Assembly: GCF_001563475.1 (NCBI RefSeq)
Contig: NZ_LPUT01000023.1
Coordinates: 372,001-436,000 of the forward strand
Reading direction: 5' to 3'
DNA length: 64,000 nt
Origin: Sporosarcina sp. HYO08
GTDB lineage: Bacteria; Bacillota; Bacilli; Bacillales_A; Planococcaceae
A program made the position numbers and the translations under genes. The notes below the pieces were generated by a model. That model made no database searches and was not told where the DNA came from. It was given only the letters and a program-made list of their open reading frames with translations. The number at the start of each line of letters is the position of its first letter. Position 1 is the stretch's first letter. Below are positions 1 to 64,000 of the stretch, in pieces.

Positions 1-231
1 TTGCATGAGGCGCTGCAAGATCGTCGATACATCATTTTCCGATATATACATTCGATTGGAAAAGTCCGCAGGTGTTGGAAAGCCTTTGCCTTCCGCTTGA
101 AACGCAATCATATGCATAATAAGCATTGCGTCAATATCTTGAATGCCAAGACGTTTGTATTCGTGAAAAAAAAGCTGGGAAATGTTAACATTTCCCTGCT
201 CTAACCAAATTCGGAGCCGATCTTCGTGCAT
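1..231 (-). CDS. dnaD: DnaD replication initiation/restart protein, N-terminal part only
   Basis: Reading the minus strand from an ATG at 231 gives 77 codons that run off the left edge. The product begins MHEDRLRIWLEQGNVNIS and continues into a winged-helix region containing LFFHEYKRLGIQDIDAML. DnaD loads the replicative helicase with DnaB and DnaI during primosome assembly, and its N-terminal winged helix mediates oligomerisation (family knowledge). Its position directly after aspB matches Bacillus dinG-ypmB-aspB-dnaD. The purine stretch GAGAGGAG lies a few bases upstream of the start. The C-terminal DNA-binding part is outside the window. The identification rests on the motif pattern together with context. 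Confidence 0.85.
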   Translation of the reverse strand, partial: MHEDRLRIWLEQGNVNISQLFFHEYKRLGIQDIDAMLIMHMIAFQAEGKGFPTPADFSNRMYISENDVSTILQRLMQ

Positions 232-267
232 ATCCGAACTCCTCTCTATTTCTTTAAGGTATGATCT

Positions 268-1464
268 TTATTCCTTCCAATTCACTTCTACGAATTCGTG
301 TATGCGGCGAATCGCTTCTTCGATCAATTCAATCGATGTCGCATACGATAAGCGAATCGTTTTTGGTGCACCAAAACCAGATCCAGGAATGACTGCCACA
401 TTCGCCTTCTCAAGTAAAGCCGCTGCAAAATCATCTACATTTTCAAAGCCCGTCTTTTCAACTGCTTCTGAAACTTCTGGCAGCAGGTAGAAAGCACCTT
501 GCGGCTTTACTACTTTGAAACCAGGAATAGCAGCCAACTGTGGATAGACGCGCTCTAAGCGACTTTCAAAATCTCTTCGCATCGTTTCAACCGCATCTTG
601 CGGTCCATTATACGCTTCAATCGTTGCATATTGGGAAGTTGTTGTAGGATTGGACGTCGAGTGGCTCGCCAAGTCCGTCATTGCGCGGACAACCGCAGCA
701 TCCCCGGCAATATAACCGATGCGCCAGCCCGTCATCGAATGCGATTTAGAAACCCCATTAATAATGAACGTTCGATTCTTCGCGTCTTCCGACAACTCTG
801 CAATGGAAACATGCTTCACGCCACCGTAAATGAGCTTTTCATAAATTTCATCTGAAATAATCCAAACGTCTTTCTCCTTACATACATCCGCAATTTGCTC
901 AAGCTCATCGCGCGTATAAATCATGCCTGTTGGATTTCCAGGAGAATTCAAAATGACAGCTTTCGTTTTGTCCGTAATGGCATGTCGAATTTGCTCTGCC
1001 GTCACTTTAAATTGTGCTTCAGCTGTTCCTTCAACATGAACCGGTACACCGCCGGCAAGCTTTACTTGCTCCGGGTAACTCACCCAATACGGTGTTGGAA
1101 TGATCACTTCATCACCCGAATCGAGCAATACTTGGAACAATGTATATAAGACGTGCTTCGCACCAATTCCAATGAGTATTTCATTTCTTCCGTATGTTAA
1201 GCCCTGATCCCGCTCTAGCTTTTGAATGACGGCATCTTTTAATGCTGGCAATCCACCAGAAGGCGTATATTTTGTTTTTCCTTCTTTCATCGAACGATAA
1301 GCCGCTTCGATAATATTGTCTGGGGTATTGTAATCAGGCTCACCCGCACCCAAACCGATGACATCAATGCCTGACTCTTTCATCTCTTTCGCTTTTGCCG
1401 TGATCGCCAATGTAGTTGACGGTGATAATGTTTTGACTCTAGCTGCTAATTGTTTTTCCAACAC
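268..1464 (-). CDS. aspB: Aspartate aminotransferase (class I/II, PLP-dependent)
   Basis: A 398-residue fold-type I aminotransferase interconverting aspartate and oxaloacetate with 2-oxoglutarate/glutamate. Visible family features are LGAGEPDYNTP near residue 40, the NSPGNPTG substrate/cofactor loop near 170, the SDEIYEKL segment and the PLP-lysine region NGVSKSHSMTGWRIGY near 240. The start is probably GTG at 1464, about 8 bases after GGGGGAA; TTG at 1461 is the alternative. It lies 35 bp downstream of ypmB and 36 bp upstream of dnaD, so it probably shares their transcript. Length agrees with Bacillus AspB (393 residues). Confidence 0.95.
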   Translation of the reverse strand: MLEKQLAARVKTLSPSTTLAITAKAKEMKESGIDVIGLGAGEPDYNTPDNIIEAAYRSMKEGKTKYTPSGGLPALKDAVIQKLERDQGLTYGRNEILIGIGAKHVLYTLFQVLLDSGDEVIIPTPYWVSYPEQVKLAGGVPVHVEGTAEAQFKVTAEQIRHAITDKTKAVILNSPGNPTGMIYTRDELEQIADVCKEKDVWIISDEIYEKLIYGGVKHVSIAELSEDAKNRTFIINGVSKSHSMTGWRIGYIAGDAAVVRAMTDLASHSTSNPTTTSQYATIEAYNGPQDAVETMRRDFESRLERVYPQLAAIPGFKVVKPQGAFYLLPEVSEAVEKTGFENVDDFAAALLEKANVAVIPGSGFGAPKTIRLSYATSIELIEEAIRRIHEFVEVNWKE

Positions 1465-1499
1465 AATCCATTCCCCCTACCCTTAGTTAAAACAAATCA

Positions 1500-1979
1500 T
1501 TATAAATTTAATATCCGTTTCTTCCATTGTCCATTTTTAAATGATAAATAGACGTAATTCAACTGCCCATTTCCACTTTTAAACGCGATTTCCCACATGG
1601 GATCTTCTTCCATGACCCCAAGTGAGACATGCATCACTTTCTGAACATCCAATTCTTTTTTAACAACATCTAGTGCTTTTTTAGCTGTGATGCCATCTGC
1701 TAATAATACTTCATCATACCGTTCTTGTTTGTTTTTTCCTACAAAGACAGCCTTTTCGTTCCCTTCTTGATCTTTCCCAAATACGGTAACCATCGAATTC
1801 GTACCGTTAAAGATTTCTGTCGACTGAACCGTCACAAGCTGCCCTGACTTAATTGCCACTTCTCTTGCTTTTTCTTCTTCAGTAGCAATAGGTTTGTAAG
1901 CATTGTAAAAAACAAGAATGGTAATGACAGAGGCTAAGGACAACAAGAAGACCGTTATAAATTTAATCCAATTCCACAT
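1500..1979 (-). CDS. ypmB: YpmB-like membrane-anchored protein (DUF5590/PepSY-like)
   Basis: A 159-residue protein with one N-terminal membrane segment (residues about 6-25, KFITVFLLSLASVITILVFY) followed by an extracytoplasmic domain of PepSY type. It matches Bacillus YpmB in size, architecture and position between dinG and aspB. Its molecular function is unknown. The ATG at 1979 lies inside a 21-codon ORF (1963-2028) in another frame, with GAGG 11 bases upstream, so its translation may be coupled to that ORF. The gene ypmA, which separates dinG and ypmB in B. subtilis, is not present in the 63-bp gap. Confidence 0.85.
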   Translation of the reverse strand: MWNWIKFITVFLLSLASVITILVFYNAYKPIATEEEKAREVAIKSGQLVTVQSTEIFNGTNSMVTVFGKDQEGNEKAVFVGKNKQERYDEVLLADGITAKKALDVVKKELDVQKVMHVSLGVMEEDPMWEIAFKSGNGQLNYVYLSFKNGQWKKRILNL

Positions 1980-2028
1980 CGTGCCGCATGCCTCGTTCTT
2001 CGTAAACTATCGTTTCATACCCAGCCAT
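1963..2028 (-). CDS. Candidate 21-residue small ORF between dinG and ypmB
   Basis: An ATG at 2028 is preceded by AAAGAGG with a 7-base spacer, the best ribosome binding site in this junction. The ORF encodes 21 residues beginning MAGYETIVYEERG and ends at TAA (1963-1965), 17 bases inside ypmB in a different frame. It starts 15 bases after the dinG stop. It occupies the place of ypmA in B. subtilis, but I see no resemblance to a YpmA/DUF4264 protein. It may be a short coupling ORF that delivers ribosomes to ypmB, a decayed ypmA, or chance. Confidence 0.35.
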   Translation of the reverse strand: MAGYETIVYEERGMRHDVELD

Positions 2029-2042
2029 TTTGGAACCTCTTT

Positions 2043-4829
2043 CTATTCATCCCCATTATTATAACAATTTTCGATATCATTCACCATATGCTCAAGTGTT
2101 ACTTTTTGGATTGGAACATTTGGCAATGATTTTAAAAAGTGCTTGCCGTAAGATTTTGTTTCAATTCGCCGATCTAAGATAATAAAATAGCCTTTGTCTG
2201 TTGACGCACGAACGAGGCGGCCAAACCCTTGCCGAAGCCTCATCATCGCTTCAGGTAAAGCATATTCCATAAATGAGTTTTTACCAGCCCCAGTCAGCTG
2301 TGCCGCTTTCGCTTTAAAGATCGGCTCATCGGGAGACGAAAATGGCAAACGGACAACAACGACTCCGCTTAGCGCCTCACCAGGAACATCCACCCCTTCC
2401 CAGAAGCTATTCGTCCCAAAGAGGATCGACCGGGAAAGTTGGCGAAATGCTTTTAATAGCCGCATTCGACTCCCAGAGCTAACGCCTTGTGCATAGAGCG
2501 CAAAGTCATTCAGCTGTTCACTTTCGACGATTAAATCATACGTTTTTCGGAGCATATCTTGCGAAGTGAACAAGACGAAAAGCCGGCCATTTAAGGTGAG
2601 CGATACGCTGATAATTGCATCTGCAATGGCTTCAATATAGTCGTTTTGCGACACTTTCTGAATGTCCGGCATATCTTCCACAAGATAAATTTCCGCGCCT
2701 TCATAAAAATGCGGCGGTGCTTCGTATTGAATGAGCGGAATCTCATCAGCGATGCCAAGCTGACGGGCGATAAATCGGTCATAGTCCTGGAGCAAAAGCG
2801 TACCAGAAGTCCAAATAATTCCTGCTTGATGATCTTTAATTTTTCCAATGAATTGGCGAATGATCGCGGCGCTGTCAATGGGCGTTTTAAAAACTGTTAA
2901 GCTGCCAGGAATGCTGCGCCGATCGACTTCAACCCAAGCGGTATTGCTGTCCGATTGTAAATCCAGAAAAATCTCTATCCATTCACCGGCTTTGATCGTC
3001 ATTTCTTGCACCCAATAATCCCATTCTGCAAGCCTTGCGAGCTCATCTTTCGTTAGCTCATTTTTTCGGGCGTGCAGTGACTTTGTATAAGCATCTGCTA
3101 ACTGTAGATAATTTGATAGCGCTTTTGATACTTGTGCAAATCGGTCCATCTCCCCATTCACTTCGACTAAAGAATATTGGACACGTTCTCCATTTTGCTT
3201 TCCTTTATGCACCCAGTTACCAACTGTTAACAGCTGAATAACCTCATCGAAAAGATGAGAAAATGATGAATAGGAAAATTGTAGCTGCTCTTTATGACCC
3301 GAATTTGCAGTTTCTAATTGGCGATGGATCGCATCAATTTTTTGTAGCAATTGGCCATCTCCATCGGAACTAAGCTGCCCCATAACATATTTCCAATTGG
3401 TATACGAAAATACGATTTCATGATGCCGACGTGCAACTTGGACAAATTGATGCGCCTCGTCAATAATATAGCCAGCCGCCGAAGTGAGAACACCTTCTTC
3501 TCGGTTCATTTCGGACAAAAGCATCGCGTGGTTTGTAATAATGACATTGGATTGTTTACATAACTGAACGAGCCTACTATAATAATCAGCTTGTTGTTCA
3601 TCTGACCGTAATACCGTAGTTCGTTTCCGGATCCGATCCACAAATAACTGACCGCCGCCGGAAACGTTAATCTCATCTAAATCACCAGTTGCTGTTTCTG
3701 TTAACCAAACAAGTATTTGCATAATCGTGAATGTTTCATCGTATGATTCATCCGCAATTCGAAGAAGTTCTTCAAATTTCCCCAATGATATATAATGCGC
3801 TTTTCCTTTTAAGACGACTGCCTTTAGTTTCGTTCCAAGCATTTGTTGGACCCGCACCAATTCACCGTTCATCATTTCATCCACCAAATGGTTTGTGTAG
3901 GTGCTAATGACGATCGGTTTATTTGCTTGAAGGGAATGAATCGCTGCTGGTAGTAAATAGCCTACCGTTTTCCCAATACCTGTTGGCACTTCAACGGCGA
4001 TTTCCTCGTGGTTCTGAAGTGCTTGCCAAACGCGATCCATATACCGAAATTGTGAAGATCTTTGTTCAAAAACTGGGAAAGCTTTTTCAAACAACTGTTT
4101 TTTTTGCTGATCTTCTGCTGGGTAATCGAAGCCTCTAAAATGGACAGAAGGATCTGCTGGGATTTTCTTGTACGGAATCCCTCTAAAAAGCGCATAGTCC
4201 TTTCGCTCATTCAAAGCGCGGACTTTTTTCAGCGCTTTAAAAATGAGTGAAGCTATATTCGATTTCAATGTAAACGAACGCTTATGCAATAAGGCCAATG
4301 TCTCGTACGGCAGCGTGTATAGCTTTTCAAAACCTGTTAGAAATAGCTGCGCTGTTGCACGGGCATCGTCATCTGCGCGATGCGCGGATGGAAGCGAAAT
4401 CGCAAGCTCATCTGCCAAATCCTGAAGTCGATAGCCTTGTGCAGAAGGATAAGCAATTTTCGCTAATTCAACCGTGTCAATTTTCATCCCTGTCCATTTT
4501 GGCAGACCGCATCGCGTCCATTCATTTTGTAAAAAATTTAAATCGAAATCTGTATTGTGTGCAACGAAAATCGTCCCTTGTAAAAGCTCCAAAACTTCTT
4601 GGGCAATTTCTTCAAAATAGGGCGCATTGCACACATCTTCATTCGAAATCGACGTCAACTGGCGAATGAATGCGGGAATTTTTTTCGCCGGATTGACAAA
4701 CCGAACATATTCATCGGCAATTTCACCATTTTTTATGAAAACGATTGCGATTTGAATGATGCGATCTCCCTTTGCAGAAGAGTTCCCAGTCGTTTCTAAA
4801 TCAACAACCGCATATGTATTATTTTTCAT
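2043..4829 (-). CDS. dinG: DinG-family 3'-5' exonuclease/helicase-like protein
   Basis: A 928-residue protein with an N-terminal DEDDh exonuclease domain (D10, E12 in VDLETTG; VAHNTDFDLNF near 89-99; HRADDDA at 150-156) fused to an XPD/DinG-type SF2 module. The latter shows Walker A VPTGIGKT at 281-288, IIDEAHQF, SFWEGVDVPGEAL and the RQGFGRLVR motif VI. The cysteine cluster that holds the Fe-S centre in E. coli DinG is not visible between Walker A and DEAH. Staphylococcal DinG of this fused type behaves mainly as a nuclease (family knowledge). The start codon has only a distant purine tract (GGAAG about 17 bases upstream), so initiation may be weak. The gene heads a unit with ypmB, aspB and dnaD. 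Confidence 0.93.
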   Translation of the reverse strand: MKNNTYAVVDLETTGNSSAKGDRIIQIAIVFIKNGEIADEYVRFVNPAKKIPAFIRQLTSISNEDVCNAPYFEEIAQEVLELLQGTIFVAHNTDFDLNFLQNEWTRCGLPKWTGMKIDTVELAKIAYPSAQGYRLQDLADELAISLPSAHRADDDARATAQLFLTGFEKLYTLPYETLALLHKRSFTLKSNIASLIFKALKKVRALNERKDYALFRGIPYKKIPADPSVHFRGFDYPAEDQQKKQLFEKAFPVFEQRSSQFRYMDRVWQALQNHEEIAVEVPTGIGKTVGYLLPAAIHSLQANKPIVISTYTNHLVDEMMNGELVRVQQMLGTKLKAVVLKGKAHYISLGKFEELLRIADESYDETFTIMQILVWLTETATGDLDEINVSGGGQLFVDRIRKRTTVLRSDEQQADYYSRLVQLCKQSNVIITNHAMLLSEMNREEGVLTSAAGYIIDEAHQFVQVARRHHEIVFSYTNWKYVMGQLSSDGDGQLLQKIDAIHRQLETANSGHKEQLQFSYSSFSHLFDEVIQLLTVGNWVHKGKQNGERVQYSLVEVNGEMDRFAQVSKALSNYLQLADAYTKSLHARKNELTKDELARLAEWDYWVQEMTIKAGEWIEIFLDLQSDSNTAWVEVDRRSIPGSLTVFKTPIDSAAIIRQFIGKIKDHQAGIIWTSGTLLLQDYDRFIARQLGIADEIPLIQYEAPPHFYEGAEIYLVEDMPDIQKVSQNDYIEAIADAIISVSLTLNGRLFVLFTSQDMLRKTYDLIVESEQLNDFALYAQGVSSGSRMRLLKAFRQLSRSILFGTNSFWEGVDVPGEALSGVVVVRLPFSSPDEPIFKAKAAQLTGAGKNSFMEYALPEAMMRLRQGFGRLVRASTDKGYFIILDRRIETKSYGKHFLKSLPNVPIQKVTLEHMVNDIENCYNNGDE

Positions 4830-4868
4830 CGTAATATCAACAACTTCCTGTTAATCATCCTACTGCCG

Positions 4869-4898
4869 ATTGTATCATATTCTTACTGAAGCTTTGAA
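4869..4898 (-). promoter_or_regulatory. Candidate sigma-A promoter for dinG
   Basis: On the minus strand TTCAAA (4893-4898) and TACAAT (4869-4874) are separated by 18 bp, and the dinG start lies 40 bases beyond the -10 box. It follows the panBCD terminator at 4941-4975, consistent with a new transcription unit starting here. Confidence 0.45.
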
Positions 4899-4940
4899 AT
4901 AAAGCATGATAAAAAATCGTGAAAACGAATCCGCCGTAAT

Positions 4941-4975
4941 AAAAAAACCATTTTGATTTGGATTAATCAAAATGG
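4941..4975 (-). terminator. Rho-independent terminator after panBCD
   Basis: Perfect 11-bp stem (4948-4958 with 4965-4975) with a 6-base loop. On the minus strand it is followed by seven T residues (4947-4941). It lies 127 bp beyond the panD stop and before the dinG promoter, so it ends the pan transcript. Confidence 0.85.
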
Positions 4976-5020
4976 GTGCTTCTTTTATACATGGAGTTAT
5001 ATAAATTATTGATCTCATTG

Positions 5021-5070
5021 AAAACGCTTCGGCGCTGGCGGGAGGCATCCACATAGCGCCGAAGCGTTTT
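5021..5070. terminator. Long perfect hairpin downstream of panD, possible second terminator
   Basis: A perfect 16-bp inverted repeat (AAAACGCTTCGGCGCT at 5021-5036 and its complement at 5055-5070) with an 18-base loop. The ends supply short T runs on both strands. It stands in tandem with the stronger terminator at 4941-4975. It could be a bidirectional terminator, an RNA-stabilising 3' end or a palindromic repeat; no second copy was seen in this window. Confidence 0.55.
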
Positions 5071-5102
5071 TAAAGGGGTAAGCTTTTAACACGCTTCTTT
5101 CC

Positions 5103-5483
5103 TTAAACAGTCATCCCCGGTTTTTCTTTAATAATTTCTTTCACCTGATTGCCTTCATCCATAATCAATACAGTCGGTTCGTGTGTACGCGCTTCTTCAT
5201 CGGTCATGTAAACGTAGGAAAGGATAATGACGACATCACCGCGCTGGACGAGGCGAGCTGCTGCTCCATTCACACAAATGACGCCGCTTCCGCGTTCTCC
5301 TGCAATGATATATGTTTCAAATCGTGCGCCATTGTTGTTGTTAACGACATGAACTTTTTCATTCGGCAGCATGCCTGCTGCGTCGAGCAAATCGCTGTCG
5401 ATCGTAATGCTTCCTACGTAGTTTAGATCCGCTTCCGTGACAGTTGCGCGGTGTAGTTTACTGTTCATCATCATTCTGAACAT
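5103..5483 (-). CDS. panD: Aspartate 1-decarboxylase (pyruvoyl enzyme)
   Basis: A 126-residue proenzyme making beta-alanine from aspartate for pantothenate. The self-cleavage site Gly-Ser is visible in NYVGSITID (about residues 21-29); the new N-terminal serine becomes the pyruvoyl group (family knowledge). [21 protein letters not shown] and [12 protein letters not shown]-type segments match Bacillus PanD along its length. The ATG at 5483 overlaps the end of panC by 13 bases, indicating translational coupling in panBCD. The terminator pair at 4941-5070 follows. Confidence 0.97.
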
Positions 5484-6358
5484 ATTTTACCATCCTTTTG
5501 AATTAAAATATTGTCAATCAATCGTGTCTTTTGGAATTTAACTGCACAGGCAAGAATCATTTCCGTCGCCTTGCCGTCATCAGTTGCTAGTTCAGGATAA
5601 GTAAGCATCGTTACATAATCAATTTGCCCCGATGTCTGTTCCGTAATATAGTTTGCGACTGCCTGTTCCACATCAGTTGCGGATTGACCGCTTTGAAACA
5701 ATTCCGCCCCCCTGCTCAAAGCTTGACGAATAGCAGGTGCTTCCTTACGCTCTTCTGGCGATAAGTTGACATTTCTTGAGCTTTTCGCAAGACCATCGCT
5801 TTCCCGCACCGTTTCAACACGTACAATTTTTGTTCGGAAGTTAAAATCGCGGACGAATGTTTCAATAATCGCCAGCTGTTGGGCATCTTTTAATCCGAAA
5901 TAAGCACGATCTGGATCGACCATATTAAACAGCTTCAAAATGACTTGCAAAACACCGTCAAAATGAGTCGGACGCGATGCTCCGCAAAGCACTTTCGCTT
6001 GCGGCCCCGGTAAAATCCGAATCCCGCCGTCATGCGGGTACATTTCTTCAGGTGTTGGCATAAACAGAATATCGACACCAGCTTCACGCGCTAGCTGAAT
6101 GTCACGTTGTTCATCACGTGGATACGCTTCAAAGTCTTCTCCCGGTCCAAACTGTGTCGGATTGACGAAAATGCTCATCACGACTAGATCATTTTGCTTT
6201 CTCGCATTTTCAGCGAGTGCTATATGGCCTTCGTGCAAAAAACCCATCGTCGGTACAAATCCGACTGTTTTTTGACCATCCCTTTTTCGTGTGGCAATCG
6301 CTTCCCGAAGTTCTCCAACAGAATGAACAATCACCATCTCTTTTTCATTAGCGACCAT
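5471..6358 (-). CDS. panC: Pantothenate synthetase (pantoate-beta-alanine ligase)
   Basis: A 295-residue ATP-dependent ligase joining pantoate and beta-alanine. The HIGH-like nucleotide motif is in [10 protein letters not shown] near residue 40, with FVNPTQFGP and the KMSKS-like segment [10 protein letters not shown] further on. ATG at 6358 is preferred because GGGGGA lies 7 bases upstream; in-frame ATGs at 6373 and 6364 are poorly spaced from it. With this start the gene overlaps the end of panB by 11 bases and runs 13 bases into panD, a tightly coupled operon. Confidence 0.96.
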
Positions 6359-7193
6359 TGTCATTTCCCCCATACAAGCTGACTAATTCCTCTTCCTTCA
6401 TCGTAAAGCGGTGCTGTTCCGCTGGAAATGAACGATCCTTCACTGCACCAACATAAGACGATAAGCCGTTGACGATACTTGTACCGACCGCAGCGTACGA
6501 TTCGACGAATTTCGGAATATGGTGACTTCCGTATTCGAGCACATCGTGAAACACAAGCACTTGTCCGTCTGTTTCGCTACCCGCTCCAATGCCGATAATC
6601 GGAATCGAAACCGCTGCTGTCACTTCTTTTGCAAGTTGATAAGGAATGCATTCGACAACAATCATCATCGCACCGGCAGCTTCACAGCTTCTCGCATCTG
6701 CAATCAACTGCTTGGCGGCCGCAGCCGTTTTCCCTTGCACTTTGTAGCCGCCAAGAACAGCTGCGGATTGCGGCAATAATCCTAAATGCGCAACGACGGG
6801 TATACCGGCCTCTGTAAACAGCTCAATCTTATCAATGACTCGTCCTGCGCCTTCCACTTTAACAGCCTGTGCGCCGGTTTCCTGGTATAAACGAACCGCC
6901 TCTTGAAGTGCTGTATCATTAGAGCCGTGATAAGTGCCGAATGGCATATCGACAACGACAAATGTATCTCTCGCTCCCCTTACCGTCGCTTTTCCGTGAT
7001 GAATCATATCCGCCATCGTAACAGATGTCGTTGATTCATACCCTAAAACGACCATGCCGAGTGAATCACCGACGAGAATGATGTCTACACCCGCCTCCTC
7101 CGCAAGCTTTGCAGACGGATAATCATAGGCGGTGACCATCGCAATTTTTTCACCTGCTTGTTTCATTTTCATAAAATCGACTGTACTCTTCAC
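6348..7193 (-). CDS. panB: 3-methyl-2-oxobutanoate hydroxymethyltransferase
   Basis: A 281-residue enzyme transferring a hydroxymethyl group from methylene-tetrahydrofolate to ketoisovalerate to give ketopantoate, the first committed step to pantothenate. Typical segments are [34 protein letters not shown] and the metal/substrate region KVEGAG near 113. The start is GTG at 7193, 9 bases after GGGAG. A promoter, structured leader and terminator-like hairpin lie between birA and this gene (7239-7435), so panBCD can be controlled apart from birA. Confidence 0.97.
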
Positions 7194-7238
7194 TGTTTTT
7201 TGCTCCCTTCTTTGGGGAGAAAACCGTTTATTTCAATC

Positions 7239-7276
7239 AAAAAACCCTTCATTTTCCGAGTTTGGACAGAAGGGTT
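7239..7276 (-). terminator. Attenuator-like terminator in the panB leader
   Basis: An 8-bp stem (AACCCTTC at 7269-7276 read on the minus strand, and its complement at 7243-7250) is followed by a T run (7244-7239). It lies about 130-160 nt into the panBCD leader and 46 bases before the panB start, so it would stop transcription before the operon unless an antiterminated fold forms. Confidence 0.7.
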
Positions 7277-7329
7277 GTGTAATGTCATATTAAATGGTTT
7301 CCTCCGTCCCTGTCTGTAAAAAGATCAAG

Positions 7330-7400
7330 GCAGATCTTATCGGACTCATATTCAATTATCATGCGAATGAATCGGTGCAGTTCCTAAGATACCGCCCTCT
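7330..7400 (-). ncRNA. Candidate structured panBCD leader RNA (possible pan motif)
   Basis: On the minus strand ATCTTA-GGA (7390-7382) can pair with TCC-GA-TAAGAT (7344-7334), a stem interrupted by a two-base GA bulge, enclosing a second imperfect stem. It stands between a good promoter and an attenuator in front of panBCD. A bulged hairpin RNA called the pan motif is described upstream of pantothenate genes in some Firmicutes. I recall only its general form, so assignment to that family is inference. No T-box AGGGTGG-type signature is present. Confidence 0.4.
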
Positions 7401-7406
7401 GGGAAT

Positions 7407-7435
7407 ACTATAACAAAAGCCGAGTCCCCTGTATA
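7407..7435 (-). promoter_or_regulatory. Sigma-A promoter of panBCD
   Basis: TATACA (7430-7435) and TATAGT (7407-7412) on the minus strand, spaced by 17 bp, immediately after the birA stop codon. The predicted start near 7400 places a leader of about 200 nt before panB. Confidence 0.6.
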
Positions 7436-7441
7436 GAGTTT

Positions 7442-8428
7442 TCAGTCTTTCGGTAATTCAATATCTGCAGAAAAAATGCCACGAATCGAACCGTCATCAA
7501 GTCTTAGCTCCAATACACCTTCGTCCGAAATACCGAGCGCGGTTCCTTCAATCGTTTCATTGAGCAGCACAGCCCGAATTCTTTTTCCAATTGTATTGGA
7601 GTAACTTTCCCAAACGAGCTTGATCGGCTCAAATCCACTTTTTTCATACATGGAAATATAGAGCTCTAAATAATCAGCAATTTTGGCGATTAATTGGGCA
7701 CGATTTACTTGTTGACCGGAAGCAATTTTTAATGACGTCGCAATTGTTTGCAATTCTTCCGGAAAGTCACTTTCCTCATGATTCACATTAATGCCGATCC
7801 CTAAAATGACCGCTTTCACACGATCCGGGTCGGCTTGCAATTCTGTTAAAATGCCCGTTATTTTTTTACCATCGATCAATAGGTCATTCGGCCATTTAAT
7901 TGTCGGCTCCAAACCTGTAATCTCTTCGATTGCCCGCGTCACAGCAACTGCTGCAACAAGCGTCATCTGTGGTGCTTGCTGAGGCATAAGATGCGGTCTG
8001 CAAATGACACTCATCCAAATGCCTTTACCGCTGGCAGAACTCCAAGGCCGCATCATTCGGCCTTTTCCTGCCGTTTGTTCTTCGGCAACGACGATCATGC
8101 CATCAGGTGCGCCATTTTGTTCTTCCTCAAGCGCAATTGGCTGCGTAGATGGGCAGCTATCGACATAACGAATACGACGGCCATATTTTTTCGCCATTAA
8201 GTACTTTTGAATATTCGCCTCGTTCACGAGATCCGGCGTTTCAATTAAATAATAGCCTTTTTTCCGTACCGTCCCAATTTCATAACCGTCCTTTTCTAGG
8301 TCCTTAATATGTTTCCAAATAGCTGTTCGGGACATTCCGAATTGATCGGCGAGATCTTGACCGGAAACCGGCTCCCCTTTTGCTTCAAAGAGCTTTTTCA
8401 ACAATTTACTTTTGACATTTAAACTCAT
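7442..8428 (-). CDS. birA: Biotin-[acetyl-CoA-carboxylase] ligase / biotin operon repressor
   Basis: A 328-residue bifunctional protein. Residues about 1-65 form a winged helix (SGQDLADQFGMSRTAIWKHIKDLEKDGYEI), so it should also act as a biotin-responsive repressor. The catalytic domain carries the biotinyl-AMP loop AGKGRMMRPWSS near 117-128 and the substrate segment TIKWPNDLLIDGKKITGIL near 190. It biotinylates acetyl-CoA and pyruvate carboxylase carrier domains (family knowledge). The start overlaps the end of cca by 23 bases, as in the Bacillus bshA-cca-birA cluster. Confidence 0.96.
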   Translation of the reverse strand: MSLNVKSKLLKKLFEAKGEPVSGQDLADQFGMSRTAIWKHIKDLEKDGYEIGTVRKKGYYLIETPDLVNEANIQKYLMAKKYGRRIRYVDSCPSTQPIALEEEQNGAPDGMIVVAEEQTAGKGRMMRPWSSASGKGIWMSVICRPHLMPQQAPQMTLVAAVAVTRAIEEITGLEPTIKWPNDLLIDGKKITGILTELQADPDRVKAVILGIGINVNHEESDFPEELQTIATSLKIASGQQVNRAQLIAKIADYLELYISMYEKSGFEPIKLVWESYSNTIGKRIRAVLLNETIEGTALGISDEGVLELRLDDGSIRGIFSADIELPKD

Positions 8429-9596
8429 GTAGAAACCATTCCTTTATCGCGCTGCGTTCATTTATACAGTTCTGATGCAGCACAGCATATTCCACTTTTG
8501 TCAACCAGTCACTCGTCCATTTTCCGCCTTTTGTCTCCGCCCATTGTATTAAGTCACGGCCGGAAACTGCCAGTTGCTCTTTTGATTGGATCGGCAATTG
8601 CTTTTTTCGTTTTACCAGTTCCCCGGGCCCTACAGTCGTTTCCTTTGGGTTCAGTGCGGCAAATAATTTCTCAGTCGCAAATAGCACTTCGAGGCTCGAT
8701 TGATAATAATCATCTATTGAATACGTTCGCATTTTTCGTGTTTGATAAGCCGTATGAACGTCTTTTAAAAATTGCCGTTCAGTCCTTGAAAGTTTAAATG
8801 CCCTCGCTACTTCAAGCGGCTTAAATGGTCCAGCAAGCATCAAGCCGGCCCACCCTTCCATTGCACTTACAAATGGAATCGCCTGTTTAAGCCGTACCGC
8901 TTCATCTGGAAACAGCGGCAAATAGTTCCCCAACCGCGTATCTTCAAAGTATTGCAAAGCTGCTAACGGCGTAATACCCATAAAAAGCTTATCCATTTCT
9001 GCTTTCACCCGCTCGATCGAAACGTTTCGAAGCAAGTGTCCGTTTGCAGCAATCGCATTGAATGTTTCAGCTTCTATCTCAAAACCTAAAGTAGAGACGA
9101 AGCGAATTCCGCGAAGCATCCGTAGGGCATCTTCTTGGAAACGCTCGGAAGCCATGCCGACTGCCCGTATCGTTTGCGCCTGAATATCTTGTTTTCCGCC
9201 AAAAGGATCAATGAACGTACCGTCTTTCGTCATTGCCAAGGCATTCATCGTAAAATCACGGCGGCGCAAGTCTTCCTTCAGCGTTTTTACAAATTGTACA
9301 GTGTCTGGTCGACGATTGTCTGAATAGGTCCCTTCCGTCCGGTAAGTCGTCACTTCGATCGACTCACCGTCTAACAGGACAAGAACCGTTCCATGGTCAA
9401 TGCCCACATCGACTGTCGAGGAAAAAACTTTCTTTACTTCTTGCGGTTCGGCAGACGTTGCAATGTCGATATCCGTCGCTTCTTTTCCAAGCACATAATC
9501 CCGCACCGCACCGCCAACGTACACCGCTTCAAAACCCGCTTGCTCAAGGGACTGAATCACTTTCTGACTCGCATGGCTTCCAAAAAACACTGTCAT
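8406..9596 (-). CDS. cca: CCA-adding tRNA nucleotidyltransferase (class II)
   Basis: A 396-residue enzyme that builds or repairs the CCA end of tRNA from CTP and ATP. Motif A is visible as VGGAVRDYVLGKEATDIDIAT (residues about 27-47, metal-binding DID), followed by the ribose-recognition DLRRRDFTMNALAM and the RFxEDALRMLRGIRFVSTLGFEI segment. Its ATG overlaps the last bases of bshA in an ATGA junction, and its end overlaps birA by 23 bases, so the three genes are translationally coupled. Confidence 0.96.
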   Translation of the reverse strand: MTVFFGSHASQKVIQSLEQAGFEAVYVGGAVRDYVLGKEATDIDIATSAEPQEVKKVFSSTVDVGIDHGTVLVLLDGESIEVTTYRTEGTYSDNRRPDTVQFVKTLKEDLRRRDFTMNALAMTKDGTFIDPFGGKQDIQAQTIRAVGMASERFQEDALRMLRGIRFVSTLGFEIEAETFNAIAANGHLLRNVSIERVKAEMDKLFMGITPLAALQYFEDTRLGNYLPLFPDEAVRLKQAIPFVSAMEGWAGLMLAGPFKPLEVARAFKLSRTERQFLKDVHTAYQTRKMRTYSIDDYYQSSLEVLFATEKLFAALNPKETTVGPGELVKRKKQLPIQSKEQLAVSGRDLIQWAETKGGKWTSDWLTKVEYAVLHQNCINERSAIKEWFLHEFKCQK

Positions 9597-10726
9597 TTCT
9601 TTCCCGCCACTTCATAGTAAAGTTGTTCGTATTGCTCGACAATGACCGAAGAATGAAACTTCTCATTTAACGTTCCTAAAGCATTCTTTCGAAAACGTTC
9701 GTAGAGCTCTTCATTTGAAAGCAAGAAAACCGCCCGTTCAGCCGCTAGACTTGTGTCACCTAATGGAACGAGATAACCGTTCACACCGTCCTCAATTACT
9801 TCTGGAATGCCGCCGATATTTGTCGCGATCGCGGGAACACCGCAGGCAAGTCCTTCCAGCAGCACTAAACCGAATGCTTCTTTTTCGGATAGAAGAAACA
9901 TAAGATCGCTCATTGACAGCAATTCTGGCAAATCATCCCTCTTCCCAGTAAAGATTACATCCTTCTCCAGTTGAAGATTTTGAACGAGTTCAAGCATTTC
10001 CTCTTTTTTTGGCCCTTCCCCAACGAGTAACAGTTTCGCCTTCATAACAGCCACGATTTTTGAAAAGCTTTCAATAATATCTTGAATCCTTTTTACACTT
10101 CTAAAATTCGAGATATGTATAAGCACTTTTTCATCCGCTTGAATCCCTAGTTCCCCTTTTAAATTTCCGGGATCAACAGGGCGATACTTTTCTTCGTCAA
10201 TAAAATTATAGATTGTCAGTATTTCTCTATCAGGCTTTATCGTCGTCAATGTTTCCTCCCGCAAAGACGCTGAAACAGCTGTTGTGCGGGTGGATTTTTG
10301 AATGCCATATCGGACTGTATTGCGCAGTGCAGGGTCCTGCCCAAGAATTGTCACGTCCGTTCCATGGAGCGTTGTAATCATCCCAATGTCTGAATTGGCC
10401 ATATCTTTTCCAAGCGCTGCACAGATCGCATGCGGAACGGCGTAATGGACATGTAAAAGATCCAGCTGCTCTTGTTCTATGACCCCGGCAATGCGATTCG
10501 CAAGCGCGATGTCATAGGGCGGATACTTAAAGACGGCATATGCATCAATTTTTACTTCGTGGAAATGGATGTTTGAATGGGATTCCTCCAACCGAAAAGG
10601 CTTATCTGACGCTATAAAATGTATTTCATGCCCTTTTTTCGCCATCTTCTTCCCTAGCTCAGTCGCAACAACTCCCGAGCCGCCCAGTGAGGGATAGCAA
10701 ATGACACCGACTTTCAATTTTTCCAA
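9593..10726 (-). CDS. bshA: N-acetyl-alpha-D-glucosaminyl L-malate synthase (bacillithiol step 1)
   Basis: A 377-residue GT4 glycosyltransferase that joins UDP-GlcNAc to L-malate, the first step of bacillithiol synthesis. Features are the N-terminal CYPSLGGSGVVATELGKKMA glycine-rich loop, HVHYAVPHAICA, LHGTDVTILGQDP, and the C-terminal EXFGL nucleotide-sugar motif in SEKEAFGLVLLEGLACGVP. The deacetylase gene bshB1 that precedes bshA in B. subtilis is absent; dapB ends only 32 bp upstream. The bacillithiol-linked reductase YpdA is encoded at 49728-50702. Confidence 0.93.
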   Translation of the reverse strand: MEKLKVGVICYPSLGGSGVVATELGKKMAKKGHEIHFIASDKPFRLEESHSNIHFHEVKIDAYAVFKYPPYDIALANRIAGVIEQEQLDLLHVHYAVPHAICAALGKDMANSDIGMITTLHGTDVTILGQDPALRNTVRYGIQKSTRTTAVSASLREETLTTIKPDREILTIYNFIDEEKYRPVDPGNLKGELGIQADEKVLIHISNFRSVKRIQDIIESFSKIVAVMKAKLLLVGEGPKKEEMLELVQNLQLEKDVIFTGKRDDLPELLSMSDLMFLLSEKEAFGLVLLEGLACGVPAIATNIGGIPEVIEDGVNGYLVPLGDTSLAAERAVFLLSNEELYERFRKNALGTLNEKFHSSVIVEQYEQLYYEVAGKK

Positions 10727-10758
10727 TCACAACATCCCTTTCAACCGAGGCTTTGTTT

Positions 10759-11559
10759 TTAGTCGATAATTTTTTCTAAACCGTATACAAAATCATTGCG
10801 ATTCATCACTTCCCGAATGGCTAAAGTAATGCCCGGAATAAAACTTTTACGATCCATCGTGTCATGTCGAATGCTTAATAACTCGCCTTCTCCGCCTAAC
10901 AGCACTTCCTGATGTGCGAGAAGACCCGGCAATCGGATGCTATGGATTTTCATCCCCTCTATATCTGCACCGCGCGCGCCTGGAATGATTTCCTGCTCTT
11001 CCGGATGGCCTTGTACATGCGCTGCCCGAACGGCTTGAATCATTTCTGCCGTTTTGACAGCTGTTCCGGATGGTGCATCTAATTTACGATCATGATGCAT
11101 TTCAAGAATTTCCACATCCCCTAAATAACGAGCCGCCATAGCGGAAAACTTCATCATTAATACGGCACCAATTGAAAAGTTCGGTGCAATGATGGTTCCT
11201 ACTTGTCTTGCATGTGCAAGCTCTTCTAACGTTGCGAGACTTTCATTCGAAATACCTGATGTGCCGATGACCGGACGAACGCCATGTTCGATCGCTTGCT
11301 TGGCATTATTGAACACAGCATCCGGATCTGTCACGTCCAACAGAACATCGGGCTCCGTTTCAGCAACCATTGTCGCAAAGCATGTATAAAAAGGAATGCC
11401 GCCTGGCTCTTCGTTAATAACAGTATCGTGTAAAAAGAGACCGCCATGTTTATAGTCGAATGCCGCGACGACTTCCATATCATGCATTTCTGTAATGCCT
11501 TGTAAAGCTGCGTTGCCTAAACGACCGCGCGCACCAGCAATTGCTACTTTGATTGTCAT
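10759..11559 (-). CDS. dapB: 4-hydroxy-tetrahydrodipicolinate reductase
   Basis: A 266-residue NAD(P)H-dependent reductase of the diaminopimelate/lysine pathway, also feeding dipicolinate for spores. The dinucleotide loop AGARGRLGNAA is at the N-terminus and the catalytic signature EMHHDRKLDAPSGTA is near residue 150. ATG at 11559 is chosen because GGGGGA lies 7 bases before it; an in-frame ATG at 11586 lacks such a site and would overlap the mazG-like gene. It lies 11 bp downstream of that gene, apparently in one transcript that continues to birA. Confidence 0.95.
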   Translation of the reverse strand: MTIKVAIAGARGRLGNAALQGITEMHDMEVVAAFDYKHGGLFLHDTVINEEPGGIPFYTCFATMVAETEPDVLLDVTDPDAVFNNAKQAIEHGVRPVIGTSGISNESLATLEELAHARQVGTIIAPNFSIGAVLMMKFSAMAARYLGDVEILEMHHDRKLDAPSGTAVKTAEMIQAVRAAHVQGHPEEQEIIPGARGADIEGMKIHSIRLPGLLAHQEVLLGGEGELLSIRHDTMDRKSFIPGITLAIREVMNRNDFVYGLEKIID

Positions 11560-11570
11560 GTCATTTCCCC

Positions 11571-11897
11571 CTATTTTTTCGTCCATCGATCTGCGTCTCG
11601 TTCTTTAAATTTTGACAAGACAGTGGAGAGCGCATTTTCCAAGCTAATTCCTTGCGAATTCGCAAAGCAAATAAGTACAAACAATAAATCTCCTGTTTCT
11701 TCTTCAAGTGTACTTATTTCTTCTGTCGATTTTTTCTTTTTCATGCCATAAACATGCTGCACTTCTCTTGCTAATTCACCAAGCTCTTCTGTTAGCCGAG
11801 CCATCAATTCCATCGGAGGAAAATAGCCCTCCTTAAAACTGCTTATGTATGCATGCACTTCTTGTTGCAGACTCTCCAATGATTTTGATTCCGTCAA
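11571..11897 (-). CDS. MazG-family nucleotide pyrophosphohydrolase (YpjD-like)
   Basis: A 108-residue all-alpha NTP pyrophosphatase. The metal-binding glutamates appear as RLTEELGELAREV (about 36-48) and EEETGDLLFVLICFAN (about 67-82), the EExxE...ExxD pattern of the MazG/dUTPase superfamily. Such proteins hydrolyse non-canonical NTPs to NMPs; the substrate here is unknown. The start is TTG at 11897, 9 bases after AGGAA. It heads the dapB-bshA-cca-birA transcript and corresponds in size and place to B. subtilis YpjD. Confidence 0.88.
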   Translation of the reverse strand: MTESKSLESLQQEVHAYISSFKEGYFPPMELMARLTEELGELAREVQHVYGMKKKKSTEEISTLEEETGDLLFVLICFANSQGISLENALSTVLSKFKERDADRWTKK

Positions 11898-11938
11898 TTG
11901 AATGACTTCCTTTCTTATCGTATTGATTTACCTAACTA

Positions 11939-11967
11939 TTGTCAAAATAAATATTATAGCCCATAAT
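11939..11967 (+). promoter_or_regulatory. Promoter of the YitT-family gene
   Basis: TTGTCA (11939-11944) and CATAAT (11962-11967) with a 17-bp spacer on the plus strand. The -10 hexamer occupies almost the same bases as the -10 of the opposing mazG-like promoter. Confidence 0.65.
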
Positions 11968-11991
11968 AGCCATGTTAGTTTGTTATGACAA
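11963..11991 (-). promoter_or_regulatory. Promoter of the mazG-like/dapB operon
   Basis: On the minus strand TTGTCA (11986-11991) and TATTAT (11963-11968) are spaced by 17 bp. The two opposing promoters share their -10 sequence, so they probably cannot be occupied together. Confidence 0.65.
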
Positions 11992-12002
11992 GGAGGTATC
12001 GT

Positions 12003-12875
12003 ATGCTGGACGGTATTAAAATCCGTAATATCTTTTGGATTATTATAGGCGCCGCATTATTTAGTTTTGGTCTTGTTAATTTTACTATTCAACACGAACT
12101 CGCTGACGGTGGGTTCACAGGCATTACGCTCATTTTACTATTTGCTTTTAATTGGGATCCAGCCATTATGAACCTCGTTTTGAATATTCCGATGTTTATC
12201 ATTGGTTGGAAGCTATTAGGGAAACGTGTTTTCATCTATACAATTGTTGGAACCGTGGCTGTATCCGTGTTCATTAAAATATTTATGAAATATGAAGTGA
12301 ACATTCATCTGGAGGACGATTTATTCCTCGTCGCCCTATTCGCGGGTGTATTTATAGGCGTTGGCCTTGGCATTATTTTTAGATCCGGCGGCACAACAGG
12401 CGGTGTAGATATTATCGCACGACTTGCCCAAAAGTACATCGGTTGGAGCATGGGGAAAACAATGTTTTTATTTGACGCAATTGTCATCCTTCTATCTTGG
12501 CTCGTTTATCTCGATTACCGGACGATGATGTACACGCTTGTCGCATTATTCGTCGGTGCACGTGTTATTGACTTTGTACAAGAAGGTGCGTACTCGGCGA
12601 GAGGCGCATTGATCATTTCCGATGCCCAAGACGAGATTGCCGCTAAAATCGGAACAGAAATGGAACGCGGTGTTACAGTATTCCGAGGCTATGGCCATTA
12701 TACAAGAGAAAATCGAGAAATTTTGTACTGCGTTGTCGGTAAAAATGAAATCATTCGTCTGAAAAATATTATAACATCGATTGATCCGCATGCCTTTGTT
12801 TCACTCACCGATGTCCATGATGTAATGGGAGAAGGATTTACATTAGATGAAGACAAACGCCCGATTGAACCTTGA
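12003..12875 (+). CDS. YitT-family membrane protein (YpjC-like; DUF161 plus DUF2179)
   Basis: A 290-residue protein with about five to six membrane segments in its first two thirds (for example IFWIIIGAALFSFGLVNF, ALFAGVFIGVGLGIIF) and the conserved FRSGGTTGGVDIIARL loop near residue 125. A soluble DUF2179 domain follows, with ALIISD and GVTVFRGYGHYTRENREILYCVV. The function of this widespread family is not established. ATG at 12003 is preferred, with AGGAGG 6 bases before it; an upstream in-frame ATG at 11985 has no site. Position matches B. subtilis ypjC next to ypjD. Confidence 0.9.
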   Translation: MLDGIKIRNIFWIIIGAALFSFGLVNFTIQHELADGGFTGITLILLFAFNWDPAIMNLVLNIPMFIIGWKLLGKRVFIYTIVGTVAVSVFIKIFMKYEVNIHLEDDLFLVALFAGVFIGVGLGIIFRSGGTTGGVDIIARLAQKYIGWSMGKTMFLFDAIVILLSWLVYLDYRTMMYTLVALFVGARVIDFVQEGAYSARGALIISDAQDEIAAKIGTEMERGVTVFRGYGHYTRENREILYCVVGKNEIIRLKNIITSIDPHAFVSLTDVHDVMGEGFTLDEDKRPIEP

Positions 12876-12892
12876 CTTGATTTCACAGAAAC

Positions 12893-12930
12893 AAAAAATC
12901 CGTCCTCTTTTAATAGAGTGACGGATTTCT
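12893..12930. terminator. Bidirectional terminator between YitT and zinc peptidase genes
   Basis: Stem AAATCCGTC (12896-12904) with GACGGATTT (12920-12928) plus an inner CTCT/AGAG stem. A and T runs lie on both sides. It serves the convergent genes ending at 12875 and 12934. Confidence 0.8.
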
Positions 12931-12933
12931 TTA

Positions 12934-13602
12934 CTATTCTCTATTCGTAAAGATAAAAATCAGACGAACAAGTTCTAGCACCGCTACTGTAGCTGCTGCA
13001 ACGTAAGTCATTGCTGCTGCGCTCAATACTTTTTTCGCATGCGGTTCTTCTTCATTGCGAATGATGCCGTGCGCGACAATTTGGTTCATTGCACGTGTTG
13101 AAGCGTTAAATTCAACTGGCAGCGTTACAATTTGGAATAGCACACCCACCGCCATTAATAAAATCCCAATGCCTAGCAAAGAGTTTAAGCTTGAGAAAAA
13201 AAGCCCGGCCATGATGAAGATCCATGATGCGTTCGACGTAATATTTGCCGCAGGCGCAAGTCGGTGACGGAAACGCAAAAAAGAATACGCTTCTTTGTCT
13301 TGAATGGCATGGCCCACTTCATGCGCCGCAACTGCAGTACCCGCAACAGACGCCTCGTGGTAATTATGTGGAGATAATGCGACGACTTTCGTGAGCGGGT
13401 TGTAATGGTCGCTCAAAAACCCCTGGCTCTCTATGACTTTAACATCGTGCAGACCGTTCTGATCAAGAATCAAACGTGCAACTTCTGCACCAGTCATACC
13501 AGAAGTCGAACGGACTTTTGAGTATTTGTTGTAAGTTCTTTTTACTTTAAACTGAGCATATAGCGGCAATACGATAATTGCAGCTAAATAAATCCAAAAC
13601 AT
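12934..13602 (-). CDS. Membrane zinc metallopeptidase (YugP/DUF2268-like, Pfam Zn_peptidase_2)
   Basis: A 222-residue integral membrane protein of the YugP-type neutral zinc metallopeptidase family. It has a hydrophobic N-terminus, the zinc signature AAHEVGHAIQD near residues 93-103, and two or three C-terminal membrane segments. The substrate is unknown. ATG at 13602 follows GGGGAGG by about 8 bases. It takes the place that ypjB holds in B. subtilis between ypjA and ypjC. The terminator at 12896-12928 follows directly. Confidence 0.87.
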   Translation of the reverse strand: MFWIYLAAIIVLPLYAQFKVKRTYNKYSKVRSTSGMTGAEVARLILDQNGLHDVKVIESQGFLSDHYNPLTKVVALSPHNYHEASVAGTAVAAHEVGHAIQDKEAYSFLRFRHRLAPAANITSNASWIFIMAGLFFSSLNSLLGIGILLMAVGVLFQIVTLPVEFNASTRAMNQIVAHGIIRNEEEPHAKKVLSAAAMTYVAAATVAVLELVRLIFIFTNRE

Positions 13603-13747
13603 TCACTTATCCTCCCCTTTTTTCTATATGAGTATTTTATAATGAACTAGCGTTCCCCGCAACCTTTACGACTGTAACCATTCAATGTGGATATCGTTAC
13701 TGCTAACTAGGACGGATGCTTGACCAAAAAGTTGCAGCAAATTACAT

Positions 13748-14350
13748 TTATGCAAAGGCAGATCGCTTTATTCTTTTTTTATAAAGAACATAAGCAAGCA
13801 CAATACAGCCAATCGAAAGCCAGAACGTGAAATAGCCAATTTGCGCCATATATTTCATCAAGTTATGATAAATCGGCATTTGACCGAAAACATAATCGAT
13901 GACATCATTATGCAGCGTCCAAATACCAGCGATCACAATATGTATTTTTCCAAATTTGTATAGCGGACTATATAGAACTGCCTGAACCGCCATCGCAAAA
14001 TGGGAGCCAACAAGCATCCAGCCGACCCAGCCGATATCCCCCGTTTCAATCAGTGTCAATAAGTTCATAACGACTGCCCAAAGCCCATATTTCACAAGTG
14101 TAATAAGCGCCAGTGCTTCTACTAACTTGAAGTTTCTACCAATGATCCAGCCGAGCACAGCAATTGTAAAAAATAGACTGGCTGTTGGGCTATCCGGAAC
14201 AAAAATCCAAAACTTTGGTTCTGTTCGAACGAGCTGCCATTTGTACCAGTAATAGCCATAAACAGTACCAAGCAAGTTAACATATAATAATATCCATAGA
14301 AACATTTTATGTGATAAGTAAAACCAAACTTTTTGTAATAAGGCTCCCAA
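13748..14350 (-). CDS. ypjA: YpjA-like integral membrane protein (DUF1405)
   Basis: A 200-residue protein with about five predicted membrane helices, beginning with FLWILLYVNLLGTVYGYYWY. The motif WxFVPDSPTASLFF near residue 50 is typical of DUF1405. It follows qcrABC as in B. subtilis, though a strong terminator (14411-14440) separates it from qcrC. The start is apparently TTG at 14350 after GGAGAG. Function is unknown; a link to respiration is suggested only by conserved neighbourhood. The 145 bp downstream (13603-13747) shows no clear feature. Confidence 0.87.
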   Translation of the reverse strand: MGALLQKVWFYLSHKMFLWILLYVNLLGTVYGYYWYKWQLVRTEPKFWIFVPDSPTASLFFTIAVLGWIIGRNFKLVEALALITLVKYGLWAVVMNLLTLIETGDIGWVGWMLVGSHFAMAVQAVLYSPLYKFGKIHIVIAGIWTLHNDVIDYVFGQMPIYHNLMKYMAQIGYFTFWLSIGCIVLAYVLYKKRIKRSAFA

Positions 14351-14410
14351 TCGGCATCTCTCCAGACAGACGTTCAGTTTTGTATATTGTTCAGTATGTG
14401 AAAAACACGC

Positions 14411-14440
14411 AAAAAAGAGTCAGGTTTCTGACTCTTTTTT
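14411..14440 (-). terminator. Terminator of qcrABC
   Basis: Perfect 13-bp stem, AAAAAAGAGTCAG with its complement around a 4-base loop, ending in T runs on both strands. It lies just beyond the qcrC stop. Confidence 0.88.
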
Positions 14441-14447
14441 AATGGAA

Positions 14448-15209
14448 TTATTTCAATTCTGCTAGGAATTCGGCAAGAACTTTCAAATCTTCATCAGAAC
14501 CTGTCCAAGTACCTGCCGGCATGTCGCCAACCCCATCATGGACAATCGTTTCAATTTCCTCAGCTGCTAAGCCTGTGTTAGCAAGTGGTTTACCCAAACC
14601 GCCTTGGAATGCATCCCCGTGACATCCAATACAGGATGATTCAGCATAAATCTGATAACCTTCTGAATTCGGGTCGAACTGAACTTCTTCAACAATTGCA
14701 CCCAATGCTTTTTGTTTTTCCCAGTCATGATTGACAACAGACTCCCATGTTAAATAGAATAGCGCTGCAAATGCTAGAAGCATAAAAGCAGTCGGAAGCG
14801 GACGCTTGATCGGTTTGCGCTCTTTCGATGTGTCCATAAATGGAACAAGCATCAACGCACCAATTGCTAGTCCTGGCATAATAATTGCCCCAACGATATT
14901 CCATGGACCTGAAGCAAATTCATATTTTAGTAACTGGTACATAGAAAGGAAGTACCAGTCCGGAACCGGTGTATACATTGTGTCTGTAGGATCCGCCTGA
15001 CGTTCAAGCGGTGACGGGTGTGCAACTGTTAAAATTAAGTAACCGATTAGGAATACAGCACCGACCATCCATTCCTTCAATAAGAAGTTTGGCCAAAACG
15101 CTTCCGTTTTACCCGGGTATTCAGAGTAGTCTTTCGGGACGTTCGGCATTTTATTTTCAGCCTTAATCCGCGAGTCGCCGACAAATTTCATCCCTTTTCC
15201 GCGTTGCAT
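14448..15209 (-). CDS. qcrC: Menaquinol:cytochrome c reductase cytochrome b/c subunit
   Basis: A 253-residue fusion of a subunit IV-like membrane part with a C-terminal cytochrome c domain. The N-terminal half has about three membrane segments and the quinol-site region with DPTDTMYTPVPDWYF. The haem c attachment site CIGCH is near residue 198, with a likely axial methionine in GDMPAGTWTG. It completes the Bacillus-type bc complex with QcrA and QcrB, passing electrons from menaquinol to cytochrome c. ATG at 15209 follows GGAGGG. A 79-bp gap separates it from qcrB. Confidence 0.96.
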   Translation of the reverse strand: MQRGKGMKFVGDSRIKAENKMPNVPKDYSEYPGKTEAFWPNFLLKEWMVGAVFLIGYLILTVAHPSPLERQADPTDTMYTPVPDWYFLSMYQLLKYEFASGPWNIVGAIIMPGLAIGALMLVPFMDTSKERKPIKRPLPTAFMLLAFAALFYLTWESVVNHDWEKQKALGAIVEEVQFDPNSEGYQIYAESSCIGCHGDAFQGGLGKPLANTGLAAEEIETIVHDGVGDMPAGTWTGSDEDLKVLAEFLAELK

Positions 15210-15288
15210 ATTGTTCCCTCCTTATAAATGTCTTGAGTTCCTCAAACCTTCATTGGAAAAATAGTTGTCTACTTTCCGCAATCCAGTA

Positions 15289-15963
15289 TTATAGAGGTCC
15301 AGCAATACCTTGTCTTCTGATCATGATAAAGTGAGCCGCAAGCAACCCAAGCAAAGCAGCTGGCAGGAAGAATACATGAATCGCGAAGAAGCGTGTCAAT
15401 GTTTGAGCACCAAGAATTGTTGAATCTCCAGCAAGTAGGATCTTGATAGATTCACCAATAAATGGAACTGAAGCTGCAATTTCGATTCCTACTTTTGTTG
15501 CGAATAGCGCTTTCATATCCCAAGGCAATAGGTAGCCCGTGAATCCAAGCCCAAGCATCACAATGAAAATAAGAACCCCAACTACCCAGTTAAGTTCACG
15601 AGGTTTCTTATAAGCACCCGTGAAGAAAACACGTAAAGTATGTAGGAACATCATAACGATGACCAGTGATGCCCCCCAATGGTGCATCCCACGCACAATT
15701 TCACCAAATGCTACTTCGTTTTGAAGATAGTAAACGGATTTCCATGCATTTTCAATATCCGGCGTATAGTACATCGTCAAGAACATCCCGGATAAAATTT
15801 GGATGACTGTGACAAAAAACGTCAATCCTCCGAAACAATAAATGAATGCAGAAAAATGATGCGCAGGGTTTACGTGTTCAGGCACTTCGTGGTCAGCAAT
15901 GTCACGCCAAATTGGTGTGACGTCCAACCGTTCATCAACCCAATCATAAATTTTGTTAAGCAT
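15289..15963 (-). CDS. qcrB: Menaquinol:cytochrome c reductase cytochrome b subunit
   Basis: A 224-residue cytochrome b6-type subunit with four membrane helices. Two pairs of haem-ligand histidines can be placed in GMHHWGASLVIVMMFLHTLRVF and the later FAIHVFFLPAALLGLLAAHF. GYLLPWDMKA is the conserved quinol-site segment. The start follows GGGGG by about 10 bases and lies 22 bp after qcrA. The subunit is the electron bifurcation core of the complex in the cytoplasmic membrane. Confidence 0.97.
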   Translation of the reverse strand: MLNKIYDWVDERLDVTPIWRDIADHEVPEHVNPAHHFSAFIYCFGGLTFFVTVIQILSGMFLTMYYTPDIENAWKSVYYLQNEVAFGEIVRGMHHWGASLVIVMMFLHTLRVFFTGAYKKPRELNWVVGVLIFIVMLGLGFTGYLLPWDMKALFATKVGIEIAASVPFIGESIKILLAGDSTILGAQTLTRFFAIHVFFLPAALLGLLAAHFIMIRRQGIAGPL

Positions 15964-15985
15964 GTTTGTCGTACCCCCTTACATT

Positions 15986-16489
15986 TTAAACTAATGTGTT
16001 CGGTATCGTTTTTCCAAGGTAGACATAGCCGCCTTCTACCTTCACTTCAAATTGATCAAGTGGACCCAATGGCGGTGATCCTGGGATATTTTTACCGTTT
16101 TTCTCGTAGCGACCATTATGGCATGGGCAGAAGAATTCATTTTTATGCGCAGGATCCCCTTCCCAGCTCACTGTACAACCAAGGTGTTTACAAACCGGTG
16201 AAAACGCAATAATTTCGTCGCCTTCTTTAAAGACCCAGGCAGTATTCGAAACATCCGACTTATACCATCCATCTTTTCGATCTTTAACTGTAAAGTCGAC
16301 ACGAATTGGCGTTGCTGTTAAGTCATCCACTTTTTGAGGTGTTGGAATGAATTCTCCCTCACCACCCGCTTGCAATACGGGATCTATTGCAAAGCGAACC
16401 ATTGGCATTAGCATCGCAGAAGCCATAAATCCACCGGTTCCCATCAGTGCATAACTTAAAAATTGGCGCCTTGTCACTTTCTTGCTCAT
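15986..16489 (-). CDS. qcrA: Menaquinol:cytochrome c reductase Rieske iron-sulfur subunit
   Basis: A 167-residue Rieske protein. The N-terminus SKKVTRRQFLSYALMGTGGF is a twin-arginine signal anchor. The [2Fe-2S] ligands are in CKHLGC (near residue 106) and CPCHNGRY (near 127), and GPPLGPL-type prolines follow. ATG at 16489 is 7 bases after GGGGGAGG; TTG at 16492 is possible. It is the first gene of qcrABC. A promoter (16567-16595) and three direct repeats resembling ResD sites (16616-16671) lie upstream. Confidence 0.96.
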   Translation of the reverse strand: MSKKVTRRQFLSYALMGTGGFMASAMLMPMVRFAIDPVLQAGGEGEFIPTPQKVDDLTATPIRVDFTVKDRKDGWYKSDVSNTAWVFKEGDEIIAFSPVCKHLGCTVSWEGDPAHKNEFFCPCHNGRYEKNGKNIPGSPPLGPLDQFEVKVEGGYVYLGKTIPNTLV

Positions 16490-16566
16490 CAATTTCCCTC
16501 CCCCTACTTAAGTTCAGTCCAACGGAACGGACATAATATTGCAAATTGTAATACTAGGACATCTCT

Positions 16567-16595
16567 ATGATAGCCCAATACGAACCTTAATTCAA
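16567..16595 (-). promoter_or_regulatory. Promoter of qcrABC
   Basis: TTGAAT (16590-16595) and TATCAT (16567-16572) on the minus strand with 17-bp spacing, about 75 bases before the qcrA start. The -35 box is imperfect, as expected for an activated promoter. The three direct repeats begin about 20 bp upstream of it. Confidence 0.6.
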
Positions 16596-16615
16596 TTACG
16601 CTTTTAAAAATACAG

Positions 16616-16671
16616 TTGAAGTTTGTGAACATTTGTTGAAGTTTGTGAACAAACTTTGAAGTTTGTAGTTC
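16616..16671. promoter_or_regulatory. Three 20-bp-spaced direct repeats upstream of qcrABC (candidate ResD sites)
   Basis: TTGAAGTTTGTGAACA occurs at 16616-16631 and 16636-16651, with a diverged third copy at 16656-16671 (TTGAAGTTTGTAGTTC). The spacing is exactly 20 bp, about two helical turns. TTTGTGAAC is close to the TTTGTGAAT consensus reported for ResD binding in B. subtilis, and ResD activates qcrABC there. The sites lie about 55-110 bp upstream of the predicted transcription start. ResDE is encoded at 58411-60916. Confidence 0.6.
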
Positions 16672-16733
16672 CCACTTCTTTTTCGCAGTGAAAAAATGCA
16701 ATTTTCCACCCGTCAATGAACGATAATCTCCCG

Positions 16734-16776
16734 AAAAAGAGTGTAGACAAAGTCAACAAGCCTTTGCCCACACTCT
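16734..16776 (-). terminator. Terminator of the acetoin dehydrogenase operon
   Basis: Stem AGAGTGT-n2-CAAAG with CTTTG-n2-ACACTCT (16738-16776), with small internal mismatches, followed on the minus strand by TTTTT. It lies 44 bp beyond the E2 gene. Confidence 0.8.
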
Positions 16777-16819
16777 AAATGAACATATTCGCAAATACGT
16801 CCTACTTTTCGGATCTTGC

Positions 16820-18046
16820 TTAAAGTACTAATCGAAACGGCGATTCGATGATACTTGACAAACTCCCTAAAAATTGTGCAGCATCCGCGCCATCTAGAAT
16901 TTGGTGATCGAATGTCAAACTCAGCGGAATTTTCTTCGATACTTTAACAGATCCGTCTTCGGTTAAAGTTAATTCGTCTTGTAGGGCACCTACTCCTAAA
17001 ATACCTGTTTCAGGGGCATTCAAAATCGGTGTGAAATATTCAATTCCCGTTGCCCCAAGATTCGTTATGGTGAAGGTAGATCCCGTTAACAGCCCCGGAT
17101 CAGCTGTTCCATTTCTTGCCGCCTCACTCACAGTCTTCATTTCTTTGGCAAGTTGACTAATCGTCATTTGATGAGCGTTTTGAATGACCGGGACGACTAA
17201 ACCATTTTCTAAAGACGTCGCAATTCCTAGATGAACCTCATCAAATTCCGTTAATCTGCCTTCCGCGTAAGTAGCATTCATTTTCTTCAGCGATTGTAGG
17301 GCAAGTACTGTTGCTTTTGCGAGAAATACGGTTAACGTCAGCCTTGCGTCGATTGCATTCGATTCAATTTCTTTTGCCAATAATTTTTGGAAATCTAGTA
17401 ATGAATCAGCTGTTACTTTTCGATGAAGCGTAAGTTGCGCCGATTGCTCCAGACTATTACGCATATTTTGGGCAATTGCCTTGCGCATTGGCGTAAGTCC
17501 TTCTCCCACTTTTGTTCTGGTCTTTACAGTATCCGCCGCCACAGCTGCTTCCTCTTTCGGAAGCTCTGCAATCGCGCGAAGAACGTCTTGTTTCGTAATG
17601 CGCCCATTGCCGCCTGTCCCTTTAATCGACTGAATATCCAGTTCGTTTTCTGCCGCCATTCTTCTTGCCAACGGAGTAATAAATATTCGAGCACTCTTAC
17701 TTTCACTCGATTTTTCTACCGTACTTTGCTGATCAGTAGTTTTGCTTATTTCTGCCGCAGTGACTGTCGGAGCTGATGCGTTTTTTTCTATCTCCGGAAC
17801 AACAGACCCTTTTGCCCCAACGACGCCAATAACTGCTCCTACTTCCAGTTCATCGTCCACTTCTCCATTTCTAGCAAGCAGCATGCCATCGATCGGTGCT
17901 TCGATGTCTTGATTCAACTTGTCCGAACTAATCATTAAGACCGCTTCACCTTTTGCAACAGGATCACCGATCTCCTTATACCACTCGACAATCGTGCCTT
18001 CCTTCATCGTCATTCCCAATTTGGGCATTACAATTGTTCCTTGCAT
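16820..18046 (-). CDS. acoC: Dihydrolipoamide acetyltransferase E2 of acetoin dehydrogenase
   Basis: A 408-residue E2. The N-terminal lipoyl domain carries the lipoylated lysine in ISSDKLNQDIEAP near residue 44. A peripheral subunit-binding domain follows (ITPLARRMAAENELDIQSIKGTGGNGRITKQDVLRA, about 125-160), then the acyltransferase core with catalytic DHQILDGA near the C-terminus. Its sigma-54 activator neighbour and TPP subunits make acetoin the likely substrate, giving acetyl-CoA and acetaldehyde. ATG at 18046 is preferred; GTG at 18058 in the same frame sits directly on the AGGAG and is less likely. It is the last gene of the operon. Confidence 0.9.
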   Translation of the reverse strand: MQGTIVMPKLGMTMKEGTIVEWYKEIGDPVAKGEAVLMISSDKLNQDIEAPIDGMLLARNGEVDDELEVGAVIGVVGAKGSVVPEIEKNASAPTVTAAEISKTTDQQSTVEKSSESKSARIFITPLARRMAAENELDIQSIKGTGGNGRITKQDVLRAIAELPKEEAAVAADTVKTRTKVGEGLTPMRKAIAQNMRNSLEQSAQLTLHRKVTADSLLDFQKLLAKEIESNAIDARLTLTVFLAKATVLALQSLKKMNATYAEGRLTEFDEVHLGIATSLENGLVVPVIQNAHQMTISQLAKEMKTVSEAARNGTADPGLLTGSTFTITNLGATGIEYFTPILNAPETGILGVGALQDELTLTEDGSVKVSKKIPLSLTFDHQILDGADAAQFLGSLSSIIESPFRLVL

Positions 18047-18061
18047 CTTCTTGCTCACCTC

Positions 18062-19120
18062 CTAGATCATCGGTTCTTTTTTCAAATCTACAATAAGTTC
18101 TTCTGCTACTTTTAATACTTTCGCGGCATTTGGAATATATGCCTGTTCGAGATTCGTTGCAAATGGTACCGGTGTATTCGGTGCACAGACCGTTTTAATC
18201 GGCCCGTCTAAATAATCAAATGCTTGATCCGCTACGACGGATGCGATATCCGTTGCTGTGTTATTGTGAGGATTCGATTCATCAATAACGATTAGTCTTC
18301 CTGTTTTCTTAACGGACTCCAACACCGTTTCTTGATCCCATGGGGCAACTGTACGCAAATCAATGACTTCAGTAGAAATATCATCTTTCGCCAGTATATT
18401 TGCAACTTCTTCGGCAACTTGCACCATTTTACCAATGGCAACGATTGTCAGCTCTTCCCCGCTCCGTACAACATTTGCTTTACCGATTTCAATCGTGTAG
18501 TAATCTTCAGGCACATCACCTTTCATGCCATAGAGCATTTTGTCCTCTGAAAAGACGACGAGGTTATCTTCTTCAATCGCAGCAAGCATCAGGCCCTTTG
18601 CATCGTATGGATTGGAAGGAACAACAACTTTGACGCCTGGTATGGCCCCGAACATGCCGTACAATGTTTGGGAATGCTGCGCTGCCGCACCAGCACCGGC
18701 GCCGTGTACTGTCCGTACCGTCAGTGGAATTTTCGCTTTTCCGCCAAACATATAACGCATTTTAGCACCTTGATTTAAGATCGGGTCTAATGCAAAACCG
18801 ACGAAGTCATTAAACATCAGTTCTGCGATCGGACGTAATCCTGTAGCAGCAGCACCGACAGCGGCGCTAAAATAGCCGTGTTCTGCAATTGGTGTATCAA
18901 TGACACGCTCGCGTCCAAACTCTGTGACAAGTCCTTTCGACAGGCCGAATACGCCTCCAAATGCGTCATCATAACGTCCATCATCATGGACCAAATGATC
19001 TACCTCCGCTCCGCCTGCAACGTCTGTCCCGATTAGGATGACATTTTCATCCTTTCTCATCGCCTGAGCCATCGCTTCGTTAATGGCAGTCATAAATGTG
19101 ATATTCCTATTTGTCATCAT
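18062..19120 (-). CDS. acoB: Acetoin dehydrogenase E1 beta subunit
   Basis: A 352-residue transketolase-like beta chain (MTAINEAMAQAMRKDENVILIGTDVAGG; DTPIAEHGYFSAAVGAAATGLRPIAELMFNDF). It pairs with the alpha chain to bind thiamine diphosphate and cleave acetoin. The C-terminal transketolase domain has TVAPWDQETVLESVKKTGRLIVIDES. AAGGAGG stands just upstream, with ATGATG alternatives at 19120 and 19117. The 14-bp gap from acoA indicates one transcript. Generic pyruvate dehydrogenase beta is the alternative, less likely from context. Confidence 0.9.
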   Translation of the reverse strand: MMTNRNITFMTAINEAMAQAMRKDENVILIGTDVAGGAEVDHLVHDDGRYDDAFGGVFGLSKGLVTEFGRERVIDTPIAEHGYFSAAVGAAATGLRPIAELMFNDFVGFALDPILNQGAKMRYMFGGKAKIPLTVRTVHGAGAGAAAQHSQTLYGMFGAIPGVKVVVPSNPYDAKGLMLAAIEEDNLVVFSEDKMLYGMKGDVPEDYYTIEIGKANVVRSGEELTIVAIGKMVQVAEEVANILAKDDISTEVIDLRTVAPWDQETVLESVKKTGRLIVIDESNPHNNTATDIASVVADQAFDYLDGPIKTVCAPNTPVPFATNLEQAYIPNAAKVLKVAEELIVDLKKEPMI

Positions 19121-19134
19121 AGTTCCTCCTTTTC

Positions 19135-20085
19135 TTAAGCAAAAATGTCTGTGTAAAGTGTTTCTTCATCCGGCAGCGGACTCGCTTCGGCGAAAGCAAC
19201 CGCTTCTTCTATTGTCTTTTTCGCTTCTTGTTCAATTTTGTCCGCTTCTTTCCCCGTCATCCAACCATTTTTAATCGCTTTTTCACGAAACTCAGGAATT
19301 GGATCTCGATCGCGGTTCGGATCATCTTCCGTTTTATACTTCTGCTCATCACCTTCAAAATGACCATATTGACGGTATGTGTCGCATTCAATGAGCGTTG
19401 GTCCTTGTCCGGCCTTCGCGCGCTCAATAGCCTCTTTCGTTGCATTATAAACGGCCTCTACATCCATGCCGTCTACACGAATCCCCGGCATATTATAGGC
19501 AGGCGCACGTTCCGCAACCGTTTCGGATGCACTTGCATAACGGAACGGAGTCCCTTCACCAAATTGATTGTTTTCGCAAACAAAAATGACTGGTAAATCT
19601 AAAATAGAAGCTAAGTTTAACCCTTCATGGAATGTCCCTTCATTTGAAGCACCGTCGCCAAAAAAGCAGACGGCTACATTGTCAAGACCTTTCGTTTTAA
19701 TCGACAGTGCTGCCCCGGCCGCTAAACCAAAACCGCCTCCAACAATTCCATTTGCCCCCAACATCCCTTTATCGACATCGGCGACGTGCATAGATCCACC
19801 CTTTCCACCGCCCAATCCATCTTTTTTTCCCATAATTTCCGCCATCATTCCATTGATGTCACAGCCCTTGGCAATGGCATGCCCATGTCCGCGGTGCGTA
19901 CTCGTAATGTAATCATCGTTTTCCAGCAATGCCATAACGCCTGTCGCAACTGCCTCTTCACCCGCATAGAGATGAACAAATCCAGGGATCAATCCTTTCC
20001 CAAATGTGCGGTGCACTTCATCTTCAAAATAGCGGATTTCGTTCATTTTTTGATAAATCCATAATGCTGTTTCTTTATTCATCAT
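19135..20085 (-). CDS. acoA: Acetoin dehydrogenase E1 alpha subunit (TPP-dependent)
   Basis: A 316-residue alpha chain with the thiamine diphosphate motif GDGASNEGTFHEGLNLASILDLPVIFVCENN near residues 140-170 (split here only for description: GDG at the start, NN at the end). STHRGHGHAIAKGCDINGMMAEIMGK and the GGKGGSMH loop are typical of acetoin/branched-chain E1 alpha. Starts at ATG 20085 or 20082 are both possible behind AGGAGG; TTG at 20088 is less likely. It lies 21 bp downstream of the E3 gene. Confidence 0.9.
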   Translation of the reverse strand: MMNKETALWIYQKMNEIRYFEDEVHRTFGKGLIPGFVHLYAGEEAVATGVMALLENDDYITSTHRGHGHAIAKGCDINGMMAEIMGKKDGLGGGKGGSMHVADVDKGMLGANGIVGGGFGLAAGAALSIKTKGLDNVAVCFFGDGASNEGTFHEGLNLASILDLPVIFVCENNQFGEGTPFRYASASETVAERAPAYNMPGIRVDGMDVEAVYNATKEAIERAKAGQGPTLIECDTYRQYGHFEGDEQKYKTEDDPNRDRDPIPEFREKAIKNGWMTGKEADKIEQEAKKTIEEAVAFAEASPLPDEETLYTDIFA

Positions 20086-20106
20086 CAATTCCTCCTTTTT
20101 ACACTT

Positions 20107-21459
20107 TTACATATGAATGGCTTGTTTAAAAAACAAATTTGCACTTTCTCCGATTGCTTCTGAAATTGTTGGATGTGCATGGATCATACTCGCTAATTCA
20201 TGCATCGTTCCTTCTGTATGCTTCATCGCCAATAATTCGCCCACCCATTCAGTCGCTCCGTGTCCAACAATAACAGCCCCTAGGATTTCACCAAACTTCC
20301 GATCAGCAATAATTTTTATGAAGCCCGCTGTGCTATCCATCGCGATTGCCTTTCCATTTCCAGCTAACGGTGTTTTTGTCACTTCTACGTCAAAGCCGGC
20401 CCTTTTTGCTTGTTCTTCATTCAATCCAAAAGAAGCGATTTCAGGTTGTGTATACACACATCTCGGTATTTTTGTCTGTTCGATTGGCTGAATCGGCTCA
20501 CCTGCCATCGCATGCACAGCTATAATCCCTTCAGCGCTGGCAGCATGTGCGAGCTGATAACCGCCAATGAGGTCACCAATGGCATAGATGTGTTTTTTAC
20601 TCGTTTCATACTGTTCATTTACAACAACGAATTTTTCATTTTCATCTAGTTGCAGCTGTAAATCTAAAGCTAGTTCACGATTCGGACTTCTGCCGGCAGC
20701 AACGAGCAGTCGGTCAAAAGAAATGGTTTGATCAGCTAACACAACCTCTTTCTCTGTTACCCGTTGAATTTCTGCGCCTGTAATCGTTTGAATCCCTTTC
20801 GCTTTTAGCTGTCCCTTGATCACTTCACGTGCATCTGGATCTTCTGTCAGCAAAATATTTTGTGCTACTTCAATAATCGTAACGTTTGTTCCAAGAGGTG
20901 CCATTGCAAATGCTAATTCCACTGCAATCACGCCTCCGCCAATAATAACCATAGATTCTGGCAACTCTTCTAAGTTGAAGAAATTATCTGTTGTTAAGTA
21001 ATCCACTTCATCCAATCCATTAATCGGCGGAACAAAAGGTTTACTGCCCGTTGCCAGCAAAAGATCTTTGCCTTTTAATTTTTCGGAACCAACCGTGACA
21101 ACTAAACTTTCATCGACTGTTGCCGTTCCTTTAAATAATGTCACCTTGTTTTTCTTTAATAGATAATCGACGCCGTTTGTTAATGTGCGAATAACTTGAT
21201 CCTTCCGCCCCATGAGCTTTCCAAAATTAATAGAAATTTCACCGGTTTGAATTCCCCAATCATTGGCTTTTTGAATGGTTTCAACCGCTTCTCCGTGTTG
21301 AAGCAATGTTTTGGAAGGAATGCAGCCAGTATTGAGACATGTCCCGCCAAGTGCATTCTTTTCGACAATCGCAACTTTTTTTCCAAGTTGCGCTGCACGA
21401 ATTGCCGCAACATATCCGCCTGGCCCTGCCCCAATAACGATTAAGTCAAAAGATTTCAT
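20107..21459 (-). CDS. acoL: Dihydrolipoyl dehydrogenase E3
   Basis: A 450-residue FAD/NAD-dependent disulfide oxidoreductase that reoxidises the lipoamide of E2. Visible are the FAD loop GAGPGGYVAA at the N-terminus, the redox pair CLNTGCIPSK near 42-51, the NAD loop IGGGVIAVELA near 173, and catalytic His-Glu in HAHPTISE near the C-terminus. It is the first gene of the operon, unlike the more usual E1-E1-E2-E3 order. A 16-codon ORF ends 13 bases upstream, so translation may be coupled. Confidence 0.94.
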   Translation of the reverse strand: MKSFDLIVIGAGPGGYVAAIRAAQLGKKVAIVEKNALGGTCLNTGCIPSKTLLQHGEAVETIQKANDWGIQTGEISINFGKLMGRKDQVIRTLTNGVDYLLKKNKVTLFKGTATVDESLVVTVGSEKLKGKDLLLATGSKPFVPPINGLDEVDYLTTDNFFNLEELPESMVIIGGGVIAVELAFAMAPLGTNVTIIEVAQNILLTEDPDAREVIKGQLKAKGIQTITGAEIQRVTEKEVVLADQTISFDRLLVAAGRSPNRELALDLQLQLDENEKFVVVNEQYETSKKHIYAIGDLIGGYQLAHAASAEGIIAVHAMAGEPIQPIEQTKIPRCVYTQPEIASFGLNEEQAKRAGFDVEVTKTPLAGNGKAIAMDSTAGFIKIIADRKFGEILGAVIVGHGATEWVGELLAMKHTEGTMHELASMIHAHPTISEAIGESANLFFKQAIHM

Positions 21460-21472
21460 TCGTTTTCATCAC

Positions 21473-21523
21473 CTAACTTATAGTTTTGGTAAGTGTTTCT
21501 TGATCTGTAAGCCTTAACCGCAT
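21473..21523 (-). CDS. Candidate 16-codon leader ORF of the acetoin operon
   Basis: ATG at 21523 follows a strong AGGAGG with a 5-base spacer. The product would be MRLRLTDQETLTKTIS, ending in TAG at 21473. It lies on the transcript from the sigma-54 promoter (21605-21621) and ends 13 bases before the E3 start. The weaker E3 site (AGGTGATG) overlaps the stop codon. It could couple translation or act as a regulatory leader. There is no homology evidence. Confidence 0.4.
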   Translation of the reverse strand: MRLRLTDQETLTKTIS

Positions 21524-21604
21524 TTCCACCTCCTAGCAGATGACTAGCCATTGTTCACATTCGATTTGGCCAAATGTTCAGTTTGGCTTTTCATTAATTA
21601 ATAT

Positions 21605-21621
21605 TGCAAGATGTATGCCAA
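21605..21621 (-). promoter_or_regulatory. Sigma-54 promoter of the acetoin operon
   Basis: TTGGCATACATCTTGCA on the minus strand matches the sigma-54 consensus TGGCAC-N5-TTGCA at the -24 GG and -12 GC elements with correct spacing. It precedes acoL by about 145 bp and lies downstream of a gene for a sigma-54 activator. Confidence 0.85.
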
Positions 21622-21684
21622 CTTTTAAAAGTGTGGGAAAGTGGAATATGATCACGTTTTTATTCTTACAACTAGCACATAGAC

Positions 21685-21719
21685 TGTCTCACTGACACAC
21701 AAAACGTCTCATTGTCTCA
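21685..21719. promoter_or_regulatory. Enhancer-like repeats (candidate AcoR sites)
   Basis: GTCTCA occurs three times, as TGTCTCA (21685-21691), GTCTCA (21706-21711) and TGTCTCA (21713-21719), with a TGACACA in between. The cluster lies about 65-115 bp upstream of the sigma-54 promoter, the usual distance for an activator binding site. Binding by the adjacent AcoR-type regulator is inference. Confidence 0.5.
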
Positions 21720-21730
21720 TGTTTTCTCAT

Positions 21731-21762
21731 AAAAAAACTCTAAACGCTTTTTGCGTTTAGAG
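21731..21762 (-). terminator. Terminator of acoR
   Basis: Perfect 10-bp stem (21738-21747 with 21753-21762), 5-base loop, and seven T residues on the minus strand. It ends 15 bp beyond the acoR stop codon and isolates acoR from the acetoin operon. Confidence 0.88.
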
Positions 21763-21777
21763 CTTTTAAAAGGCCGT

Positions 21778-23727
21778 CTATGCTTGATCCAGTTGATGTT
21801 GTTTAAGTCTGCGATACATTGTCGATCGAGAGATGCCAAGCAGATTTGCGGCATTTGTAACATTTCCATTCGTTCGCATGAGCGCTTGTTGAATGTGTTC
21901 TTTCTCCATATTCCATTCATTCTCCACTGCATTGACAATTCTGTCCGGCAGATCGAACACTGACAATTTATTTCCTTCCATATTAAAAAGTGTTTGCTTA
22001 ACAACATTGATCAATTCCCTGACATTACCCGGCCATTTGTATTGGGAAAGATGCCACATTGCCTGATCATCAATTTTTATATGCCTTTTATGAAACTGAC
22101 TGCTCAATTTCGTCGTGTAGTAATGAATTAGGTTTAAAATATCCACACCTCTTTCCCGTAATGGGGGGATCGTTAATGGAATGACATGCAGTCGATACAA
22201 CAGATCTTCACGAAACTCTCCCTTCTCGACAGCCTCGATTAAATTTTTATGGGTCGCAGCAATCACACGCACGTCAATGGGAATCGCTTTTTCACCGCCA
22301 ATTCTAGTCACTACCCGCTCTTCCAATATGCGTAAAAGATGCACTTGCATATCGAGCGGCATTTCACCAATTTCATCGAGAAAAATGGTGCCGCCATTCG
22401 CAAGTTCAAATTTTCCCGGACTTCCTTTAGATTTTGCGCCGGTAAAAGCCCCTGGTGCGTAACCTGATAATTCGCTTTCAAATAGACTTTGTGGAATCGC
22501 ACCGCAATTGACGGCAACGAATGGGCGTTCGCTTCTGGCGCTTGCATGATGAATTGCCTGCGCAAACATCTCCTTTCCCGTTCCAGTTTCACCTGCTAGA
22601 AAAAGGGTTGTATCGATCGTTGCGGCTTTTTCCGCTTTTTTGACAGCCTTTTTAAAAGTTGGAGACTGACCAATCAGATCGTCGAATGTATACCGAACCG
22701 ATAAGGAATTAGAGGATTTTTTCACGGGAGGATTATCATTTTTAGAACATCTCATACTGATCTGTTCCTTCAGAAATACAACCGCTCCTAGTTGTTCCTC
22801 TTGAAAAGTAACTGGAAAAATCGAACATTTGTAATGCAGATCACTATTGGCATTCTGAACCCATTCATTCGTAATTCTTTTGCCTTTCCATAATACTTCG
22901 CCCAGTAGTTTTGAAATTCCCAGAAAAGGTTGCAGCGATTGGATGTTTTGATCGTTTGCCTTTTGGTTTTTCTGAACAATTCTTTGTTGGCTATCCACAA
23001 TGATAACCGCATCATCTACACCTTCAACAACCGAGGTTAAAAACAAATTATCGCGCAATGTATGCGCATACAATTCGTTAATGAACACGGTCGCGAGGTG
23101 ATTTGCTTCTGCAATGACAAGTTCGATGGCATTTTTACTTTTGGCCGACATGCCGGCAATGTTAACAATCCCTAATAATTCATTTGTAAATGGTTCTACA
23201 ATTGGCGTTGCTGCACAAAACCATTCATGGTTTTTTTCGCAAAAATGCTCAGAAAATAAAACTTGGGCAGGCTGCTTCGTTCGAAGTGCAACGCCAACTG
23301 CATTCGTACCCGCTGATTGTTCGCTCCAAGTTCCCCCGCACATGATGTTTAATCGATTGGCCATTTTCAAAGTCATTTCATCGCCATTCGATTGTAGGAT
23401 CGTTCCATGCTTGTCCACTATAGAAAGCATCGTTTTTGATTCACTGAGTAAATCCGTAAATGTTGACATTTTTGGTTCGACAAATGATAACAATCGCTCA
23501 TTTTGCGCTAATCTGCTATACAGGGCCTGTTCACTAATAATTTCATTGATCCGACTTTGAAATGGATCCACACCCATTTCCTTTGAACTTTTCCACGAGT
23601 GATAAATCTCGGGACGAATAACATGATCCATTTTCCGTCCTTGCTCCAAATAATGTTTCCATGCGTTTTTAGTAGAAAGATAATAATGGTCCGAAGTGAC
23701 CAAAGCCTCTCTTAACAATCGATTCAT
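21778..23727 (-). CDS. acoR: Sigma-54-dependent activator of acetoin catabolism (AcoR type)
   Basis: A 649-residue regulator. The N-terminal sensory part includes a GAF-like domain with GTWSEQSAGTNAVGVALRTKQP and a PAS-like region near 205-320. The AAA+ domain has Walker A AGETGTGKEMFAQAIH near 370, the sigma-54 contact loop GAFTGAKSKGSPGKFELA, and Walker B GGTIFLDEIGEM. The C-terminus has a Fis-type helix-turn-helix (NVTNAANLLGISRSTMYRRLK). It should activate the sigma-54 promoter at 21605-21621. Its own promoter overlaps a palindrome at 23772-23788. Confidence 0.92.
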   Translation of the reverse strand: MNRLLREALVTSDHYYLSTKNAWKHYLEQGRKMDHVIRPEIYHSWKSSKEMGVDPFQSRINEIISEQALYSRLAQNERLLSFVEPKMSTFTDLLSESKTMLSIVDKHGTILQSNGDEMTLKMANRLNIMCGGTWSEQSAGTNAVGVALRTKQPAQVLFSEHFCEKNHEWFCAATPIVEPFTNELLGIVNIAGMSAKSKNAIELVIAEANHLATVFINELYAHTLRDNLFLTSVVEGVDDAVIIVDSQQRIVQKNQKANDQNIQSLQPFLGISKLLGEVLWKGKRITNEWVQNANSDLHYKCSIFPVTFQEEQLGAVVFLKEQISMRCSKNDNPPVKKSSNSLSVRYTFDDLIGQSPTFKKAVKKAEKAATIDTTLFLAGETGTGKEMFAQAIHHASARSERPFVAVNCGAIPQSLFESELSGYAPGAFTGAKSKGSPGKFELANGGTIFLDEIGEMPLDMQVHLLRILEERVVTRIGGEKAIPIDVRVIAATHKNLIEAVEKGEFREDLLYRLHVIPLTIPPLRERGVDILNLIHYYTTKLSSQFHKRHIKIDDQAMWHLSQYKWPGNVRELINVVKQTLFNMEGNKLSVFDLPDRIVNAVENEWNMEKEHIQQALMRTNGNVTNAANLLGISRSTMYRRLKQHQLDQA

Positions 23728-23771
23728 CTTCTTCCTCCCGTACCTATTATCTATGCAACAACATATTAACC

Positions 23772-23790
23772 TACTATTCCAAATAGTATA
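23772..23790 (-). promoter_or_regulatory. acoR promoter region with overlapping palindrome
   Basis: The extended -10 TG-T-TATACT (hexamer at 23785-23790) on the minus strand overlaps a perfect 7-bp inverted repeat TACTATT-n3-AATAGTA (23772-23788). No good -35 box is present. The palindrome covers the -10 and likely start region, as an operator would. Confidence 0.45.
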
Positions 23791-23833
23791 ACATAAAATA
23801 ATTGCCCAATTCCCTTAATATCCAACAAACAAA

Positions 23834-23866
23834 TGAACGCTTCCCATTACTTCTGGAAAGCGTTCA
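23834..23866 (-). terminator. Terminator at the end of the aro-ypi transcript
   Basis: A 9-bp stem TGAACGCTT/AAGCGTTCA with two further inner pairs. T-rich sequence (TTTGTTTG) follows on the minus strand, 26 bp after the ypiF stop. Confidence 0.65.
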
Positions 23867-23891
23867 CTTGCACAACTATTGAAGTTCCATT

Positions 23892-24341
23892 TTACTGCCC
23901 CGACCATTTCTCCGTCAGCTTTGGCAAAAGCTGTCTAAACTGATCTTCTATCACTTTCATCTTCAAGGCATCATCCATACTTTCTATCGGAACAGATGGC
24001 ACCCAAAGGACTTCACCCGCCAATTCAATACGAGTCCATGCAGGATCTGTCGTTACATAAAAAATATGTTTAAACGGCAATTCCTGAAGATCTTTTGAAA
24101 ATGTTTCACCTATTTGTACCAAATCAATGCTAGGTGTATATGTAAATGGCGGTAGAAGCATTAGCCTGCCTTTAAACTGTGCCTCCATGAATGTCACAAG
24201 CTGCATTAAAAACTCCGATGCAGATGCACTATTTTTCATCGCTGCCGCATTTGTTTCAATTTTAAGCAACGGTACAATGAGCGTGTCGATATATTGTTGC
24301 TGCTGTAGAAATGTATCCATATCTTTAGATGTCCAATTCAT
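23892..24341 (-). CDS. ypiF: YpiF-like protein (DUF2487)
   Basis: A 149-residue soluble protein of the DUF2487 family, unknown function. It begins MNWTSKDMDTFLQQQQYIDTLIVPLL and contains FTYTPSIDLVQIGETF and HIFYVTTDPAWT. ATG at 24341 follows GGGGGATTGAGGAA; a longer in-frame ORF to 24386 lacks a site. Size and place next to ypiB match B. subtilis YpiF (148 residues). In B. subtilis qcrA follows; here the acetoin locus lies between. Confidence 0.85.
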   Translation of the reverse strand: MNWTSKDMDTFLQQQQYIDTLIVPLLKIETNAAAMKNSASASEFLMQLVTFMEAQFKGRLMLLPPFTYTPSIDLVQIGETFSKDLQELPFKHIFYVTTDPAWTRIELAGEVLWVPSVPIESMDDALKMKVIEDQFRQLLPKLTEKWSGQ

Positions 24342-24401
24342 TTCCTCAATCCCCCTGCAATCAAAACGAGCAAATGACTCCATCACAATAAGATGGAGTC
24401 A

Positions 24402-24953
24402 TTACTCTTTTAATACTTCCAAGTCCTTTAACATATCGGACAGCGTGATAAACAACTCTTTATTATTTGCATCAAGCGCTTCATCCACTCTTTTCATCAA
24501 GTTGGCCGCCGTCATCTTCGAAATGCTTTCCTCAAGCAGTTGTTCAGCAATTTGTTTATCCCTTTCACTTACTTGCAAGTAAGTGGGAAGGAATGGATTT
24601 TCCTCCCGCACACTTGCATATTGAGGGCAAGTGTGATTGTTTGGGAAATTAAGCTGGATATACATTTTATCATCCGGATGAAGTCTTAAATCGTGAAATG
24701 ACTTTTCTGCATCCGCTGTCATTAAATTGCCCTTATAAAACCGAAATGGAATACTGTCCGAATCTGTCGTCGACATCACCATTGCGCGGGGACAATAATG
24801 AGCTTCGTCCGTAAAATGAACGTTTTCTAGAAGGTGTTCTTGACTCAGAAGATAATTTAAAATCCATACACATTCACGGCGTTTCAATTTATACCGTTTT
24901 AAAAACCAGCGTACGAAATCCTTTTTGGCTGCGACAGGAACCATAGCAGTCAT
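24402..24953 (-). CDS. ypiB: YpiB-like protein (UPF0302)
   Basis: A 183-residue protein of the UPF0302 family. Characteristic segments are KKDFVRWFLKRYKLKRRECVWILNYL-type N-terminus, YCPRAMVMST, FRFYKGNLMTADAEKSFHDLRL and YIQLNFPN, all close to Bacillus YpiB. B. subtilis YpiB has been connected to regulated proteolysis in lipopolysaccharide-like and lipid control only loosely, so no function is assigned. ATG at 24953 follows GGAGG by 7 bases; that site overlaps the ypiA stop. Confidence 0.88.
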   Translation of the reverse strand: MTAMVPVAAKKDFVRWFLKRYKLKRRECVWILNYLLSQEHLLENVHFTDEAHYCPRAMVMSTTDSDSIPFRFYKGNLMTADAEKSFHDLRLHPDDKMYIQLNFPNNHTCPQYASVREENPFLPTYLQVSERDKQIAEQLLEESISKMTAANLMKRVDEALDANNKELFITLSDMLKDLEVLKE

Positions 24954-24954
24954 G

Positions 24955-26220
24955 TCACACCTCCTCATCAATTGATGTTTCTAGAAAATCTCTCCAATTT
25001 GCGTCGTCAGGATTCAATTCAACCAATTTCTTTACGATGACAATAGCTTCTTCACGTCTTCCTTCTTCAAGTAGGAAGTTTGCATACTTACCTAAAAACT
25101 CTTGCTCCTCTTGTAATTCAGCATATGCCTTACGATAGGCTTTGTATGCATCATTATATTGTTCTAAACGTTCATAACTATATGCACGAAAAGCATTTAG
25201 TAGGGGAATTCCCTCATTGGTTGCTTGTTGATACGAAAGTAAATCCAGTAACTCCTCATCTTTTTCTTCCTCATTATACAACGAAGCGAGGGTTATCAAA
25301 GCTTCTACATACTCAGGATCTAAGACAAGCGCTTCTTTCAAATGCACTTCAGCTTGCTCAGGTAATCCAATCTTTAATGCTGATTTCCCAGCCGCCAATT
25401 GAAGCGCTTTGTCAAACTCGTCTCTTCGAATCCCGCGTTTAAATAACTCATAAGCGCCTTTGTCGTCACCCGTTGAAGATAATGCCTCACCCGCAAGCAT
25501 ATATGCCGAGAAATAATCAGGATCCATCTCGAGTAAATCTGTTAGCAATGGTACTGTTCTTTCGGGGCGACCGCTTTGGAAATAGGCAAATGCGGCACCA
25601 AAAATAATATCTGGCGTAGGTGACTTTTCCAAGAGCCTTTCATAATAAGGGATTGCCTCTTCATATGCAGCACCTGCGTTATAGGCTTCAGCCACCCGCG
25701 ATAATAAATCGATGGGTCCGATTTGACCGACTTCCTCAAGCAATTCAAGATAATATTGAATAGCCTCTCCGTATTTCCCTGCATTTAAAAGCAATTCCGC
25801 ATAAGCAAATCGGACAACAGGTTCATGCGGTGCGAGTTTATGCGCTTCTTGAATTTTTGCAAGTGCAGCTTCGGCCATACCAGTCATTTGATAATAGTCA
25901 GCAAGTGCCAACAAAGATTGCACGTACTCTTCGTCTTCTATGGAAATATCCGTTAACAATAAGAGTGCTTCGTCCTCCTGGCCTAACTCAAGCAGGATAC
26001 CCGCGCGATCAATCTTTAATTGCGCCTCGTTCGGCAAATGAAGAAGTAGCACTTCATAAATACGGTCAGCTTCTTCAAGAAAACCATAGTCTATTAAAAG
26101 TCCCGCGGTATCATACAGCAAATCAAAATCAGTTGAAGCAAGCAGCGCTTCAAGTGTTCGCTGTAAAGAAGTGACATCTCCTTCTATTATTTGCCGTTCA
26201 ATTTCTTGCAACTTCCCCAT
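24955..26220 (-). CDS. ypiA: Tetratricopeptide-repeat protein (YpiA-like)
   Basis: A 421-residue protein made almost wholly of TPR helical pairs, for example FLEEADRIYEVLLLHLPNEA, YEEAIPYYERLLEKSPTPD and PEQAEVHLKEALVLDPEYVEA. No signal peptide or membrane segment is visible, so it should be cytoplasmic. It occupies the ypiA position between aroA and ypiB, 36 bp from the aroA stop side. It is probably a protein-binding scaffold; its partners are unknown. Confidence 0.87.
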   Translation of the reverse strand: MGKLQEIERQIIEGDVTSLQRTLEALLASTDFDLLYDTAGLLIDYGFLEEADRIYEVLLLHLPNEAQLKIDRAGILLELGQEDEALLLLTDISIEDEEYVQSLLALADYYQMTGMAEAALAKIQEAHKLAPHEPVVRFAYAELLLNAGKYGEAIQYYLELLEEVGQIGPIDLLSRVAEAYNAGAAYEEAIPYYERLLEKSPTPDIIFGAAFAYFQSGRPERTVPLLTDLLEMDPDYFSAYMLAGEALSSTGDDKGAYELFKRGIRRDEFDKALQLAAGKSALKIGLPEQAEVHLKEALVLDPEYVEALITLASLYNEEEKDEELLDLLSYQQATNEGIPLLNAFRAYSYERLEQYNDAYKAYRKAYAELQEEQEFLGKYANFLLEEGRREEAIVIVKKLVELNPDDANWRDFLETSIDEEV

Positions 26221-26256
26221 ATTTTCACCTGTTCTTTCACAATGTATACATTTGCC

Positions 26257-27564
26257 TTAACCATTTACATTGGATGGACTCGTCAGTTTTTCCAAGTGTT
26301 CGAAAAATGTAGGATACGAAATGTTAATACATGCAACATCTTGAATCGTGATCGGATCTTTCGCAACGATGGATGCAATGGCAGCCATCATCCCGATCCG
26401 ATGATCCCCATAGGAAAACAGTGTTCCGCCCGATAACGGTGTAGGACCATGTATGATCATACCGTCTTCGGTTTCTTCGATATTCGCACCTAACTTCTTT
26501 AACTCCGCAGTAACAGCTGCAATTCGATCCGTTTCTTTGACACGAAGCTCGGCTGCATCTTTGATGATCGTCGTTCCTTTAGCCTGCGTAGCAAGCAGCG
26601 CTATGACAGGAAGTTCGTCAATAAGCCTTGGAATGAGTTCACCTGAAACTTCAGTTCCTTGCAAACGATTATAGGCTACTTTAACTGTACCATAAGGTTC
26701 GCCTATTTCACCCTTTTGATCAACTATTTCAATCGCTGCTCCCATTTTTTCAAGGACATCAAGAATACCCGTTCTCGTTGGATTTAGTCCTACATTGTTA
26801 AATGTAATCCAATTTCCTTCTTTGATCGCTGCGGCGACCATAAAAAATGCTGCCGATGAAATATCGCCGGGTACATGTACATCTGTTCCTTTCAGCTCTG
26901 CCCCGCCTTCAACAGAAACAGTTTTCCCCTTCTGTTCAATGGATACACCAAATTGTTCAAGCATTCTTTCGGTATGATCGCGGGATACTGTTTGTTCGCT
27001 GACAGACGTTTTCCCTTCAGCATTAAGTCCTGCCAATAAAATAGCGGATTTCACTTGGGCACTCGCTACTGGCATCTCATAATCGATCGCTTGTAATGAG
27101 CTTCCTGAAATCGTCAGCGGCAGTAAATTACTATCCGGCTGCCCCTCAATAGAAGCGCCCATTAAGCGCAGCGGCAACGATACACGATTCATCGGTCGTT
27201 TTGACAAGTACTCGTCACCTGTAAGAACAGATGTTACGTTAGAACCTGCAAGGATGCCAAGCATTAGTCTCGCTGTCGTTCCAGAATTCCCAGCATATAG
27301 CTCTCCTTCTGGCATGGTCCAGTTTTTCATGCCTGGGCTATGAATCGTTACATTTGTTCCTTCTCTTTCAATCGAGACGCCAAGCTGCCGAAAAATATCG
27401 ATCGTCCGCAGGCAGTCCTCTCCGTCCAAGAAGCCTGTAATACGCGTTGTTCCTTCGGCAATTGAACCGAGCATGACGGCCCGGTGGGAAATTGACTTGT
27501 CCCCCGGAACCGTTAATTCACCCGTCAGTTGTGAATGATTGAACGCTATCGTTTTCAAATTCAT
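26257..27564 (-). CDS. aroA: 3-phosphoshikimate 1-carboxyvinyltransferase (EPSP synthase)
   Basis: A 435-residue enzyme of the shikimate pathway joining shikimate-3-phosphate and PEP. The N-terminal substrate loop VPGDKSISHRAVML is near residue 22, YAGNSGTTARLM near 92, and RLIDELPVIALLATQA and RVKETDRI follow. The order of residues around SGTTARL suggests a class II (glyphosate-tolerant type) enzyme as in other Firmicutes. ATG at 27564 follows GGGAG; the ORF extends 7 codons further to a TTG at 27585 that overlaps tyrA. It is called aroE in B. subtilis. Confidence 0.96.
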   Translation of the reverse strand: MNLKTIAFNHSQLTGELTVPGDKSISHRAVMLGSIAEGTTRITGFLDGEDCLRTIDIFRQLGVSIEREGTNVTIHSPGMKNWTMPEGELYAGNSGTTARLMLGILAGSNVTSVLTGDEYLSKRPMNRVSLPLRLMGASIEGQPDSNLLPLTISGSSLQAIDYEMPVASAQVKSAILLAGLNAEGKTSVSEQTVSRDHTERMLEQFGVSIEQKGKTVSVEGGAELKGTDVHVPGDISSAAFFMVAAAIKEGNWITFNNVGLNPTRTGILDVLEKMGAAIEIVDQKGEIGEPYGTVKVAYNRLQGTEVSGELIPRLIDELPVIALLATQAKGTTIIKDAAELRVKETDRIAAVTAELKKLGANIEETEDGMIIHGPTPLSGGTLFSYGDHRIGMMAAIASIVAKDPITIQDVACINISYPTFFEHLEKLTSPSNVNG

Positions 27565-27581
27565 TTCCAGCTCCCCTTCGT

Positions 27582-28694
27582 TCAAATAATATGCATCGAA
27601 TAATCGGTTGCTTTCTCCAAGGCCTTTTGGGCATGTTTTCGATCCTCGGCAGTTTGAAAGCTGATCACCAAAATGCCATATACGTCCGTCCGTGTTTCTA
27701 CGATACGAATACTTGTTAAACTAATCCGCTCATCGGCTAAAATCTTTGTGATTTCAGAAATAATACCCGGCGTATCCGGTATGTCAATATGTAAATCAAA
27801 AGGCGTATAAAGGGCACCTTGAACAGCGCCTTTAGAAGTAAGCGGCAAAGTATCTCGAAATTTCTTCGCATCCGCAAAGAATTCATAAATATGGTTTTCA
27901 TCATTCGAGGCGATCATTTGGCGAACTTCGGTCATCTTCTCCATCCAACCATCGATTTGCGTTAATAACTCTTCTTGATTTTGAAGGGTGATATCCCGCC
28001 ACATCACCGGATCCGCTGATGCAATTCTCGTAATATCACGGAAACCTCCCGCGGCTAACTGTTTCACAAACGGCTGGTGTTCGTGTTGATCTTCAAGTCT
28101 GCCAACGAGCGAAGATGCCACGATATGAGGGAAATGGCTAACAATGGCCGTCATTCGATCGTGTTCTATCGCATCGAGGACGACAATTTTCCCTTTTGTC
28201 GGCAGCAGCAAATGCCGCATTCTTTGGATTTGCTCTTCATCCGCCGTGTGGGAAGGGGTCAACACATAATAGGCATTTTCAAACAAGTGTCCTAACGCTG
28301 CAGAAACACCGCTTTTATGAGAACCCGCCATCGGATGCCCCCCAATGACAATGATCCCTTTTTCAATTAAGTTCGCAGCTGCATCCATAATTGGTTTTTT
28401 TGTACTTCCGGTATCAGAAATAATCACATTCTCTTTTAACTTCCAAGTTTCGGCTTCTTGTAATAACCTCACCGTCGTATTGACAGGTGTTGCAAAAATA
28501 ATTACGTCGGCATTTCGGCATGCCGCTTCCGCCGACGGTGCAATGGTGTCAATGATGCCTCTTCGGTAAGCCTCATCCGCCGTTTGATAAGATCGGTCAA
28601 AGCCGATTACGTGAAGATTGGCATTTCTTTTCAGCGCCAGACCAAGCGAACCGCCAATTAGGCCTAATCCAATGATGGCTACGTTTTCTTTCAT
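27582..28694 (-). CDS. tyrA: Prephenate dehydrogenase with C-terminal ACT domain
   Basis: A 370-residue NAD-dependent enzyme converting prephenate to 4-hydroxyphenylpyruvate for tyrosine. The N-terminal Rossmann loop is IGLGLIGGSLGLALKR. The catalytic region includes IVIGGHPMAGSHKSG and ATPVNTTV. A C-terminal ACT domain (LHIDIPDTPGIISEITKILADERISLTSIRI) suggests tyrosine feedback. ATG at 28694 is preferred over the longer ORF to 28715, which overlaps hisC; B. subtilis TyrA begins at the corresponding point. Confidence 0.95.
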   Translation of the reverse strand: MKENVAIIGLGLIGGSLGLALKRNANLHVIGFDRSYQTADEAYRRGIIDTIAPSAEAACRNADVIIFATPVNTTVRLLQEAETWKLKENVIISDTGSTKKPIMDAAANLIEKGIIVIGGHPMAGSHKSGVSAALGHLFENAYYVLTPSHTADEEQIQRMRHLLLPTKGKIVVLDAIEHDRMTAIVSHFPHIVASSLVGRLEDQHEHQPFVKQLAAGGFRDITRIASADPVMWRDITLQNQEELLTQIDGWMEKMTEVRQMIASNDENHIYEFFADAKKFRDTLPLTSKGAVQGALYTPFDLHIDIPDTPGIISEITKILADERISLTSIRIVETRTDVYGILVISFQTAEDRKHAQKALEKATDYSMHII

Positions 28695-28699
28695 TTGTC

Positions 28700-29791
28700 T
28701 TACCCTTCCATCCACAAACGATCAAAAGCTTGAAACAGTTTGTCATTCTGTTCTTCTGAACCAATCGTTATACGTACAAAGCCAGGTATCCCAAGCGCAT
28801 TTCCACTTCTCACGATCAATCCATCGTGTAAAAGTTTTTCGGATGCGACGTCCGTATCGTTTGGTACTTCCATTAAAACAAAATTGGTTTCAGAATCGTA
28901 CAAACGAATGTTTTTTTCTTGTGCATATTGTTTAAATCTTTCTCTTTGCTGGTGGTTTAACGCACGGCACTGCTCGATGAATGCTTCATCTTCTATTGCT
29001 TTTTCGGCAACACTGAGTGCAAAGGAGTTATTATTGAAAGGGTTTCGAACTTTGTTTAACTCTGTGATGATTGTCGGATCACTGATCGCGTAGCCGATTC
29101 GATAAGCTGCAAGACCATACGCTTTTGAAAATGTACGTAAAATACTAATATTTGAAAATTGGTTAAGCCAAGTCATCGAATCTACATGTCCGGGATCGGT
29201 AATATACTCGAAATAAGCCTCATCCAATACGACTAATACATCGCTTGGCACTTTTTCAAGAAATGATTTTAGGTCATCGCTTGGGATTAAATTCCCCGTC
29301 GGATTGTTCGGGTTACAAATCCAAACGACAGCCGTCTGCTCATCGATTGCCTGCAAAAAACCATCCAGATCATGCTGTCCATTGTCGGTGAGCGGAATTT
29401 CACGAATTTCCGCGCCTTCGATTTTGGCATTATGCGCATATTGCGGAAATGTCGTAGCCGCCATAACCGTATTCGTATCAGGTCCTAAAAGTGCCCTTGA
29501 AATGATCGTAACGATTTCATCTGAGCCGTTTCCAAATAAAATTGCACCTTCATCTACACCATGTTTCTCGGCAAGTTTACCGCGCAATGATGCTGCAAAA
29601 CCATCCGGATAAATTTCAGTATGGATGGAAGCAGAATTGATCCACTCTTGTACAGACGGTGCACAGCCGTATGGATTCTCATTCGAGGCAAGCTTTACGA
29701 CTTCTTTTAATCCATAATGCTGAATGACATCTTCGATCGATCTCCCCGGCTTATAAGGCGTAATCTCTTGTAATGCTTTAACCCATTTCAT
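28700..29791 (-). CDS. hisC: Histidinol-phosphate/aromatic aminotransferase
   Basis: A 363-residue PLP aminotransferase. LASNENPYGCAPSVQ near residue 35, CNPNNPTGNLI near 160, and the PLP-lysine segment RTFSKAYGLAAYRIGYAI near 220 are clear. In Bacillus this enzyme serves both histidine and tyrosine/phenylalanine synthesis. ATG at 29791 has GGGGGG 6 bases upstream; the open frame continues 67 codons upstream through aroH, which is not coding. It lies 31 bp after aroH: the trp genes that separate the two in B. subtilis are absent. Confidence 0.95.
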   Translation of the reverse strand: MKWVKALQEITPYKPGRSIEDVIQHYGLKEVVKLASNENPYGCAPSVQEWINSASIHTEIYPDGFAASLRGKLAEKHGVDEGAILFGNGSDEIVTIISRALLGPDTNTVMAATTFPQYAHNAKIEGAEIREIPLTDNGQHDLDGFLQAIDEQTAVVWICNPNNPTGNLIPSDDLKSFLEKVPSDVLVVLDEAYFEYITDPGHVDSMTWLNQFSNISILRTFSKAYGLAAYRIGYAISDPTIITELNKVRNPFNNNSFALSVAEKAIEDEAFIEQCRALNHQQRERFKQYAQEKNIRLYDSETNFVLMEVPNDTDVASEKLLHDGLIVRSGNALGIPGFVRITIGSEEQNDKLFQAFDRLWMEG

Positions 29792-29822
29792 CAAAATCCC
29801 CCCGTTTAGTCCGATACATATA

Positions 29823-30188
29823 TTACTTTTGTAAATCTGGTCGCAATTTAACCGCATCGTTTTGGTAAACATGCTGTATATAGCGTTGTGGTACATCTGT
29901 ATTAACATGCATAAGAACGCGAATGCAACGCGGCAGTGCCCCTGGAATATCCATTTCATGCGTGCACATAACAGGCACGTATTTCCAGCCATCGATTGAA
30001 CGAACAGCTTTCGCAGGAAACGTCGAGTGAATGTCTGTCGTTGTAGAGATCAAAACCGAAATAATATCTTTCGGCAATACTTTGTTTACTTCGGCAAGTT
30101 CAATGACAAGCGCTTCCGTCGCCGCCAACACATCTTCACTTTCATCGCGTTGGACGGTCGTTGCACCTCTTAATCCCCTAACCATCAT
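29823..30188 (-). CDS. aroH: Chorismate mutase (AroH type)
   Basis: A 121-residue trimeric chorismate mutase giving prephenate. MVRGLRGATTVQRDE contains the substrate arginine of the Bacillus enzyme, and FPAKAVRSIDGWKYVPVMCTHEMDIPG plus RVLMHVNTDVPQRYIQHVY complete the fold. ATG at 30188 is preferred (GGGAG 9 bases before); ATG at 30197 is also in frame. The start overlaps the aroB stop by 11 bases. Confidence 0.95.
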   Translation of the reverse strand: MMVRGLRGATTVQRDESEDVLAATEALVIELAEVNKVLPKDIISVLISTTTDIHSTFPAKAVRSIDGWKYVPVMCTHEMDIPGALPRCIRVLMHVNTDVPQRYIQHVYQNDAVKLRPDLQK

Positions 30189-31293
30189 TTTTCCCATCTC
30201 CCTTTTTTATCCGTTCCCTTAATTGATGAAAAGCAGCATCACACGAAGCTTTTGTTAGTTCTTTTACAATAGGCTGTCCAACCTTTTCCAGCAGGACAAA
30301 ATGCCATTTTCCATGGGATGCCTTTTTATCTTTATCCATATATTCTGCAAACTCTTCAAAGTCATAGTCCATAATCGGTTGGAATGTATAGCCGTTCTTC
30401 CTTGCAAAGTCTATGAAGCGATTCGTTAATTGTGCAGAGACGCCGCCTTCTGATTCGCTCAATAACAAGCTGTAAGCCATGCCGATCATGACCGATTCAC
30501 CGTGGCTTAATCCGCCAAATCCACAAATGGCTTCCACAGCATGGCCAAATGTATGGCCAAAATTAAGAAACTTTCGGCTAGAATGCTCGAATTCGTCTTC
30601 TTCAACGATCTTTGCTTTCACTTGTATGCCTTTTAACAACTCTACCTGTAGCCAATCGATCGACGGTTCTGTAAATGACGGCTCATTTAATAGTTCTTCC
30701 GTCCAATTTTCATCCGAAATAAAGGCATGCTTTAACAATTCCGCCATGCCAGAACGAACTTCTACTGGCGGTAACGTTTTGAATAGTTCGGTCTGAAACA
30801 GTACACCTAAAGGCTGATGAAAAGCACCGACCATGTTTTTTCCTTCCGGCATATTGATCGCAGTTTTTCCGCCTACAGCACTATCGTGCGCTAAAATCGT
30901 TGTTGGACAATGAAGATAACGGATCCCGCGCATAAATGTTGCGGCAACAAATCCTGTTAAATCACCGCATGCACCACCGCCAAATGCAATGAGCAATGAA
31001 TTTCTTGTGAAACCTTTATTTAACAAAAAAGATAGACATTCAAGGTAAACAGCGGATGTTTTGCAGCTTTCCCCAGAAGGCACTAATTTGACAGCAACTT
31101 CCGAATTCGTTACTTCTAGTGCGTCCAGCAAGAGCGGCAAATGGATTTCCGCTACCTGCTGGTCGGCAATAATGGCTATGTGATCGGCACTGCCCAGAAG
31201 ATCCTGGTATTCCGTTGCCAATAACTGGTATGTATCTGAACCAATATGCACATCGTAAGCATGATTTTGAATACCGACTGTCAACTTTCCCAT
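30178..31293 (-). CDS. aroB: 3-dehydroquinate synthase
   Basis: A 371-residue NAD- and metal-dependent enzyme, second step of the shikimate pathway. Hallmarks are IAFGGGACGDLTGFVAATFMRG near residue 105, PTTILAHDSAVGGKTAIN, the zinc-ligand segment EEDEFEHSSRKFLNFGHTFGHAVE and GLSHGESVMIGM. ATG at 31293 follows AAGGAG by 7 bases. The frame stays open 36 codons upstream through the end of aroC, without support. The aroC stop is adjacent (31295). Confidence 0.96.
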   Translation of the reverse strand: MGKLTVGIQNHAYDVHIGSDTYQLLATEYQDLLGSADHIAIIADQQVAEIHLPLLLDALEVTNSEVAVKLVPSGESCKTSAVYLECLSFLLNKGFTRNSLLIAFGGGACGDLTGFVAATFMRGIRYLHCPTTILAHDSAVGGKTAINMPEGKNMVGAFHQPLGVLFQTELFKTLPPVEVRSGMAELLKHAFISDENWTEELLNEPSFTEPSIDWLQVELLKGIQVKAKIVEEDEFEHSSRKFLNFGHTFGHAVEAICGFGGLSHGESVMIGMAYSLLLSESEGGVSAQLTNRFIDFARKNGYTFQPIMDYDFEEFAEYMDKDKKASHGKWHFVLLEKVGQPIVKELTKASCDAAFHQLRERIKKGDGKNDG

Positions 31294-31294
31294 A

Positions 31295-32476
31295 TTAAAA
31301 CTCCTTGACATATTGTCTGTATTGGTCGATCTCCCTTTTGAGTCCATCCATTGTGTCGGAACGGAACTCTTCCATAATCGCTTTAGCCATTTCAGTTGCA
31401 ATCACATGCTCAGCCACGACCGATGCGGCTGGTACTGCGCAAGGGTCAGAACGTTCAATTGTTGCTGCAAACGGCTCCTTCGTATCGATATCAACACTTT
31501 CAAGCGGTTTATATAATGTTGGGATCGGCTTCATAACCCCTCGAACGACAATTGGCATTCCAGTCGTCATTCCACCTTCAAGCCCGCCTAATCGGTTCGA
31601 TTTACGGTAATAGCCCCGCTCCTCGCTCCAAGCAATTTCATCATGCACTTCACTGCCCGGTCTTCTTGCCACTTCAAAGCCAAGACCGATTTCTACACCT
31701 TTAAATGCGTTAATGCTCATCATAGCACCCGCAAGTTTGCCATCCATTTTACGGTCAAACTGTACATAGCTGCCAATTCCTGGCGGACAGCCTTCAATGA
31801 TCACTTCAACGGTACCACCTAGTGTATCACCGCGTCCTTTGATCTCATCGATCGCTTGTACCATTTGCTTTGAGGCTGCTGGATCTGCGCAGTAGACAGG
31901 ATCTTGCTCGATCGTTTCGCGCAGCTCTTCTATCGTTACATCTGCATATGTATTCGGATCTGTTTGAATTCCGCCGATTTCAGTGACATGCGCGACCGTA
32001 TGAATGCCCAGCTCTCGTAAAAACTGTTTGGCAACCGCACCGATCGCCACACGCATTGTCGTTTCGCGCGCTGAAGAACGTTCTAAAACATTGCGTAAAT
32101 CACGATGTCCGTACTTCATGCCCCCGACTAAATCTGCATGGCCTGGTCTTGGTCTCGTAATCTGCCTTTTAATATCTTCCGGATTCACATCTTCAGATAA
32201 CGGCTCAATGCCCATAATGCTTGTCCAATGCTTCCAATCATCATTCACAACAGAAAGTGTTACGGGTGAACCGATTGTTTTCCCATGACGAACACCTGAA
32301 GAAATGACAACTTGGTCTTTTTCAATTTGCATCCGTCTTCCACGCCCATGACCGCCTTGGCGCCTTTTCAGTTCTTTATTAATCATTTCAGCTGTTAGCT
32401 CCATTTGAGCGGGTAGTCCTTCGATAATAGCCGTCAATTGTGGTCCATGCGATTCACCAGCTGTAAAATATCTCAT
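31295..32476 (-). CDS. aroC: Chorismate synthase
   Basis: A 393-residue FMN-dependent enzyme making chorismate from EPSP. The start region [22 protein letters not shown], the [17 protein letters not shown] signature near 38-54, [23 protein letters not shown] and the C-terminal [17 protein letters not shown] are all present. AAGGAGG lies 7 bases upstream. Named aroF in B. subtilis. It follows cheR by about 100 bp and is coupled to aroB. Confidence 0.97.
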
Positions 32477-32577
32477 CTTTTTTCCTCCTTATCACCTGCA
32501 TCAAAACAAAACGATTTTATCCACTTTATCAAACTAAATGTGTTTTGACTATGCTTTTATTAAAAATATCTATCCAT

Positions 32578-33348
32578 TTAGACTTTTCTATAAAAGAAAG
32601 TTTCAATAGATTCAAAACCGTATTGACCCGGATTAAAAATTTGTTCTGTACTTCCGACAAATAACACACCGCCCGGCTTTAGTGACTTTGAAAAGTTTGT
32701 GTAAATTTGATCTTTCGCTTCATCCGTAAAGTAGATCATCACATTGCGGCAGACGATTAAATCAAAACCACTTTCATAACGATCATGCAGCAAATTATGT
32801 TGTTTGAAGGTAACTGTTCGAAGAATTTCGTCTTTTACTTTGAAAAAACGACCTTCTTTTTCAAAATACTTTTGAACAATTTTCCTTGGGACTTCTTTTA
32901 AAGATTTCTCTGGATAGACCCCGTTCTTTGCTGTTTGAATCACACCTTGATCGAGATCTGTTGCCAAGATAGAGATATCCTTTAACGGAACATGTGTGGA
33001 AAGTGTCATTGCAATTGAATAAGGCTCTTCACCTGTAGAGCATGCTGCACTCCAAATTTTCAGCTTTGGATTATTCGCTAGTAAACTTGGAAATATCTTT
33101 TGCTCAAGCACTTCCCAGCGCTGTGCATTCCGATAAAATTCAGAGACATTAATTGTCATTCGATCTAAAAACTCGTCAAGCAGTTCGCGATCCGTCTGTA
33201 AGGCTTGGGCGTATTCCGTAAAATTCCGATAACCCCGACGTTCATATAGTGAAGTCAAGCGTCTTTTCATTTGGGCCTCTTTATACATTGATAAGTCTAT
33301 CTTTGTCTTATTTTTAATGTTTCTTACGAATGTCGTGTAATCTGGCAA
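32578..33348 (-). CDS. cheR: Chemotaxis protein methyltransferase
   Basis: A 256-residue CheR. The N-terminal alpha-helical domain with RRLTSLYERRGY precedes the SAM-binding domain (WSAACSTGEEPYSIAMTL near 100; LIVCRNVMIYFTDEAKDQI near 195). It methylates glutamates on chemoreceptors, implying a motile cell. The start is probably TTG at 33348 behind GGAG. Its location between ndk and aroC matches B. subtilis, far from the main chemotaxis operon. Confidence 0.94.
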   Translation of the reverse strand: MPDYTTFVRNIKNKTKIDLSMYKEAQMKRRLTSLYERRGYRNFTEYAQALQTDRELLDEFLDRMTINVSEFYRNAQRWEVLEQKIFPSLLANNPKLKIWSAACSTGEEPYSIAMTLSTHVPLKDISILATDLDQGVIQTAKNGVYPEKSLKEVPRKIVQKYFEKEGRFFKVKDEILRTVTFKQHNLLHDRYESGFDLIVCRNVMIYFTDEAKDQIYTNFSKSLKPGGVLFVGSTEQIFNPGQYGFESIETFFYRKV

Positions 33349-33386
33349 TACCGCTCACTCTCCATTCCATTATGTATTGATTGGAT

Positions 33387-33426
33387 AACAAAAAAACAGC
33401 CTGCGTTTAACCGCTTGGCTGTTTTT
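33387..33426. terminator. Terminator downstream of ndk
   Basis: Stem AAAAACAGCC (33392-33401) with GGCTGTTTTT (33417-33426), 15-base loop, T run on both sides. It lies between the ndk stop and cheR, so cheR-aro expression needs read-through or its own promoter. Confidence 0.8.
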
Positions 33427-33471
33427 AATCAATCAATTACGCCTCGGCATAATTGCATCAAGTTAAATGGA

Positions 33472-33918
33472 TTAGTTAACCCAGCTGTTCATTGATTTGT
33501 CGTAAGACACTAGTTCTTCTTCTTTAAAGAACAGACCAATTTCACGAACCGCAGATTCTGGAGAGTCAGAACCGTGAATAATATTTTTTCCAACAGTTAC
33601 TGCGAAATCTCCACGAATTGTACCTGGTGCAGATTCTTTCGGGTTTGTAGCACCCATCATTAAACGTGCAGTTGAGATCACATTTTCACCTTCCCAAACC
33701 ATTGCAAAAACTGGTCCTGAAGTGATGAAGTCTACAAGCTCGCCAAAGAATGGACGTTCTTTATGCTCTCCGTAGTGCTGCTCTGCAAGCTCTTGAGAGA
33801 TTTGCATTAGCTTTCCACCTACTAGTTGGAAGCCTTTGTTTTCAAAGCGGCTAACGATGTCACCGATGACATTGCGTTGTACGCCGTCTGGTTTAACCAT
33901 TAAAAATGTTCTTTCCAA
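33472..33918 (-). CDS. ndk: Nucleoside diphosphate kinase
   Basis: A 148-residue NDP kinase. [29 protein letters not shown] opens the protein (described in parts: KPDGVQR binds ATP), and the phospho-histidine is in [12 protein letters not shown] near residue 115. TTG at 33918 is the start because AGGAG lies 8 bases upstream and the resulting protein has the family length; the open frame to 33960 adds 14 residues with no support. It transfers phosphate between NTPs and NDPs. Confidence 0.96.
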
Positions 33919-34043
33919 TGTTAACACTCCTCGTCTGATATGTAGCGGGATATTTCCCAATTGATCGTACCACCATGCGGAAAATCTTTCAACTAATAAA
34001 CGGCGTATCTCCCATTAGCAGGGAGACCCACTGCTCATTAGGC

Positions 34044-35018
34044 TCAATAATTTCGTTTTCCGATAAAAGCAGCGATTTGCTCGAATGCTTTCTTAGCTTC
34101 TCCATCTGGTAATGACTCTATTTCTCGCAGCGCTTTTTGTAAGTACAGATCACTTACCGCCTGCGCTTTTTCAATTCCGCCTGAACGTCGAATGTATGTA
34201 AGCATCTGGTCTCTTTCTTGTTCTGTAAGCGTCCCATCAAATGAACGTTCCATATAAAACTGAAAGCTTGGATCTTCCTTTATGTAAAATATTGGTAATG
34301 TTAAATGACCATTCAATAAGTCACTGCCTGCCGGCTTGCCAAGCTCTTCGTCCGTCGATGTGATGTCTAAAATATCATCGATGATTTGAAAAGCCATACC
34401 AGCAAAATAACCGAAGCGGCGCAGCCGTCTTACTGTCGCTTGGTCAGCACCTGAGACAAGCGCACCTAACTCACAGCTCGACGATAAAAGTAATGCCGTT
34501 TTTCTCTTAATGCGCCGTAAATAATCGCGGACTGTTTGCTCTGGTTTTCGTTGATAGTCAATTTGAATGATTTCACCTTTACAAATTTCTAACATTGTTT
34601 CCGCTAACAGTTGATGGACTTCGGGGATTTCAATTTCTCCAATGGAGGTAAGCGCACGCGAAAAGATAAAATCTCCCGTATACATAGCAATCCGATTGTC
34701 CCATCTTGCCTTGACCGTTTTAAACCCCCTGCGCATATCGGAATCATCAATAACATCGTCATGGACAAGTGATCCCATATGCACAAGTTCAAGAGACACT
34801 GCTACTTTCCCGACTTCTTCCAAGGAGTATTTTCCAAATTTAGAAGCAAGGATCACAAAAATTGGACGAATTCTCTTTCCACCAGCACGCAGTAAAAGTA
34901 ACGATGCTTGTCGAATAATAGGAGAAGATGAATCGACGGATCGTTCAAGTTCCTTTTCGATATAATTAAGATCCTTCCGGAAATGAGTGTAAAGTGCCAT
35001 TAACTTCATTTTCTCCAA
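34044..35018 (-). CDS. hepT: Heptaprenyl diphosphate synthase component II
   Basis: A 324-residue trans-prenyltransferase catalytic subunit. First aspartate-rich motif SLVHDDVIDDSDMRRG near residue 85, second motif IIDDILDITSTDEELGKP near 215, and the GGKRIRP isopentenyl-diphosphate site near 47. It makes the C35 side chain of menaquinone-7 with HepS. The start is probably TTG at 35018 behind AAGG; a later ATG is possible. It sits in the hepS-menG-hepT order of Bacillus. Confidence 0.94.
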   Translation of the reverse strand: MEKMKLMALYTHFRKDLNYIEKELERSVDSSSPIIRQASLLLLRAGGKRIRPIFVILASKFGKYSLEEVGKVAVSLELVHMGSLVHDDVIDDSDMRRGFKTVKARWDNRIAMYTGDFIFSRALTSIGEIEIPEVHQLLAETMLEICKGEIIQIDYQRKPEQTVRDYLRRIKRKTALLLSSSCELGALVSGADQATVRRLRRFGYFAGMAFQIIDDILDITSTDEELGKPAGSDLLNGHLTLPIFYIKEDPSFQFYMERSFDGTLTEQERDQMLTYIRRSGGIEKAQAVSDLYLQKALREIESLPDGEAKKAFEQIAAFIGKRNY

Positions 35019-35042
35019 ATCGATAACCTTCCCCTACGGCAA

Positions 35043-35741
35043 TTATTGTTTGAAACCTATGTGGCCAGCCGCAGCTCCACCGCTGTAAGACTTATAAAAG
35101 ACGTTTGAAAATCCAGCGTCTGTGAATAATTGAGCAAGCCCTTCCATGTCTGGGAAATTGTCGGCTGACTCTTGCAACCATGCATACTCTTTGTAACTTT
35201 TTGCAAAGATCTTCCCAAGTACTGGCATAATGAATTTAAAATAAAATTTAAACAGCTGACGGTATCCCGGAATTTTCGTTTGTGATGTCTCCAGGCAAGC
35301 AATCATTCCGCCAGGCTTTAATACGCGATTCATTTCTTTTAATACTGTTAAATAATCGGCAACATTGCGAAGCCCAAAGCCAATCGTTACATAATCGAAG
35401 GAGTGATCAGGAAACGGCAACTGCATCGCATTCCCTTGAACGAGTGTGATGTTTGGATAATCCGCCGTCTTCTCACGGCCGGTAGCCAGCATACCTTCGC
35501 TAAAATCAAGCCCTGTCACATGTCCGTCGGCGCCAACCGCCTCCGCAAGTGCAATTGTCCAATCTGCCGTTCCACAGCAGACATCCAATGCAGAAGCACC
35601 TTCTTGAACCGCCATGCGATTCATCATATCTGTTCGCCATTTTTTATGTTGGTTAAAACTAATAACGGAATTCATTTTATCGTAATTACCCGATACTTTT
35701 TCAAATACTTTATGGACTCTTTGTTCTTTTGATAAAGCCAT
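35043..35741 (-). CDS. menG: Demethylmenaquinone methyltransferase
   Basis: A 232-residue SAM-dependent C-methyltransferase of the UbiE/MenG family, the last step of menaquinone synthesis. [25 protein letters not shown] is the family N-terminus; [18 protein letters not shown] near 50 is the SAM loop; [25 protein letters not shown] near 120 is conserved. GGGGG precedes the ATG by 7 bases. It provides the quinol used by QcrABC. Confidence 0.95.
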
Positions 35742-35781
35742 TGAGATGCCCCCAGTCAGATCTTTTGCGCTTCGATGTAAG

Positions 35782-36486
35782 TCAATTCAATTTACCAAGA
35801 AGAGGTGATGTCATGCGACGAATTTCATCGTTCAAAAAAGGGGCAAGAAAATCAGCCTGTTCTAAAGCTTCTGCCATTTCCGAGTGAAACAAGGCTAGCG
35901 CCTCGTCCGTTAACTTCTGCTTTTCGTATAGTGGACTTTTACCTTCTCTTAACGTAAGCAATGGCAATGCAACACTCGCAATGGCAGCGTAGCGCTCAAA
36001 ACCAAACGATTGAAAATAGTCGACAATACAGCCTGCTTCTATAATTTGAAGACTATCCATCAAGTCCCCGAGATTCAGATCGGTTTGCATACGCATCGTC
36101 GCTTTCCTTTCATTGACCGAAGCGATTGTTTGAGACAATGAACGAATGAAGTCAAAATCCGGCAATGACGCCAGGATACGATAGTGAATGCCGCTAAAAT
36201 AATCGCCTGAAAGAACTGTTAGCTGCTGTTCCTTTGACGTAGCATCCCATTCATCGATTGTATCATGTGCTGCAAATGCCGCATGAACGGCACCGACAGC
36301 CACTGCCGCCTTATACATCGACTCCGTCAACCTTTCACCATTTAACATTGGCAAAAGTAAAAAAAAGGCTTGGTTAACTGCCATATCAATGGGTCCGATT
36401 TCTCTTTCAATAATTGGTTCTGTAATTGTCTGCGTCACTGTTATTTGATAATTTTCGATATGCTGTTTTATCTTTTGTCTTTCCAT
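35782..36486 (-). CDS. hepS: Heptaprenyl diphosphate synthase component I
   Basis: A 234-residue non-catalytic partner of HepT. Aspartate-rich catalytic motifs are absent, as expected. Recognisable parts are [40 protein letters not shown] (in pieces: HDTIDE and GDYFSG match Bacillus HepS) and a family-like helical C-terminus. ATG at 36486 has GGAG 8 bases upstream; the frame is open to 36546 but that part overlaps mtrB. Divergence is high, so identity rests on these motifs and the hepS-menG-hepT context. Confidence 0.88.
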
Positions 36487-36529
36487 CAGCGGATCTCCAT
36501 TCAAAGACATCTTCATAGATGATCTTGAA

Positions 36530-36751
36530 TTATTCTTTTCCTTCACTTGTCACAATGCCATGTGCGGTATGTATTTCAGCTTTTCCACGAATTTTCATCG
36601 CCGACGTGTGCTCCGTGAATTGAGCAATCATTACTTCACCATGATCTAACTTCTCTGTATGATGAAATTTTGTATCGTTTCCACGTGTAAGCCCAATAAC
36701 GTTCACGCCGTCCTCTTTCGCTTTAATTACGATATATTCAGGTTGTGCCAT
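36530..36751 (-). CDS. mtrB: Tryptophan RNA-binding attenuation protein (TRAP)
   Basis: A 73-residue TRAP subunit. [36 protein letters not shown]-type sequence is nearly that of Bacillus TRAP, and the RNA-contact residues appear in KLDHG and KIRGK. Eleven subunits form a ring that, with tryptophan bound, wraps GAG/UAG repeats in trp leaders. ATG at 36751 follows AGAGG by 4-5 bases. It follows folE by 66 bp, as mtrA-mtrB in B. subtilis. The trp operon itself is not in this window. Confidence 0.96.
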
Positions 36752-36817
36752 GTTTACCTCTCCTGTCTGCCTATATGGATCCATCATATCATAGAAAAGG
36801 AACTGCCCGCAAAAACA

Positions 36818-37387
36818 TCAGTGCATCTTAATCAGTGATAATATTTCAGCACGTTTCACATCATCATGTTCGTAAATTCCACGCGCCACAGTTGTGACTG
36901 TTTTTGCACCTGGTTTTTTAATACCGCGCATTGTCATGCACATATGTTCAGCTTCAATTACGATATAGACACCGATTGGATTGAGCATATCCATTATTGC
37001 CTCGGCAACCGTTGATGTAATTCGCTCTTGCAGTTGCGGTCTTCTCGCTGTCGTTTCAACAGCTCTCGCTAGTTTACTAAGACCAGCAACTACACCGTCC
37101 CGTGGGATGTATGCGACATGCGCATGCCCAAAAAACGGTACAAGATGATGCTCGCACATCGAATGGAAGGGAATATCTTTCACAAGCACGACTTCATCAT
37201 GATTTTCATGAAAAATTGTCTCGAAGTATTCACGTGGATCTTTGTTCAATCCTTCAAATGCTTCCGCATACATTTTTGCAACTCGTTTAGGTGTATCAAG
37301 CAGCCCTTCCCGCGAAGGATCTTCTCCAATCGCTTCAAGAATCATTGTGACTGCTGTCTCTATTTTTTCATAATCGAATTCTCTCAT
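36818..37387 (-). CDS. folE: GTP cyclohydrolase I
   Basis: A 189-residue type IA enzyme starting folate synthesis by opening GTP to dihydroneopterin triphosphate. [20 protein letters not shown], the zinc and catalytic region [22 protein letters not shown] near 75-97, and [18 protein letters not shown] near 148 are present. GGGAGG stands upstream of the ATG. It equals mtrA of B. subtilis. Confidence 0.96.
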
Positions 37388-37497
37388 CGTACGTAATCCT
37401 CCCTAATCGGAATTAAAGCTATTCCAACAAGAATAGTAGCATATTCAACCCCTTCCGTACAGGACTTGGAGACGAATGTACAGTATTTCAACATAAA

Positions 37498-37542
37498 GGA
37501 GCCCTTCCTTAGATCTCAGTTAAGATCTAGCGGAAGGGCTCC
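37498..37542 (-). terminator. Terminator of hup
   Basis: A long stem, GGAGCCCTTCC with its complement (outer 11 bp) and an inner TAGATC/GATCTA. The following T run is weak (TTTATGTT). It lies 14 bp beyond the hup stop codon. Confidence 0.75.
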
Positions 37543-37555
37543 TATGTAAGTTTAA

Positions 37556-37828
37556 TTATTTAACAGCGTCTTTTAGTGCTTTACCTGCTTTAAATGCAGG
37601 AACTTTGCTTGCTGCAATTTCGATTTCTTCCCCTGACTGAGGATTACGTCCTTTACGTGCTGCGCGCTCACGAACTTCGAAGTTTCCGAAGCCGATCAAC
37701 TGCACTTTCTCACCCTTTGCAAGAGCCGACTGGATCGTATCGAATACCGCTTCAACAGCTTTTGTAGCATCTTTCTTTGTAAGGCCAGCTGCTTCAGCTA
37801 CAGAGTTAATCAATTCTGTTTTATTCAC
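37556..37828 (-). CDS. hup: DNA-binding protein HU
   Basis: A 90-residue HU-family nucleoid protein, close to Bacillus HBsu: [24 protein letters not shown] at the N-terminus, [21 protein letters not shown] at the base of the DNA-binding arms, and [20 protein letters not shown] at the end. GTG at 37828 is chosen since it has AGGAGG at 8 bases and gives the family length; ATG at 37837 is too near the site. Named hbs in B. subtilis. It bends and compacts DNA. Confidence 0.96.
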
Positions 37829-38174
37829 ACCATTCACCTCCTCTCAAAGGGGATGTTGATCAATTAAAGCCTCTGTCTATTTACGCCATAAACATATCCG
37901 CGACGATCACAGAGGGTTTAACCTCATATCATCTACTTTTTAATTACTAAGATTGGCAAGTGCATTCACCGCTAGAAACAGCTTGATGACTATTGCCGTA
38001 TGAAGTTAAAGCTTCATTACTGTAAAAAGAGTATCATAAGAAAAACCGCGGTGCAACAATATTATCGTGTTTTTTTCCATTATCATGCACTTTTATCTAT
38101 TATTACCCTTTTTTCCAAGTTAAAACCTAATAACGATACGTTTTTGTCATATTTTCTAACCTTTCAGAACATAG
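37829..38174 (-). promoter_or_regulatory. hup upstream region, no gene
   Basis: About 350 bp without a credible ORF. AT-rich sequence holds weak minus-strand promoter candidates, such as TTGTTG with GATACT 18 bp on (about 38034-38063) and TTGCCA near 37956. B. subtilis hbs has two promoters in this region, but here I cannot fix them. A small hairpin ATGAAG/CTTCAT is near 38000-38018. Nothing else stands out. Confidence 0.3.
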
Positions 38175-38216
38175 AAAGGCAGATGAAGAAAACAACTACT
38201 TTCTTCATCTGCCTTT
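38175..38216 (-). terminator. Terminator of spoIVA
   Basis: Perfect 17-bp stem, AAAGGCAGATGAAGAAA with its complement around an 8-base loop. It ends 7 bp from the spoIVA stop codon. Confidence 0.85.
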
Positions 38217-38223
38217 ATGCTAT

Positions 38224-39702
38224 TTATACTATAAATGTAATCATGCCTTTGTTTCCATCATTGACCATTTGCTCAATCGTTTCCCGTAAACGTTTGCGGG
38301 CGTTGGCTGGAACAGATGCTGTTTTAAAGCGAATGCTTTCTTTCATCACTTCATGAAGCGGTGTGCCGAAAAGTTGTGTTTCCCAAAGTGCTTCTCGGTC
38401 GTGTAAGTACGAGTTTTTCAACTCTTTCAGTAAATGATGGCTGTGGAATTCCGAACCGATGAGCGGCGAGAATTCTGCTTCCATGTCAACCCGAATAATA
38501 TGCAAAGAAGGCGCTGTGGCTTTCATCCGAACACCAAAGAAATTATTTTCCTTAATTAGTTCTGGAGGTGTTGGATTAAAATCAGCAATTGTCGGAAGGG
38601 CAACGCCATACCCTTGCGTTTTTGCTGTTTCAATTGCTTCCGAGTAAAGCTCATACGATCTCTTTGCTTTAGCAGCTTCTTGGACGAATAATAGCCAATC
38701 TTTTTTCGTTCCGATTTCTTGCCCCATAATACTTTCGCACACTTCACGAAATGCCTCTTCATCCATATCGATTTTCACCGTGGCTTTTCCTTTTCCTGCA
38801 TCGACTTCAATCACTTCGGCGTTCCGAACATATTTTTCGTCTCTTAACCTTTCAGCAAGCTCCTGCACTTTCCGTATTTTTGACACTTCCAAAAATCCTT
38901 CTTGGATAACACGATCGATATTTGCATTCAATTCATGCTCACTGCCGAGCACGTCCATCCAATCCGGCTTTTGTAAATCGATATCAGAAATCGGGAATTC
39001 ATATAATGCCTCTTTTAAAATAAGCTGAATTTCTTGAGCGTTTAATTGATCGGCACTGATGGCAATAACCGGCACACCATACGTTTCATGCAATTCTTGT
39101 TTTAAAGCGACTGTTCTAGCGTGCGCAGGCATTTTCGAATTTAACACGATGACAAACGGTTTACCAATATCCTTTAATTTATTAATAATTTCAACCTCGG
39201 CTACTTCGGCGGCAGCGCGCGGAATATTATTCACGGTTCCGTCCGTCGTCACAAGAATCCCGATTGTTGAATGGTCTCGGATGACTTTATCTGTTCCGAT
39301 TCGAGCCGCCTCTTCGAATGGTACAGGTTCATTATGCCATGGTGTATGGACATATTTCGGTCCCTCTTCATCCTCATAACCCTTTACACCATCAATTACA
39401 TAACCTACACAGTCAGCGAGGCGGATTTGGAAATTTAGGTCGCCATCCCCTACCGAAACTTGTGTTCCTTGTGCGGGTACAAATTTGGGTTCCGATGTCA
39501 TTATCACTGGCCCAGGCGAGCTTTGAGGCAGCTCATCCTGCGCACGAACCCGATCAGAAGCATCCGTCATATTTGGAATGACGACTTCTTCCATGACCCT
39601 TTTTACGAATGTTGACTTCCCTACACGGACAGGGCCCACCACACCAATATAAATATCACCATCTGTACGTCTAGCGAGGTTTTCATACAATTCTTCTTTC
39701 AT
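38224..39702 (-). CDS. spoIVA: Stage IV sporulation protein A (spore coat morphogenetic ATPase)
   Basis: A 492-residue SpoIVA. The N-terminal ATPase has Walker A VVGPVRVGKSTFVKR near residue 20-34, RAQDELPQSSPGPVIMTSEPKFVP and the Walker B-like RLADCVGY. The middle and C-terminal SpoIVA-specific regions are complete, ending TFIV, the hydrophobic tail used to bind SpoVM at the forespore membrane (family knowledge). It forms the coat basement layer in the mother cell. A candidate sigma-E promoter (39734-39762) lies 32 bp upstream. AGGAGG stands 11 bases before the ATG. Confidence 0.96.
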   Translation of the reverse strand: MKEELYENLARRTDGDIYIGVVGPVRVGKSTFVKRVMEEVVIPNMTDASDRVRAQDELPQSSPGPVIMTSEPKFVPAQGTQVSVGDGDLNFQIRLADCVGYVIDGVKGYEDEEGPKYVHTPWHNEPVPFEEAARIGTDKVIRDHSTIGILVTTDGTVNNIPRAAAEVAEVEIINKLKDIGKPFVIVLNSKMPAHARTVALKQELHETYGVPVIAISADQLNAQEIQLILKEALYEFPISDIDLQKPDWMDVLGSEHELNANIDRVIQEGFLEVSKIRKVQELAERLRDEKYVRNAEVIEVDAGKGKATVKIDMDEEAFREVCESIMGQEIGTKKDWLLFVQEAAKAKRSYELYSEAIETAKTQGYGVALPTIADFNPTPPELIKENNFFGVRMKATAPSLHIIRVDMEAEFSPLIGSEFHSHHLLKELKNSYLHDREALWETQLFGTPLHEVMKESIRFKTASVPANARKRLRETIEQMVNDGNKGMITFIV

Positions 39703-39733
39703 TGCTCCATCGTCCTCCTTTTCTGCGCATAAT

Positions 39734-39762
39734 AGTTTATGTAAAAGAAAAACGTTTCATGC
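39734..39762 (-). promoter_or_regulatory. Candidate sigma-E promoter of spoIVA
   Basis: On the minus strand GCATGAA (39756-39762) and CATAAACT (39734-39741) are spaced by 14 bp. The -10 matches the sigma-E consensus CATAYAMT at 7 of 8 positions; the -35 is weaker. spoIVA is a sigma-E gene in B. subtilis. The -35 lies inside the preceding terminator stem. Confidence 0.55.
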
Positions 39763-39782
39763 CCAAGCATGAAACGTTTTTT
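39748..39782 (-). terminator. Terminator of yphEF
   Basis: Perfect 14-bp stem, AAAAACGTTTCATG with its complement around a 6-base loop, giving T runs on both strands. It lies 5 bp beyond the yphF stop codon. Confidence 0.88.
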
Positions 39783-39786
39783 CATA

Positions 39787-40500
39787 TTATTTCAGAAAAA
39801 TAGGTTCATTGTTTTCATTTATAGTATACGGCAAAGAGTAGGCAGGTACGATCGGATAATCGTCAGATAATAGGAATCGAATATCCTCGCCTTGTGTAAC
39901 GTCAGGATTTTTCTCACGTAAAGCCCGGCTCAAATCAATGGTGTAGTCTACGTAAAAATTGCCGTCACCAGCAATAACAATTGGTAATTGAACATCCGAA
40001 TAAGGGCTCGGCACAGTGACCGGACTTTTAAAGCCCATCTTTTCAAAATCAACCTCATATACATTTTGCCCTACCGCTTCTTTAAACGGCACAGAATTAT
40101 TCACGTTTTTTCTTAAATTTAATTCACGAATACGTTCTGCCGCCCGAAGATCCACAAGTTTTACTGTAGGATTTTCCTCAACGTCCAGAAGTACATATTG
40201 ATAAATTCCACCAGTTTCATAGGCATTGCTTGGAATTTTCTCTGTGTAAGCCGGCACAATCTTAGAAAACTCAATCGGATATTTAATAAATATGTCTGTT
40301 GACGCTTCTTTAGTCTTAATCGGCAGCATGCCGCTTGTATTTTCTTTGTATGCATCTACCGCTTTTTGAACGGCCTCCAGCTGGTCTGCATACGGCGTTT
40401 GCTGACTCATTTGATCATCCCCCGGGTACATACATCCGGATAAGATAAATAGCAATAGTACACTGAGAAAGAAGCTAAACTTGTATTTTGAAAATGTCAT
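39787..40500 (-). CDS. yphF: YphF-like lipoprotein
   Basis: A 237-residue exported protein. Residues 1-23 form a lipoprotein signal with lipobox LSGC. The mature part has no recognised catalytic motif; segments such as YPIEFSKIVPAYTEKIPSNAYETGG and PIVIAGDGNFYVDYTIDLSRAL match the YphF position-specific family between spoIVA and yphE. Its function is unknown. The ATG overlaps the yphE stop (ATGA), so the two are coupled. Confidence 0.82.
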   Translation of the reverse strand: MTFSKYKFSFFLSVLLLFILSGCMYPGDDQMSQQTPYADQLEAVQKAVDAYKENTSGMLPIKTKEASTDIFIKYPIEFSKIVPAYTEKIPSNAYETGGIYQYVLLDVEENPTVKLVDLRAAERIRELNLRKNVNNSVPFKEAVGQNVYEVDFEKMGFKSPVTVPSPYSDVQLPIVIAGDGNFYVDYTIDLSRALREKNPDVTQGEDIRFLLSDDYPIVPAYSLPYTINENNEPIFLK

Positions 40501-40703
40501 GATGCCCCTCCTGTTGGTCCATTAAAGACAAGGTAAATCATTGCAAAAAATGCAATAATAAGCAGGATCCAAGCGACAAGGGCAAATAGAAACTTAATCA
40601 ATCGATTGTTAATCTTGTGGCGGCTCACGTAGATGAGACCCATAGATATGGCCATGAATCCCATCGCATAAAATGAGAGCCACATTTTATCCATTGCGGA
40701 CAA
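40497..40703 (-). CDS. yphE: Small membrane protein YphE (DUF2768)
   Basis: A 68-residue protein with two membrane helices (MGFMAISMGLIYVS near residues 14-27 and FALVAWILLIIAFFAMIYLVF near 39-60). It corresponds to the DUF2768 protein YphE of B. subtilis in size and position. The start appears to be TTG at 40703 after GGATG, with ATG at 40694 as an alternative. Function unknown. Confidence 0.85.
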   Translation of the reverse strand: MSAMDKMWLSFYAMGFMAISMGLIYVSRHKINNRLIKFLFALVAWILLIIAFFAMIYLVFNGPTGGAS

Positions 40704-40773
40704 AGTGAGTCATCCTTTCAATTGTCACAAAAATCTTTTGTCTCATTTTAATATCAGAATAAAAGGTATATAA

Positions 40774-41796
40774 TTACTCGTTTCCAAATAGATCCTCAAC
40801 TTCTTGTTTTTTCAATCTTCTCATCAATTTATCCACAGCGTCTTTTGGAGGGATATTTTCAAATAATATTGCATGGAGCGCTTCCGTCAACGGCATTTCC
40901 ACATCGTACCGCCGGGCAAGTTGATGGGCTGCTTTCGTCGTTCTGACACCTTCTATGACCATGCCCATGCCGGACTCTACCTCGGCCAAACTTTTTCCTT
41001 TTCCAAGCATGTTACCCGCCCGCCAGTTTCTAGAATGGACGCTTGTACAAGTAACGATCAGATCTCCTAGACCCGTTAAACCTGAAAACGTCAAAGGATT
41101 CGCACCCATCTTGGCGCCTAGACGTGTAATTTCCGCCAGACCCCTCGTAATAAGCGCTGCCTTTGCATTGTCTCCGTAGCCTAGACCATCGGAAATACCA
41201 GCAGCCAGTGCAATGACATTTTTTAATGCGGCGCCAATTTCAACACCCATCATATCATTATTCGTATAGATTCTGAAGTAGTGGTTCATAAAAGCGTCCT
41301 GTACTTCTTGTGCAGCCTCCAGATCCGTCGAGGCTGCGGTGATCGTAGTTGGATGTCTAAGTACAACTTCTTCCGCATGGCTCGGACCTGAAAGCGCGAC
41401 AATCGCTTTTCTTTTCTTCGGATCAATCTCTTCTGCGATCATTTCCGAAATCCGGTTCAGCGAATCTGGTTCAATTCCTTTAGAGACATGGACGATAAGT
41501 TTCTTATTCAAAGCCATGCCATTCAATTGCCTGCATACTTCGCGAATCCCTTTCGTCGGAACAGCAATCACAAGCATATCACCATGCATTGCCGCTTCCT
41601 CCAAGTTCGAGGTTGCTCTTAAGTTTTTGGGCAAAGTAATCCCTGGCAGGTAAGCACTGTTTGTATGCATTTCATTTATTTCTGCGGCCTGTTCCGGACG
41701 TCTTGCCCAAATTAAACAGTCATGATCATTTTCTGCAAGAACAAACGCATTAGCTGTTCCCCAGCTTCCTGCTCCAATAACAGTAATTTTTTTCAT
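40774..41796 (-). CDS. gpsA: Glycerol-3-phosphate dehydrogenase [NAD(P)+]
   Basis: A 340-residue enzyme making sn-glycerol-3-phosphate for phospholipids. The dinucleotide loop is [16 protein letters not shown]; the catalytic lysine region is in [36 protein letters not shown] and [12 protein letters not shown] follows. ATG at 41796 has GGAG 7 bases upstream; the frame is open to 41856 without a site. It lies 74 bp after der. The position between der and yphE is as in Bacillus. Confidence 0.95.
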
Positions 41797-41870
41797 TTGA
41801 ATTCTCCAATCTCGTCCTCGGTCCAATCCATTACGCCTTTGCGTAATCACGTCCAATTTTCTGCTTATAG

Positions 41871-43178
41871 TTAGCTTCTGGCACGCGTGATGATTCGGAT
41901 CGGTGTTCCTTCAAAACCAAATGCTTCCCTTAGACGGTTTTGTAAAAAGCGCTCATATGAAAAATGCATCAATTCAGGATCATTGACAAAGACGACAAAT
42001 GTCGGCGGCTTCACAGCTACTTGCGTCGTGTAATACAAGCGTAATCTTCTGCCCTTATCAGTTGGCGCTGGGTTTCTTGCAACTGCATCCTCAATGACCT
42101 CATTCAACACACTCGATTGGATGCGCAGCGCGTGGTTTTCACTAATCATCTGAATGGAATCGAAAAGGCTTTTGACTCTTTGTTTTGTTTTGGCAGAAAC
42201 GAAAGCAATCGGTGCATAATCGAGAAATTGGAAGTTTTCACGAATAGATGTTGTAAACTGATTCATTGTTTTATCATCTTTTTCTACGGCATCCCATTTA
42301 TTGACAACGATCAGGACACCTTTCCCAGCTTCTTCTGCATAACCGGCGATGCGCTTGTCCTGCTCACGAATCCCCTCTTCGCCGTTCAAGACGATTAAAA
42401 CAACATCTGAACGGTCAATCGCTTTGAGAGCACGCAGTACACTATATTTTTCAACGTTCTCATACACTTTTCCTTTTTTACGCATACCAGCCGTATCAAT
42501 AATTTTATATTTTTGTCCTTCAAATTCGTAAGCCGTATCGACTGCATCAGTTGTCGTGCCCGCTACGTTACTAACAATTGCACGCTCTTCTCCCAACAAT
42601 GCATTCACGAGAGAAGATTTTCCAACATTCGGACGACCGATCAAAGAAAAGCGAATGACGTCATCTTCTATCTCTTCTTCACCTGTTTTAAAATGTGCCG
42701 CTACCGCATCGAGTAAATCACCGAGTCCGATCCCATGGGAACCCGAAATAGGGTATGGATCACCAAAACCGAGCGAGTAAAAGTCATAGATCATATCGCG
42801 CATATCGGGGTTGTCGATTTTATTGACAGCGAGTACGACAGGCTTCTTTGTTTTATATAAAATTTTAGCAACTTGTTCGTCGGCATCCGTGACACCTTCG
42901 CGGCCGTTTACGAGAAAGATGATAACATCGGCCTCGTCGATCGCAATTTCCGCCTGCAAACGGATTTGCTCTAAAAATGGCTCGTCTCCAATGTCAATGC
43001 CACCTGTATCAATTACATTAAATTCATGCGTCAGCCAATCTGCGGAGCTATAAATTCGATCTCGCGTAACACCGGCAACGTCTTCTACAATTGAAATTCT
43101 TTCGCCAACGATTCGATTAAAAATAGTCGATTTACCGACATTAGGTCTACCGACAATTGCAACTGTTGGTTTTGTCAT
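41871..43178 (-). CDS. der: Ribosome-assembly GTPase Der (EngA)
   Basis: A 435-residue GTPase with two tandem G domains and a C-terminal KH-like domain. Both P loops are visible ([14 protein letters not shown] near residue 9 and [14 protein letters not shown] near 182), with DTGG/DTAG switch motifs and NKID and NKWD specificity motifs. It acts in 50S subunit maturation. ATG at 43178 follows AAGGA by 8 bases; the ORF extends 3 codons more. Confidence 0.97.
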
Positions 43179-43206
43179 CATTAACATCCTTTCAACTTAC
43201 ACAAAC

Positions 43207-43282
43207 CGCCCGGTGATGAATGGCCGGGCGTTATTCCTGTAAGGCAAGTTTATGTCCTTACGTAAGGGTTCAAACATAAATA
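43207..43282. promoter_or_regulatory. Palindromic elements between ypfD and der
   Basis: Two structures stand upstream of der. CGCCCGG/CCGGGCG (43207-43213 with 43224-43230) forms a 7-bp hairpin. A perfect 12-base palindrome CCTTACGTAAGG (43256-43267) is nested in a wider TTTATGT/ACATAAA repeat. They could be a der operator or leader structure; no matching promoter is convincing. Confidence 0.3.
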
Positions 43283-43286
43283 CCCC

Positions 43287-43323
43287 AAAAAAAGATGATG
43301 ATGCCCGTTAAAGCACCATCACC
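43287..43323 (-). terminator. Terminator of ypfD
   Basis: An 11-bp stem with two G-T wobbles (43294-43304 with 43313-43323), followed on the minus strand by seven T residues. It lies 25 bp beyond the ypfD stop. Confidence 0.8.
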
Positions 43324-43347
43324 ATGTACCAATTATGACAGCTACTA

Positions 43348-44490
43348 TTATTTCGTGAATTTTTTGAGCTGATCACCAATGACATCACTTAATGAAAAAC
43401 CAGACGCTTCTTCCGGCATTTCATAATCCGAAAAAGAACTGTCAACTTCTTTTTCGATCAGATCCTTAATGCTCAATGAAAGACGCTTTTCATCCGCATT
43501 CACATCAAGAACCTTCACGTTGACTGTCTGTCCTTCCTCCAACACTTCATGCGGTGTACCGATATGTTTGTGGGAGATACGAGAGATGTGGACAAGTCCT
43601 TCAACACTAGGGAATACTTCAACAAATGCACCATACGAGACAAGACGCTTAACAGTTCCTTCAAGCGTTGAACCTTTTGGTGCTTTCTCCTCGATCCCTT
43701 CCCACGGTCCGGGAAGGGTTTCTTTAATGGATAAAGAGATTCTTTCTGAATCGCGGTCAACTGATAAAACTTTAACCGTAACCTGATCTCCTTCTTTTAA
43801 CACGTCCGAAACTTTTTCAACATGCTCGTGAGATAATTGAGAAATGTGGACAAGTCCATCTACACCGCCGATGTCAACAAAAGCACCGAATGATGCAAGT
43901 CTTTGGACAACACCTTCAAGTACTTGCCCCTCTTTTAAGCCTTCTAACACTTCACCTTTTTTCGCTGCTTTTTCCTCTTGAACGACTGCGCGATGTGAAA
44001 GGATGAGACGATTTTTCTCTTTGTCCATTTCAACGATTTTAAATGTCATCGTTTTTCCTTTGTACTCATCAAATGATTCAACGAAATAATCTTCAACAAG
44101 CGATGCAGGGATAAAACCTCGTACGCCCAAGTCGACAACTAAACCGCCTTTTACAACATCTTTTACTTCTGTTTCAACGGTTTCTTGGTTATTAAATTTC
44201 TCTTCCAACGAACCCCATGCATTTTCTGCATCGACTTTTCGTTTGGATAAAACATAATTGCCTTCTTCAACTTTCATAATCATTAAGTCGAGCTCATCGC
44301 CAACTTCAACGACATCTGAAGCTTTTTCAATGTGAAGGCTAGACAACTCACTGATCGGAATCACCCCGTCATATGGCGCCCCACTAATTTCAACCGTTAC
44401 CGATTTATCTTCAATTTTTATTACTTTTCCGGTAACACGATCTCCTTCACTGTAGACGTTTTCATTTTCCAAATTCAACTCTTCAGTCAT
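43348..44490 (-). CDS. ypfD: S1 RNA-binding domain protein (YpfD, ribosomal protein S1 homologue)
   Basis: A 380-residue protein with four S1 (OB-fold) repeats at about 15-85, 100-168, 188-257 and 274-343; the last two share [36 protein letters not shown] sequence. Firmicute S1 homologues of this size lack the N-terminal ribosome-binding domains of E. coli S1, and B. subtilis YpfD is dispensable (family knowledge). It lies between plsC and der as in B. subtilis. AGGAGG precedes the ATG. Confidence 0.92.
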
Positions 44491-44570
44491 ATGTAGTCCT
44501 CCTCCATAAAGAATCCTACTTCTATATTATGCGAATCTATTCATAAAAACAAAAAATTACCCTTGAGGAT

Positions 44571-45152
44571 TCATTTATTTTGTTCAATTAACTTGCGTAT
44601 TTCATCCATGATCGCTGCTGTGACTTCTTCGGCAGACGCTTTTTGTTCACGATAAGACGTTACATCCAGTGGTTTTCCATAGACAACCTTTAATTTTTTA
44701 AACGGCTTGTACGGACCAATAATCGCACATGGCATGACATGGGCATTTCCTTTGAGCGCAAAAAAACCAGCACCTGCCAGCCCTTTTCCGAGCTCTCCGC
44801 TTTTACTCCTTGTTCCTTCCGGAAAAAGTCCAACTACTTCCCCGTTTCGTAAAAGCTTTAATGCTGTTCTAAATGCCTCTCGGTCACTCATTCCTCTTTT
44901 AACCGGGAACGCATTTACATTCGGCAAGATGTTCTTTAAGACCGGAACATGAAATAGTTCTTCTTTTGCCATAAAATGAACCGTTCTAGGACTTGTAAGG
45001 CCAACTACAGGCGGGTCTACGTTAGAAATATGATTCGAACAAAGAAGAACACCCCCTTCTTTCGGGAAATTTTCCTTGCCAATGACCTGAATTCTATACA
45101 GCGGAGAAAATATCAAACTGCATAGCGCTTTGCCAAATGGATATAAATTCAT
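44571..45152 (-). CDS. plsC: 1-acyl-sn-glycerol-3-phosphate acyltransferase
   Basis: A 193-residue membrane-associated acyltransferase converting lysophosphatidic to phosphatidic acid. The catalytic NHxxxxD motif is in LCSNHISNVDPP near residue 40, and the substrate motif in GLFPEGTRSKSGELG near 112. Its start overlaps the cmk stop (45149-45152, ATGA), so translation is coupled. Downstream is ypfD. Confidence 0.94.
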   Translation of the reverse strand: MNLYPFGKALCSLIFSPLYRIQVIGKENFPKEGGVLLCSNHISNVDPPVVGLTSPRTVHFMAKEELFHVPVLKNILPNVNAFPVKRGMSDREAFRTALKLLRNGEVVGLFPEGTRSKSGELGKGLAGAGFFALKGNAHVMPCAIIGPYKPFKKLKVVYGKPLDVTSYREQKASAEEVTAAIMDEIRKLIEQNK

Positions 45153-45826
45153 CGACGAACCCTCTCTTCGGCAAGTTCTTTAATGCGCTCGGCCACTTCT
45201 TCAATTGTCATAAAAGTCGTGTCAATGCGTATTGCGTCCGCCGCCTGTCTTAGCGGCGACACCGCTCTCTCCGAATCTATCTGATCTCTTTTTATAATTT
45301 CAGCAGTCAATTGTTCAAGTGGTGTTGAAATCCCTCTTTTTTCATTTTCTAAAAAGCGTCTTTTCGCTCTTTCTTCGGCCGTTGCAGTCATGAATACTTT
45401 TAAATCAGCATTTGGAAGCACGTCTGTCCCGATGTCTCTTCCGTCCATGACAACATTTGTTTGAGCTGCCAAGAGGCGCTGATTTTCCACCATTTGTTTT
45501 CGAACCCCGTTATGTGAAGCAACTAGCGAAACTTTTTCTGTAACTTCCCGGGAACGAATCGCCTCAGATACATCCTGTCCATCTAAAACAACACGCTGTC
45601 CATCTTGAGAAGGATGTAATACAATTTCCGTCTTAAGAAGCAAATTCGCCATTTGTTCACCGTTAGTAGTATCTATGTTTTCAAGCAACGCCTTATGCGT
45701 TAATGCACGATACATTGCACCCGTATCAATGTACGTAAATCCAAGTTTCTCAGCCGTTATTTTCGCTATCGTACTTTTTCCGGCTGCCGCAGGTCCATCG
45801 ATTGCGATTTGAATACCTTTTGACAT
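45149..45826 (-). CDS. cmk: Cytidylate kinase
   Basis: A 225-residue CMP/dCMP kinase. Walker A is in IAIDGPAAAGKSTIAK near residue 8-23, the CMP-binding region near YIDTGAMYRALT, and VVMDGRDIGTDVLPNADLKVFMTA near 125. ATG at 45826 gives the family length and has GGGGG about 11 bases upstream; the frame stays open to 45958 with no support. Coupled to plsC. Confidence 0.95.
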   Translation of the reverse strand: MSKGIQIAIDGPAAAGKSTIAKITAEKLGFTYIDTGAMYRALTHKALLENIDTTNGEQMANLLLKTEIVLHPSQDGQRVVLDGQDVSEAIRSREVTEKVSLVASHNGVRKQMVENQRLLAAQTNVVMDGRDIGTDVLPNADLKVFMTATAEERAKRRFLENEKRGISTPLEQLTAEIIKRDQIDSERAVSPLRQAADAIRIDTTFMTIEEVAERIKELAEERVRR

Positions 45827-45918
45827 TTCTTCATCTACCCCCGTTGTCAAGTCGAAAATATTGTAACATATAGAAAAGGGAAAAGTCCTCCTAGAGTAGA
45901 CTTTTCCCGATTCATTTT

Positions 45919-46557
45919 CTATTTTTCGTTTCGTAATTGCAGCTGACGCAAAAAACAAAAGCGAATGATTAGTTGACGTTCGTCCTCTTTTATCTCATCA
46001 AATTGAATGGGGGCAATTGTCCGTCCATCTTTTTCAACGACCCGAACAACACTACCCTTGGTCTGAACATATTCGATTTCATCATTTGGAAATGGCAGTA
46101 CGATCGTTAACTCAATTTGTTCAAAGACCGAAAACGAAGCACCATCCCGAAGAATTAAGGCAATCCCGCCTCCGCTTATGTCTTTTGCAACAAATTGTTC
46201 ATACGAGTCGTCGTATTTGACCGCAACATCAACTGGCGTTTCTACTCTAACATATTCACGTCGTTGAATTTTATTAAGCTTATCATTTCCCGGGTAAAAT
46301 AAAGTTAACATGGGAATTTGCTGCTTCAAACGACCAATAATTTTTGTGTCAAACTGAAAAGAATCTTTTTGATCATCCGTAAATGTTGCGGTTATCTCCG
46401 TTCCGTTTGTCATAAAAGCTGTCCTTCCAGTATCGACTTGAATCGGATAATCAATCATAAAGCATTGATCCCCTAAGTCAACGACTTTACTTTTATAATG
46501 CTTTTTTTCATCTTGATCATGAGTCACTAATGAAATGATAGATCCAATTGAAAGCAT
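45919..46557 (-). CDS. ypfA: PilZ-domain cyclic-di-GMP receptor (YpfA/DgrA-like)
   Basis: A 212-residue protein with an N-terminal YcgR_2-type domain and a C-terminal PilZ domain. The c-di-GMP motifs are QRREYVRVETP near residue 100 and DISGGGIAL near 137. In B. subtilis YpfA restrains motility by acting on the flagellar motor when c-di-GMP is high. The gene is preceded by the ypeB terminator and followed by cmk. Confidence 0.92.
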   Translation of the reverse strand: MLSIGSIISLVTHDQDEKKHYKSKVVDLGDQCFMIDYPIQVDTGRTAFMTNGTEITATFTDDQKDSFQFDTKIIGRLKQQIPMLTLFYPGNDKLNKIQRREYVRVETPVDVAVKYDDSYEQFVAKDISGGGIALILRDGASFSVFEQIELTIVLPFPNDEIEYVQTKGSVVRVVEKDGRTIAPIQFDEIKEDERQLIIRFCFLRQLQLRNEK

Positions 46558-46634
46558 TTTCCATCACCACCAGCCTGCTTTTCCCTTTATTATGACATGG
46601 TAGGATAAATATTCCAATCGTCAGATAACAAGAA

Positions 46635-46664
46635 CCCCGCTTCGTTAATAAAACAAAAGCGGGG
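46635..46664 (-). terminator. Terminator of sleB-ypeB
   Basis: Stem CCCCGCTT (46635-46642) with AAGCGGGG (46657-46664), followed by GTTCTTGTT on the minus strand. It lies 27 bp beyond the ypeB stop. Confidence 0.7.
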
Positions 46665-46690
46665 AGTCATTCTCATGATAGGGGTTTCTC

Positions 46691-47977
46691 TTATTTTAAC
46701 TTCTCGGTTTTGATCACTTCTTTGGTTTCCGTATCAACGATCACTGCATAAGTGCCGACTTTTCCATTTTCGTCCATCGTGACTGTTAAATAATGCGCCA
46801 GACGTTGTTCCAGTCGATCATTTTCAACATAAGCGAGTTCGTTTTCTGCAATATGAACGCCTGAATGGAAAAATGTATTCCAATCGATTTGTACCATAGG
46901 CTGTGGTGCTGTCTTTTCTTTACGGATGTATTCTGATGCATCTAATCCTACAATTTGTCCATTATCCTTCGCTACTTTCAAATGAATAACATCTGAAAAC
47001 ACTTTTGCTTTATATTCCGGTTCAATCCGAACATAGACCAAATGCCAAGACGTATCGTTTTCCCGAGCCTCCTCGTAAACGACATCTTTATACCCTGCAT
47101 TTTTTAAAAATGTTTCCGTTTTTTGCTTAATTTCTTCAAAAGGCAAAACCTCTTTACCAAATGGTCTTTCTGAAAGATAGGATAGGACATGTCCCCCTTT
47201 TTCAGTAATGTCAATGTAGCTGACGGATTGATTTTCCGCGAAACGAATATGGTAAAAAGGATAGGGTGATCCCGGTTTACTCATTTCCACACCGACGACT
47301 TCATTTGATACATTCGGAAATAACTGTTTAAAACGCTCAATTGCTTGTTCTTTTGTTACTTTTTCATCTTTCATATCCCGTAAATCTTTTTTCTTCATAG
47401 AATCAGACTCACTTGCAGTTAACGGAAAGTCGCTTTCTGTATATTGTTTAACGGTAGTCCCCATTTTCTTCCAGTCATGACCTGAATGTTCGGCATCCAA
47501 CTTTCTGCGCCACTCATCCATTGTTAGTCTTCCGCCAACCATCCCATTTGTAGCAACCTCCCATTCTTCTGCCATCGCTGAAAGGTTGTTGGATGCTTGA
47601 GACATGACTTTGTGATACTCCTGATGATTCGTTATATTGTCATTTTCTTTTGCATAGTTCCCTAGTCTGCTTAAATAATTCATCCAAGAGGTAGAAAAAC
47701 TTGGATCTATCGGCAGCGAAGCAACGGAACTTTGAATATCTGCCGATAATCGCCAAATATCTTCACGTGCTTTTGAAGACCCTTCCGCCTCATTGAATAA
47801 TAATGTTTTCTTTACTGCTGTATCAAGTGCGCTCAGTTTTTCAGAAGCATCCGCCATATGATTTGCATATTGGCCGCTTAATGCGATTGACAAGCTTTCA
47901 TTTTCTTTTACTTTCCCGTAAGAAAAAATAGCTAACGCGACAAGCGCGTAAGATAATACAAAAATGACTTTTTTCAT
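46691..47977 (-). CDS. ypeB: Germination protein YpeB
   Basis: A 428-residue protein with an N-terminal membrane/signal segment (IFVLSYALVALAIFSYG) and C-terminal PepSY repeats, as in Bacillus YpeB (450 residues). It is needed to place and stabilise SleB in the spore inner membrane/cortex. It follows sleB by 69 bp. No Shine-Dalgarno sequence is visible just before the ATG; the nearest GGGAGG is about 50 bases upstream. A frame-shifted ORF crosses the start. Confidence 0.9.
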   Translation of the reverse strand: MKKVIFVLSYALVALAIFSYGKVKENESLSIALSGQYANHMADASEKLSALDTAVKKTLLFNEAEGSSKAREDIWRLSADIQSSVASLPIDPSFSTSWMNYLSRLGNYAKENDNITNHQEYHKVMSQASNNLSAMAEEWEVATNGMVGGRLTMDEWRRKLDAEHSGHDWKKMGTTVKQYTESDFPLTASESDSMKKKDLRDMKDEKVTKEQAIERFKQLFPNVSNEVVGVEMSKPGSPYPFYHIRFAENQSVSYIDITEKGGHVLSYLSERPFGKEVLPFEEIKQKTETFLKNAGYKDVVYEEARENDTSWHLVYVRIEPEYKAKVFSDVIHLKVAKDNGQIVGLDASEYIRKEKTAPQPMVQIDWNTFFHSGVHIAENELAYVENDRLEQRLAHYLTVTMDENGKVGTYAVIVDTETKEVIKTEKLK

Positions 47978-48046
47978 AAGTAGAGCAAAACATTGCCGAG
48001 AGATGATGGCTACCCGGTAATTTTCGCATATCCTCCCTTCCGCGGT

Positions 48047-48832
48047 TTAACTACAAAAGATATGCAGTCCAATTTTCTTGATTTGCGGTCTTGACCAAAT
48101 CCATTTGCTCGTTGCCGTTATCGGATTAAAATAGTAAATGGCATTTTCTGACGGGTCCCAGCCGTTAATCGCATCTAGTACAGCCTCTTTTGCCCGCTCA
48201 TTTGGTGTAAGCCATATTTGTCCATCAGCGACTGCAGTGAACGCAAGCGGTTGGAAAATGACACCGCTCACCGTGTTCGGGAAGTCGGGGTGTTCTACTC
48301 GGTTTAAAATGACTGCTGCCACTGCGACTTGTCCTTCATACGGTTCCCCTCGCGCCTCGCCGTATACAGCATTGGCCATTAACTGAATGTCTTGTTCAGA
48401 GTATTTTGATGGTAATTGCGTGTTTTCTTTTTTGCCAGCACCTTTTGAAACTTGATTGGCCAATGGTTTTCCCCCATAGTGGGAAAACTTATTGCCTTTG
48501 TTTAAATTATCCTTTACAAATTTCTCATCATATTTGGATACTTCCGAAAGCTTCTTTTTTGTTTTTGCTCCGGCAATCCCATCCACTGGAAGGCCATATT
48601 GATCTTGAAAGTTTCTTAGTGCCCAATAGGTTCCATAGCCGAAGTTCCCATCAATAGAACCAGTATAATAACCGATGTATTGAAGTCTTGCTTGCAATTC
48701 TATAACGTCATCGCCCTTTGCTCCACGTGCAATTTCCTGTGCACTAAACGCACCAATTTGGATCGGTGAAGTTATGTATGCACATCCTAGCAGAAGGACA
48801 ATGGTCATCAAATGGATGACTACTTTTTTCAA
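48047..48832 (-). CDS. sleB: Spore cortex-lytic enzyme SleB
   Basis: A 261-residue lytic transglycosylase that breaks cortex muramic-delta-lactam glycan at germination. After a signal peptide (residues 1-29) comes a peptidoglycan-binding repeat (DDVIELQARLQYIGYYTGSIDGNFGYGTYWALRNFQ in parts, near 40-85), then the SleB hydrolase domain with catalytic Glu in NAVYGEARGEPYEGQVAVAAVILNR near 155. TTG at 48832 follows AAAGGAGG. A candidate sigma-G promoter is upstream. Confidence 0.95.
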   Translation of the reverse strand: MKKVVIHLMTIVLLLGCAYITSPIQIGAFSAQEIARGAKGDDVIELQARLQYIGYYTGSIDGNFGYGTYWALRNFQDQYGLPVDGIAGAKTKKKLSEVSKYDEKFVKDNLNKGNKFSHYGGKPLANQVSKGAGKKENTQLPSKYSEQDIQLMANAVYGEARGEPYEGQVAVAAVILNRVEHPDFPNTVSGVIFQPLAFTAVADGQIWLTPNERAKEAVLDAINGWDPSENAIYYFNPITATSKWIWSRPQIKKIGLHIFCS

Positions 48833-48854
48833 ATTTCATTCCTCCTTTTTGATA

Positions 48855-48884
48855 TAGTCTGTCCAAAGTTTTCTGTTTTATAAA
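48855..48884 (-). promoter_or_regulatory. Candidate sigma-G promoter of sleB
   Basis: On the minus strand TTTATA (48879-48884) and CAGACTA (48855-48861) are spaced by 17 bp, against the sigma-G consensus TGMATA and CATACTA. sleB is a forespore gene in B. subtilis. The match is moderate. Confidence 0.4.
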
Positions 48885-48885
48885 A

Positions 48886-48915
48886 TAAAAAAAGACCTCT
48901 AGTGTGAGAGATCTT
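48886..48915 (-). terminator. Terminator of prsW
   Basis: Stem AAGA-n-CTCT with AGAG-n-TCTT (48892-48915, one internal mismatch), followed on the minus strand by TTTTTTT. It lies about 30 bp past the prsW stop. Confidence 0.65.
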
Positions 48916-48945
48916 GAATTAGCTCTGTAACTCTACATTTTCATT

Positions 48946-49614
48946 TCACTGCGCTTTCTGCCTAAATTGTTGCAGCGCAAAAGTATGTGCCTGCTTGACC
49001 CTCGATAGGCCAAACCACCATAGAAATAACATAAAAGGGACCATTAAATAAATCCACAAAGCAGAGAAGGCAAGAATTCCATTATAGATCAGATGAAGGC
49101 TATAAGGGGCTAAAAAAGCAACAAAAAGAATAAACCGATTGTTCTTGACCGCAAATTTAGCTTTTCCAAAATAGTAGCCCATTACGACGCCAAACAATGC
49201 GTGACTGGAAACTGGCAAGAGGGCGCGGAGAAATGCGGTATCTAGTCCAAAGGCAAGTAAGTAAATAATATTTTCAACTGTCGCAAAGCCAAGCGACACG
49301 CTTGCGCCAAACAAAATACCGTCATAAGCATCTTCAAATTTCACATGTCTAAAAATCGCAATTAAGAGAATAAGCCATTTGAAAAACTCTTCTAACCCAC
49401 TCGTAAAAATAACGTTACGAAAGAAATAGTTTAAAAAAATATTTTCTTCCTCGAAAACATGTTGGATAAATAGAATGGGGAATGTCATGACTGCTCCATA
49501 GATAAATGTATGAACAAGGATACGCGACGGTTCTTTTGCAATTTGTTTTCGTAAATAAAAGTAGCTAAATAACGCCAATCCCGGCGCAATCGCTACTGTA
49601 AACAAGATGAACAT
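48946..49614 (-). CDS. prsW: PrsW intramembrane protease
   Basis: A 222-residue polytopic protein of the PrsW/CAAX-type glutamic peptidase family. Conserved motifs are the EEFFKW glutamates in TSGLEEFFKWLILL near residue 93, GFATVENIIYLL near 134 and SSHALFGVVMGYYFG near 160. B. subtilis PrsW makes the first cut in anti-sigma factor RsiW. The gene lies next to sleB as in Bacillus. No rsiW is present in the window; RsiX here is a different anti-sigma factor. Confidence 0.93.
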   Translation of the reverse strand: MFILFTVAIAPGLALFSYFYLRKQIAKEPSRILVHTFIYGAVMTFPILFIQHVFEEENIFLNYFFRNVIFTSGLEEFFKWLILLIAIFRHVKFEDAYDGILFGASVSLGFATVENIIYLLAFGLDTAFLRALLPVSSHALFGVVMGYYFGKAKFAVKNNRFILFVAFLAPYSLHLIYNGILAFSALWIYLMVPFMLFLWWFGLSRVKQAHTFALQQFRQKAQ

Positions 49615-49682
49615 CCGCTCCCCACCCCTTTTCCATTCTTTCCCATTATATCATTTACTCTTATAACTATGACGGAACAGAC

Positions 49683-49723
49683 AAAAAAGCTGCCCAAATT
49701 TAACATTCGTTTTAGGCAGCTTT
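49683..49723 (-). terminator. Terminator of ypdA
   Basis: Stem AAAGCTGCC (49686-49694) with GGCAGCTTT (49715-49723), 20-base loop, T run on the minus strand. It begins 5 bp beyond the ypdA stop. Confidence 0.75.
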
Positions 49724-49727
49724 CCAT

Positions 49728-50702
49728 TTACTTCACAATAGCTCTTTTTTCTTTGATCGATTGGGCAATTTGTTCGCCATGGAATCGGCCATTTTCAATA
49801 AAAATTTTATTTGCATTATTGCCCGCTGCAATGACACCAGCAATATAAAGACCTTCTACAGTCGTTTCCATCGTTTCTTCATTAAAAATCGGCTGACCTG
49901 TTTCCGAGTCAATTTCAATGCCTATTTTTTCAAAGAAATAATAATCCGGATGATAGCCAATCATCGCGAATACTGCATCACTTGGAACGATAAAAGTTTT
50001 CTCTTCCTGCTCAATGAGAACCGATGACTCTGTAATCCGGACGACATTCGCATTAAACAGCATATTAATTTTCCCACTTCGTACTAAACTGTCGAATTCT
50101 GGTAAAATCCAAGGTTTAATACTGGGAGAATAGGTAGAGCCACGGTAAACGACTGTTACTTCTGCACCTGCCCGCACTAATTCAATAGCAGCATCAATTG
50201 CAGAGTTTTTCCCGCCGATGATCGCAACCTGTTGCTGAAAGTATGGATGCGCTTCTTTAAAGTAATGGAAAACATGCGGCAATTCTTCACCTTCAACATT
50301 CAGCATATTCGGCTGATCATAATAACCTGTTGCAACTACTACTTTTTTAGCAGCATATTCTGCTTTTGACGTCACAACGCGAAAGTATTCTGATTGTTTG
50401 ACAATATCTTCTACTTTTTCAAAACTGTTGATTGATATTCCCTTTGCCTCTGCAACGTGGCGGTAGTAAACGAGCGCATCGTTCCGCTTTGGCTTTTCTT
50501 TCGCAGTAATGAATGGGATATCCCCAATTGACAATTTAATACTTGAACTGAAAAATGTTTGATGAGTGGGATAGTTGTAAATCGAATTCACAATATTTCC
50601 TTTTTCAATGACAAGTACATCCAAACCTAGTTTCTGTATTTCAATCGCAGCTGAAAGACCACAGGGCCCTCCCCCAACAATAATGACATCTTTTTGAATC
50701 AT
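49728..50702 (-). CDS. ypdA: Bacillithiol disulfide reductase YpdA
   Basis: A 324-residue FAD/NADPH flavoprotein. The FAD loop VGGGPCGLSAAIEIQ with the YpdA-type cysteine is at the N-terminus, the NADPH loop AIIGGKNSAIDAAIELVRAG near 162, and AGVIAAGNNANKIFIENGR near the end. It reduces oxidised bacillithiol; BshA is encoded at 9593-10726. ATG at 50702 is preferred; the frame is open to 50762 across the end of the next gene. Confidence 0.92.
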   Translation of the reverse strand: MIQKDVIIVGGGPCGLSAAIEIQKLGLDVLVIEKGNIVNSIYNYPTHQTFFSSSIKLSIGDIPFITAKEKPKRNDALVYYRHVAEAKGISINSFEKVEDIVKQSEYFRVVTSKAEYAAKKVVVATGYYDQPNMLNVEGEELPHVFHYFKEAHPYFQQQVAIIGGKNSAIDAAIELVRAGAEVTVVYRGSTYSPSIKPWILPEFDSLVRSGKINMLFNANVVRITESSVLIEQEEKTFIVPSDAVFAMIGYHPDYYFFEKIGIEIDSETGQPIFNEETMETTVEGLYIAGVIAAGNNANKIFIENGRFHGEQIAQSIKEKRAIVK

Positions 50703-50728
50703 GTTACCTTGCACCCCTTTAATGAACT

Positions 50729-51508
50729 TCACCCACCGTAAATAATTGTTATCAAATGACATTCGGGATCGGCACCGAGCCGAAGCGGCAATGTGGAAGT
50801 GCCATATCCGTTACTAATGAGCTGCCCAGATCCTTCATTCACTTGGAATGTTCCTTTTTCCGCAAGTCCAAACTTTCCAATTCGAATTTGTCCGCCATGT
50901 GTGTGTCCGGCTAGCATTAAATCCGGCTGTATATAATTGGAAACTTTACGGAATAATGATGGGTTATGTGTTACTAATATCATATTCTCATAATTCTCAC
51001 TATACTGGACTGCTTTTCCAATATCGACCTTTCCGCTTGATGGATCATCTATTCCACAAATTCCCCAACTTGGATGTTTTGGGATCTGCATGATTTCATT
51101 GTCGAGAATGCTTCCGCCTCGGCGCTTCATAATGTCTCGAATTGCCTGTTCACTTACTTCCCGATCATTATTTCCCCAAACGTAAAAGAGCGGTCCAAGC
51201 TCCGAAAGTTGCTGTACATTCTGTTCAATCCGTGCTAACGGGACGCCCTTTTCCGCTAAATCCCCACCAACAATGACAACATCCGGTTTTTCCTGGCTTA
51301 ATACTTTCGAAACTAATTTCTCGTCAATTTTTCGTCGATGAATATCAGAAATGAAAAAGACAGACAGCTTTTTTGCTTGCTTACTTCTTGTTCCAATGAT
51401 CATTTCCTGGGTAATCACATTTCTTTTTCTCGCATTGATGAACATAAAAAGGAAAAAGCCAAAAATAAAAGAAAGAGATGTCCAGACTATTTTCTTAAAC
51501 GTAATCAT
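50729..51508 (-). CDS. Membrane-anchored metallophosphoesterase (YpbG-like)
   Basis: A 259-residue calcineurin-like phosphoesterase with an N-terminal membrane anchor (FKKIVWTSLSFIFGFFLFMF). Metal-binding motifs are FFISDIHRRKI, VIVGGDLAEKG, YVWGNNDRE and LAGHTHGGQIRIGKFG. The substrate is unknown. ATG at 51508 follows GGAAGG by about 5 bases; a longer frame to 51559 enters the palindromic repeat and is unsupported. It corresponds to B. subtilis ypbG beside ypdA. Confidence 0.88.
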   Translation of the reverse strand: MITFKKIVWTSLSFIFGFFLFMFINARKRNVITQEMIIGTRSKQAKKLSVFFISDIHRRKIDEKLVSKVLSQEKPDVVIVGGDLAEKGVPLARIEQNVQQLSELGPLFYVWGNNDREVSEQAIRDIMKRRGGSILDNEIMQIPKHPSWGICGIDDPSSGKVDIGKAVQYSENYENMILVTHNPSLFRKVSNYIQPDLMLAGHTHGGQIRIGKFGLAEKGTFQVNEGSGQLISNGYGTSTLPLRLGADPECHLITIIYGG

Positions 51509-51530
51509 GCGCCACCTTCCATTTGAAAAG

Positions 51531-51648
51531 GGGGCGTCCCCGAACGAAGAGCCAGGCACCTTTGCACACTAAATATCGTATCGAAATCGAAAGGTGATAC
51601 GATATTTTGACAGTGTATAGTGGTGCCAGGCACTTCTGGAACAGCCCC
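51531..51648. repeat. Dispersed palindromic repeat, copy A
   Basis: About 118 bp of near-complete dyad symmetry: outer GGGGCGTCCCC-type arms, GAAGAGCCAGGCACC against GGTGCCAGGCACTTC, and an inner perfect stem ATATCGTATC/GATACGATAT. It has no coding capacity. It lies between the LysM gene stop and the phosphoesterase start. Copies B (55381-55506) and C (61003-61126) share its sequence and orientation. It resembles a MITE or REP-like element. Confidence 0.8.
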
Positions 51649-51659
51649 TGTTGCCAATC

Positions 51660-52340
51660 TTAAGGAATTATTAGCGTTTGGCCTACCCGAATATTATCCG
51701 AAGTCAGTCCGTTTGCTTTTTTAATTTTTTCAACGCCATCACCCGAATTATAGTATTTCAATGAAATGCGGTATAAATTTTCATTTCCACCCACTGTATG
51801 CGTCTTAACAGCTGGTTTTGGCTCTGGTTTTGGTTCTGGTTTTGATTCTGGTTTTGATTCTGGTTTTGGTTCTGGTTTTGACTCTGGTTTTGGAGCCGGC
51901 TTTTCCACAGGCGGAACTTTTTGTATCGACGGAGCCGATACAACTTCTCCGCTCGTTTCTAATTGATTGGCATCTTGAAGATTTTCATTCTTTTTTTCTT
52001 CATCATCATCTTGCGCGATCTCTTTATGGGAGGGTTCCATCTTTTCCGACGAAACTTTACTTCCCGAATCAATGACTACGCCTAAATCTTCCACTTTTGT
52101 GGGATTACTATCCCCTGGTGAATAGAAATTGGACAATACATAAAGAAAGATTAAAATCGGTATGAGTGTAAATAATCCAAGAAGAACATTAATCATTGTA
52201 TGGCTCGATCTTTTTTTCTTTTTAACATTTCCTTTTCGATGCTTTGCGGCACGAGATGGAAGGCTTTCCTCATGATCGTTGTCCAAGCTGATTTCCTTCC
52301 GATGCTCTTCGAATTCGGCTTTGTAATTGTCTTCCTTCAT
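51660..52340 (-). CDS. LysM-domain membrane protein with Lys-Pro-rich linker (YpbE-like)
   Basis: A 226-residue protein: a charged cytoplasmic N-terminus (about 1-47, KKKKRSS at its end), one membrane helix ([20 protein letters not shown]), an acidic stretch, a KPEPKPES-type repeat linker (about 145-172) and a C-terminal LysM domain ([18 protein letters not shown]...[10 protein letters not shown]). It probably binds peptidoglycan from outside the membrane. The linker is encoded by 12-bp tandem repeats (51813-51896). ATG at 52340 follows AGGAG by 8 bases. It corresponds to B. subtilis ypbE. Confidence 0.88.
51813..51896. repeat. 12-bp tandem repeats encoding the Lys-Pro linker
   Basis: About seven units of GGTTTTGGTTCT (plus-strand form, with T/A and C variants) lie within the LysM gene and code for KPEP and KPES units on the minus strand. 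The repeats keep several other frames open, which explains spurious antisense ORFs here. Unit number is likely to vary between strains. Confidence 0.85.
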
Positions 52341-52475
52341 GGCCACATCTCCTATCGCATGGTACTTTCCCTTTATTATGACGAATTTCGCTAAGAAAGT
52401 AAACGAACAAAAGTGTGGCGGTTCACAAATGATTCAGTCTACGGGAGAATCGCTGAGTCTATTTCATCAAACAAC

Positions 52476-53902
52476 TTACAGGAGGAGCGCCAGCCGTTCT
52501 CTCCAGTTAAGTGCTTGTTTACCACTATCTTCGGCCGTTTTCGCTAGCCAAGTATCATCTAGAGAATGACAGTTCGAACAGCAAACAGCTTGCAATGCTT
52601 GCTGCCTCTCATCAAAAAACGCTAAAATTTCCTTTCGAATGCATACCCTCGTATGAACAAAACGAATGATCTTTTGTAGTTGTGTCTCCTTTTCTTGGAT
52701 TAATGCATTAATTTGTTGAATGACCGCATCTACTACCATTCGTTCTCTATAGTATTCAATGATCCGCATACTTGTTTCACTAATTCCAGCTAACTGCGCC
52801 GCTTCAGTCGGCGATGCATTTTCGGCCAGCAGGTGGTTATAATGGCGAATTTCTGTCTCTGTCGGAAGATCTTCTTGCATGATGAATCTTGTTCGTCCTT
52901 CATCTTCAGGTGTAAATAACAAAGTCGCTGCCGATTGTTCCCCATCGCGCCCCGCTCGTCCGACTTCTTGAATATATCCAGCCATTGTTTGCGGAATATG
53001 CGCATGGATCACTTGTCGAATATTATCTTTATGTATGCCCATACCAAATGCATTTGTCGAACAGATCCATTGGAGTTCGCCATTAATGAATTGTTCTTGA
53101 ATAAACGCGCGATCTTCTTGCTCTTTCCCGGCATGATAAGAGGCAATCGAAATGTCTAACATCTGCAATAGTGAAGCGATTTCATCCGCCTTTTTACGCG
53201 AAGCAACGTAAATAATGCCAGGACCTACCGTCCGTTTGACATGATTTTTTAGCCACTCCAATTTTTCGTCCTCTCGATCAACTTTCACAAAAGAATAGGA
53301 TATGTTTGGCCTGTCAACCGACTGTCGATGAATAATTGGATTAGATAATTTTAAATAATGGTGAATATCCTCGACAACCTTTTGATTGGCAGTAGCCGTT
53401 AAAGCGAGGATAGGCGGACGTTCATGTTCATGAAAAACTTCTCCGATTCGTAAATAATCTGGTCTAAAATCGAAACCCCATTGTGATATACAATGCGCCT
53501 CATCGATGACAATTAAAGATAATTGAATGCGCTTAAACGCTTGCATAATTTTTTTCTGAACGAGCATTTCTGGTGATATAAAGATAAATTTATATGCCGG
53601 CAAATTACGTAAAACTTGCTGTTTCTCTTGATAAGATAAAAAAGAGTTTAACGCGGCTACTCTTTTTTCACCATTCTTTTTCATAATGGCCACTTGGTCT
53701 TCCATCAATGCCACGAGAGGCGAGATGATTAATGTGGTGCCGTCCATTAAGGCAGCAGGGAATTGGTAACATAACGACTTACCCATTCCTGTCGGCAAAA
53801 TCGCAATTGTATCCTGACCATCTAATACATCGCGAATAACCGCTTCTTGACCAGGACGAAATTGTTCGAACCCAAATTTCTCTTGTAAGATTGCCTTTAA
53901 AT

Positions 53903-53906
<4 letters not shown>
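52476..53906 (-). CDS. recQ: RecQ-family ATP-dependent DNA helicase
   Basis: A 476-residue short RecQ. Motif 0 and I are in FGFEQFRPGQEAVI and AILPTGMGKSLCYQFP near 12-50; DEAH box VIDEAHCISQWGFDFRPDY near 134; motif VI QEVGRAGRDGE near 310. Cysteines in the C-terminus (CIRKEI and CCSNC) form the zinc-binding site. An HRDC domain is not present. Corresponds to B. subtilis RecQ2/YpbC. It overlaps ypbB by 4 bases. Confidence 0.93.
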
Positions 53907-55305
<1,399 letters not shown>

Positions 55306-55311
55306 CTAATC

Positions 55312-55359
55312 AAAAAGGACCAACTCTTTGAATGAACCATTCACTGGGTTGGTCTTTTT
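55312..55359 (+). terminator. Terminator of fer
   Basis: Stem AAAAAG-n-ACCAAC with GTTGGT-CTTTTT, one bulged base, enclosing a second hairpin TGAATG/CATTCA. It ends in a T run on the plus strand, 6 bp after the fer stop. Confidence 0.85.
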
Positions 55360-55380
55360 GATCTGTTTACAAAGTTAAAA

Positions 55381-55506
55381 AATGGGGCTGGCCTATAACG
55401 AAGAGCCAGGCACCATTGAACACTAAATATAGTATCGTAAACGGTAAGATGATACTATATTTTGAAAGTGTTTAGCGGTGCCTGGCACTTCTAGGACAAC
55501 CCCATT
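55381..55506. repeat. Dispersed palindromic repeat, copy B
   Basis: 126 bp between AATGGGG (55381-55387) and its complement CCCCATT at the right end. GAGCCAGGCACC pairs with GGTGCCTGGCACTTC without mismatch over the core, and the inner stem is ATATAGTATC/GATACTATAT. Relative to copy A one stem pair has changed on both sides (C-G to A-T), keeping pairing. It lies between the convergent fer and ribU genes. Confidence 0.82.
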
Positions 55507-55536
55507 TCTAATCTAACTTTTCTATTTGAATAGTTT

Positions 55537-56118
55537 TTAAGCCATTAATTGTGTACGTTGTTGAGCAATCCATTTTTTCATGCTCTTGAATAAAAGTAAT
55601 GAAACAGCCATTAGAATAATACCTTTAATCAAGTTAAACGGTAAAATCCCAAGGACGATCATAGAATATAGCGCATCTCCAGACATGACTGGCATATTTA
55701 AGAAATACGTGTACATCGGCAAGAATAATACGTAGTTTAAAACACTCATCCCGACTGCCATCGCAACTGTTCCTGCAATCAGACCTGCCGCAAGACCTTT
55801 TGTTGAACGAAATTTATTGTAAATAAAGTAAATGGGCATGATAAACAATACACCTGTCGTAAAGTTCGCAATTTCCCCTACCGGAACGCCTGTAGGACTG
55901 CCGGATAAAAACCAGTGCATAACATTTTTGATCAGCTCAACTGCAATACCGGCAACCGGTCCCATCGTCATAATGGCAATTACCGCGGGAATCTCCCCAA
56001 AATCAATTTTCAGAAAAGACGGTAAAGCCGGCAGCGGAAAATTAAACTGCATTAAAATCGTGCCAATACTTCCAAGCATCGCCATCAAAATCATTTTACG
56101 CAACTTCTTATTATTCAT
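55537..56118 (-). CDS. ribU: Riboflavin ECF transporter S component
   Basis: A 193-residue integral membrane protein with about five to six helices. LPALPSFLKIDFGEIPAVIAIMTMGPVAGIAVELIKNVMHWF (parts: the KIDFGEIP loop) is typical of RibU, and GxPVGEIANFTTG near 95 is conserved. It takes up riboflavin with the shared energising module EcfAAT. ATG at 56118 follows GGAGAGG; the frame extends to 56145 without support. It is controlled by an FMN riboswitch (56332-56460) and terminator (56189-56224). Named ypaA in older B. subtilis work. Confidence 0.95.
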   Translation of the reverse strand: MNNKKLRKMILMAMLGSIGTILMQFNFPLPALPSFLKIDFGEIPAVIAIMTMGPVAGIAVELIKNVMHWFLSGSPTGVPVGEIANFTTGVLFIMPIYFIYNKFRSTKGLAAGLIAGTVAMAVGMSVLNYVLFLPMYTYFLNMPVMSGDALYSMIVLGILPFNLIKGIILMAVSLLLFKSMKKWIAQQRTQLMA

Positions 56119-56188
56119 TTGTTCCTCTCTCCTTTTGCGATTCACTTCAAAAGAGGAAAGGCGGTTCCATCGTCAGCATCTGTGTCTA

Positions 56189-56224
56189 CAAAAAATCCCT
56201 AAAGCGAAAAAATCACTTTAGGGA
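56189..56224 (-). terminator. Riboswitch-controlled terminator of ribU
   Basis: Stem TCCCTAAAG (56196-56204) with CTTTAGGGA (56216-56224), followed on the minus strand by a seven-base T run. It lies between the FMN aptamer and the ribU start, so it is the expression platform. Confidence 0.85.
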
Positions 56225-56331
56225 GTGTTAAAGGCATCTTTAAATAAAGGGTAATCATAAGCGTTTTTCTCCTTATCCCACCCGTACTTAAATAAGCTCT
56301 CTCTTTGCATGCAACACAAAAAGACGGCCTA

Positions 56332-56460
56332 CCTTCACCTTCTCCCATCCAGACTTTACTGTCGGCTCTGGAATCACACCAGAATCAGCTGTTAAGCTCG
56401 CGGGCTAGAAAGAGATCTTCCATTACCGCCGGTCGGGAATTACACCCTGCCCCGAAGATG
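56332..56460 (-). ncRNA. FMN riboswitch (RFN element) upstream of ribU
   Basis: Read on the minus strand the aptamer starts ATCTTCGGGGCAGGGTG (56459-56443), contains ATTCCCGACCGGCGGTAAT and AGCCCGCGAGC, and ends with GGATGGGAGAAGGTGAAGG-type sequence. These blocks are the RFN signature. FMN binding should favour the downstream terminator and shut off ribU when flavin is plentiful. Confidence 0.95.
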
Positions 56461-56482
56461 AATCAATATTGTATTTGGTTTT

Positions 56483-56511
56483 ATTATACACAAAAAACGA
56501 CAACTTGTAAA
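56483..56511 (-). promoter_or_regulatory. Promoter of ribU leader
   Basis: TTTACA (56506-56511) and TATAAT (56483-56488) on the minus strand with 17-bp spacing, close to consensus. It begins the transcript about 15 bases before the FMN aptamer. Its -35 box overlaps the stem of the rsiX terminator. Confidence 0.8.
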
Positions 56512-56532
56512 CTCTTCCGTCACAAGTTGCCG
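56492..56532 (-). terminator. Terminator of sigX-rsiX, overlapping the ribU promoter
   Basis: On the minus strand CGGCAACTTGT (56532-56522) pairs with ACAAGTTGTCG (56508-56498), 11 bp with one G-T pair, and six T residues follow (56497-56492). The T run lies in the spacer of the ribU promoter. Confidence 0.75.
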
Positions 56533-56538
56533 CAATAC

Positions 56539-57789
56539 TCATTTTAATAGAGTTGGCATTGGGTTCGAACCTACTGGTACTGGAAGTGGCTTTCGGAAAT
56601 CAAATCCATTCCACTCTTCTTGCATGATGTTCTCAAATTGTAACTGCTCGCCGAAACTTGCACCGGTAAGTAGTAGACCTTCGATCATTTGCATCGCCCG
56701 CTTCTGCTCCATCGTTTCCAAGTCCACTAGTTGCTTAAACTTTACAACTGTCACATCTGCCTTCGGAATCACATTAAATTCAATATGTTCCGGAATGACT
56801 GATAAAAATAGATCATTCGGCTGCTCTTTTATCTGCTCTAAAGCCTCCGGCAAATTCGCATACGTTTGACCAAAGTTTGGAGACAAAAACTGTTCGCCGT
56901 TTGCTTGTTCATATACATAATAACTAGTCGCATTTCGGCCGTTCGTTAATGGCAGTGCTCCCGGCTCACCCACTTGATCGAACTCGGCAGGTGTACCATC
57001 TTCATTTTGAAAACGCACTTCCTGGAAACCGTAAAACGTATCTTGTAAGGAATGCGTGTAGGTCTCTATCGCAGCAGATGATGAATCGTAACCATGTCCT
57101 TGTGGCAGCTTATGAATGAGGGCATCGCCTTCTGCTAACAGCTGACCTTTATAAGGGTGGTATTCCCCGAAGCCAAGTCCAGTTTCGTCAATCTCCGCGG
57201 CGTATTTTTCATACAACTCATAGCTCGTCGGATTGACGTTCCCAAAATCCTTTTCAATTTGGCTCTTGGGAATTAAAATAGTGACAGGTATGCTTAGTGC
57301 TTGATCACCTAATAAGCCAAGATGGAATACTGTCATTCCTTCCAAGTCTTGTGGATAGACTGCGTTTTTTAACGTTCGGCTTCTTTCAGCAAATGCAACA
57401 AGCTTGTTTTCAGTTTCGACAGCTACACTTTCTTCAGTTCCTTTAAGATAACCGTCATCCGTCGCTTGACTGCTATATAACTGAGCGTCATTTGATTCCG
57501 CCTCAAGTGCAGCTGTTTCAGCATAATCCTGTGAGGTGGAATCCCTAGATGCTAACCTTTCGCTATCATTCAGCATAGAAGGAACAAGAATTCCGATTAA
57601 AAGAAGTGCGGCCGCAGCTACCATAGCCGGGATCCACTTCTTCAAACGATTTTGACGACGAGGGGCAGTGAATCTTTCATCTGCTTTTAGCCTGGCCAAT
57701 ATTTCCGACTTCGGGCGGTGATCTTCAATATTCGGCATATCCTTTAAAAGCGTTTCAATTTTATCTTCATCCCATTTTTTTTCGTTCAC
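56539..57789 (-). CDS. rsiX: Anti-sigma-X factor (RsiX-like)
   Basis: A 416-residue single-pass membrane protein: cytoplasmic N-terminus (residues 1-50, the sigma-binding part), a membrane helix (WIPAMVAAAALLLIGILVPSM) and a large extracytoplasmic domain. It lies directly downstream of sigX with a 4-base overlap, the usual sigma/anti-sigma pairing. It is longer than B. subtilis RsiX (about 370 residues) and similarity beyond the N-terminal part is hard to judge by eye. Annotation rests on topology and context. Confidence 0.85.
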   Translation of the reverse strand: MNEKKWDEDKIETLLKDMPNIEDHRPKSEILARLKADERFTAPRRQNRLKKWIPAMVAAAALLLIGILVPSMLNDSERLASRDSTSQDYAETAALEAESNDAQLYSSQATDDGYLKGTEESVAVETENKLVAFAERSRTLKNAVYPQDLEGMTVFHLGLLGDQALSIPVTILIPKSQIEKDFGNVNPTSYELYEKYAAEIDETGLGFGEYHPYKGQLLAEGDALIHKLPQGHGYDSSSAAIETYTHSLQDTFYGFQEVRFQNEDGTPAEFDQVGEPGALPLTNGRNATSYYVYEQANGEQFLSPNFGQTYANLPEALEQIKEQPNDLFLSVIPEHIEFNVIPKADVTVVKFKQLVDLETMEQKRAMQMIEGLLLTGASFGEQLQFENIMQEEWNGFDFRKPLPVPVGSNPMPTLLK

Positions 57790-58319
57790 TTCTGTCCCCC
57801 CTTTTCAGCTGGAAGAGCATTCAGTTTTTTCTGAAGCGCTTTGATCGCCCGGTGCTGGGTTGTTTTTACTTTTCCTTCCGTCCAGCCAAGCGAGTCGGCT
57901 GTTTCCGCAATTGACAGATCATGGAAATATCGCATAAGAATGACCATTTTCTGATCACCCGTACACGTATCGAGCGCGCTTAAAAGTTCTTTCATGTCTT
58001 CACTGAGCATGACAATTTCTTCCGGAGGAGGACCCAAAGAGACAAGCTCCTGTTGTTCCCAATCGAACTTGTCAAACGCATGCTTTTTCCGAACGGATTT
58101 CTTTCGAAAATGGTCGATGGCAACATTTTTTGCGATCGAAAAAAGCCATGTCTTCTCAGAGCTTTTCCCTTCAAAGCCAGCATATGCCCGCAGTACACGG
58201 ACATACACTTCATGAACGAGATCCTCCGCACCATTGCGATCCCCTGTTAAATAAATTAAGAACTTAAAAACATCTTGGTGATATTGATCATAAATTCTAT
58301 GGAAAACGGAGTCGTCCAT
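57786..58319 (-). CDS. sigX: ECF sigma factor SigX
   Basis: A 177-residue extracytoplasmic-function sigma factor. Region 2 has DVFKFLIYLTGDRNGAEDLVHEVYVRVLRAY and WLFSIAKNVAIDHFRKK; region 4 ends in LSIAETADSLGWTEGKVKTTQHRAIKALQKKL. SigX in Bacillus modifies envelope charge and lipid genes. ATG at 58319 follows GGGGGG by 5 bases. The promoter 58344-58369 carries the TGTAAC and CGAC boxes of a SigX target, implying autoregulation. It follows resE as in B. subtilis. Confidence 0.93.
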   Translation of the reverse strand: MDDSVFHRIYDQYHQDVFKFLIYLTGDRNGAEDLVHEVYVRVLRAYAGFEGKSSEKTWLFSIAKNVAIDHFRKKSVRKKHAFDKFDWEQQELVSLGPPPEEIVMLSEDMKELLSALDTCTGDQKMVILMRYFHDLSIAETADSLGWTEGKVKTTQHRAIKALQKKLNALPAEKGGQK

Positions 58320-58343
58320 GAAATCCCCCCGTTCAATCAATTA

Positions 58344-58369
58344 GTCGTTAGTTAAACTGAAAAGTTACA
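58344..58369 (-). promoter_or_regulatory. SigX-type autoregulatory promoter
   Basis: On the minus strand TGTAAC (58364-58369) and CGAC (58344-58347) are spaced by 16 bp, as in published SigX promoters of B. subtilis. The start point falls about 15-20 bases before the sigX ATG. Confidence 0.75.
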
Positions 58370-58410
58370 GAAGATCAATCAACTTTTTTACAATGTCGCT
58401 TTGTGGCTCA

Positions 58411-60228
58411 TCATTCACTTGAACCCGTAGCCGTTAAAGGAAGGATACAGCTAAAAATAGTCCCTTTTTCTTCGCCTCTTCTCGCGCTAATTTCGCCGCC
58501 GTGTAAATCGATGATGTTTTTGGCGATGGCAAGTCCTAGACCCGTACCGCCTTTTCCACGTGTTCGCGCTTTATCCGCCTTATAGAACCGTTCAAAAATA
58601 AATGGCAAATCTTCTTCAGGAATCCCGACGCCAGTATCCTTAACGGTTAATTCAACAGATTGACCATATTGCCGAAGAGCAACTGTGACATTCCCGTCGA
58701 TCGGCGTATGGCGGATCGCGTTGTCGATCAAGTTCGTGAATACTTGCTCCAGTCGATCTTCGTCCACATGTAAAATAACCTCTTCATTTTGCGGGACATC
58801 CAATGTCAACGAAACTTCTGCATCACGTGCAACTTGCGTAAACTTCGTCACTATCCGATCTAAAAATGGTACCATTGAGACATCATCTTTATACAAACGC
58901 TTATGACCAGACTCCATCCGGGCAAGATCCAGCAAATCTGTGACGAGACGCCCCATGCGCATCGATTCATCATGAATCACTTGGATCATTTCATCGCGCT
59001 CTTCATCATTCGCGATCACACCATCAATAATCGCTTCACTATACCCTTGAAGCATTGAAATCGGCGTCCGCAGCTCATGGGATACATTCGCGATAAAATC
59101 TGATCGCAACTTATCCAATTTATGTTGTTCCGTCATATCTCTTAGAACAGCAACCGCTCCACGGATATTATTGCCCCTACTATAAAGCGGGCTAATGGAA
59201 ATATCATAAAAGCGGCCATTGAGCTCGAGCTCATCCTCAACTTCTTCTGCAAATGATAAAACATGTTCAAGCATATGGAAAATTTCGGGTGGTATCGGTT
59301 CATCTTCCGCGCCGTTTTTCAAATACCAATTTTGTAAAACGCGATCAGCTTGCGGATTTGTCGATAAAATTGTGAAATCACGATTAAACGTTATGACCGC
59401 GTCTGCCATCGACGTTAAAATACTTGAAAGTTGTTCTTTTTCTTGGCTAATGAGTTCAACATGATACTTTAACTGACGACCCATTTGGTTAAATGCGGTA
59501 GCCAGCTGGCCGAGCTCATCGGTTGATGTGACTGGCAACTTTGTATCGAAATTCCCTTTCGACAATTCAAATGCAGCTTGTCTTAATCCTCTAAGCGGTG
59601 AAGTAATACGGGTCGATAAGAAAAATGCAAAAACAGTCGTCAATATAAACGCAATAAAAGCGGACAACACAACGATATGTGTCGTTCGTTTCGTCGTCCT
59701 ATGAATCGCTTCAAGACTTTGATACATAACGACAGATGAGACTAATTCCTGATCTTGCTGGAATGGTTGGATCAATACAAGGTATTGTTCCATCACGCCT
59801 TCTTCTTTATTCGATGGCAGCATCATTTCTTTCACAACTGGCGTTTTATTGTTATACATCGATAGCAATGACGATTCCGTTAAAATTTTTTGCTCAATCG
59901 TATCCGCGTTTAGGCCATGATGAAAGGCGTAAAGCGTCTTGCCATTTTCATCGATAATCATTGCACTTGTTTCGACATCCAAAATATCTTGGATAATTAA
60001 CTTCATGGACGATTCGCTTTCATGATCTTCCACAATCTTGCCTATGGTGGTAGCTTCCCTCCGCAAAGAATCTTCAGCCTGTTCCGTGTGAAAATCATCC
60101 AAAAACTCTAACAACAATACCGTAACGATAAATAAAACAAATGAAACGAGAAGCAATATGGTTGCCCATAGCTTCCCGACAATTGAATTCCATATTCTAT
60201 TCATAAGGGATCTCGAACTTGTATCCAA
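58411..60228 (-). CDS. resE: Sensor histidine kinase ResE
   Basis: A 605-residue kinase with two membrane segments (about 17-40 and 180-205) flanking an extracytoplasmic sensor region, then HAMP (LSTRITSPLRGLRQAAFEL onward), a PAS-like domain, HisKA with phospho-acceptor ANVSHELRTPISMLQGYSEA near 375, and HATPase with N box NLIDNAIRHTP and G boxes DTGVGIPEEDLPFIFERF and GGTGLGLAIAKNI. It senses oxygen limitation and redox state in Bacillus. It overlaps resD by 32 bases. Confidence 0.94.
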   Translation of the reverse strand: MDTSSRSLMNRIWNSIVGKLWATILLLVSFVLFIVTVLLLEFLDDFHTEQAEDSLRREATTIGKIVEDHESESSMKLIIQDILDVETSAMIIDENGKTLYAFHHGLNADTIEQKILTESSLLSMYNNKTPVVKEMMLPSNKEEGVMEQYLVLIQPFQQDQELVSSVVMYQSLEAIHRTTKRTTHIVVLSAFIAFILTTVFAFFLSTRITSPLRGLRQAAFELSKGNFDTKLPVTSTDELGQLATAFNQMGRQLKYHVELISQEKEQLSSILTSMADAVITFNRDFTILSTNPQADRVLQNWYLKNGAEDEPIPPEIFHMLEHVLSFAEEVEDELELNGRFYDISISPLYSRGNNIRGAVAVLRDMTEQHKLDKLRSDFIANVSHELRTPISMLQGYSEAIIDGVIANDEERDEMIQVIHDESMRMGRLVTDLLDLARMESGHKRLYKDDVSMVPFLDRIVTKFTQVARDAEVSLTLDVPQNEEVILHVDEDRLEQVFTNLIDNAIRHTPIDGNVTVALRQYGQSVELTVKDTGVGIPEEDLPFIFERFYKADKARTRGKGGTGLGLAIAKNIIDLHGGEISARRGEEKGTIFSCILPLTATGSSE

Positions 60229-60916
60229 CGCCCCAGACCGTTACGATCATCTTGGCCGCCTGTTCTGATACCCGGCTGAGCTTTTCACGCAATCTTTTCA
60301 CATGTGTATCAACCGTCCGAAGGTCTCCGAAAAACTCATAATGCCATACTTCTTTTAATAATTGTTCCCGGTCGAATACTTTGTCCGGAGACTTGGCTAA
60401 GAAGTAGAGAAGTTCGTATTCTTTCGGTGTTAAGTTCACTTCTTTTCCATCTGCCGTCACACGGTGTGCATCATGGTCAATTGTAAGCTGTGGAAAAACG
60501 ACAAGATCTTTCGATGTCGTTGCTGTTGCAGCTCCTGCAAATGAAGCGGAACGGCGAAGAATTGCCTTCACACGCAATACAACTTCCCGAGGACTAAACG
60601 GTTTGACGATATAATCGTCAGCTCCTGATTCGAATCCAGAAACCCGATCGGATTCTTCTCCTTTCGCAGTCAACATAATGACTGGTGTCATATCTTTCTT
60701 ATCTCTTAAATCCTTCAGTACTTCGAGCCCATCTTTTTCAGGCATCATATGATCAAGTAAAATGCAGTCATAACGAGTAGCGGATGCTTTCTCAATGGCT
60801 TCTGCGCCGTCTACCGCCTCATCGACTTCATAACCTTCACGTGTAAGGTACATATTTAATAATCGGCGAATTCTGTCTTCGTCATCTACAACTAGTAAAG
60901 TAACTTTGCTTTCCAC
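60197..60916 (-). CDS. resD: Response regulator ResD
   Basis: A 239-residue OmpR-family regulator. Receiver acidic pocket VVDDEDR and phospho-acceptor aspartate in CILLDHMMPEKDG near residue 57, K in MLTAKGEESDR, and a winged helix with LTPKEYELLYFLAKSPDKVFDREQLLKEVWHYEFFGDLRTVDTHVKRLREKL (in parts). It activates respiration genes, including qcrABC in B. subtilis. GTG at 60916 follows AAAGGGG. A promoter at 60951-60980 and repeat copy C lie between it and resC. Confidence 0.94.
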   Translation of the reverse strand: MESKVTLLVVDDEDRIRRLLNMYLTREGYEVDEAVDGAEAIEKASATRYDCILLDHMMPEKDGLEVLKDLRDKKDMTPVIMLTAKGEESDRVSGFESGADDYIVKPFSPREVVLRVKAILRRSASFAGAATATTSKDLVVFPQLTIDHDAHRVTADGKEVNLTPKEYELLYFLAKSPDKVFDREQLLKEVWHYEFFGDLRTVDTHVKRLREKLSRVSEQAAKMIVTVWGVGYKFEIPYE

Positions 60917-60950
60917 AAAACATTACCCCTTTCAACATCCTTCTGTCTCT

Positions 60951-60980
60951 ATTGTACAAGTCAAACCGCGAAAAAGTAAA
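60951..60980 (-). promoter_or_regulatory. Candidate promoter of resDE
   Basis: TTTACT (60975-60980) and TACAAT (60951-60956) on the minus strand, spaced by 18 bp, 35 bases before the resD start and downstream of the palindromic repeat. It would allow resDE expression independent of resABC. Confidence 0.45.
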
Positions 60981-61002
60981 CTGGAACAACACCATACTGA
61001 AA

Positions 61003-61126
61003 AACTGGGACTGTCCCAAAACGAAGGGCCAGGCACCTTTGAACACCAGATATAGTATCGAGATTTAAAGGAGATACTACACCCTGATAGTGTATAGTGG
61101 TAGGCACTTCTGGGACAGCCCCAGTT
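61003..61126. repeat. Dispersed palindromic repeat, copy C
   Basis: 124 bp between AACTGGGACTGTCCC (61003-61017) and GGGACAGCCCCAGTT (ends 61126), complementary except for one position. The inner stem has partly decayed (GATATAGTATC against GATACTACACC) and three bases are missing from the right GGTGCC-AGGCAC arm compared with copy A. It lies in the resC-resD gap, 8 bp beyond the resC stop. Confidence 0.8.
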
Positions 61127-61133
61127 AATCAAT

Positions 61134-62318
61134 TTATGCGTAGGAATGCAGTCCGGCAATAATTAAGTTTACCGCAATTAGGTTAAACATAATGATGATA
61201 AATCCAATCACTGCTAGCCATGCGGATTTCTTTCCTTCCCAGTCGCGGGATAAACGCAAGTGAAGGAAAGCCGCATAAAAGAGCCACGTAATGAGTGCCC
61301 ACACTTCTTTTGGATCCCAGCCCCAGAAACGAGACCATGCTTCATGCGCCCAAATCATCGCGAAAATTAATGCACCTAATGTAAAGACCGGGAATCCGAT
61401 CAGAACTGAACGGTAACCAATTTCATCCATTAATTGCGAGTTTGCTTTTTTAGCAAATGACTGGAACATCATGGCGATCGGACGACGATAAATGAGTCGC
61501 ATTAATAAATAAATGACAATTCCAGTACCAACTGACCAAACAAATGTCGTTAACGTTTTCGCATTAATGACTGCCGGCATTTCAGCCCAAGGCTCCATCG
61601 CACCTGGGGTAAGTGCCTCATATTGATGCATGCCAAACAATGGGGGATAATGATAAACCATTTGAGCCGGTTTTTCATTTTGATCGACATATGTAAATGC
61701 CGCCTCATACCCAGTCACTTTAAAAGTTGTTGAAGAAACGATAAAGCCAACGACTAAAATGAGCGTAAAGACAACTGCCTCAAGCCAAAAACGCTCTTTT
61801 GACTTTTTCGTCATATCGACATTTTTTAATAAGTAGACAACGCCTGCAACGGCACTAATTGCAAGAATCGCTTCTCCAAGCGCTGCTGTAATCACATGGA
61901 TTGTTAGCCAATAACTTTTCAATGCTGGTATAAGCGGTGTAATTTCCCTCGGAAACATACTTGCATAGCCGATGATAATAATCGCAATTGGCAGTGCAAA
62001 CAAACCAAGGGATGGCGTTCGATAGATAAAGAATAACAATATGAACGCCCCGACAAGCATCATGCCAAATGCCGTTGTAAATTCAAACATATTACTTACA
62101 GGTGCATGACCTGATGCAATCCATCTCGTAATAAAATAGCCAACTTGGGAAACAAATCCGATAATCGTAATAGCTATTCCAATTGTTCCCCATCGATTAT
62201 TTTGATAAGTTGCTTCCGATTTCGCGCCTTTTACGGCACCGCCAAAAAATAGCGTGGCTACAAGGTAAGCAATAAACGATATCAAAAGCAAATTGGCACT
62301 TAACGATGCAAGTTCCAT
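61134..62318 (-). CDS. resC: Cytochrome c biogenesis protein ResC (CcsA/CcsB family)
   Basis: A 394-residue polytopic protein with about eight membrane helices and the haem-handling tryptophan-rich motif [15 protein letters not shown] near residue 325. It works with ResB to deliver and attach haem to cytochromes c outside the membrane, such as QcrC. The ATG overlaps the last base of resB (62318). The protein ends close to repeat copy C. Confidence 0.95.
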
Positions 62319-63961
62319 TAAGCCTTGTCCCCTTCCTTTTGTGAATTGGACTCTGGATCTTTCCGATCTTCATAATTAGGTAGTTGCGCAAAATCCTTCA
62401 CTTTGTCAATTTCTTTCCTTAATGAGAACCAGTTTTTATTCGTATGCGCAGCAACCAGCAACTCCCCGTCGGTTCCTTTTTGAATCCAAATTCGACGGTG
62501 GTTCCAGTAAGAACCTTGGGCTACACCGATCATGAAAATAATGCCGCCCAATAATAAAATGTATAATGTCTTATCTTTTCGGATCGTTAATCCGGAAATG
62601 TTTCTTGTCTCTGCACTTAAGAAGTTTACTTTATAATTATTCTCTTCTGTTTCCAATGTTTGACGTATCGCAACGAAACTCTTTTCACCTTCTGGTTTCT
62701 CGGCAGTCACCATTTTAAAGATAAATGCTGGATTATTAGGTAATGGAGACTTTGAAACAGGCTCCCCATTTTCGATCCCGTCGTAATCAGGGTAATAGTC
62801 TAATAGATCAACACGCGCACCATTTCCTAAATCATACGTTTTTTCCGGATTGACCAGATTGACCGTAAACTCACCGAGTGATCCGGCAGATGCTTTATCT
62901 GTTAATTGGAATGTCATCGCTTTCAGCTCATCCAAGCGATAATCCATTTGGAAAACATTGTAGCCGCTAAATTTTAGCGGTTTGTTAACGATAATAGAAT
63001 AGTCTTCTACTTTTTCCAAATCAGCCGTTCCCGGTAAACCATCTTTTGTTTTATAAAGCGTGACGTCTGTCTGGTAATTTTTCGGAATCATGCCAACCCG
63101 CTCAAGCGCTTCCCCAAACACGTCTTCCGCTTCTTCTTTTGTATAATTTTCTAATATAAATTGATGACTCTCTAAATAATACCCTGGCGCGCCTGGAATC
63201 GCCCGCATTTCCCCTTCACGAATCCACATCGTTTCATCTACGTAAAAACCTGGCAGTCCGCGCAGTAAAACCCCTAAAAGAAATATGATTAAGCCTGTAT
63301 GATTCACATAAGGGCCCCAACGAGAAAAACGGCCTTTTTCAGCTAATATTGCCCCGTCTTCTGTTTTCACATTGTACTTTAACGCTTTGAGTTTCTCTTC
63401 CGCCTTCGTCAATGCCTCGTCTGGATTGTCGGAAGGTCCTTCGCCGTAAATCCGCTGTCTTTTCATAAATGATATATGCCGCTTTGTACGTTGCTTCTTT
63501 AAAGATTTATAAAGAGGAATGACCCGGTCCACACTCGCAATAATAATCGAAGTTCCTAACATGCCGACTAATATTTTAAACCACCAGCTACTATACATGT
63601 CATGGAATCCCAGTTTGTAATAGACAACGCCCGCAAAACCATACAGACGCTCATAGTAGGCAGCAATATCTGCTTCTGCCGTAAATGGAACATACAGTTT
63701 CTGCGGAAATATTGTTCCGATTGCCGATGTTGCAAGTACTGCGACAATAATGCTGACTCCTATTTTCACACTCGAAAAGAAGTTCCATATTTTATCAATG
63801 ATCGATCGCTTATACGTTTGTGATCTTCGGGACGAACCTTCATAGCGCATATCGACAAGCTTGCTCTTTTTTGCTTCTTCGGTTAACGGTCGTCCACAGC
63901 TTTCGCAAAGCACCGTGCCAAATGGATTATCGTGACCGCACTGGCATTTGATTTTGTTCAT
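62318..63961 (-). CDS. resB: Cytochrome c biogenesis protein ResB (Ccs1 family)
   Basis: A 547-residue membrane protein. The N-terminus holds a zinc-ribbon-like pair of cysteine motifs ([18 protein letters not shown], residues about 7-24), as in Bacillus ResB. Three N-terminal membrane helices, a large extracytoplasmic domain and a final helix ([18 protein letters not shown] near 475) follow. It forms the haem channel complex with ResC. AAGGAG lies 8 bases before ATG at 63961. Confidence 0.95.
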
Positions 63962-63977
63962 TTTGAACGCTCCTTCA

Positions 63978-64000
63978 TTAAGGCTGAATGCTCTCCATTA
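63978..64000 (-). CDS. resA: Last codons of resA (thiol-disulfide oxidoreductase), partial
   Basis: Seven codons at the right edge read MESIQP followed by TAA (63978-63980), 16 bases before resB. ResA of Bacillus ends in a similar helix and always precedes resB. The call depends on context; only the C-terminal tail is in the window. Confidence 0.5.

Follow-up and report, generated by a model that had tools for sequence, protein, structure and literature searches.

The tandem pan leader of panBCD in Sporosarcina sp. HYO08: a proposed attenuator from an RNA family that also leads uptake and kinase genes

Introduction

What does the RNA leader ahead of the pantothenate synthesis operon of Sporosarcina sp. 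HYO08 respond to, and how would it switch the operon? The question arises from one short segment of a 64,000-nucleotide window (the whole stretch of DNA analysed), where the gene order on the minus strand is birA, leader, and then panB-panC-panD. The original prediction described the segment as a riboswitch or attenuator for pantothenate synthesis, possibly the pan motif. The main text of the 2010 description of pan leaves its ligand open (Weinberg et al. 2010, PMC2864571), and a 2022 review counts coenzyme A (CoA) among the ligands conspicuously missing from the known riboswitches (PMC9971707). A search of the open-access literature yielded no pan ligand, no pan antiterminator and no pan element before coaX, coaW or transporter genes.

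Results

The leader lies between birA (7442-8428, minus strand; PF03099, PF08279, PF02237) and panB, the gene for ketopantoate hydroxymethyltransferase (6348-7193, minus strand, GTG start at 7193; TIGR00222 with 341 bits, PF02548), which is followed on the same strand by panC, encoding pantoate-beta-alanine ligase (5471-6373; PF02569), and panD, encoding aspartate 1-decarboxylase (5103-5483; TIGR00223, PF02261). The birA stop codon is located 6 nt upstream of the -35 element of a promoter (7407-7435, minus strand; TATACA-17-TATAGT) comprising a -35-like TATACA at 7435-7430 and an extended -10, TGTTATAGT, with its hexamer at 7412-7407. A lone match of this kind, with TG before the -10, is weak (2 found on both strands versus 0.8 expected); the TATAGT hexamer is kept in all 17 of 17 leaders of the host genus, in support of the promoter originally placed directly after birA. 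Transcription is predicted to start near 7400, 2 nt ahead of the first hairpin. At the distal end, an intrinsic terminator (7239-7276, minus strand), recognised from sequence, folding and relatives, is formed by a hairpin at 7276-7243 and a U-tract reaching 7239, and it ends 46 nt before the panB GTG, just where a terminator had been proposed. An automated terminator scan of the window reported none at the panB leader, probably because the inner loops of this hairpin exceed the limits of that scan. Elsewhere in the window, an FMN riboswitch (RF00050, 119.9 bits) occupies 56333-56463 on the minus strand.

The suspected kinship with pan was borne out by the Rfam test named along with it: cmscan matched the complete motif RF01749, two hairpins and their linker, to 7300-7398 on the minus strand, with 54.5 bits where the gathering cut-off is 36.2, full-length coverage of model positions 1-92 and an E-value of 1e-6 over the 64-kb window; the structure is also conserved in relatives. 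Matches to TEG147, mir-4879 and DnaX in the leader fell far under their gathering scores and were discarded. The single stem with a GA bulge that had been described resolves instead into two hairpins, P1 (7374-7397, minus strand) and P2 (7303-7334, minus strand), each with two bulged adenines on opposite strands. Both are built alike: above a basal helix comes a bulged A in the 3' strand, five pairs further on there is another in the 5' strand, and two more pairs lead to the loop, the bulged residues being A7390 (5' strand) and A7376 (3' strand) in P1 and A7325 (5' strand) and A7307 (3' strand) in P2. With a predicted 5' UTR position before panB, panC and panD and a conserved promoter upstream, the leader resembles pan as described in the main text of PMC2864571 in sequence, structure, its two hairpins in tandem, both with two bulged As, and place before panBCD, and it shows no difference from that description at this locus. 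The panB leader of this window is thus a typical, ordinary member of the pan family. It is the only copy in the host genome, where CoaX, CoaBC and other CoA genes carry no pan element, which counts against the CoA reading given below. The genome of the Bacillus subtilis laboratory strain, taken as a control, also has a pan match.

Nor is such a leader rare in its group, as had been supposed. Within the host family, 141 of 151 genomes match pan at E <= 0.01 and 140 score above the cut-off, and pan leaders ahead of panB have been published for Bacillus and Paenibacillus (PMC4342826, PMC5670726), with pan RNA also listed among Bacillus 5' UTRs (PMC4634765). As all three are RNA-seq studies that list pan RNAs in 5' UTRs, leaders of this type are evidently transcribed in relatives. 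Of the ten pan-less genomes in the family, five lack panB and five, all of genus g9, keep panB without the leader (5 of the 8 genomes of that genus; L090-L094); in L090, panB begins about 40 nt after birA, a natural leader loss. Genus g7 carries two pan copies in 16 of 16 surveyed genomes. In all ten that were read (L048-L067) the operon is split, one copy leading panB and the other panC-panD, and both halves have a terminator as well as a pan leader. A new target gene for the second g7 copy was thereby ruled out in these ten, and the arrangement carries no information on the ligand. Of 398 genomes sampled across the phylum Bacillota, 165 have a match at E <= 0.01 and 139 exceed the cut-off.

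Conservation was scored on 77 of 85 family leaders, eight being omitted since no terminator was called within 45 nt. All four bulged adenines (A7390, A7376, A7325 and A7307) are invariant in this alignment. P1 is paired in 99.4% of cells, with 5 of its 9 pairs varying on both sides, and P2 in 99.6%, with 7 of its 11 pairs free of any variation, so that P2 is too nearly invariant for its covariation to be scored; the terminator is paired in 85% of cells, and 10 of its 12 pairs vary on both sides. These pairing values were reached in 0 of 500 shuffles, a control that ignores relatedness. In a wider set, scanned specially for this analysis, 154 of 195 leaders had a terminator of -10 kcal or better beginning at most 45 nt from the pan end, versus 1 of 195 shuffled ones. 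The 195 are all pan-matching loci among L001-L204, with the duplicates L040 and L045 left out and L088-L094 being panB loci; some automatic terminator picks are wrong (e.g., L109, L112, L155) and were kept in the counts. In several uptake-type leaders (L128, L285, L291, L292) P1 appears degenerate with P2 retained, so P2 may suffice.

The 3' strand of P2 has a second possible partner. Its positions 7309-7301 are complementary over nine pairs to positions 7272-7264 of the terminator 5' arm, defining an antiterminator whose 5' half, GGACGGAGG (7301-7309, minus strand), is common to P2 and whose 3' half, CTTCTGTCC (7264-7272, minus strand), is common to the terminator; A7307, bulged in P2, is paired in this alternative. 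The expression platform is therefore exclusive with the conserved domain, the P2 3' strand residing either in P2 or in the antiterminator, and the attenuator originally read from the terminator gains an element that had not been described. Among the 77 family leaders, the antiterminator is paired in 94.2% of cells and complete (9 of 9 pairs) in 54. Only one of the nine pairs varies on both sides within the family, and the others vary on one side at most, as P2 itself hardly varies. The terminator 5' arm has a mean identity of 0.91 versus 0.70 for the 3' arm in the same leaders, which is expected if the 5' arm has two partners.

At the sequence level, the covariation evidence for the antiterminator is a partner-swap test across families, with a single representative per family for 44 of 49 families. 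Duplexes of native P2 strand and terminator arm average -11.3 kcal versus -9.5 kcal when the partners are permuted (z = -5.5; none of 10,000 permutations did as well, relatedness not corrected for). When the 44 leaders are compared singly with mononucleotide shuffles, p < 0.05 is obtained for only 36% of them.

Minimum-energy folds of successive transcripts of this leader point to an ordered exchange. Before the terminator arm emerges, P1 and P2 form (-27.9 kcal); transcripts of 138-154 nt, ending inside the terminator, prefer the antiterminator fold (-33.9 kcal); from 158 nt on, P2 is restored together with the terminator. Among 44 family representatives, a truncation test favoured the antiterminator in 22 and kept P2 in 20, with 2 ties. 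At full length the fold with P2 and the terminator is more stable by 3-6 kcal, which is also what would be seen if the leader were a fixed attenuator in which P1 and P2 merely guard the 5' end of the RNA or determine its lifetime, with no sensing. The four invariant bulged adenines and the conserved three-way pairing speak against such a passive role, as does the recurrence of pan ahead of transport and kinase genes that are unrelated but belong to a single pathway (see below), and we consider it very unlikely. A leader peptide was also considered and rejected: a 32-codon open reading frame with an upstream GGAGG (about 7288-7190, minus strand) spans the terminator and extends into the panB start, but a frame starting before the terminator and ending within 12 nt of panB occurs in 8 of 75 family leaders and the peptides differ, so that chance or local coupling seems the better account.

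The reading we favour, with a confidence moderately better than even, is that the panBCD leader is a tandem-pan attenuator in which P2 serves as anti-antiterminator with OFF polarity and the effector reports a sufficient CoA supply. The two exclusive pairings and their conservation were computed; function in cells and polarity we infer. In the unoccupied nascent RNA, the P2 3' strand (7309-7301) would pair with the terminator 5' arm (7272-7264), preventing the terminator and leaving panBCD transcribed. The effector would stabilise P2, the proposed site of sensor contact, and occupy its 3' strand; with the antiterminator thus excluded, the terminator would fold and panBCD would be off. Since the antiterminator needs the P2 3' strand, P2 formation should mean OFF.

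A putative translational variant in family f69 would have the same polarity. In four genomes (L195, L198, L285, L286), GGGAGG lies within the P2 3' strand, just before a PanT-like gene, and is likely the ribosome-binding site of that gene; P2 formation would hide it and again mean OFF, so that the predicted terminator-type and translational platforms agree. The PanT-like gene has no in-frame ATG, GTG or TTG at its conserved N-terminus. An ATT (one genome) or ATA (three genomes) stands there, about 8 nt past the GGAGG at the pan 3' end, the site being inside P2, and AUA/AUU start codons are possible from the sequence.

The gene tally at pan loci elsewhere covers 130 loci of the phylum sample (L095-L204, L285-L304), assigned by BLASTP against reference proteins with Pfam/NCBIfam checks on representatives only. 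Pantothenate synthesis genes (panB, panC, panD or a DUF2520 reductase, PF10728) are led by pan at 111 of them; the reductase, judged by its place in the operon, is probably ketopantoate reductase. At least three of these synthesis-type loci have an SBF-family transporter (PF01758) ahead of panC, which recalls the panD-panC-panS pantoate salvage operon (PMC6593275). A further 17 loci, from eight GTDB families (f13, f40, f48, f57, f69, f82, f100 and f124), lead uptake and kinase genes with no panBCDE; as 20 of the 130 were included on account of multiple copies in their genomes, 17 of 130 is no unbiased rate. Two loci, L125 and L295, were left unassigned; the gene after pan at L125 (G152, 3168-3401, minus strand) encodes a 78-aa protein that has two CxxC-type motifs and matches no Pfam family.

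The uptake loci are of two types. In one, ECF S components (PF12822) or BioY-family proteins (PF02632) usually accompany the type III kinase CoaX (PF03309, NF009847), sometimes after birA. Bacillus subtilis has a paralog, YuiG, of its high-affinity pantothenate S component PanU, and the family has been proposed to have diverged towards biotin and pantothenate (PMC11487621), which fits the presence of BioY-type genes under pan. In the other type, an OPT-family transporter (PF03169) is paired with the type II pantothenate kinase CoaW (NF009842). A search for relatives of the pan-led OPT proteins found 186 loci, of which 80 were read, 40 of these with an Rfam scan and the remainder by a crude pattern only. 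In the 40 scanned loci, pan scores above the cut-off in front of 7 of the 21 OPT genes that have CoaW as a neighbour, versus 0 of 19 without CoaW. The pan-led OPT-CoaW loci include that of Ruminiclostridium papyrosolvens C7 (L223). When the 14 unmatched CoaW loci were rescanned permissively, two more came out just above the cut-off, L217 and L218 (Ruminiclostridium hungatei); three pan-led OPT loci, L205, L208 and L211, appear identical to contigs of L138, L141 and L182. In L276 (Peptococcaceae bacterium), a CoaX-like gene stands just downstream of the OPT gene in place of CoaW.

Discussion

The computed target set bears directly on the effector, which we infer to be CoA or one of the late intermediates on the way to it, for example 4'-phosphopantetheine or dephospho-CoA. 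A panC match is absent in 6 of the 12 genomes tested, each with an uptake/kinase pan locus (G184, G226, G231, G424, G461, G496). As pan leads synthesis, uptake and kinase genes, and six such genomes have no panC, the signal should lie after the kinase; the pattern of gene contexts favours, over pantothenate, a signal that arises past pantothenate kinase (CoA or 4'-phosphopantetheine). An RNA, or its protein, that senses pantothenate itself, making pan a vitamin B5 sensor, would account for the 111 of 130 sampled loci ahead of pantothenate synthesis genes and would fit PanT-type uptake genes as well. It would also have a substrate repress its own kinase, which is counterproductive, and pan leads kinases of both the CoaX and the CoaW type; moreover, pantothenate would be bypassed at the OPT loci if the OPT partner imports pantetheine. 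A pantothenate sensor is therefore unlikely.

The two uptake types sharpen the preferred reading of a late CoA-pathway signal. Type I and II kinases accept pantetheine whereas type III (CoaX) cannot phosphorylate it, and in yeast both pantetheine and 4'-phosphopantetheine enter through Opt1 as mixed disulfides with glutathione (PMC12406275). By analogy, OPT with CoaW versus ECF with CoaX fits pantetheine versus pantothenate salvage, the ECF and OPT substrates being putative. Given these kinase specificities and import by Opt1, the two pan-led kinds of uptake may meet only at 4'-phosphopantetheine: if OPT imports pantetheine, that would be their first shared product, followed by dephospho-CoA and CoA. 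An obligate dependence of the panC-less genome G461 on pantetheine was not supported, as CoaBC, the absence of which had been expected, is present along with CoaX; G341 and G524 also hold CoaX and CoaBC.

In topology, the proposed P2, antiterminator and terminator are like pyr operon attenuation by PyrR in Bacillus, where an anti-antiterminator hairpin, an antiterminator and a terminator turn the operon off when end product is plentiful. The pan leader differs in having two hairpins, and the likeness is one of mechanism. With the tandem glycine riboswitch, pan shares two homologous units in one leader, although the pan units are far smaller and direct ligand binding by pan is putative.

Sensing could accordingly be either by the RNA or via an RNA-binding protein. 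A dimeric protein that clamps P1 and P2 in the manner of PyrR at high levels of CoA or of another product of the pathway would suit hairpins that are small, with variable apical loops and with two bulged adenines each as their main invariant unpaired residues. From the simple tandem form, the discoverers of pan suggested a dimeric protein-binding motif in the main text of PMC2864571. Weighing on the other side, no candidate protein was found, birA being the only regulator-like gene often beside pan, and we regard the protein clamp as evenly poised. More tentatively, and with a confidence well short of even, pan may be the missing CoA riboswitch class, binding CoA or 4'-phosphopantetheine directly and shutting off synthesis, uptake and phosphorylation of all CoA precursors; its targets would extend to a bacterial importer of pantetheine-type precursors from the OPT family, paired with a pantetheine-competent type II kinase.

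The antiterminator and the wider target set of uptake and kinase genes are new here, and both go beyond the passage on the pan motif in PMC2864571. The wider gene set narrows the pan signal to the late CoA pathway. The comparison also supplies testable targets in a defined antiterminator, a terminator, an OFF polarity and a proposed pantetheine importer. Its value lies in a mechanism and a target set revealed by relatives, which make the pan question of 2010 testable; taken together, the comparison suggests that the pan family shuts down both the making and the uptake of vitamin B5 when CoA is plentiful.
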